Of a stretch of 25,941 bases of DNA, positions 1-25,941 are shown piece after piece (positions within the stretch are counted from its first letter, which is position 1; each line of letters begins with the position of its first letter). The position numbers and the translations under genes are program-made. The stretch comes from a virus. A model generated the notes under the pieces. The model had not been told where the DNA came from and did no database searches. It saw only the letters and a program-made list of their open reading frames with translations. Location of the stretch: the IMG/VR virus record IMGVR_UViG_3300007712_000078, positions 1-25,941 of that record; one strand, 5' to 3'.

Positions 1-88
1 AAGTGATGCCGGGAAAGTTTGGCTCGACTTTCTCCTTCAAAAACTCGAGCCATTCGTCGGCCATATAACCTGTTCTATATGTCGCCAT
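1..88 (-). CDS. Partial unknown protein (N-terminus only)
   Basis: The first 29 codons of a minus-strand gene run off the left edge of the window with no stop. The protein begins MATYRTGYMADEWLEFLKEK and I do not recognise it. Its ATG lies inside the last codons of the MazG-like gene, overlapping it by 14 nt, and a GGAG sits about 11 nt upstream of the ATG. That overlap matches the dense coupling of the neighbouring genes and is the main support for calling it real. No function can be assigned from this fragment. Confidence 0.5.
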   Translation of the reverse strand, partial: MATYRTGYMADEWLEFLKEKVEPNFPGIT

Positions 89-479
89 CTGCTCTATTCT
101 CCGAGCGGTTGATGCTGAATTTGCCGCCAGGGTAACGACTCTCTAGCTTGCTGATGTTCTTCTCAATCACAGCAACAGGATCGACACCGAGCGCGATACA
201 GCCCTGCATCCAGTACCAGAGAACGTCGCCTAGCTCACTCTTCAGATGGTCTATGTTTGCAGCATCGTAGGGCTTGCCGTGAAACATGATCTTTTTCACT
301 AGCCCGGCGAATTCTCCTGCTTCGTCGGCCATACCAATCGCCGCGGTGAGCAACCTTGAAACATCGCAGTCATCGCCTTGTAGCTGTCGAATACGGCATA
401 GCCATGTTTCGGTATATTTGCTGTCGTCGGAAGTAACCCCGTCTACAAACTTGCGATATTGATCTAATTCATTCTTCAT
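75..479 (-). CDS. MazG-like nucleotide pyrophosphohydrolase
   Basis: The protein has 134 residues from the ATG at 479, which is preceded by AGGAGACACAG; an in-frame reading further upstream lacks a ribosome site. It carries the all-alpha NTP pyrophosphohydrolase signature: an ExxE pair (E53, E56 in DEAGEF), then E82 and D85 in ELGDVLWY, which form the metal-binding set. The C-terminal NISKLESRYPGGKFS is also typical of MazG-like proteins. The family hydrolyses (d)NTPs to monophosphates plus pyrophosphate. In phages this is thought to clean up or reshape the nucleotide pool or to affect ppGpp signalling; the substrate here is inferred. It follows a small gene and dCMP deaminase in one operon, consistent with nucleotide metabolism. 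Confidence 0.85.
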   Translation of the reverse strand: MKNELDQYRKFVDGVTSDDSKYTETWLCRIRQLQGDDCDVSRLLTAAIGMADEAGEFAGLVKKIMFHGKPYDAANIDHLKSELGDVLWYWMQGCIALGVDPVAVIEKNISKLESRYPGGKFSINRSENRADGDI

Positions 480-639
480 CTGTGTCTCCTGTTTGTTCAC
501 TACCAAATTCTTTTTGTAGAAGTTCTTTGATTTCGTCGAGAGCATCTACGCCGTGTATCTCTTTCAGATCACGAATATGCGCTTCGTCGATTGTAACATC
601 AACCTTCTCTTGCCACTTCATGTGTCGTTTTTCAGTCAT
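469..639 (-). CDS. Small acidic unknown protein, 56 aa
   Basis: This short gene starts MTEKRHMKWQEKVDVTIDEA and ends in EQTGDTDEE. Its ATG overlaps the stop of dCMP deaminase as ATGA, with AGGAG about 5 nt upstream, and its end overlaps the MazG-like start by 11 nt. The coupled position on both sides is good evidence that it is translated. The body (VTIDEAHIRDLKEIHGVDALDEIKELL, given here in part) looks mostly helical and charged. No family is recognised. It may be a small partner of the neighbouring nucleotide enzymes, but that is a guess from position only. Confidence 0.6.
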   Translation of the reverse strand: MTEKRHMKWQEKVDVTIDEAHIRDLKEIHGVDALDEIKELLQKEFGSEQTGDTDEE

Positions 640-1247
640 CCATTCTCTCCTATATCTACGGTTCTGACACGCACGCCAGCCTCTTTCAGCATCTCCCTGC
701 TGATTTCGCTAACGTGGTAGTGTGTGCCTGCGCCGTGACCGCCGAATGGGATATTGGGCCCGACAATCTCGACAATGCCAGCCTGTATAAGAGCACGAGT
801 ACAATCCGAGCAAGGAATAGGCTCCCAGTTCAAGTAGGCAATTCCGCCTTCCAAACGAATGCCTTTGCGGGCCGCATTAAAGACGGCGTTTCGTTCGGCA
901 TGTTCCACCCACTGATATTTTTCTGGTCGCTTGTGCCAGCGGTCGGGGTCAATGTCATCGGTTAATTTCTTTCCCGTGGCGTTGCATACTAGACAGTCAC
1001 GATATTCTTCACGAGGCGTGGTTGGGACGATGTCACATCCAAGAGACCGCTTTCGACCGACGCCGTGACACCAGTTACACGTTTCAAATGTTGTCTCTCG
1101 AACGCCGCGAGGGAAACCGTTGTAACCCATACTTAAAACGGTGTGGTCCGGGGATACGATCACACAACCTACCTTTGTGCTGTCATCTTTAGATTTTGAA
1201 GCCACGAGCGTGGACATCTGGATAAAATAATTATCCCAGTTTTGCAT
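636..1247 (-). CDS. Deoxycytidylate (dCMP) deaminase with zinc-knuckle insertion
   Basis: 203 residues. The cytidine/deoxycytidylate deaminase core is clear: HAE at residues 116-118 (zinc ligand His and catalytic Glu) and PCSDC at 145-149 (two Cys zinc ligands), with the N-terminal STKVGCVIV and GYNGFPRG typical of dCMP deaminases. The enzyme converts dCMP to dUMP, the substrate of the thymidylate synthase encoded at 14758-15669. Between GYNGFPRG and HAE lies an insertion of about 60 residues with CNWCHGVG (57-64) and CLVCNATG (85-92), resembling a DnaJ-type CxxCxGxG zinc unit. AGGAG lies 6 nt before the ATG. The downstream small gene overlaps its stop. Confidence 0.92.
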   Translation of the reverse strand: MQNWDNYFIQMSTLVASKSKDDSTKVGCVIVSPDHTVLSMGYNGFPRGVRETTFETCNWCHGVGRKRSLGCDIVPTTPREEYRDCLVCNATGKKLTDDIDPDRWHKRPEKYQWVEHAERNAVFNAARKGIRLEGGIAYLNWEPIPCSDCTRALIQAGIVEIVGPNIPFGGHGAGTHYHVSEISREMLKEAGVRVRTVDIGENG

Positions 1248-1256
1248 ACCAATCTC

Positions 1257-1508
1257 CTATTCTGTGTCTGTTTTGTTTTCGTTCAGCTCTTCTTCGATCA
1301 AATAATCTTCCATTGCTCGACCACACTTTCTTGAAAAGAAGCATAGTGAAGCGTTGAATAAAAGCAACAACCCAGCTAATAGTATGTATGCACACTTCTC
1401 CATCTCGATTGCGATAATCGTTAGAACAGTTATATATTCTATAATCGTCACAATCGAAAAGAAGCCAATGCCTAATATGTTGCACTGGTTTTCTCGACTT
1501 TTGAACAC
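1257..1508 (-). CDS. Small two-helix membrane protein
   Basis: 83 residues starting at GTG (1506-1508), with AAGGAGACACC directly upstream, which is why this frame is chosen over the overlapping one. Two strongly hydrophobic stretches (about residues 10-34 and 41-59) predict two transmembrane helices joined by a short loop with Glu-Met-Glu-Lys. The C-terminal 20 residues are charged (EEELNENKTDTE). The stop falls in the ribosome-binding region of the dCMP deaminase gene, so the two are probably cotranscribed. No family is recognised; a role at the host inner membrane is inferred only from hydrophobicity. Confidence 0.6.
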   Translation of the reverse strand: MFKSRENQCNILGIGFFSIVTIIEYITVLTIIAIEMEKCAYILLAGLLLLFNASLCFFSRKCGRAMEDYLIEEELNENKTDTE

Positions 1509-1651
1509 GGTGTCTCCTTGAGTCGGCTGAGGAAGAATTCCAACTCTTTTCTTCTGTGTCCTAGTATCCTTCCCACGGTATTTATTAAATAATCAATAAA
1601 AAAATACAAACTTTTAATATGGTCCGGTGTTAGACTATGCGTAGCCTTCAT
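1472..1651 (-). CDS. Putative small basic protein, 59 aa
   Basis: An open frame of 59 codons begins at an ATG that overlaps the clpP stop as TAATG and ends 37 nt inside the next gene. The product starts [20 protein letters not shown] and is basic in its second half (LGHRRKELEFFLSRLKE). It fills an otherwise empty 140-nt gap. The stop/start overlap with clpP suggests translational re-initiation. There is no recognised domain; the pattern could be a small helical protein. It is less certain than its neighbours because no good Shine-Dalgarno is seen and the overlap with the next gene is fairly long. Confidence 0.4.
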   Translation of the reverse strand: MKATHSLTPDHIKSLYFFIDYLINTVGRILGHRRKELEFFLSRLKETPCSKVEKTSATY

Positions 1652-2292
1652 TATTTCTGTTCCATTTCCTTGCGAGTGGTGATAATCTTGTCGGCGAGTC
1701 CAAGGTCAACTGCTTCTTTGGCAGAAAGGAAAGTATCGTGTCGCATCAGATCTAGTAGTTCGTCGTAGGTCTTTCCCTTGCTGTTATGCTTCTCATACAA
1801 TCTCGTCAATCTCTCATTTACTCTCTTTCCTTCTTCCATGTGCCGACGATTATCTTCGAACTCTAACTCCGTGACATACATGCTGCCGCGAGTGGGAGGG
1901 ATACCGTGACTGATACGATGAATCATTGTGCGAGATTCGGCGAGGACATAACGATGTCCTGGCTCACCCGCTTGGGCGATAAAGGAGCCCATGCTTGCGG
2001 CTTGCCCCATCGCCATCGTATGGACTGGACAAGAGATGAACTGCATCGTGTCGTATACTGCCAACCCTGCTTCTACATGACCGCCTGGGCTGTGAACATA
2101 GAGACTGATTGGCTTTTCTGGATTTTCAGATTCTAGATAAAGAAGCTGCCCGCACACAACATCAGCCATCTCGCTTGTCACTTCGCCCCGAAAGAACACT
2201 ACTCTCTCTTTTAGCAATCTACTAAAGAGATCATAAGACCGCTCGCCATTTGAGGACTTTTCGACAACCATCGGGATTAGGTAGTTCTGCAT
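1651..2292 (-). CDS. clpP: ATP-dependent Clp protease proteolytic subunit ClpP
   Basis: 213 residues and a clear ClpP. The catalytic triad is visible: Ser100 in MGQAASMG, His125 in TMIHRISHG and Asp186 in [15 protein letters not shown] at 68-71 forms the oxyanion region. The N-terminus ([20 protein letters not shown]) aligns directly with mature bacterial ClpP (LVPMVIEQTSRGERSFDIY in E. coli), so the usual propeptide seems absent. ClpP assembles into a double-heptamer degradation chamber fed by a Clp ATPase; a phage ClpX is encoded at 10224-11414. AAAGGAG precedes the ATG. It is divergent from the plus-strand gene at 2322, with only 29 nt between the two starts. Confidence 0.95.
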
Positions 2293-2308
2293 TCTTATCT
2301 CCTTTATT

Positions 2309-2316
2309 GATAAATA
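2309..2316 (+). promoter_or_regulatory. Late-type promoter GATAAATA
   Basis: GATAAATA lies 5 nt upstream of the ATG at 2322 and is one mismatch from the T4 late promoter TATAAATA. With T4-like spacing the transcript would begin at the ATG itself. No Shine-Dalgarno is present before this gene. Confidence 0.6.
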
Positions 2317-2321
2317 CTATT

Positions 2322-2660
2322 ATGAAAATGCGTGATATTATTACTGAATCTGTTGATATGAGCTTCTGGCGAGAACTGGACGCAAAGTTCAATCCAGATG
2401 CTTTGAAATATATCAACAAGGAAGAAGAGCGCCAAAAAAAGATGCAGGAAGTTCCTGGCACCCCTGTCTATACGGACGCTACCAAAGAAAAGCCTTCCTT
2501 TAACACCAAACCGAGCAAGGATGATATTAAAAGTTCTGGCTATAGGGGTCTTGTTGATACTCATGTTAAATCCGGTCATATAAGTAGAAAGAAAGGCCGA
2601 AAACTAGCTGGCGCCCGCTCTCCTATTGATCCTCAAAAATCTTTTCTACCGCATAGATAA
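2322..2660 (+). CDS. Unknown late protein with capsid-targeting-like N-terminus
   Basis: The only convincing plus-strand gene in the window; 112 residues from ATG 2322. The N-terminus MKMRDIITES resembles the T4 capsid-targeting signal MKTYQEFIAE, and its I-T-E followed by S fits the (I/L)xE cleavage site of T4-type prohead protease. The rest is hydrophilic and lysine/arginine rich, ending in a basic tail (SRKKGRKLAGARSPIDPQKS). A GATAAATA late-type promoter sits 5 nt upstream and there is no ribosome-binding site, so the mRNA may be leaderless. Its 3' end overlaps the convergent exonuclease gene by 38 nt. A packaged internal head protein is the best inference; no domain is recognised. Confidence 0.65.
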   Translation: MKMRDIITESVDMSFWRELDAKFNPDALKYINKEEERQKKMQEVPGTPVYTDATKEKPSFNTKPSKDDIKSSGYRGLVDTHVKSGHISRKKGRKLAGARSPIDPQKSFLPHR

Positions 2661-3396
2661 CCGAAGCTGAAAAGTCTCGGTCAAACTCGGGCAGATCTTC
2701 CTGTAAGCTATTCATATTCTCTAATGCCCATTGCCAATAGCTTAAAGGCACGTCTTGCATTTTCTGTCCCTTGTGCTTACCGAAAGGCATTGTATGAATG
2801 ATAATTGGCTCTTCTAACCAACCAATAATCTGTTCACCAATATTCTCGTCGGCCTTGACATGCCATTGTTCGATTGCATATTTTACAAGGTGTTCGAACA
2901 GAATGCTTGTTACATAAGCATCTTGATCGGCGCGATGAGCAATAACATCGTCATCAATCGGCAAATCTAGTGCATAACGCAGATAGCTGAGATTATATGC
3001 TTTGATGTTCGGATCGCTCTCGTAAAGCTTCTTCGCCATTCGCATCGTGCAGATAATGGGTGAATGATTTACACGGTGCTCCTTCAAAACCCTTTCGTCA
3101 TAGAAAGCGTTATGAGCAACCAGAAACGGTTTTTCATTCAATAGCCGCTCGACAGTTTCAAAATCATCTTCAAAGGATGGTTTATTCGACACCATACGAT
3201 TAGAGATGTATGTGACTGCAGAAACCTCCGGCGGAATAGGTTGCGGAGGTCGATAGAGTTGATTGTATGAGACTTCCCATTTATTGTCGTAATCGCAGGT
3301 AGCAAACTGAATCATTTGCGCGTCGCGAAAATCTAACGAAGTAGTTTCGGTATCGAATACTCGAAAGTCTTTTAAGGTCTGTGTAAGTTGTTCCAT
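2623..3396 (-). CDS. DEDDh 3'-5' exonuclease with C-terminal DUF3820-like segment
   Basis: 257 residues. The DnaQ/RNase T-type exonuclease motifs are present in order: D15 and E17 in DTETT (ExoI), D100 in AHNAFYDERVL (ExoII) and HRADQDA at 154-160 (ExoIII, catalytic H154 and D159). Such enzymes remove nucleotides from 3' ends with two metal ions. Residues about 203-225 (MPFGKHKGQKMQDVPLSYW) match the short DUF3820-type segment often fused to phage and bacterial exonucleases. The start lacks a Shine-Dalgarno and lies on a 20-bp near-palindrome (3395-3414). A role in phage DNA metabolism or repair is inferred; RNA as substrate is also possible. Confidence 0.88.
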   Translation of the reverse strand: MEQLTQTLKDFRVFDTETTSLDFRDAQMIQFATCDYDNKWEVSYNQLYRPPQPIPPEVSAVTYISNRMVSNKPSFEDDFETVERLLNEKPFLVAHNAFYDERVLKEHRVNHSPIICTMRMAKKLYESDPNIKAYNLSYLRYALDLPIDDDVIAHRADQDAYVTSILFEHLVKYAIEQWHVKADENIGEQIIGWLEEPIIIHTMPFGKHKGQKMQDVPLSYWQWALENMNSLQEDLPEFDRDFSASVIYAVEKIFEDQ

Positions 3397-3414
3397 GTCA
3401 TAAGTTTATGACAT
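3395..3414. repeat. Near-palindrome over the exonuclease start codon
   Basis: Arms ATGTCATAA and TTATGACAT (9 bp each) flank a 2-nt centre. The left arm includes the last two bases of the exonuclease start codon on the minus strand. It could be a repressor operator or an RNA hairpin hiding the start. The sequence is directly visible; the function is inferred. Confidence 0.5.
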
Positions 3415-3442
3415 TCTACAAAAGAAAGCAAATCAAGATGAA

Positions 3443-3625
3443 CTAGTATTGTCCACTAGTTTTGAACCAGCCTTCTCCTTTTAGAACAAAGTTGCCCGAT
3501 GTTATTAGTCTTACAAGGTCATCCTTGCTACACGCTGGGCATGTTATAAGAGGTTGCTCGGAAATTTTCTGATATTGATCGAAGCGATGATTACAGTGAT
3601 TACACTTATATGTATAGCTAATCAT
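3443..3625 (-). CDS. FmdB-type zinc ribbon protein
   Basis: 60 residues, beginning MISYTYKCNHCNHRFDQYQK. Two CxxC knuckles (C8/C11 and C29/C32) form a zinc ribbon, and the spacing plus the aromatic C-terminal GWFKTSGQY fit the FmdB family of small putative regulatory proteins. The family name comes from a proposed regulator of formamidase expression; the actual biochemical role is poorly defined. AAGGAGACACA precedes the ATG immediately after the stop of the upstream gene, so it is the third member of a cistron series with the two capsid-targeted-looking proteins. It might bind nucleic acid or another protein during late development. Confidence 0.75.
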   Translation of the reverse strand: MISYTYKCNHCNHRFDQYQKISEQPLITCPACSKDDLVRLITSGNFVLKGEGWFKTSGQY

Positions 3626-3634
3626 TGTGTCTCC

Positions 3635-4744
3635 TTATTTACCAACACCTACATATAAATCTTTGCCTTTCTTCTTTAGTCCCTTTGGAAGGTTATTTTC
3701 TGACACTAGGACGATGCGACGACCACCTTCGCCGCGAGCGTAAAAGATATTTGGGAATCCATACTGATCTACAGAACTGAAGTCTAAGACCTGTGATGCT
3801 CTGCGTCTACGAATGCGCAACCACAGGCTCCCTATATGATCTATAAAATCTGAGACCTTTATAAATTCGCCGCTGACTGTAATCGTATCTGTTCTGCCGC
3901 CGACGGCTTCCACTTCTACTTCCATAGGACCGACATACATGTAATCAATAGGCCCGCCCATCTTCTTTGTTCCTCGAAGAATCTGATCTAAATACTTATC
4001 TGGTACCTTGACAAAAACCTCAATGGCCTTGGATGGTGGGAACTTCTTGCCTTCTTGGTCTCCGAAGTTATCCTTATAAAACTTATAGGCTCGCTTAATG
4101 GCATTGCCTACAATATTAGGATCAATATTGAACAACCCGGCAATGCCGCCGCCAGCGATGGACGGTGCGCTTTCGCCTTTAGCACTTATAAGGTGAGTTT
4201 TACCACCTTTGGTATGTATAGCAAGATCGGCGTATGGTTCTTTACCTATCTCACTTACGCCTTCTACTTTGTTTGCTGAGATAATATTACGAAGATTTGC
4301 CTTACTGGTTTTAATGGTAACGGGTTGATGATTATTTTCAGCAACGGCATTGTTGATGGCATCAACTAGTCCTGCTTCTTGTCTCTCGCTTTCGGCTTTT
4401 CCGCCGCGCCTACCAAACTCTTTCGTTTTCTGTAGCTGTGTGAGTTTTATAGAATCTCCATCAACGGTTGGTAAGATGACGCTTTTTCGTTCGTTGCGGA
4501 ATTTATCTAAGACAGTACGCGGTTCACCGCCAGCTAACTTACGAAGAAATGCTCGATGTTCTTTTGGGTCTTCATAGCCTATAATGACTGTTTCTGATTC
4601 TGTGCCTTCCGGTGCTCGAGGATCTGGCACCAACTCAAACGGTTCTTGATTTTTGACTTTCTGAACGAATACTGACCAGTTGTCGCGTTTTGCCAACTGT
4701 TCAGGACTAAGAGCAACCTCTATTAGAAACTCTTGTAATCTCAT
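3635..4744 (-). CDS. Nuclease-like protein with capsid-targeting-like N-terminus
   Basis: 369 residues. The N-terminus MRLQEFLIEVALSPEQLAK resembles the T4 internal-protein capsid-targeting signal, with L-I-E as a plausible prohead protease site. A central block has features of a PD-(D/E)XK fold: E124 in a predicted helix (RQEAGLVDAINNA), D173 in YADLAIHT, a KGGK turn and K189 in LISAKGES, followed by a Gly-rich AGGGIAGL. The usual D/E before the Lys is replaced by Ser, so activity is uncertain. A basic patch (LRIRRRRAS, 309-317) could contact DNA. It starts 2 nt after the stop of the acidic protein and shares its late promoter. Inferred to be a virion-packaged DNA-acting protein. Confidence 0.6.
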   Translation of the reverse strand: MRLQEFLIEVALSPEQLAKRDNWSVFVQKVKNQEPFELVPDPRAPEGTESETVIIGYEDPKEHRAFLRKLAGGEPRTVLDKFRNERKSVILPTVDGDSIKLTQLQKTKEFGRRGGKAESERQEAGLVDAINNAVAENNHQPVTIKTSKANLRNIISANKVEGVSEIGKEPYADLAIHTKGGKTHLISAKGESAPSIAGGGIAGLFNIDPNIVGNAIKRAYKFYKDNFGDQEGKKFPPSKAIEVFVKVPDKYLDQILRGTKKMGGPIDYMYVGPMEVEVEAVGGRTDTITVSGEFIKVSDFIDHIGSLWLRIRRRRASQVLDFSSVDQYGFPNIFYARGEGGRRIVLVSENNLPKGLKKKGKDLYVGVGK

Positions 4745-4746
4745 TC

Positions 4747-5979
4747 TTAGTAGTCCTCAAGATCAATATTAATACCAAGCTCGTCAAAATCGAAGCTATC
4801 ATCTTCATAGTCTTCGATATCTTCGATGTCTACCATCTTGTCTTCATCGTCATCGTCGCTTTCAAAAATCTCGCCTTCCCCGTGACATTCTTCGCAACCC
4901 TCTCCCTCGCAAGATGGGCAGATGTTGGTAGCTGGTTCTTTCTCGTCATCGTCATCATCTAATCCCAGTCCGAAGCCGCCAAGAGGGTCGGTCTTTCGTA
5001 GATAATCTTCGTAGGCGCCTTCTCCTAGTAGCTCTTTGGTAACGTCATTGAGGGAGATGCTTTCCATTGGAATGCTGTCATACTCATCTACCAAATCATC
5101 CTCATCTTCGCGCATACGATCCATCTCTATCTCAGCGTCCCATTCATTATCGAATGGTTCGGATACTTGATCATAATCTCTATTCAACCAATGAATGATG
5201 TCCTCACGGGACAGGTAGCTCATATATCGTTTACCGCCCATGCCGTATAGCTCGTCGCCCATAACGGTAGATTCGTGCCAGTAGCTGCCGTCCTTCTCTA
5301 GACCAATGACAGCATATTCGTTGCCATTACCGATCGCTACGAAGAACTGCTCGGACTCTTCCTCACCGTCTTCTTCGGTTAGCTCGCCCTTCATGAGCTT
5401 CTTATGTTGTTCAGCAACATCTTTGCCCGGCTTAATGCCGTAGCGTCGTTTTAGCTCCTGCTTGATTAACCTCATTTGCAAACCACGCGCACTACCACGG
5501 GCGCCTTCTGGTTCGCCAGCGCCCTTGGCTAGGTTCTGAAGCTCTTGGTCGCTCATGTTTCTAACTCTTTTCTTCATCCCCTCAGGACCACCTGGACTCG
5601 AATCTTTATTCCAAGTCATAGCTTTATGAAACTTCTTTGCTACTTTGTCACCAAAATCTTCCGAGACCTGCTGTGCTTCGCCCTGAGAGTAAAGATTCTT
5701 ATATGTTAGTGGATCGTGCTGCTTTAGCCAATCGATAACATAAGGGCGTGCATCGAGATTAGGGTTCTCGTCTTCAAGTTTTTCGAGCATATCAAAAAGA
5801 TCATCATCACCATAAATGTGATAAATGTTATCTTTCATGTCCGCAGGACTAAGCTTTTCACCTCGTCCGAATAACAGACTGGCGAGTGCCTTGTAATCGC
5901 TTTCTTGCTCTGGTAGTGCCCAGGTTCCTTCAGTGATCTGAATGAACTTCTTCATTTCATGTAGTGTTTCTTTCGACAT
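4747..5979 (-). CDS. Large acidic protein with DnaJ-like zinc motif and capsid-targeting-like N-terminus
   Basis: 410 residues, from an ATG with AGGAG 6 nt upstream. Eight residues precede MKKFIQITEG, which resembles a T4 capsid-targeting peptide followed by an I-T-E cleavage site. The middle is helical and charged. The C-terminal third is extremely acidic, with runs of Asp/Glu, and contains a compact CPSCEGEGCEECHGEGE motif like a DnaJ zinc-binding repeat. A GATAAATA late-type promoter lies about 30 nt upstream. The polyacidic tail could mimic DNA or balance packaged basic proteins; this is inference. No known family is recognised, so 'internal head protein candidate' is as far as the sequence allows. 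Confidence 0.6.
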   Translation of the reverse strand: MSKETLHEMKKFIQITEGTWALPEQESDYKALASLLFGRGEKLSPADMKDNIYHIYGDDDLFDMLEKLEDENPNLDARPYVIDWLKQHDPLTYKNLYSQGEAQQVSEDFGDKVAKKFHKAMTWNKDSSPGGPEGMKKRVRNMSDQELQNLAKGAGEPEGARGSARGLQMRLIKQELKRRYGIKPGKDVAEQHKKLMKGELTEEDGEEESEQFFVAIGNGNEYAVIGLEKDGSYWHESTVMGDELYGMGGKRYMSYLSREDIIHWLNRDYDQVSEPFDNEWDAEIEMDRMREDEDDLVDEYDSIPMESISLNDVTKELLGEGAYEDYLRKTDPLGGFGLGLDDDDDEKEPATNICPSCEGEGCEECHGEGEIFESDDDDEDKMVDIEDIEDYEDDSFDFDELGINIDLEDY

Positions 5980-6009
5980 CTGTAACTCCTACTGACAGTA
6001 TATTATCAG

Positions 6010-6017
6010 TATTTATC
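6010..6017 (-). promoter_or_regulatory. Late-type promoter GATAAATA
   Basis: The motif reads GATAAATAC on the minus strand in the gap upstream of the acidic protein gene (start 5979). The predicted leader is about 25-30 nt and contains the AGGAG ribosome site. It probably drives 5979 through 3443. Confidence 0.6.
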
Positions 6018-6027
6018 AAATGCCTAA

Positions 6028-6324
6028 CTAATGAACGGTTTTAGGTATATGGTACTTGATTGTAAGGTAGGAGGTATCGCCATCCATTGCTTTCTCGATC
6101 AGCATTTGAAGACGTTGCTGGGTCTGCTCCGGAGAACCACTTGTCCATTCGGTCAAGTCAGCAGCCACTAAATAATGCGCCTCATCTTCGAAGGCCTCCA
6201 TCAGTTCATCTTTTGTAAAGGTTTCGTCGGGCTCGGTGACTAAAGCACCGCAGAAGTCATCGTTGTGATCATAAGCGAAAATAATACCTTGTTCTCTAAA
6301 CGAGTACTCGTTGCTTCCTCTCAT
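6028..6324 (-). CDS. Unknown 98-aa protein
   Basis: A small acidic protein of 98 residues starting MRGSNEYSFREQGIIFAYDH. A strong GGGGAGG ribosome site lies just before the ATG. The start overlaps the end of the GcrA-like gene by 29 nt, so they are cotranscribed. The sequence suggests a mixed alpha/beta fold (EQGIIFAYDH and SYLTIKYHIP as possible strands, DELMEAFEDEAHYL as helix). No motif or family is recognised and no catalytic residues stand out. The late promoter for the next gene lies shortly after its stop. Confidence 0.65.
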   Translation of the reverse strand: MRGSNEYSFREQGIIFAYDHNDDFCGALVTEPDETFTKDELMEAFEDEAHYLVAADLTEWTSGSPEQTQQRLQMLIEKAMDGDTSYLTIKYHIPKTVH

Positions 6325-6505
6325 TCTTCCTCCCCTTGGGCTTTTTAGTGGCTTTTTGATAGGCCTTTTGATGGCATTCCTTGCAGTAAGCGCGGCCCTC
6401 TACCACAGGTTTGCCACATTCAGGCGCCGTATTCGACCCTGGCGGATCTTTCCACTCGCAGGCACGAGCACGCCACAGTCCGAAAATTGCGTCGAAATCA
6501 TTCAT
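6296..6505 (-). CDS. GcrA-like zinc-binding protein
   Basis: 69 residues. The central pattern C-x-W (CEW), CGKPVVEGRAYC and KECHQKAYQK closely follows the C-terminal zinc motif of GcrA-family cell-cycle regulators (C-x-W ... CG..P...G..YC..H...AY), with Cys in place of the usual His. The N-terminal DNA-binding helix-turn-helix of full-length GcrA is missing, so this is a short form. The tail is very basic (KKPKGRKNERKQR). GcrA proteins act with sigma70 RNA polymerase in alphaproteobacteria; a phage version could compete with or redirect the host factor. This is an inference from a short motif. A near-perfect sigma70 promoter (6539-6567) precedes it. Confidence 0.5.
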   Translation of the reverse strand: MNDFDAIFGLWRARACEWKDPPGSNTAPECGKPVVEGRAYCKECHQKAYQKATKKPKGRKNERKQRVLV

Positions 6506-6538
6506 CTAGTTGACCTTCTTCATTGGGAGTGAGCACAT

Positions 6539-6567
6539 ATTATACTATCTTTTGTAGCCTGTGTCAA
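6539..6567 (-). promoter_or_regulatory. Sigma70 promoter TTGACA-17-TATAAT
   Basis: TTGACA at 6562-6567 and TATAAT at 6539-6544 are separated by exactly 17 nt, a perfect consensus. The -35 and spacer are also the last codons and stop of the 6545-6892 gene. It should start transcription near 6532, about 27 nt before the GcrA-like gene. Confidence 0.85.
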
Positions 6568-6892
6568 GCTCTTCTGACGGATCTGGTAAAATTTCTACGA
6601 TAACGATGCTGTTACCCTCGGCATCCGCCTTGATTATAGCTTCAGACAGCTCAAATTTATCTTTTGTTGATGCATACCAGGTTATTTCATATGGACTTTG
6701 AATAAATCCTTGGAATCCTCTTAGAAGAACTTCTATATGCTTGGATAAATTGCTGTAATCTGTACCAACAAATTCACCAATAAGTGATTGAAGATCTGCA
6801 TAATCAATAATTCTTACCTGTGTTGTTTCTTTGGTTTGTCGATTTAGGACGGTATACTTGGTACCAATCTCTTTTAAATTAATTTTATTCAT
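6545..6892 (-). CDS. Unknown 115-aa protein
   Basis: 115 residues from the ATG at 6892 (MNKINLKEIGTKYTVLNRQT). An upstream in-frame extension overlaps the preceding gene and lacks a ribosome site. GATAAATA lies 5 nt upstream of this ATG and there is no Shine-Dalgarno, so the late transcript may be leaderless. The sequence predicts alternating strands and helices (KYTVLNRQTKETTQVRII; NSIVIVEILPDP). The final codons ELDTGYKR-stop double as the -35 and spacer of the next promoter. No family recognised. Confidence 0.6.
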   Translation of the reverse strand: MNKINLKEIGTKYTVLNRQTKETTQVRIIDYADLQSLIGEFVGTDYSNLSKHIEVLLRGFQGFIQSPYEITWYASTKDKFELSEAIIKADAEGNSIVIVEILPDPSEELDTGYKR

Positions 6893-6893
6893 C

Positions 6894-7187
6894 TTAATAT
6901 TTATCGTAAAAAGACACCGTGTACCCATTCTCAACTACATAATCGACGCCAAAAAACTCAGGACACAATGCTAGGTCGGTTGCCCAATCTTCAGGACCTT
7001 TCTCCCAAATGATTTGGGCGTCTGCTTTGCTGAATCCGTCTCTTACGATGCGTTTTTTATTCTTGATCACAATGTTTTTTTGATACCCTTTCTGTTTGGC
7101 AACCTCTTCTAGTTCAACAAATAATCTCTTGGCTGCGTGGTATGATGGTGAGAGAGAATATCTCTCTGAATGATTTTTAAAGCACAT
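6894..7187 (-). CDS. Unknown basic 97-aa protein
   Basis: 97 residues starting MCFKNHSERYSLSPSYHAAK, with AGGAG 8 nt upstream. The N-terminal half is basic (YQKNIVIKNKKRIVRDGF); the C-terminal half contains aromatic and acidic residues (DWATDLALCPEFFGVDYVV). No domain is recognised. Its stop codon region GAT-AAA-TAT-TAA contains the GATAAATA motif of the next gene. It is the first gene downstream of a promoter region with repeated ATTTACC/GGTAAAT sites, so it may be an early regulated gene. Confidence 0.6.
   Translation of the reverse strand: MCFKNHSERYSLSPSYHAAKRLFVELEEVAKQKGYQKNIVIKNKKRIVRDGFSKADAQIIWEKGPEDWATDLALCPEFFGVDYVVENGYTVSFYDKY
6898..6905 (-). promoter_or_regulatory. Late-type promoter GATAAATA
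   Basis: It lies 5 nt before the ATG at 6892 and overlaps the last codons of the upstream gene (D-K-Y-stop). The spacing is the same as at 2309-2322. Because it is also coding sequence, chance cannot be excluded. Confidence 0.45.
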
Positions 7188-7218
7188 GGCGACACTCCTG
7201 GCGTTAAGGTGAATTTTA

Positions 7219-7290
7219 GCATTTACCTAGGCTAGGAGTATGTGTATGAGTTGTTATTATAAGGTAAATGCGTCTACAACAATATTTACC
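7219..7290. promoter_or_regulatory. Regulatory region with inverted repeat around a TATAAT box
   Basis: GCATTTACCT (7219-7228) and its exact reverse complement AGGTAAATGC (7262-7271) bracket a minus-strand TATAAT (7256-7261). A third ATTTACC lies at about 7284. The -35 region is weak. This looks like a promoter with paired operator sites for the gene starting at 7187. The 118-nt gap holds no gene. Confidence 0.5.
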
Positions 7291-7305
7291 GTTTTTGACA
7301 GAAAA

Positions 7306-7659
7306 TTAGGTATCTTCTTCAATTATTAGTCGAAGCGGAAAACCTTCAGCACGAGCAGTTCTAATACATGTATTCATCTTCTCTTCAGCAATCTCGAATT
7401 GGTAGATACCAACCACGGCGCTGCCGTCTGCATGAATCTTTAGCATAGTTTCAAATGCTTGGTCGTGATCCATATGAAAGACTAGGACTAATAGACCCAC
7501 AACGAAGTCCATCGTTGTCTTATCATCATTTAACATTATCACACGCCAAAGATTTGGCTCGGTTACCTCAACGTCTTCTAATTCTTCTACCGCAACGTCG
7601 CTATCTGGGGAGATGTCTTTCATCTCATTCATAATGTTTTCTAATTCTGCTTCATTCAT
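7306..7659 (-). CDS. clpS: ClpS N-degron adaptor protein
   Basis: 117 residues from the ATG at 7659, chosen because GGAG precedes it and because a promoter lies just upstream. The ClpS core starts at about residue 38 (LWRVIMLNDDKTTMDFVV). The N-degron pocket is intact: N44, D45, D46, T48, M50, V53, M72, H76, equivalent to E. coli N34, D35, D36, T38, M40, V43, M62, H66. The ClpA-contact pair in EIAEEK is also kept. A 37-residue acidic N-terminal extension precedes the core. ClpS delivers proteins with bulky N-terminal residues to ClpAP. No ClpA is in the window, so it may use the host's. It lies directly downstream of hsp20. Confidence 0.92.
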   Translation of the reverse strand: MNEAELENIMNEMKDISPDSDVAVEELEDVEVTEPNLWRVIMLNDDKTTMDFVVGLLVLVFHMDHDQAFETMLKIHADGSAVVGIYQFEIAEEKMNTCIRTARAEGFPLRLIIEEDT

Positions 7660-7674
7660 GGTCGCTCCGAAAAT

Positions 7675-7708
7675 GCTAGAGTGTGCTAACATTGTAGCAC
7701 ACCCTAGC
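7675..7708. promoter_or_regulatory. Dyad-symmetric operator over the clpS -10
   Basis: Arms GCTAG and CTAGC enclose GTGTGCTA and TAGCACAC around a 6-nt centre. The -10 of the clpS promoter lies within the dyad, so a bound dimer would block RNA polymerase. As RNA it would also form a hairpin. Confidence 0.55.
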
Positions 7709-7719
7709 ACCTCTGTCAA
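7691..7719 (-). promoter_or_regulatory. Sigma70 promoter TTGACA-17-TACAAT for clpS
   Basis: TTGACA at 7714-7719, a 17-nt spacer and TACAAT at 7691-7696. It begins 4 nt after the hsp20 stop codon and should start transcription near 7684, giving clpS its own promoter. Confidence 0.75.
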
Positions 7720-7723
7720 AGAA

Positions 7724-8158
7724 TCACGAAGATTTAATTTCGATCTTTCTTGGCAGATTCTCTTCTGGAACATAATGTTCTAGTGAGACAACCAAAAGAC
7801 CATCTCGAAACTTCGCATCCTTCACCTCCCAGTGTTCTGGCAGATAGAAAGACTTTGAAAAGCTTCGTGTAGAGATACCTCGATAGGTATATGTCTTCTC
7901 GTCTTCTTCAGTCTTGTCTGACATCTCTGCGGAAATGGTCAAATGACTTCCTTCTACAGTAATATCAATATCGTCAGGACTAAAGCCGGCAACGGCGAGC
8001 TCAATATCTGAGGAAGTCTCAGATCGCTTCACAATATTATGTGGTGGATAGTTAGTCGTTGCGCGAGAATATCCATCAAAGACTCGATCAAAGTCCACAA
8101 AGTGACGATCGATCCATTCGGCTAGATTGGATGTGGTTATCTTAGGTAGGTTAGTCAT
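7724..8158 (-). CDS. Small heat-shock protein, Hsp20/alpha-crystallin family
   Basis: 144 residues. The alpha-crystallin domain spans about residues 40-132, with IELAVAGFSPDDIDITVEG, LTISAEMS and the hallmark FRDGLLVVSLEHYVPEE; the C-terminal IEI is the I-x-I anchor used in oligomer assembly. It is close to the IbpA type. Hsp20 proteins hold unfolding proteins in a refoldable state without ATP. AAGGAG precedes the ATG. Homologues are common in T4-like aquatic phages, where they may help capsid assembly or protect phage proteins. Here it sits directly before clpS, linking chaperone and proteolysis functions. Confidence 0.92.
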   Translation of the reverse strand: MTNLPKITTSNLAEWIDRHFVDFDRVFDGYSRATTNYPPHNIVKRSETSSDIELAVAGFSPDDIDITVEGSHLTISAEMSDKTEEDEKTYTYRGISTRSFSKSFYLPEHWEVKDAKFRDGLLVVSLEHYVPEENLPRKIEIKSS

Positions 8159-8188
8159 AATAGTTACTCCTTATTAAGCAAGTAAAGT

Positions 8189-8236
8189 GGGCACCATGCC
8201 CAATGTAGAGGGAGACCATTCTCCCTCTACATTTTT
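8189..8236 (+). terminator. Strong hairpin with plus-strand U-tract, plus second small hairpin
   Basis: A perfect 14-bp stem (8202-8215 with 8220-8233, loop CCAT) is followed on the plus strand by TTTTT. A second hairpin, GGGCA/TGCCC, lies at 8189-8201. The T-tract orientation predicts termination of plus-strand (antisense) transcription; on the minus strand no U-run follows. Confidence 0.65.
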
Positions 8237-8248
8237 ATTTAGCATCTA

Positions 8249-9712
8249 TTATAGGAATAGAAGCGCAAAAGCTTTAACAACCAAAAGCGGTGTCATAACT
8301 TTTCGAGACTGTTCCGACAGATTCGATGTAAACGACTGGCTACGAACATACTCTTCAGCATCATTCACAAGCTGATATGCCTGATTCATTAGCTCAGTGC
8401 GCTGCATAGAAGCCTGATTATACGCCTCTACCAACACAGCGTACTCTTCCATAGCGGCCTGATTCTGACGGAAGCAAGAGATTGTTGCTTGCTTCTGTAG
8501 ATCCGTATCAGCACGGGAGCCTTTTGTGTAATCAGGAACATTGCCTGTGCAATCAGAAACCACTGGAGGTTCTGGCGGAACCAACACGATGGTCTGAGAC
8601 TGTGCAAAACGAGCATCTGCCAACTGAAGAAGCTTGCAGTAATACTCCGCATCACCGACAGAAACACCTAGCTCTCTTGCCTGAAAGCTCATTCCACCTG
8701 AACATGCATTCGAGAAAACAGGCGCAACGCTGGCAACCGGCGCTCCACGGAAGTCTGTGCTAGCATCAACCTGAACATTTGTGGTTGAGCCTTCAACAAC
8801 CTGTGTCGAACCTTCAACATTCTGAGTTGAGAGGGCACCTGTGCCTTCTTCACCACCGAAGTTGTTATTGACAGTGACATCGCCTGTAGAAGCGGAAGAT
8901 GTATTATCTACAGCACCTTCTTCTACATTTAGAGAACCACCAGTTGCGGACGAATCACCACCGACCATGCTGTTTGTGTTTGCAACAGCACCTTCATCAA
9001 TAGATGCATTTCCACCCTGTGCAGTTACAGCACCTTCAGCGACATTTAGCGTATTGGTGCCAGTGTTGCTATTCTGTACTGCGCCTTCTGAAATAGTTGC
9101 ATTGCCACCTGCTACCGTGTTGGTGTTGCTATTCTGTACTGCGCCTTCTGAAATAGTTGCATTGCCACCTGCGCCACCAGCTCCACCTGCCGCGGTGTTT
9201 GTATTCTGGACTGCGCCTTCTGAGACAGAGAAGTTATTGGTGTTGGTGTTTGTGGCTGAATTTTGGACTGCACCCTCTGAGACGGTTAGCGTGTTGGTAC
9301 CTGTTACCGCTCCACTCTCCACGGTCACCGCACCACCCGTTGCAGATGATGTGCTTGGTCCTGTTGATAGTGTTGTATCACCAACATTTACCGAGCCTCC
9401 CGTAGCGTTGGCATTGCCGCCTGTTGCTGTTTGGGTTTGGTTCTGCTGCTGCTGTTGCTGGTTAGTTAGCGTGTTGGTATTGTCAACCGTTGCAGTGGCA
9501 TTTGCAGTTGCTTCGGCAATTCCAATTCCGACACCGTTGCCGCCGCCCTCGCCTTCGCCGCCGTTGCCATTTCCACCTGGTCCACAGGTGCTACCTTGAC
9601 AAACTTCAACTTTTTCGCCGTCAACAAATGTTGTACCGGCTGATACGATCTGAGATGATGTTACCGCAAGAACAACAAGAACTGCTGCTGCGACTTTAAT
9701 AAGAACCTTCAT
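8249..9712 (-). CDS. Secreted or surface protein with EGAV tandem repeats
   Basis: 487 residues. A classic signal peptide (MKVLIKVAAAVLVVLAVTSS...SA, cleavage after about A25) is followed by a Gly-rich stretch, a run of six Gln, and Asn/Thr/Gly-rich sequence. Residues 129-281 hold eight imperfect units built on (S/D/E)EGAVxN with alternating hydrophobic residues, suggesting a beta-helix, fibre or amyloid-like structure. The C-terminal half has six-Cys content overall and a helical region, ending in a hydrophobic tail (PLLVVKAFALLFL). AAGGAG precedes the ATG. A Sec signal is unusual for a virion protein, so it may act on the host surface. No family is recognised. Confidence 0.75.
   Translation of the reverse strand: MKVLIKVAAAVLVVLAVTSSQIVSAGTTFVDGEKVEVCQGSTCGPGGNGNGGEGEGGGNGVGIGIAEATANATATVDNTNTLTNQQQQQQNQTQTATGGNANATGGSVNVGDTTLSTGPSTSSATGGAVTVESGAVTGTNTLTVSEGAVQNSATNTNTNNFSVSEGAVQNTNTAAGGAGGAGGNATISEGAVQNSNTNTVAGGNATISEGAVQNSNTGTNTLNVAEGAVTAQGGNASIDEGAVANTNSMVGGDSSATGGSLNVEEGAVDNTSSASTGDVTVNNNFGGEEGTGALSTQNVEGSTQVVEGSTTNVQVDASTDFRGAPVASVAPVFSNACSGGMSFQARELGVSVGDAEYYCKLLQLADARFAQSQTIVLVPPEPPVVSDCTGNVPDYTKGSRADTDLQKQATISCFRQNQAAMEEYAVLVEAYNQASMQRTELMNQAYQLVNDAEEYVRSQSFTSNLSEQSRKVMTPLLVVKAFALLFL
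8870..9328 (-). repeat. Tandem coding repeats of the EGAV protein
   Basis: Eight imperfect units of roughly 14-25 codons. Two neighbouring units share 50 identical nucleotides (9063-9112 and 9123-9172) with a 60-nt period, indicating recent duplication and a likely site of copy-number change. Confidence 0.85.
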
Positions 9713-9880
9713 ATATTTAACTCCTTATATGATAATAAGAAGTTACCAGGCAGAATTTACAACCATATGACATGCACTTAGGTTAATTCTTTGCGACCCT
9801 CATCTTTCGATAAAGTTAGCCGTTTAACAAGTATCTTCTATAGTTTCTCCAATAATAGACTACATAAAATAAAAAGACAA

Positions 9881-9928
9881 AGTAGTCCTTCTATTTATAC
9901 TTTATTGTATAATATAAAAAGGACTACT
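9881..9928 (-). terminator. Inverted repeat downstream of bS21 (possible terminator)
   Basis: 10-bp arms AGTAGTCCTT and AAGGACTACT are separated by 28 nt. On the minus strand the second arm is followed by TTTGTCTTTTTATTTT, so the RNA could terminate the clpX-bS21 operon. The arms also bracket promoter motifs for the next gene and could be operators instead. The 237-nt gap 9713-9949 holds no gene. Confidence 0.45.
9892..9899 (-). promoter_or_regulatory. Late promoter TATAAATA (exact T4 consensus)
   Basis: An exact TATAAATA on the minus strand inside the loop of the 9881-9928 inverted repeat. It would drive the EGAV-repeat gene with a leader of about 170 nt. Confidence 0.5.
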
Positions 9929-9933
9929 GTCAA
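9904..9933 (-). promoter_or_regulatory. Sigma70 promoter TTGACA-18-TACAAT
   Basis: TTGACA at 9928-9933 and TACAAT at 9904-9909 with an 18-nt spacer, immediately upstream of the TATAAATA motif. The EGAV-repeat gene thus seems to have tandem early-type and late-type promoters. Confidence 0.5.
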
Positions 9934-9949
9934 GAGCTGTGTTTCGTCT

Positions 9950-10234
9950 TTAGTACAGGCGTTTACTTTTCTGTTGCTCTTCTAAAGTCTTAAGCCATCG
10001 CTTACGAGCAATCGCCTTCTCCTTCTTTCTGCGCACAGATGGCTTTTCATAAAACTCTCTTTCTCGCAGTTCACGAAGAATGCCAGAATCTTGGACCTTC
10101 TTGTTAAAAATCTTCATAGCCTTTTCAAAACCAAATGGGCGATCCTGAACTTCAACCTTAAGCCCTGGCACTAGATCACGAGGATTAAATTCATTCTTGC
10201 CTCGGTGTGTGTATCTTTCTTTTCTACTCATCAT
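9950..10234 (-). CDS. rpsU: Ribosomal protein bS21
   Basis: 94 residues. The bS21 signature is strong: [20 protein letters not shown], then [20 protein letters not shown] and a final RLY, as in E. coli S21 (REFYEKP ... RLY). A basic N-terminal extension of about 25 residues precedes the core. bS21 binds the 30S platform near the anti-Shine-Dalgarno end of 16S rRNA and influences initiation on structured or unusual mRNAs. Phage copies are known from aquatic phages and are proposed to replace the host protein and favour phage mRNAs. The ATG overlaps the end of clpX by 11 nt, so the two are translationally coupled. A second in-frame ATG directly follows. Confidence 0.93.
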
Positions 10235-11414
10235 TCATCCTTTTCTTTTCGTAATGGTAATCTAATCTTCCGTTCTCTCCAATAACAACTCTCTCTAATC
10301 CTTCCTTACGAAGTCGAGGAAGCCGAAATTGAACATGCAACAATACCTTTTCAAGTATAGTCTGCAATCCTCTTGCTCCTGTCTTTTCTTTAGAAGACTG
10401 ATGAGCAACGCCGCGCACAAATTCAGGTAAGAATTCGAGGTCCACATTGTCTAGTGAAAAGAGTCCTCGATACTGGTCAATTAAACAATTCTTAGGTGTA
10501 GTTAGTACCTTAACCAGCATATCCTCAGTAAGATCATGCGTAGCGACAACAATCGGAAAACGACCAACAAATTCTGGAATCAAACCAAAGCTCATTAAGT
10601 TCTCTGATGTCGCCTCTGATAATAACATAGCTTCGGATGATTTGTCAAGTACCGCCCCAAATCCGATTGTGGAATGTTCGCGCTTACTTTCCTTGATAAT
10701 GTCAGCCAATCCCACAAAAGCTCCGCCGGCGATAAACAAGATGTCTTTTGTTTCGAAATCTTCTCCGGACGAAAGTTTGATTTTTGTTCCTTCTACAAGT
10801 TTGAGTAATGCCTGTTGAACACCTTCTCCCGAAACATCTCGATTGACTGTTGCGCTCTCGCTCTTACGCGATTTCTTATCGATCTCATCAATGTATATAA
10901 TGCCTTTCTGCGCCAATTCGATGTCTCCATCGGCGGCGTGAACTAGTCTGTCAATCATATTTTCAACGTCTTCACCGACATAACCAGATTCAGTAAGACT
11001 AGTGGCATCGGTTTGAACAAACGGAAGATTAAGAGTTTTCGCCACTGTGCTAACAAGTAGCGTCTTACCAGTTCCACTCGGTCCAATAAGAAGAACATTC
11101 GATTTCTTTAGTTCTGTATCTGAGACAACTGGATTGTTGATGCGCTTGTAATGATTATAGATTGCTACGGATAATGTCTCTTTTGCGAGTGATTGCTCGA
11201 TAATATACTGATCGAGATACTCTTTGATTTCTTCAGGGGTTGGCAGGTCATCAATTTTTTTGATGTTTTTCTTGTTATTATGAATAACATTATATCCGAG
11301 TTCAATGCATTCATCACAAATATATACCGTAGCCGGACCTTGATCTGGGCCTGCTAATACCTTTTTAACTTCTTTTCTGCCCTTGCTACAAAAATTGCAA
11401 GTGATATTATTCAT
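10224..11414 (-). CDS. clpX: Clp protease ATPase subunit ClpX
   Basis: 396 residues against 424 in E. coli. The zinc domain is intact (C6, C9, C33, C36 in CNFC and CDEC). The AAA+ module shows Walker A GPSGTGKT (111-118), pore-1 loop GYVG (144-147), Walker B IIYIDE (172-177), [12 protein letters not shown] and sensor-2 GAR (346-348). The ClpP-docking IGF loop is present (250-252). The segment between EGT (208-210) and [10 protein letters not shown] is about nine residues shorter than in E. coli and lacks the RKH pore loop. ClpX unfolds proteins and feeds them to ClpP (phage copy at 1651-2292). It is coupled to bS21 in a long operon. Confidence 0.95.
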
Positions 11415-11424
11415 CTATCTCTCT

Positions 11425-12393
11425 TTATCCGCGATTGTCTGTTGCTGATAGTCGGTGCCGGTCAGGTGCCTTAGGTTTCGTAACTAACTCGGCAGTTGAG
11501 TTTGGATTAATTTTTACTTGTTTCATTGTAGCGGTTTCTGAAGGCATTTGCAAATCTTGAATAATTTCTTCATCCGTAGATTCGACATCAGTTGATGGAC
11601 CTTTCGATGAAGGAGGCGGATCGGTCTTCGTGGGAGGCGACTTTTTCTTAGAAGCCCTATTCATTAGAGAATAGTTTGCAGCCATGAGGAGGAGAATTGC
11701 CATCGGATCAAAAACGAATATAAATGCAATGATAGCCCATCGAACAGCATCTTCTAGATTATCTTCAGAATTTCCATAAACAATCTCAGCGATATATTTG
11801 ATAGGACCAACTTCCATTTCAAGAGACCGAAGCTCGTTGCCGAGTTGAAGTTTCTCATCTTCATACTGGTCAATGCGATTCTGTGCCTCATCGATCGTCG
11901 TTGCCAACAGGTCTCTCTGCTCTTGTTGTCCTTCTCGTACTGCCCTAGCTCCGTCATCACCACTAATCTTGTCATATTCGATTAGCGTCTGAACCGTTTC
12001 ATCGAGTTGAGCAATAACCGTTTCTGCATCTGCAATTCGAGCTTCTTCTCTATTAATTCTCTGATCTAGTCTTTCGATCTGTGCTGTGTTGTTTGTGACC
12101 GGGGCTGTTTGTTCTATGTGTGCTTTTGATAGCAGTCCAAAGATACCCATACTGGTGAGCAGCATCGCAATCAATACCAGAGGCAGCATCGCATATTTGA
12201 TTTTCGTGGGCTCTGTCCAGTTGCGGTAGATCCAGCTTACGCCGACAACTTTACCGAGTTCGATAACAGAACCCATTACAAGAGCATGGATCGGCAATCC
12301 TGAGAAGATTGCCACAATACCAAAGATGGCAAAGACTGCGGCTGTTCCAGCCATAGCCAATGCGGTCAATAGAGTGATGATTCCAAATAGCAT
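11425..12393 (-). CDS. Membrane protein with coiled coil
   Basis: 322 residues from the ATG at 12393; an upstream TTG is possible but would sit on the promoter motif. There are three predicted N-terminal transmembrane helices (about 3-32, 35-56, 69-88), a long charged coiled coil (about 103-195) and a fourth helix (about 217-243, AIIAFIFVFDPMAILLL). The tail is Pro/Lys/Ser rich and ends in RHRLSATDNRG. Residues 274-291 (DEEIIQDLQMPSETATMK) nearly repeat a segment of the phage ribonucleotide reductase. GATAAATA lies 8 nt before the ATG with no ribosome site. Similar architectures occur in T4-like aquatic phages but I know no function. Confidence 0.7.
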   Translation of the reverse strand: MLFGIITLLTALAMAGTAAVFAIFGIVAIFSGLPIHALVMGSVIELGKVVGVSWIYRNWTEPTKIKYAMLPLVLIAMLLTSMGIFGLLSKAHIEQTAPVTNNTAQIERLDQRINREEARIADAETVIAQLDETVQTLIEYDKISGDDGARAVREGQQEQRDLLATTIDEAQNRIDQYEDEKLQLGNELRSLEMEVGPIKYIAEIVYGNSEDNLEDAVRWAIIAFIFVFDPMAILLLMAANYSLMNRASKKKSPPTKTDPPPSSKGPSTDVESTDEEIIQDLQMPSETATMKQVKINPNSTAELVTKPKAPDRHRLSATDNRG

Positions 12394-12400
12394 ATATAAG

Positions 12401-12700
12401 CTATTTATCAATAGTTGTGATGCAATGGTTCTGTCTTAATTCCGTGTAGAATGCTTGTTTAGGAGTAATATACGCGAATTGAAGCTCTTGATTTCCGATG
12501 ATAATATAATGATTCGGTAGCTTCTCACGAAAGGCATCTCGAATTTTATTCAGGTAAGCCCTCTGAGATTCAGTTGTAAAATCCCGGTCCAGTTTACAGT
12601 TGATATATAGAACTGGCAGGTTTCCCTCTTGAGGGAATTCTGTAATCTCGATCGGTATCTCTTCTCTTTCTTCGTTATCAAATTTTTTCATCTTCATCAC
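12401..12700 (-). CDS. Unknown 99-aa protein
   Basis: 99 residues starting MMKMKKFDNEEREEIPIEIT. Three Met codons lie within the first four, so the exact start is uncertain, and none has a clear Shine-Dalgarno. It overlaps the preceding 50-aa gene by 23 nt and ends 7 nt before the membrane protein ATG, with its last codons (D-K-stop) forming the GATAAATA motif. The fold appears mixed (LPVLYINCKL and HYIIIGNQEL as strands; SQRAYLNKIRDAFRE as helix). No family recognised. Confidence 0.6.
   Translation of the reverse strand: MMKMKKFDNEEREEIPIEITEFPQEGNLPVLYINCKLDRDFTTESQRAYLNKIRDAFREKLPNHYIIIGNQELQFAYITPKQAFYTELRQNHCITTIDK
12402..12409 (-). promoter_or_regulatory. Late-type promoter GATAAATA
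   Basis: 8 nt upstream of the membrane protein ATG at 12393, embedded in the stop region of the 12401-12700 gene. It could drive late expression of the membrane protein, clpX and bS21 separately from the operon promoter. Confidence 0.5.
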
Positions 12701-12830
12701 TAAGATAGGTTATTTCTACGCTACTGGCAGAGAAGTTTAAATTCTCGTAGATAAACTCCTCGCAGGCTTCGATCATTTCTTCCTCATTATCGTAGCCGTC
12801 CAACCAAAGTTCTACTAGAAACTTAGCCAT
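12678..12830 (-). CDS. Small acidic unknown protein, 50 aa
   Basis: A 50-codon gene starting MAKFLVELWLDGYDNEEEMI and ending in TYLSDEDEKI. It begins 7 nt after the queD stop and overlaps the next gene by 23 nt, filling the only gap in this operon. The strand-helix-strand pattern with hydrophobic alternation (AKFLVELWL; MIEACEEFIYENL; SVEITYL) looks like a small folded alpha/beta domain. The ribosome site is weak. No family is recognised. Confidence 0.6.
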   Translation of the reverse strand: MAKFLVELWLDGYDNEEEMIEACEEFIYENLNFSASSVEITYLSDEDEKI

Positions 12831-12837
12831 TAAAAGC

Positions 12838-13419
12838 TCATTCGCTCATCAATCGTATCGCACGATTCGGACGACTATAACGAGCGCAGCTCTTCTTCGT
12901 CTCCCACCATTCGACCTCGCCAACCTTCACACCGATGCGCGCCATCTTCGGAGTCACCAGGTCATACACCCACTTCGAGAGATTCTCGGAGGTGGGTATA
13001 AAGTCAACAACGAAGAAGCTTTCGTAATACTCGTACTCTGGGGTACCTACTGGAATACCAGTTTCTTCCATATTAATCAGATAACCTGCGCAATGATCGG
13101 TTTCTGGAACAAAGACCGGTGTAAGACTTTTCGGCAGATGAACCAGTTTTTCAAATAGAGGATCATTCTGATCAAGAATGAACTTGTGGTCAACTGTCTC
13201 GTCGAAGAACTTTTTCAACCAGCTAAGATGCAGGAAATCTGTTACCATTCCTTGCGGATTAAGATTGTCACCTTGAAGGTGAATATGAACTTCTGCTTCG
13301 TGCCCGTGTAGGTGTCGGCATACGCATTGCCTTTCAAGAGCAAATTCCTTCTCTAACTGCTGCACCCAGACGCGATGGCCATATGCAAAGTTAAATTCTT
13401 TACTGATCTTCCAGCTCAT
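12838..13419 (-). CDS. queD: 6-carboxytetrahydropterin synthase (QueD/PTPS family)
   Basis: 193 residues from the ATG at 13419, chosen for its AAGGAG ribosome site. The PTPS fold signatures are present: zinc ligands H15 (YGHRVW) and H38/H40 (HLHGHE), the preceding C-x-C (C32, C34) with the catalytic Cys, DFLHL, VDHKFIL and PTSENLSKWVYD, plus a late Glu in VEWWE. QueD converts dihydroneopterin triphosphate, the FolE product, into 6-carboxytetrahydropterin on the way to 7-deazaguanines such as preQ0. It shares an operon with folE, 220 nt upstream. In phages this pathway modifies DNA against restriction or feeds tRNA queuosine. QueE and QueC are not in the window. Confidence 0.88.
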   Translation of the reverse strand: MSWKISKEFNFAYGHRVWVQQLEKEFALERQCVCRHLHGHEAEVHIHLQGDNLNPQGMVTDFLHLSWLKKFFDETVDHKFILDQNDPLFEKLVHLPKSLTPVFVPETDHCAGYLINMEETGIPVGTPEYEYYESFFVVDFIPTSENLSKWVYDLVTPKMARIGVKVGEVEWWETKKSCARYSRPNRAIRLMSE

Positions 13420-13636
13420 CTTCTTCTCCTTCTTCGTGCTCATCTAAGAAATCTTCCAGTAAATAACCGGCTGCAATTTCCTTAAGCGCAAGCACCGTGT
13501 TACCGCTACCTTCTCTAGGAACTAGAGGCACAGCCCCATTTTCCAACATTTTTGCTCGTTGTCCGGCAATCAGAATCATTGCGAACTGATTACTGTCACA
13601 AGTCTTCAACGCGCCTTCGATAATACCTCTAGCCAT
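13400..13636 (-). CDS. rpoZ: RNA polymerase omega subunit-like protein
   Basis: 78 residues. It begins MARGIIEGALKTCDSNQFAM and follows bacterial omega closely: NQFAMILIAGQRAKML matches the N-terminal helix block (NRFDLVLVAARRARQM in E. coli), then PLVP and NTVLALKEIAAGYL match the ALREIEEG helix. The tail is very acidic (DEHEEGEEDELEDQ). Omega wraps the beta-prime C-terminus, aids polymerase assembly and influences promoter choice and ppGpp response. A phage copy could replace host omega. AAGGAA precedes the ATG, 4 nt after the folE stop, and it overlaps queD by 20 nt. Confidence 0.85.
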   Translation of the reverse strand: MARGIIEGALKTCDSNQFAMILIAGQRAKMLENGAVPLVPREGSGNTVLALKEIAAGYLLEDFLDEHEEGEEDELEDQ

Positions 13637-13640
13637 TTCC

Positions 13641-14324
13641 TTAACCTCTCTTTCTTGATAGTGCCATGAATTCTGCTCTTGTTGCGGGGTCGTCTTTGAA
13701 CGCCCCGCCCATCTTGCTCGTTACCGTACTGGAATCCATATCTTCGATACCGCGAGCCTTGACGCAATGATGGTCGGCTTCTATCACCACCGCGACATTT
13801 TCTGTATTTAAGATATGTGATAGAGCATGATAAATCTGTGCGGTTAGCCTTTCCTGTACCTGCGGCCTTCGTGAGAAATAATTAACCACTCTATTCAGCT
13901 TACTGAGGCCGACTACCTTACCATTTGGAATATAGCCGACAGTTGCTTTGCCTACGATATTCTGAAAATGATGCTCGCAACAAGACATAACACTAATGTT
14001 CTTTTCTACCAACATCTCATCATAGTTGAACTTATTTTCAACAACAGTGATCTTAGGAAAGTTCTCAGGCTTCAACCCGTAGAAGGTTTCGTTAAGATAC
14101 ATCTTTGCCACGCGACCCGGCGTATCATGTAGACTATCATCAGAAAGATCAAGACCGAGAACATTCATAATCTCTCGAAAATGAACCGCAACAGTTTCTA
14201 ATTTTTCTTCTACTGCTCTATCGTTGTATTCGTTCCCTACCAACGGTGTTTCAACACCTAAATCTTTCAATTTCTCATGTACTTCTAGACCTAGCCTAGA
14301 ATCCGTGTTTCCAATTTTTGCCAT
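13641..14324 (-). CDS. folE: GTP cyclohydrolase I
   Basis: 227 residues, normal for FolE. Zinc and active-site motifs are clear: SVMSCCEHHF (Cys and His around 115-119), DTPGRVAKMY (68-76), GKATVGYIPNGKVVGLSKLNR and DHHCVKARG (185-191). It converts GTP to 7,8-dihydroneopterin triphosphate, the entry to folate and to 7-deazaguanine biosynthesis. With queD in the same operon, deazaguanine synthesis is the likelier role here, though folate supply for thymidylate synthase (14758-15669) is also possible. The ATG overlaps the upstream stop as TAATG. Confidence 0.95.
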   Translation of the reverse strand: MAKIGNTDSRLGLEVHEKLKDLGVETPLVGNEYNDRAVEEKLETVAVHFREIMNVLGLDLSDDSLHDTPGRVAKMYLNETFYGLKPENFPKITVVENKFNYDEMLVEKNISVMSCCEHHFQNIVGKATVGYIPNGKVVGLSKLNRVVNYFSRRPQVQERLTAQIYHALSHILNTENVAVVIEADHHCVKARGIEDMDSSTVTSKMGGAFKDDPATRAEFMALSRKRG

Positions 14325-14707
14325 TAGCCATATACTCCATATTTACTTAATGTTATCTGCATTTGATGCCAGTTATTCTGAATATAGATGGGTCTAGAGT
14401 TTATATCTTCTAGATATTTGTGCATCGCTGTTAGAGAAATCAACACATTATGAAAATCTGATCGCAGGTCTTCTAATTCTGATGCTAACCTCGATGAACG
14501 GTCCTTCTCATCTCTATATACACTATAAAGAGTGGAGATAACACCGTTTTGATTTATATCATCGCCTAGTTTCAGTTCTTCGTAAAAAAATTCCTTGTCG
14601 ATCTTTTCTTTCATGCTCTCGTCATTCACCAGAATTGAAAGAGCTTTATCAAGACGAGCAAGAAGTTCTTCTATGTTTTGATCTACGGGAGAAGATGAAT
14701 TATTCAT
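14324..14707 (-). CDS. Unknown 127-aa helical protein, first gene of the folE-rpsU operon
   Basis: 127 residues from the ATG at 14707 (MNNSSSPVDQNIEELLARLD), chosen because GAGGA lies 6 nt upstream; a TTG further up is less likely. It is charged and predicted helical through most of its length (SSRLASELEDLRSDFHNVLISL), perhaps a short coiled coil, then a tail with aromatic residues. The stop overlaps the folE start. A perfect-consensus promoter lies at 14728-14756. No family recognised. Confidence 0.65.
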   Translation of the reverse strand: MNNSSSPVDQNIEELLARLDKALSILVNDESMKEKIDKEFFYEELKLGDDINQNGVISTLYSVYRDEKDRSSRLASELEDLRSDFHNVLISLTAMHKYLEDINSRPIYIQNNWHQMQITLSKYGVYG

Positions 14708-14727
14708 ATGTTTCCTCTTATTCAATT

Positions 14728-14756
14728 ATTATAACGCATCTAACGCAATGTGTCAA
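14728..14756 (-). promoter_or_regulatory. Sigma70 promoter TTGACA-17-TATAAT of the folE-rpsU operon
   Basis: TTGACA at 14751-14756, a 17-nt spacer and TATAAT at 14728-14733. It starts 1 nt after the thyA stop. The predicted transcript starts near 14721 and carries the AGAGGA ribosome site. Confidence 0.88.
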
Positions 14757-14757
14757 G

Positions 14758-15669
14758 CTATACTGCCATGGGCGGTTTGTTCTTAAAGTCTGGATGAGCT
14801 TCGTACCCAATTAATTCTACATCACCATATTCAAGACTTAAAAGGTCTTCAAGTGTATTTAGACTCTTATTAAATTTTAAGGTTGGTAATTTGTATGGAA
14901 TACGCTTAATCTGTTCTTGGACCATAGGAATTTGATTATGATAAATGTGAACATCACCACCGAAGTAGACTAGCTCACCAGGCACAAGATCAAGTAGTTC
15001 GCATAATGCCATATTAATAAATGCATAGCCCATGATATTATAAGGCAGCCCAAACGGTATATCGTTGCTTCTCATTATGAATGATGAATTAAGTTTGCGA
15101 TCGGGCGTTATTTGGTATTGGTGCATAATATGACAAGGTGGAAGCGGGGTCTGATCTACCTGCTGCGGATTCCATGCAGTGACAAGGTGTCTCCGACTAA
15201 ATGGATCCTTCTGTAATCCTTCGACTAGTCCCGCAATCTGGTCCACTCCCTCCACGGCTGGCTGAAGGAAGATCTCGCCTTGGAATGGTCCGGGCATCGG
15301 GTCTTCGATCGTCACAGCATCCTCCCCGCCAAAGTTTCTCCACTGGTGGCTGTAGCCGTATCCCATGTCGCCTTCTTCAAGATGTGTCAATCCTCGCTCG
15401 TCGAGAAACTCTCGGGTCGTGTTCCCTTTCCAGATGTTAATCCTTTTCTCTTCAAGCTTCTTGGTATCGCGATCACCGCGCAAGAAGAACATAGTTTCTT
15501 CAAACGCAATGCGGAAAGCAACCTTCCTTGTGGTTATAATTGGGAACCCTTCGGAAAGGTCCCATCGAAGTGATCTGCCAAAAACGGAACGGGAGCCTAC
15601 CCCTGTTCTATCTTCTTTATCGAAACCGTTCTCTAAGATATCAGTCAACAGTTGAATGTAATTTTGCAT
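14758..15669 (-). CDS. thyA: Thymidylate synthase ThyA
   Basis: 303 residues. The family hallmarks are EDRTGVGSRSVFG, the catalytic Cys179 in PLPPCHIMHQYQ, the RRH arginines (159-161) and SNDIPFGLPYNIMGYAF, where the Asn of YNI is the residue favouring dUMP over dCMP. It methylates dUMP to dTMP with methylene-tetrahydrofolate, completing the route from dCMP deaminase. There is no Shine-Dalgarno; a TTGACA-17-TATTAT promoter ends 7 nt before the ATG, so the mRNA is probably leaderless or nearly so. Confidence 0.96.
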   Translation of the reverse strand: MQNYIQLLTDILENGFDKEDRTGVGSRSVFGRSLRWDLSEGFPIITTRKVAFRIAFEETMFFLRGDRDTKKLEEKRINIWKGNTTREFLDERGLTHLEEGDMGYGYSHQWRNFGGEDAVTIEDPMPGPFQGEIFLQPAVEGVDQIAGLVEGLQKDPFSRRHLVTAWNPQQVDQTPLPPCHIMHQYQITPDRKLNSSFIMRSNDIPFGLPYNIMGYAFINMALCELLDLVPGELVYFGGDVHIYHNQIPMVQEQIKRIPYKLPTLKFNKSLNTLEDLLSLEYGDVELIGYEAHPDFKNKPPMAV

Positions 15670-15676
15670 ACCGTTT

Positions 15677-15705
15677 ATAATAACGGATTATTGTGTTCGT
15701 GTCAA
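15677..15705 (-). promoter_or_regulatory. Sigma70 promoter TTGACA-17-TATTAT of thyA
   Basis: TTGACA at 15700-15705 and TATTAT at 15677-15682, spacer 17 nt. The -10 is flanked by CCGTT/AACGG arms. Only 7 nt separate the -10 from the ATG. The -35 overlaps the last codons of the upstream gene. Confidence 0.8.
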
Positions 15706-16110
15706 GAGCAATCTACGATGAAGCAATCGTCCTTCTATATACCCAACCGATACTTTGTCTTTGAAACCTTTCTCCGCCCAAATATATCGAGCATGGGCTA
15801 AAACCTGCTTTCGTAAATAAGTACCTTTATAAAGAAGAAGATGTTCGGCGTGTACTCGGATCTCCATTTTCAGTCGTCGCTTATCTGAGAATTTGGCGAG
15901 AATATTACCAATTATAAAACTGCGATAAAACTGTTCGGCGTATCGAAGTCCCAGAAGTTTCTTCTCACCACAAGAATTGTTTTCTCTTGTCATGACAATC
16001 GGTCCGAAAACCTTGACACACTCATAGATATTTCTTTCAAAATATTTGTCGTTTACGATATGAAAAACAGGAAAGAATCTTTTAAACCGGTATATCTTTT
16101 TTATTCGCAT
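15688..16110 (-). CDS. Unknown basic 140-aa protein
   Basis: 140 residues starting MRIKKIYRFKRFFPVFHIVN. It is strongly basic throughout and rich in Arg, Lys and aromatics (SDKRRLKMEIRVHAEHLL; GRLLHRRLLLTRTQ). Its ATG overlaps the end of the sulfotransferase-like gene by 10 nt, so it is translationally coupled. The basic charge suggests nucleic-acid or membrane association, but no domain is recognised. The last codons contain the -35 of the thyA promoter. Confidence 0.6.
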   Translation of the reverse strand: MRIKKIYRFKRFFPVFHIVNDKYFERNIYECVKVFGPIVMTRENNSCGEKKLLGLRYAEQFYRSFIIGNILAKFSDKRRLKMEIRVHAEHLLLYKGTYLRKQVLAHARYIWAEKGFKDKVSVGYIEGRLLHRRLLLTRTQ

Positions 16111-16853
16111 GATGTGTCTGTATCTGTGTCCGTGGTTGTTTCTTTAGATGCAACGATTTCGTCAGTGACGACGATCGGCGGTATCAATATAACCTTATTT
16201 ATTAATTCGTAGTCTAGTTGATAAAAATTTCGTATTCTTTCTAAAACAACATCAGTTAGTAATTCATCTACCCAAGGCTGAATCATTTTTTTAAAATTGT
16301 CATCTTTACCAACATTCTTTAATGGAAATATACCGACATCATTAAATTCGTGTAACACTTTTGATGATAATAGTTCATCACAATAATAAAATTTGATATT
16401 ATTCCAATCTAGATCAATAATATGATCTGCCTGTCTTACCAAATGTAGATCATAAAACACATCAAAGTTTGTGAATTCCCATTTACGACTTAAAAACCAT
16501 TTGCGAAGATTAGATGTTGGTCGATCAATTGCACATATTTCCGTAACGCATTTTCTCCACCGCTCGACAGGGTCTCGAAGTATAACATGTTTTTTAATCG
16601 TTGCTGCTCCAACAGGGTTTATGATATAATTAGAATCCCTCCAACCCTTATCAAACAAATATTTAGACATGCTGTTCGATGCATTCTTTGGAAGATTGAT
16701 CCAAAATTCTTTTTTATCTACGGATATTAATCCTCTACCTAAATAAATTCGACAGCCTGCACAAACGTCAAATTTTTTAAATGGTCTTGACGTTATGATA
16801 GAATTTTTGCCCATGGAAACAAACGGGTAAAGATCCTTATAATAAGATTTCAT
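16101..16853 (-). CDS. Sulfotransferase-like protein
   Basis: 250 residues. Two motifs fit PAPS-dependent sulfotransferases of the carbohydrate type: LPKNASNSM (54-62) at the position of the 5'-phosphosulfate loop, where PKTGST-like sequences are usual, and VILRDPVERW (90-99) as the 3'-phosphate motif. Family members move sulfate from PAPS onto sugars or other acceptors; the acceptor here is unknown. The C-terminus is a low-complexity Thr-Asp repeat (TDTDTDTSCE). GGAGAG precedes the ATG. Surface glycan modification of the host or virion is a possible role. Confidence 0.6.
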   Translation of the reverse strand: MKSYYKDLYPFVSMGKNSIITSRPFKKFDVCAGCRIYLGRGLISVDKKEFWINLPKNASNSMSKYLFDKGWRDSNYIINPVGAATIKKHVILRDPVERWRKCVTEICAIDRPTSNLRKWFLSRKWEFTNFDVFYDLHLVRQADHIIDLDWNNIKFYYCDELLSSKVLHEFNDVGIFPLKNVGKDDNFKKMIQPWVDELLTDVVLERIRNFYQLDYELINKVILIPPIVVTDEIVASKETTTDTDTDTSCE

Positions 16854-16962
16854 AGATTACTCTCCAATAAAACACATCAACGCGCTCAACCTCACTATCG
16901 TAATGAGAAGTATCATCGTGCGTCTGTGTGCTCTATCGTATAGAGTTGGGCAATGCGTACTT

Positions 16963-16970
16963 TATTTATC
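16963..16970 (-). promoter_or_regulatory. Late-type promoter GATAAATA
   Basis: In the 130-nt gap 16854-16983, about 110 nt upstream of the sulfotransferase-like gene. Apart from this motif and a small TCTA...TAGA dyad, the gap shows nothing I would call a gene. Confidence 0.4.
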
Positions 16971-16983
16971 TTCGTATCAAGTA

Positions 16984-17751
16984 TTATATGGCTTCGTGGC
17001 CATGAAGAGTAAGGCTTTCGCCGTCTTTCAACAAGACCGTAAGAGTGAGCGTTCCGTCATCGCTCTTACCACACCCGGTGTCAGTGAAAATGGCTCGCCC
17101 GCCAGTTTGATTGGTCTGTGTGAACGGTCCACGCTTCGACAATGACTCACCACCATATGGCTTGCGATCATGACCAACCACAACGGTGTGATCACCGGGG
17201 ATCTCGTCCACCCAGTTGTAGATGCGGACAGGCATGCCATCTGCCTCGCGCTCGCCAGTGACCTCGCCATAGAGGGCGCGATGCTTCGCCTTTCGCGAAA
17301 GTTCAGCTGGTTGGTCCCATACCTCCGCATGTGTGGCTCCATGGGTAAACACCCAGTTCTTATAGCGATATAGATGTGCGCTGTTTCGATGATTTATAAG
17401 ATCTATGATCGTAGAAAGAAAAAGCTGTTCCTTTCCTTGTGGCACATCTGTTAAGGTCTTGAGTTGTGCCTTTTTAAGCTCTACCTTATTTCCAATGGCA
17501 TGCCTATAAAATTTATCATCGTGATTTCCAATCACTAAAACGCCTCGGCCCTCATCCAACACCGCTTTCACAGCGATGACCGTCTCCAACGGCTTATCAT
17601 GCCCATCTACTAAATCACCTAGAAACACAATAAACAGGTCGTTCTTGATGGCATAACGAATGCCATCTTTCAGCTTGTCAGCATGAGCATGAACGTCGCT
17701 AAAGGTAACGACGCCCTTATACCCCTTATTGAGATACGGAGTTAAGTCCAT
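16984..17751 (-). CDS. Calcineurin-like metallophosphoesterase (PPP/ApaH-like)
   Basis: 255 residues with the full metal-binding series: SDVHAH (18-23), GDLVDG (45-50), GNHD (75-78), FTHGATH (H137) and VVVGHD (H194), then a TDTGCG strand. The order and spacing resemble the PPP-type enzymes such as ApaH/PrpE or the phosphatase domain of polynucleotide kinase-phosphatase. Possible substrates are dinucleoside polyphosphates, phosphoproteins or nucleic-acid phosphates; the sequence does not decide. GAGGA precedes the ATG. A late-type motif lies in a small inverted repeat upstream. It follows a second phosphoesterase gene. Confidence 0.85.
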   Translation of the reverse strand: MDLTPYLNKGYKGVVTFSDVHAHADKLKDGIRYAIKNDLFIVFLGDLVDGHDKPLETVIAVKAVLDEGRGVLVIGNHDDKFYRHAIGNKVELKKAQLKTLTDVPQGKEQLFLSTIIDLINHRNSAHLYRYKNWVFTHGATHAEVWDQPAELSRKAKHRALYGEVTGEREADGMPVRIYNWVDEIPGDHTVVVGHDRKPYGGESLSKRGPFTQTNQTGGRAIFTDTGCGKSDDGTLTLTVLLKDGESLTLHGHEAI

Positions 17752-17762
17752 TATGAATCCTC

Positions 17763-17783
17763 TTTAGCGTATTTATCGCTAAA
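17763..17783 (-). promoter_or_regulatory. Late-type promoter framed by inverted repeat
   Basis: TTTAGCG and CGCTAAA (7 bp) flank exactly ATAAATA; with the G the motif is GATAAATA (17770-17777). It lies 19 nt upstream of the 17751 gene and overlaps the end of the next phosphoesterase. The flanking arms could form a binding site or a cruciform. Confidence 0.5.
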
Positions 17784-18561
17784 GTTCAAAAGTGAAACGC
17801 GGATTGAACTCGTTATTGATAGCGTGAGGATGGTAGCCGCACGGATTACAAATAATGCGCGTACCATGAATATCAAAATCCACATTGTCGTGTGTATGGC
17901 CATGTACCCAAACGTCGATGTCATTATCGTAAATAAAGTTGTCGAGGTTGGTCATATAGGCTGCATTCAGCGGGCTGGTCCGAAACCTCTGAGGAACACA
18001 AAGTGGATGCGGTAGGTGATGAGTCATCACAATCGTCTTACCGTCGAATGGCGTCTTCAATCGCTCTTCGATAAACCGCAGAGTCTTTTCATGCTCCCGT
18101 ACTGTATCAAGCGGGTGCAGCCGTCTCTTACGATCGCCTTCGATAAACTGAACAATGTCGTAGTCGTTCATTCCTTGGCGGGCTTGGACAATTGCCCAGT
18201 AATCCTGCTTGTCAAAATCAGTCCACAGCGTGCCACCGAGGATGCGATAGCCTTCGTATACGAATTCCGTGTCATCAATCAATTTAAAGTTGTCGGGCAT
18301 GGTGTTGACAAGCTCAGCCCAATCATCGCGAACCTGATTGTAGGTGTGATTATAGAACTCGTGGTTGCCAAGGGTGTAGGCAACAAACAAGAATCGTTCA
18401 CAAAGATGCTCTATAAACTCTCGGGCATGAGTCCCAATGTGAATGTCGCCGGCGAGGAGTAGGATGGTCTTGGCATCGTCATTCATCGCTGGGATATTCA
18501 TGGGGATCGCGCAGTCCGCGCGGAACTCCAAATGTAGGTCGCTTAATACTCTAAATTTCAT
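17779..18561 (-). CDS. Calcineurin-like metallophosphoesterase
   Basis: 260 residues with SDLHLEF (D8, H10), AGDIH (37-41), LGNHEFY (64-70), VMTHHLP and a final HGHTHDN, the complete metallophosphoesterase set. It differs from the neighbouring phosphoesterase in motif detail and is of the type often annotated as predicted phosphohydrolase or nuclease-related. The substrate is unknown. There is no Shine-Dalgarno: a perfect-consensus promoter ends 6 nt before the ATG, so the transcript should begin at the start codon. It is the first gene after the intrinsic terminator at 18646-18677. Confidence 0.88.
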   Translation of the reverse strand: MKFRVLSDLHLEFRADCAIPMNIPAMNDDAKTILLLAGDIHIGTHAREFIEHLCERFLFVAYTLGNHEFYNHTYNQVRDDWAELVNTMPDNFKLIDDTEFVYEGYRILGGTLWTDFDKQDYWAIVQARQGMNDYDIVQFIEGDRKRRLHPLDTVREHEKTLRFIEERLKTPFDGKTIVMTHHLPHPLCVPQRFRTSPLNAAYMTNLDNFIYDNDIDVWVHGHTHDNVDFDIHGTRIICNPCGYHPHAINNEFNPRFTFEL

Positions 18562-18567
18562 ACTGTC

Positions 18568-18596
18568 ATTATACTAGAAACAGACCATTTTGTCAA
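18568..18596 (-). promoter_or_regulatory. Sigma70 promoter TTGACA-17-TATAAT, leaderless
   Basis: TTGACA at 18591-18596, 17-nt spacer, TATAAT at 18568-18573. Exactly 6 nt separate the -10 from the ATG at 18561, so +1 should be the A of the ATG. Confidence 0.88.
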
Positions 18597-18645
18597 GATA
18601 AAGAACCCTAACAAATTCAATGACTTACAAGATTTCCTAGAGGTG

Positions 18646-18677
18646 AACAAAAACCGCTCTCATCATGAGAGCGGTTT
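18646..18677 (-). terminator. Intrinsic terminator
   Basis: Arms AAACCGCTCT and AGAGCGGTTT (10 bp) around a 7-nt loop, followed on the minus strand by a T-rich stretch (GGTTTTTGTTC). It closes the unit that begins at 22445 and insulates the phosphoesterase promoter. Confidence 0.85.
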
Positions 18678-18697
18678 CATTCCTTCAAAGTGGATAC

Positions 18698-18895
18698 TTA
18701 CCTTTCGCCCTTTGCAGAGACAAACTCATTCAGCTTTCTAGCTTCTGCTACAACGTCTTCAGTGGTCGGCGCTGTCTTTGCAATCTCCGAATCTTCTACT
18801 GCTGCTTTAGCGGCATGTTGAGAATGAAGAATGCTAAAAGCAAGTTCTAATAAATTTTGTCTAATTTCGTAAGGTGATTTGTGGTTGTGTGCCAT
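18698..18895 (-). CDS. Small conserved-looking phage protein, 65 aa
   Basis: 65 residues, MAHNHKSPYEIRQNLLELAF onwards. The KSPYEIRxxLLxLA start is, as far as I recall, a recurring pattern among small uncharacterised proteins of T4-like aquatic phages; this is memory, not a search. The rest is helical and Ala/Glu rich. GGAG precedes the ATG and a GATAAATA motif lies about 55 nt upstream. The terminator follows 21 nt after the stop. Function unknown. Confidence 0.65.
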   Translation of the reverse strand: MAHNHKSPYEIRQNLLELAFSILHSQHAAKAAVEDSEIAKTAPTTEDVVAEARKLNEFVSAKGER

Positions 18896-18947
18896 TACTT
18901 ATGCTCCGTTAATACTTTTCTTTATAGGTGTTTATATTGCACTACAA

Positions 18948-18955
18948 TATTTATC
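18948..18955 (-). promoter_or_regulatory. Late-type promoter GATAAATA
   Basis: In the gap before the 65-aa gene (start 18895), with a predicted leader of about 45 nt carrying its own GGAG site. It would give late expression of that gene alone, up to the terminator. Confidence 0.55.
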
Positions 18956-18963
18956 TAATATTT

Positions 18964-19293
18964 TTATTTCTTGGGGATAACTAGCCCTTGCGGCGGAACT
19001 TCAAGCCCACCTGTCGCTGAGCGATAAGCAGATACCAGTTCATCATGCGGTTTCATTCTTGCTACAATATGTACTCGCATGTATGAAACCGGCTTATCCT
19101 GTGCGCACATCATTGATGCAGCCGTAAGACTTAGTCCTTGTTGCGTCATGACCAATGTGCATGGGCTATCAACGAGAATCTCTTCTCGAGTAACTGCATT
19201 AACCTTACCAATAATCTCTTCTCCGGTTATAAGTTTAAATGCTACTATTTCGTCCTTTTTAAAGGCTGCTTCTGTTTCCTTATCAACAAACAT
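18964..19293 (-). CDS. LSm/Hfq-like small protein (tentative)
   Basis: 109 residues. The segment VAFKLITGEEIIGKVNAVTR followed by EILVDSPCTLVMTQ and SYMRVHIVARM resembles the beta-barrel of Sm-like proteins (a bent strand with G-E-x-I-x-G, then strands 3-5). Similar small proteins are common in T4-like aquatic phages. If it is a true Sm fold it could bind RNA as a ring; this is inference. AAAGGAG lies before the ATG. The gene follows ribonucleotide reductase by 24 nt and is cotranscribed. Confidence 0.5.
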   Translation of the reverse strand: MFVDKETEAAFKKDEIVAFKLITGEEIIGKVNAVTREEILVDSPCTLVMTQQGLSLTAASMMCAQDKPVSYMRVHIVARMKPHDELVSAYRSATGGLEVPPQGLVIPKK

Positions 19294-19317
19294 CTGTGTC
19301 TCCTTTGTGTTATTAAT

Positions 19318-21948
19318 TTATCCGCACTTTGAACTACCACAAGATCTGCATACAGAGCAGCCTTCCTGGTACACGATTTGCGAACTTCCGCACTCTAAAC
19401 AAGTTCCTTCTACCTTTTCTCCATCCTTGATAAAAGTGGATAACCACTTCTTTACCGCAAACAAGAATGTACCTACATACGCATTGTCTAGCTTATCTAA
19501 TGCATATACAATATTCTTGATCAATACGCCATGTCTTAGGCATAGACTAATCATACGAGAAATCTTCGTTGCGTTGTTATCGCTCGCAATCTTCTCCAAC
19601 ACGCCTTCGATATGATGCTCTGGAATACCCTTAGTTCTCGCCAGTGTGGTTAGTGCCTCAACCGCACCTTCTGCAACGACGTTCTTTTCATGGTGGTTGG
19701 TGTGAACGAACAGAGCAAATGGCCTACTACCTGTCTCATTCCACACAACCGTCATATACCACTTCTTACCTTCTGCGCGAAGACGCTTCATCGTCGCAGG
19801 AGTGGATTCTGGCATGTCCACATCCTGTAGGATGATTTCCTCATCGTCTGGCTCGGCATCCTTCTCATCCTTGGCGGAGAGAACCGTTGTCATGGTGCCC
19901 GAACGGTAGGTGGTTACGCCCTTGACAAAGCCGCTGGAATAAGCATTGAGGTAAATGTCTTTAAAATTCTCAAAAGGATAATCGTTAGGAACATTTACAG
20001 TCTTGCTCATTGCACTATCGACCCATCGCGCAAACCCGATAAGATCACTGACATGGTCTTGTACATTCATATTCATTGCCGTGGCAGTCCATGTTCGACG
20101 AGCATCCCACTCTCCCTTCCTTCGCATATATCGAACACCATAATCTTCACAGAGCACTTCTTTTGTTAGGCCACGATTTTTGTCAATCTTATAGACTGTT
20201 CCATCAGGCCCTTTGCCGCGAAGGATTTCTTCGTCGCCTTCTTTGACAAACTTAAACATTTTCGTTTCCTTCCACTCGCCTTCGTACCACTTAGGGCAAA
20301 CGTCAGCAATATCATCGGGCATGTAATTGACGATAACTGTACGAATATAGTCATGCATAAACACTGGCTCTAAGCCTCCACTAACTACATTGGCTAAGAT
20401 AGATGTATTCCCCGTTGGCTGAATGGACAGAAGCGAGCTATTGCGAACACCTGTGGTAGATAGCTTGTCCATATATTCCTGTGGTAGGTCGAGAGACTTG
20501 ACAAACGGTCCTTCCTTGTGCCACTTCGGATTACACTCGCTAAACATGCCCTTTTCTTCAGCAAGATCAATAGATGCCATGTATGCAGTTCTCGCAATGG
20601 TACGCATTACATCGTCGCGAAGCTTGTTCGCTTCTTCGCTGGCAAAGCGCGTCTGTAGCATATATAGAGCAGACCCCCAACCGAGAATACCTACACCGAT
20701 TCTGCGCTTGTTGCGAATGCTGTACTCGTATTCTGGCAGCGGTGCCTTGGTAAGGTCATTAATATTATCGAGAAAGCGAACTAGATAGCGAGTATACTTT
20801 TCGATGCGCTTGAGGTCAAATCCTGTGCGAGCCTTATTGACGAACTGTGTAAGGTTTAACGATGCAAGGTTACAAACGCCACCAGGTGCCAGCGTTTGCT
20901 CGCCACAAGGGTTAGTGGCAAACACCGTCTCAGCATAGTTCAGTGGCAGGAAATAATTCGCACGATCCAAAAAGAGCACACCAGGCTCCGCACGATTATA
21001 TGTGCTTTCCATAATCAGATTCCACAGCCATAGAGCAGAGATGGTTTGATATTCTTTAGTTGGGTAACCCTTTGCTTCCCATGCCTTCATGTTACCGTCC
21101 CATTCGTTCTCATACTTAGCGAATGTTGTATCTGGAAAACGCAATGTCCACTTGTCAACTTCGGAGAGTTCTTCTTCACCAGCACCGCCATCCTTCATCT
21201 GCAAAAGCTTGGTGACTAGATCCATAAACTCATCTGTACAGTTGACTGAGACATTGAACTTAGTTAGGCGACCTGGCTGTTGCTTTGCTGTAATAAATTC
21301 AACAATGTCAGGGTGCCAAACATCCAACACGCCCATCATTGCACCCTTGCGGATCTTGCCCTTTGCCTTCTTGTTGAGGCTCTTCTTACCGGAGCCAGAT
21401 GTAATGATCTCGGAGCTCTTGTCGAATAGTTCCATATATTTTACCGCACCAGGTGTCTCCACACCGATGCCGTGGATGAAGGCGCCACGTGGACGAATGT
21501 AGGAAAAATTCTCACCCCAGCCGCCTTCAGATTTGAGCGTATGCGATTGAGCGCGAAGGTGAGCAAGAATGCCGTCGAGGGAGTCCACATCCTTCTTCAC
21601 TCGCGGACCGACATAGCAGTTCATCAGTGTCGTACCTTTCCACTCAGTACCGGCATTGGCATAGATGCGGCCGCCTGCCGTTGCCTTGAAATTGGAGAGC
21701 AGATCGTAAAACTTTTCAGTCCACTCGTTGCGAAGGTCTGTTGTAATTTCCATTGATGCCGCTGCTTCAGCAACACGGTAAAGAGTATCGTCAATACTCT
21801 TATCGTTATGATCTTTATATGTACTCTGCCAAACCTCTTCTGAAAAAACATCTTCAAACTTGGTCTTGTACTTCTTCTGTATCTCTGTTTTTAGTGCGTC
21901 CTTTACTGTGATCTCTGGTGTCTTTTCTGCGAGGGCGGTAGAGTTCAT
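19318..21948 (-). CDS. nrdJ: Adenosylcobalamin-dependent (class II) ribonucleotide reductase
   Basis: 876 residues as a single chain. C111 in LMNCYV, the finger-loop C348/E350 in NPCGEQ, C359 and PTGNTSILANV form the reductase barrel active site; no glycyl-radical motif or separate R2 gene is seen, so class II is indicated. The C-terminus has four CxxC-type pairs (C850/C853, C864/C867, C870/C875), used for re-reduction or zinc. It reduces ribonucleotides to deoxyribonucleotides using host vitamin B12. An acidic linker at about 701-721 carries DDEEII and MPESTPATMK. AAGGAG precedes the ATG. Confidence 0.94.
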   Translation of the reverse strand: MNSTALAEKTPEITVKDALKTEIQKKYKTKFEDVFSEEVWQSTYKDHNDKSIDDTLYRVAEAAASMEITTDLRNEWTEKFYDLLSNFKATAGGRIYANAGTEWKGTTLMNCYVGPRVKKDVDSLDGILAHLRAQSHTLKSEGGWGENFSYIRPRGAFIHGIGVETPGAVKYMELFDKSSEIITSGSGKKSLNKKAKGKIRKGAMMGVLDVWHPDIVEFITAKQQPGRLTKFNVSVNCTDEFMDLVTKLLQMKDGGAGEEELSEVDKWTLRFPDTTFAKYENEWDGNMKAWEAKGYPTKEYQTISALWLWNLIMESTYNRAEPGVLFLDRANYFLPLNYAETVFATNPCGEQTLAPGGVCNLASLNLTQFVNKARTGFDLKRIEKYTRYLVRFLDNINDLTKAPLPEYEYSIRNKRRIGVGILGWGSALYMLQTRFASEEANKLRDDVMRTIARTAYMASIDLAEEKGMFSECNPKWHKEGPFVKSLDLPQEYMDKLSTTGVRNSSLLSIQPTGNTSILANVVSGGLEPVFMHDYIRTVIVNYMPDDIADVCPKWYEGEWKETKMFKFVKEGDEEILRGKGPDGTVYKIDKNRGLTKEVLCEDYGVRYMRRKGEWDARRTWTATAMNMNVQDHVSDLIGFARWVDSAMSKTVNVPNDYPFENFKDIYLNAYSSGFVKGVTTYRSGTMTTVLSAKDEKDAEPDDEEIILQDVDMPESTPATMKRLRAEGKKWYMTVVWNETGSRPFALFVHTNHHEKNVVAEGAVEALTTLARTKGIPEHHIEGVLEKIASDNNATKISRMISLCLRHGVLIKNIVYALDKLDNAYVGTFLFAVKKWLSTFIKDGEKVEGTCLECGSSQIVYQEGCSVCRSCGSSKCG

Positions 21949-21976
21949 TCCTGTGTTCTCCTTCTTGTTTTATAAA

Positions 21977-22411
21977 TCATTGAATTGTTGGAATTGACTC
22001 GTCTTCAAAACGGTCAATTACTTTAAAAGAAACTTCGTGTATCTTACTTATCTGTCCGAGGATAATATTTAAAATATACTTATTGTTGATTATCGGTGCC
22101 AAATATCTATTCCTATCATCTTCGATCAAAACAATTTCAATCGCTGCTTCTTTTACCACCAACATAAGAGTGTGATACATAAGAAGACTTGCCGCGTTTT
22201 CACAGAATAATCTATAATGTAAGATTTCCCAAGGAGACGGCCAGCTACTGGGCGTATAGTAATCAATGCAGCGGCTACCAATAGGTAATTCAGCGAAGAA
22301 TATTGCTACTCTATTTAGCTGTTCTTCCAAAGATAAATCTTGTATCTCTTCGCGAAAGGATCGCCAGTTTGCAATCCTTTCCTCGGGATTTGAATTATTC
22401 CAAAATGACAT
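21977..22411 (-). CDS. Unknown 144-aa protein upstream of nrdJ
   Basis: 144 residues starting MSFWNNSNPEERIANWRSFR. It has a Trp/Pro-rich centre (YYTPSSWPSPWEILHYRLF) followed by hydrophobic helices (AASLLMYHTLMLVVKEAAI). I recall similar sequences in large aquatic phages but no function. No Shine-Dalgarno is present; a TTGACA-16-TATAAT promoter ends 6 nt before the ATG, predicting a leaderless mRNA. It heads the nrdJ transcription unit. Confidence 0.65.
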   Translation of the reverse strand: MSFWNNSNPEERIANWRSFREEIQDLSLEEQLNRVAIFFAELPIGSRCIDYYTPSSWPSPWEILHYRLFCENAASLLMYHTLMLVVKEAAIEIVLIEDDRNRYLAPIINNKYILNIILGQISKIHEVSFKVIDRFEDESIPTIQ

Positions 22412-22417
22412 TATATT

Positions 22418-22445
22418 ATTATAGCAGGTTCTTCTTGACTGTCAA
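22418..22445 (-). promoter_or_regulatory. Sigma70 promoter TTGACA-16-TATAAT, leaderless
   Basis: TTGACA at 22440-22445 and TATAAT at 22418-22423 with a 16-nt spacer. 6 nt separate the -10 from the ATG at 22411. It probably drives the unit through nrdJ to the terminator at 18646. Confidence 0.8.
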
Positions 22446-22455
22446 ATGTTTATGA

Positions 22456-23199
22456 TTATACATACCACAGGAAGGCACGAATCTTAATAAGGCGGATTAG
22501 CATCTCCTCTTCTTCCTTGTGCCAAGATTCCTCAATTTCAAACCGTTCTTTTGAAATTTTACTCCATTCAATCGATGCCGGATGATCTTTGAAATCATCG
22601 TCCATCATCCACCCGAAGGTATTAGGAATATCGCTTGGTCGGTCAGGTAGCGGGTGTGTTTGGTTTAACCTTTCTGCTCGGTTGGGATATTCGTTGACCC
22701 ACCAATCATAAATAGCAGTCATTTCTTTATAGGCGTCAGAATGCAAGTCATCAGATTCCCATTCGATATTGTTAGCGCCTGTCTCATAAAACTTACGCAG
22801 CTCTTCCATCATACCATGTAAGATTCTGGTGTCTGGATCGTAGTATCCCGGAGATAATGTCTTCGGTCTAAGGACATGATACTGATGCTTCTTCACAAAT
22901 CTATGTAGGAATGCCCACTTGGCATCTCGAGTACGCCAGGAGATTCTCTTTACCATATTCTGAAAAAACCGGACAAATTTATTATGAAACCAATTACGAA
23001 TTGGAAATTGCTCTTCCATAGCCTCATCCCATTTTCGCCACCCGGTTCTTGTCAATGCACTGGGTCGATATATTCGCCAACGAGATTGGCGAGTCTTTTC
23101 AATGAAACGATTAAAATATTCATCATCATTGAAATCATTCTTTTCGTTTAATTCATCGAGTTCTGGTATCTGTATTTTTAAACTGTGTGGGACTTTCAT
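22456..23199 (-). CDS. Unknown 247-aa protein
   Basis: 247 residues, MKVPHSLKIQIPELDELNEK onwards. It is rich in Trp, Arg and acidic residues, with helices around SRWRIYRPSALTRTGWRKWD, a LSPGYYDPDTRILHGMMEEL segment and a very acidic end (ESWHKEEEEMLIRL). No catalytic motif is recognised. The ribosome site is a weak AAAGAGAAG. It begins 1 nt after the lipoprotein stop and is thus part of that transcript. Confidence 0.65.
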   Translation of the reverse strand: MKVPHSLKIQIPELDELNEKNDFNDDEYFNRFIEKTRQSRWRIYRPSALTRTGWRKWDEAMEEQFPIRNWFHNKFVRFFQNMVKRISWRTRDAKWAFLHRFVKKHQYHVLRPKTLSPGYYDPDTRILHGMMEELRKFYETGANNIEWESDDLHSDAYKEMTAIYDWWVNEYPNRAERLNQTHPLPDRPSDIPNTFGWMMDDDFKDHPASIEWSKISKERFEIEESWHKEEEEMLIRLIKIRAFLWYV

Positions 23200-23538
23200 T
23201 TACTTCTCTTTCCGAATATATCTGCGACTACGATCGCGCTCTGTTCTATTCAACCTTTGTGAACGATCTCGATAATATGGCAAAGATCGAGGCGATGAAG
23301 GGTAATTATAGATGCGACCCCTATATCTATAGTACCTATGCGGTCTTTCGATATACCATCTTGGATACGTCTGATAATAGAAGCGTGTAAATCCATAATG
23401 ATTATGGTGCAGGTCAGAGCTGATTCGAACCTCAGTTCTTACGTGGTCGATATTATATGGGACTGTCGAACAACCGATAAGAATGGTACTAGCAATTATT
23501 CCTACAATAACGATTAATGTCTTTCTAATTGAAAACAT
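23200..23538 (-). CDS. Phage-encoded lipoprotein, Arg/Tyr-rich
   Basis: 112 residues. A lipoprotein signal peptide is evident: positively charged start (MFSIRK), hydrophobic core and lipobox LIGC with C23 as the lipidated residue. The mature part is His/Tyr/Arg rich (HRYYRYRGRIYNY; RSQRLNRTERDRSRRYIRKE), strongly basic. AAAAGGAG precedes the ATG. Phage lipoproteins are known to act in superinfection exclusion, in lysis as outer-membrane spanins, or as surface changes; the present sequence does not resemble a specific one. It comes just after the tail-fibre-like genes but has its own promoter. Confidence 0.7.
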   Translation of the reverse strand: MFSIRKTLIVIVGIIASTILIGCSTVPYNIDHVRTEVRISSDLHHNHYGFTRFYYQTYPRWYIERPHRYYRYRGRIYNYPSSPRSLPYYRDRSQRLNRTERDRSRRYIRKEK

Positions 23539-23555
23539 ATGATCTCCTTTTATGT

Positions 23556-23584
23556 ACTATAACATATTTATGGAGATTATGCAA
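23556..23584 (-). promoter_or_regulatory. Sigma70 promoter TTGCAT-17-TATAGT
   Basis: TTGCAT at 23579-23584 and TATAGT at 23556-23561 with a 17-nt spacer, upstream of the lipoprotein. A CATAAATA late-like variant overlaps the spacer. Confidence 0.5.
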
Positions 23585-23596
23585 TTATCTTCAATA

Positions 23597-24331
23597 TTAT
23601 TCCAGATTTAATTTCTTAAGTATTCGCCAATTACCAGTAATTGTCTTTCCTGCATCGGCATCATTGAACCAAAGTCTGCCAGAACATGGAAGGATGTTTA
23701 CTTCGCCAGGTCCTGGTGGGGTTACTGCGTCATTCAATAACACCGCCGGAACTCCGTCTAATAATACATTTAAATCTAGAGTAAGAATACGATGAGAGAT
23801 CAACCTCGAAAAATTGATATCTTTGGCACCGGTGCTCACTCCATCACCAACCTCCACATATCTTCTATTGACGGCGTAATCAATTTCGCCATCATATAAT
23901 GTCCATCCTCCCATATAGCCATTGGAGCTTGTCATGTTATGCCACATTGCAATACCTAGATCTTGCCCAGTCGCCGTCGGGAAGGTATATTCAACAACTC
24001 CGTTGATGAGGAACTCGATAGTTGTTCCCGTTCGCCTAAATGCAAAAATATCATTTTCAGCGCCGTCGGCTTTATTAATTGTTGCAGCCAACGATCCACC
24101 CAGAGCGCCAGTATATACAGTAACCGTATATTCTAGATCTTCAGTCACATTATTTACTCCGGTTCTTTGATATCTAACATGAAATTGATGACCTGCATCA
24201 CCCGTTGTTAGAGCTTTTGGATTAGCCTCAATCGATGCCCAATCTACGAGACCAAGTCGAGGAATGTATCCCGAACCATCCTGAACCATCTTAAAACGAA
24301 ATTCGAAGTCACCTTCTAGTTTGTTTTCCAT
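23597..24331 (-). CDS. Lectin-like beta-sandwich tail protein
   Basis: 244 residues if begun at the ATG at 24331 (MENKLEGDFEFRFKMVQDGS). The pattern of a GDFEFRFK strand, GYIPRLGLVD, DIFAFRRTGTTIEFLINGVV and YTFPT resembles concanavalin-like sandwich domains found in phage fibres and adhesins. The C-terminal part (VPAVLLNDAVTPPGPGE) is loop rich. No ribosome site is seen at this ATG, and the same frame stays open for about 80 nt upstream in a different phase from the preceding gene, reading GKIIAGRGLTNSIY. It may therefore be the C-terminal part of the upstream protein joined by a frameshift. Confidence 0.6.
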   Translation of the reverse strand: MENKLEGDFEFRFKMVQDGSGYIPRLGLVDWASIEANPKALTTGDAGHQFHVRYQRTGVNNVTEDLEYTVTVYTGALGGSLAATINKADGAENDIFAFRRTGTTIEFLINGVVEYTFPTATGQDLGIAMWHNMTSSNGYMGGWTLYDGEIDYAVNRRYVEVGDGVSTGAKDINFSRLISHRILTLDLNVLLDGVPAVLLNDAVTPPGPGEVNILPCSGRLWFNDADAGKTITGNWRILKKLNLE

Positions 24332-24345
24332 ATAGATTGAATTAG

Positions 24346-25941
24346 TTAATCCGCGCCCGGCAATAATTTTTCCAGGTTCTCCCATGCAGGCGGCGTGGTC
24401 AAGCCTTCTTCTGTACTTGTCCAACCAGGAAATGCTAGTGCTAGTGGTTCCGCTACCCTCGCGCCTAGATCTACGGCAGGGACTGTGCCAGGCGTAAAGT
24501 CTGTGCCTGTGCCGGTGGCATGCATATAGTTATATGTTGTCTGAGCAAATGCAGTGGCATCATCTAGTAGAATACCATCATAGACATATACATCATAATA
24601 TTCACCCACTACCAACGGATCAGTGCCACCGTTGTCATCAAATCTGATTTGAAGAGTGTCTAATAGATCTTCGTCAGTGGCATGTGTGATTTTTGAGCCT
24701 GCATGATTTCTTTCCCATCCTGTTCCGTTCCAGCCCCATTGTTCAAACCAAGGGATTGCATTTTCAGATGAGACCGAGCTATTGCCATAGAATGTAAGGA
24801 AATAATAAGGTTGACTATTGCTGCCGGCACATAAGAAGATGCCGTTGCCGACGTGTCCGATCATTGTGTTAGATACGATGTTTCGACCTCTCAAAACTGT
24901 TGTGTGGCCGTGGGTTAGATTCACGCCGCTCGTGTTTTCATATACTTTCGGAACAGCACTATTAAATTGATCCCATGTTCGAATCGAAATCGGTGGCATG
25001 TGAGAACCGGTAGACTGGTTGGTTATACCGGTCAGAGCAGCTCCTGTATAACCAACCATATAGGTTGTATCTGTAGATTCGTCATGGTATGTTAAATTAC
25101 CAACAATACCTAAATTATTCTTTTCTGTATCGCCGGTGGTCACGTTCCCAGCGTTCTCAGAAGAAGCTCCAAATGAGATTCTTCCGTTTCCAAACCAATT
25201 GCTTGTTACCCAAACAAAAGCGGTGCTGGTATCATATATCCCCGAAATGAACCATTCAGTATTACTGAGTGGAGTCGCGCCGTTATGGAAATAATTTCGG
25301 AATTTTAGATGACCGCCAAGCCTAGAGCTAAGATTAATGCGTGTTTGATTTGACGCAGGACTTGCCCCTGCTTCGGACCACCAAAATGCTTGATTGTTGT
25401 TTGATTCAACATCAAACGCATCGGGCGCGACTATCATCAATTGACCATCAACACTATATGGATTAACAATTAGGCCTAATATATTCGAGGGACCTGGCGT
25501 CCCGCTTGTATAATCTGTTAGTAAGAATTGTGGGTCGGTCGTTTCATCATATAATGTCCAAGTAGTACCTTGGTCGGTAGACTTGCCTAAATATGCAACC
25601 GAATCTGTGACATCATGAAATATAGCCCACACATCGCCAGTGGCTCTATTTACAGTCACTCCTCGGCAGGAGTTTGGGTTAGTAATCCCGGCAGGTGTGA
25701 TTTGTGTGATTGCGGTTACGGGTCCTTGAGACGGCCTTTCAATCTTCCATAGGCCTGTATTTTCACACGCCGCAAAAATATCTCCGGTCCTTTCGCCTCC
25801 CGAATACGCAGGTCCTAGCTGAAGCAACCCCGTCGCGGGCAAAGGAATGGCACTGTCAGCGGTAATATTTTCAAATTCGCCATTCACATGCATCACCGTG
25901 ATGCCGTCATCTGCGTATGTTAGAAATTCAGGCCATAGATA
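24346..25941 (-). CDS. Tail-fibre-like protein with an Asp-box (partial, 5' end outside window)
   Basis: At least 531 residues; the frame stays open to the right edge, reading YLWPEFLTYADDGITV before the first internal Met, so the start lies beyond the window. An Asp-box motif, STDQGTTW, followed by TLYDETTDPQ suggests a BNR-type beta-propeller as in sialidases and some phage fibres. Gly/Thr/Asn-rich strands continue to a C-terminal LVVGEYYDVYVYDG region. It is likely a receptor-binding or glycan-degrading virion protein; no catalytic residues can be assigned. It ends in LEKLLPGAD, 14 nt before the next ATG. Confidence 0.65.
   Translation of the reverse strand, partial: YLWPEFLTYADDGITVMHVNGEFENITADSAIPLPATGLLQLGPAYSGGERTGDIFAACENTGLWKIERPSQGPVTAITQITPAGITNPNSCRGVTVNRATGDVWAIFHDVTDSVAYLGKSTDQGTTWTLYDETTDPQFLLTDYTSGTPGPSNILGLIVNPYSVDGQLMIVAPDAFDVESNNNQAFWWSEAGASPASNQTRINLSSRLGGHLKFRNYFHNGATPLSNTEWFISGIYDTSTAFVWVTSNWFGNGRISFGASSENAGNVTTGDTEKNNLGIVGNLTYHDESTDTTYMVGYTGAALTGITNQSTGSHMPPISIRTWDQFNSAVPKVYENTSGVNLTHGHTTVLRGRNIVSNTMIGHVGNGIFLCAGSNSQPYYFLTFYGNSSVSSENAIPWFEQWGWNGTGWERNHAGSKITHATDEDLLDTLQIRFDDNGGTDPLVVGEYYDVYVYDGILLDDATAFAQTTYNYMHATGTGTDFTPGTVPAVDLGARVAEPLALAFPGWTSTEEGLTTPPAWENLEKLLPGAD

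Follow-up and report, generated by a model that had tools for sequence, protein, structure and literature searches.

Two proteins encoded in the viral DNA analysed here, a putative nuclease of 369 residues and a basic protein of 112 residues, are probably late, head-bound cargo that would be docked by an N-terminal tag, cut by a gp21-type protease and leave with the DNA. The DNA, hereafter the window, is a 25,941-nucleotide fragment (IMG/VR record IMGVR_UViG_3300007712_000078); its twin contig is 53 kb long, with 91 predicted genes. In the proposed mechanism, the first nine residues of either protein would dock it on the prohead core as a capsid-targeting sequence, a gp21-type S77 prohead protease would cut after the glutamate to give mature cargo inside the head, and this would exit the head together with the DNA. 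The nuclease-like cargo would then most likely act on host or competitor DNA inside the cell. From sequence comparison we infer that the window's proteins are packaged, cut and injected, and likewise that the nuclease is active, and on what target. Capsid targeting with gp21-type processing would best explain both proteins, in a T4-type, PA5oct-like large myovirus; it is favoured because the tag is modular in the nuclease and because tag and promoter are conserved in the 112-residue protein.

A first-pass annotation had listed three N-termini, and all are present where it placed them: MKMRDIITE/S (gene at positions 2322–2660, forward strand), MRLQEFLIE/V (3635–4744, reverse strand) and MKKFIQITE/G (4747–5979, reverse strand), with the slash marking the predicted cut. 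Its reading of the three as T4-like packaged and processed proteins is partly right: packaging and processing are favoured for the 369- and 112-residue proteins, whereas the N-terminal argument fails for the third, a protein of 410 residues.

T4 tag rules and the chance level of the pattern

The T4 proteins IPI, IPII, IPIII and Alt, all cut by gp21, have in common a short propeptide, about 10–20 residues long, ending in (L/I)xE, with hydrophobic targeting positions; the N-terminus of IPIII we take to be MKTYQEFIAE/A. In IPIII, targeting depends on residues 4 and 7 and processing on residues 8 and 10, and a T4 tag with Asp at position 10 still targets without being processed (PMC9026906). When equivalent positions are assigned by counting back from the cut glutamate, the 369- and 112-residue proteins are hydrophobic at the equivalents of positions 4, 7 and 8, and both combine hydrophobic targeting positions with a propeptide ending in (L/I)xE; the 410-residue protein, with Lys and Gln at the two targeting positions, does not. 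Features in common with the T4 internal proteins are small basic cargo, both candidates being basic, a late promoter and, in relatives of the window, a gp21-type protease. They differ from the T4 proteins in that the mature parts have no sequence relation, and in that the cargo would include a restriction-endonuclease-like nuclease, the core of which also occurs untagged in related phages.

Taken alone, without homologue comparison, the pattern is barely above chance. Its loose form, (L/I)xE at residues 7–12, is common (29 of the 270 PA5oct genes tested) and shows no excess among PA5oct proteins detected by mass spectrometry (MS), so it was dropped as evidence. Beyond the window, where the first-pass annotation had proposed to look for the same motif, the T4-anchored form scores 3 hits among the twin contig's 91 genes, where shuffled sequences give 0.59 (about fivefold, P = 0.02), but the excess over internal Met sites is not significant (P = 0.14). 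The question of the tag was decided by comparison with homologues.

A modular tag in a nuclease-like protein family

The 369-residue protein (pI 9.3) belongs to a family found on at least 206 IMG/VR contigs. Its predicted capsid-targeting sequence, MRLQEFLIE, encoded at 4718–4744 on the reverse strand and with a predicted cut before Val10 that would leave a mature protein of 360 residues, is missing from the homologues of PA5oct and L005, which begin at the residue just behind the predicted cut; in the nucleases of L006–L014, M[KQ]A[IT]QFLQE stands in its place. Untagged members of the family begin MAGxxxERQE and tagged ones, for example, MKTYKEFILE/AGxxxERQE, with the tag exactly in place of the Met. 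The propeptide is separable from the mature domain, homologues beginning at or adjoining the cut. Topologies that unite the tagged forms in one clade are rejected (p-AU = 9.5e-65), and at least three changes are needed. The tag is thus a modular element of the nuclease, gained or lost across related viruses, and this family comparison suggests that phages may repeatedly turn the nuclease into cargo delivered with their DNA. The PA5oct homologue, EST35_0229 (36.8% identical over residues 12–353), differs from the window's protein in having no tag, in sitting in another gene cluster and in carrying no MS note.

The nuclease core, E120–G190 (ERQE ... EPYAD ... SAKG; 4175–4387, reverse strand), contains eight residues, E120, Q122, E123, E169, D173, S187, K189 and G190, that are invariant in 74 of 74 family sequences. 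In S187xK189, the serine stands where Asp or Glu precedes xK in the canonical (D/E)xK. The best PDB folds for the predicted model (pLDDT 75) are the monomeric type II restriction endonucleases MspI and HinP1I; these matches are weak, with E-values of 0.0085–0.015 (above 0.001) and TM-scores of 0.2–0.37, and a sequence profile of the nuclease compared with the PDB gave no meaningful match. The likeness presumably consists in acidic residues together with a (not D/E)xK replacing the canonical (D/E)xK, the HinP1I active-site comparison being drawn from the fold match. In contrast to MspI and HinP1I, the protein has no identified methyltransferase partner in the window. The likeness in PD-(D/E)xK-type residues is real, and the protein, already described as nuclease-like from its sequence, is a putative restriction-endonuclease-like nuclease. 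As a general reason why a packaged nuclease would spare its own genome, 7-deazaguanine DNA protection was rejected, since a QueC match passing the cut-off is present in no more than 1 of 12 nuclease-bearing records.

The 112-residue protein and the late promoters

The 112-residue protein (pI 9.8), a candidate internal head protein, is encoded on the opposite strand, between the genes for a polIII-type exonuclease and clpP. The gene is syntenic in L243 and in PA5oct, where its counterpart EST35_0271 (about 31–34% identical at the protein level) has the equal place, late promoter and tag, and carries no ESI-MS/MS note. The predicted targeting sequence, MKMRDIITE (2322–2348, forward strand; cut before Ser10), is kept in all homologues, with the consensus MK[MI][RK][DE]II[TL]E; across the three lineages (window, PA5oct and L243), 7 to 8 of its 9 residues are identical or similar. 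A T4-type late promoter box (GATAAATACTATT, ATAAATA; 2310–2316, forward strand) lies 12 bp upstream of the ATG, and the spacing is equal in the window, EST35_0271 and L243.

Late-type promoters had been placed beside all three genes. They do adjoin the 112-residue gene and the 410-residue gene (GATAAATACT; 6010–6016, reverse strand), but the nuclease gene, which starts directly after the stop of the 410-residue gene, has none of its own; the box upstream of its neighbour would serve it too. On the main coding strand, 10 ATAAATA late-type sites are present against 2.6 expected.

Protease and tagged proteins in related phages

The first-pass annotation had made a gp21-type protease a check on its reading. 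An S77 prohead protease of this type is encoded in 8 of 8 tested nuclease-bearing contigs longer than 100 kb, and also in PA5oct, Sf-FS3, X1 and G009, so the relatives do not lack a T4-type protease. Looking for S77 and gp23 in the window and its twin, both fragments, gave nothing usable, the twin being too short to show S77; nor was S77 seen in G004 (117 kb) or G022 (119 kb), both of them perhaps also incomplete.

DUF6267 neighbours in the relatives present 46 distinct tag N-termini that fit the T4 determinants. All have Phe, Tyr or Leu at T4 position 4, Leu or Ile at position 8 and Glu at position 10, and 39 of the 46 have Phe or Tyr at position 7, matching the residues important in T4 IPIII (PMC9026906). 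The glutamate at the cut is invariant in these and in 10 nuclease tags, with a small residue next in most. The DUF6267 protein of Methylophilales phage Melnitz begins MLTLINFSKYITE/D, and its upstream neighbour begins MQGFKTFLSE/A. Sf-FS3 encodes a tagged cytidylyltransferase together with a nuclease that has no tag.

In PA5oct, the tagged proteins EST35_0150 (MKINDIITE/G), encoded between the portal and protease genes, and EST35_0238 (MKIKDILVE/S) have ESI-MS/MS notes; the list includes cytosolic enzymes and is therefore not a clean virion list. Cytidylyltransferase/NMNAT-like proteins with N-termini like the window's tags (MRFRQFIIE/A and MKNFSSFLTE/A) belong to cyanophages S-SZBM1 and S-CREM2; the two reports place the tagged cytidylyltransferase in virions and, in the passages available, draw no link between it and capsid targeting (PMC9146016, PMC10665884). 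It is a different enzyme from the window's nuclease; in S-SZBM1 its gene adjoins DUF6267. Tagged proteins 191 and 192 of S-SZBM1 were not detected in virions, and genome-wide the relation of tag to MS detection is not significant in this phage, where tags are few and the proteome, at 30 proteins, is shallow.

The acidic 410-residue protein

The protein encoded directly upstream of the nuclease gene has a pI of 4.25. Its N-terminal stretch, MSKETLHEMKKFIQITE (5929–5979, reverse strand), contains ITE/G and misfits the T4 targeting positions; a strong Shine-Dalgarno sequence, TAGGAGTTACAG-ATG, fits an upstream Met of the frame, from which the cut would fall after residue 17. The earlier description as polyacidic with a zinc motif holds: 41% of the last 90 residues are Asp or Glu, and the acidic C-terminus contains the zinc-type motif CPSCEGEGCEEC (4885–4920, reverse strand), as read from the translation. 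The counterpart in the twin contig has 492 residues, through an 82-residue module, and L019 has two modules in common with the window's protein; searches of phages, PA5oct, G004, G007 and G022 gave no further homologues. A modular protein that shares modules with it has, among its own relatives, one MS-detected virion protein. This acidic, modular protein of 410 residues may be associated with the head, but its N-terminus is poor evidence of such a role.

Alternative explanations and wider meaning

It is unlikely that the (L/I)xE matches arose by chance in cytoplasmic late or DNA-metabolism proteins. Chance would fit the lack of enrichment of the loose pattern in MS-detected PA5oct proteins, the anchored pattern's failure to exceed internal Met sites significantly and the undetected PA5oct nuclease; but tags are added precisely at the start of the core in several lineages, T4-defined positions are conserved in nuclease and DUF6267 tags alike, and an untagged nuclease that escapes detection is what a targeting tag predicts. 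A role for the tagged proteins as structural helpers of prohead assembly with a nuclease-like fold, comparable to T4 gp67, gp68 or IPIII, instead of injected effectors, also seems improbable. EST35_0150, with its gene position and MS note, would suit such a role, and loss of IPIII lowers head assembly in T4 (PMC9026906); however, all catalytic-type residues are kept throughout the 74 nuclease sequences, the existence of untagged forms implies a core function independent of the head, and the window's candidate genes lie outside the head cluster.

We give little credence to the N-terminal extension serving another purpose, such as docking to replication or packaging machinery, with the glutamate left uncut. 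Cleavage of family members is a prediction, and the Asp variant of T4 provides a precedent for docking without processing; against this stand the invariance of the glutamate, mostly before a small residue, and the fact that cutting would restore the AG N-terminus of untagged forms. Capsid targeting followed by processing is thus the reading we prefer, and the candidate cargo proteins could form the injected early-takeover set that had been proposed.

More tentatively, T4-type marine and jumbo phages may repeatedly graft a ten-residue capsid-entry tag onto one family of restriction-like nucleases, often beside a tagged ligase-like nucleotidyltransferase (DUF6267), so that enzymes that cut DNA and enzymes that join DNA or RNA would enter the cell along with the genome at the very start of infection. 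Few T4-type phages, all of them models, have had their injected enzymes identified. Being short, modular and conserved at the four T4-defined positions, the tag can be recognised by comparing tagged and untagged homologues, and such recognition would allow the proteins injected by uncultured T4-type phages to be predicted and then tested. A restriction-like nuclease packaged in advance would be unusual among injected effectors, bearing on host DNA degradation and on phage–phage competition.

Genomic setting

By gene order, the window phage is PA5oct-like and a candidate member of the Arenbergviridae. Window and PA5oct have in common the order polIII exonuclease, 112-residue gene, clpP and mazG, as well as the ClpX-S21-Hsp20-ClpS and QueD-GCH-TS blocks. 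GTP cyclohydrolase and QueD are both encoded in the window.

Genomic context and N-terminal sequences

The 25.9-kb window is a virus fragment in IMG/VR; a 53-kb contig from sample 3300007535 (the twin contig) is 99.5–99.9% identical across nearly all of it. The window follows the gene order of the Pseudomonas jumbo phage PA5oct (Arenbergviridae) from about 165 to 184 kb: metallophosphoesterase, thymidylate synthase, GTP cyclohydrolase, QueD, ClpX and S21, then Hsp20, ClpS, a polIII-type exonuclease, a small opposite-strand gene, ClpP and MazG. This order points to a T4-type large myovirus, with the candidate cargo genes of the window located outside any head-gene cluster. A 94-aa protein of the window (9950–10234, minus strand) takes the place of the PA5oct gene that bears the annotation 30S ribosomal protein S21.

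Packaging of T4 IPIII needs only the first ten residues, 4 and 7 being important for targeting and 8 and 10 for processing (PMC9026906). The first-pass annotation had proposed T4-like N-termini for three proteins. All three sequences are present; agreement with the T4 positions extends to the 369-aa protein (3635–4744, minus strand) and the 112-aa protein (2322–2660, plus strand), but not to the 410-aa protein (4747–5979, minus strand). Aligned on the Glu at the cut, MRLQEFLIE and MKMRDIITE are hydrophobic at the equivalents of T4 residues 4, 7 and 8, whereas in MSKETLHEMKKFIQITE of the 410-aa protein K and Q occupy the targeting positions. Its Shine-Dalgarno sequence, TAGGAG, favours the upstream Met as start. 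The N-terminal argument for capsid targeting does not hold for the 410-aa protein. The bare pattern is weak evidence for a tag, because (L/I)xE in residues 7–12 is equally frequent in PA5oct proteins detected by mass spectrometry (10/93) and undetected (19/177); the T4-anchored pattern has three matches among 91 twin-contig genes, where shuffles give 0.59.

The predicted nuclease family and its modular candidate tag

Homologues of the 369-aa protein occur in 11 PA5oct-like phage records, Sf-FS3, Xanthomonas phage X1 and at least 206 IMG/VR contigs. Those of PA5oct and of locus L005 start where the window's predicted cut (here a slash) falls: MRLQEFLIE/VALSPEQLAKRDNW in the window versus MAHLSKTQLLKRNNW and MATLSVRDLTKRCNW, respectively. 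A second set (loci L006–L014, 32–34% identity) carries the tag M[KQ]A[IT]QFLQE/[AG]SLT. Short forms start with MAG or MSG, then xxxERQE, in 39 distinct proteins; tagged short forms have MKTYKEFILE/AG, MKSFKEYITE/AG, MQSFKNYLVE/AG or MRFKSFIVE/AG ahead of the same ERQE. The tag thus takes the place of the initiator Met only, and the predicted cut after Glu would yield an AG N-terminus, as Met removal would on the untagged form. A tree of 74 nuclease cores requires at least three tag changes, gain and loss being indistinguishable on it. A single tagged clade is rejected (p-AU 9.5e-65), as is joining the window to the L006 lineage (p 8e-4); the window's branch is long and its placement unsure.

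Residues E120, Q122, E123, E169, D173, S187, K189 and G190 are invariant in 74/74 sequences. Modelling with AlphaFold2 on 8 sequences (pLDDT 75) gave a structure with MspI (E 0.0085) and HinP1I (E 0.015) as best PDB matches; its BFVD matches are uncharacterised proteins from cyanophages and Stenotrophomonas phages. The protein, described earlier as nuclease-like, is best read as a restriction-endonuclease-like nuclease of putative activity.

The 112-aa protein

The 112-aa protein is basic (pI 9.8), like the T4 internal proteins. It is 31–34% identical to PA5oct EST35_0271, both genes lying on the opposite strand between exonuclease and clpP, and a 43% identical homologue occupies the same place on an IMG/VR contig of 119 kb. 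MK[MI][RK][DE]II[TL]E is common to all three, and its codons come immediately after a late promoter of T4 type (GATAAATACTATTATGAAAAT, GATAAATATTGTTATGAAAAT and GATAAATACTATTATGAAAAT in window, PA5oct and 119-kb contig). EST35_0271 (MK797984 179881–180267, minus strand) is probably annotated with a wrong start: its MINIV runs over the promoter box, and translation likely begins further inside, at the Met of MKIKEIILE. In the third lineage that carries a homologue of the 112-aa protein (L243), a further opposite-strand protein (4159–4728, plus strand) lies between the exonuclease and a zinc-ribbon gene; its start, MRAIELLKE/E, resembles the MKAIQFLQE tag.

Tagged neighbours, prohead protease and virion proteomes

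DUF6267 (PF19782; motifs KWDG, EGxV and KLV; weak fold match to RNA ligases) is encoded near the short nuclease in many contigs. Among 46 distinct N-termini, a set picked for carrying the tag (which a few DUF6267 proteins lack), T4 positions 4, 8 and 10 are F/Y/L, L/I and E in 46/46, and position 7 is F or Y in 39/46; the Pfam domain begins behind the tag. Adjoining genes with tag-like N-termini (MMRFKEYISE/Q, MMQSFKEFLLE/N, MSKLTEFKRYLTE/A, MVKFKNHLISE/S, MRLNEFDGSMRITE/G, MKINEVVTIKE/D) occur on three contigs, at G010 40–53 kb (L204), G011 70–79 kb (L214) and G004 79–86 kb (L221–L222), possibly internal-protein cassettes of marine T4-type phages.

The gp21-type (S77) protease, named as a check in the first-pass annotation, was found in part of the relatives: in PA5oct, Sf-FS3, X1, contig G009 and 8/8 tested contigs above 100 kb with the nuclease, with none seen in contigs G004 (117 kb) and G022 (119 kb). 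According to published proteomes of virions (PMC9146016, PMC10665884), the cytidylyltransferases of S-SZBM1 (MRFRQFIIE/A, adjoining DUF6267) and S-CREM2 (MKNFSSFLTE/A) are detected, while the untagged DUF6267 of S-SZBM1 went undetected, as did the neighbour upstream of it. Two further tagged S-SZBM1 proteins also went undetected, which counts against the tag.

For the window's phage all results are at sequence level; capsid targeting and gp21-type processing are the best explanation for the 369-aa and 112-aa proteins, and quite probable for each. Their injection, and the predicted nuclease action, would follow the example of T4, where enzymes fused to a capsid-targeting sequence (CTS), among them nucleases, have been packaged and delivered (PMC9026906).

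The 410-aa protein and other features of the window

The 410-aa protein is acidic (pI 4.25), and its tail (41% D/E, with CPSCEGEGCEEC) bears out the polyacidic character described earlier. Its only full-length relative, in the twin contig, has 492 aa through an 82-aa module; this in-frame module (twin contig 28909–29173) is absent at window 5354–5372, the rest being near-identical. The 82-aa and KFHKAMTW modules recur in a 659-aa modular protein (locus L019), which has one module in common with Sf-FS3 167; the latter has another in common with S-SZBM1_139, a virion protein by mass spectrometry. Through this thin chain, a head role for the 410-aa protein is possible.

A 487-aa protein without a family match (8249–9712, minus strand) starts much like a signal peptide and contains repeats rich in N, T and G (EGAVQNSNT..., EGAVQNTNT...). 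The window begins (1–127) within an array of three tandem paralogous genes (about 90–109 aa, ...EWLEFLKEKVEPNFPGI...) of the twin contig (22691–23646), part of which it lacks.
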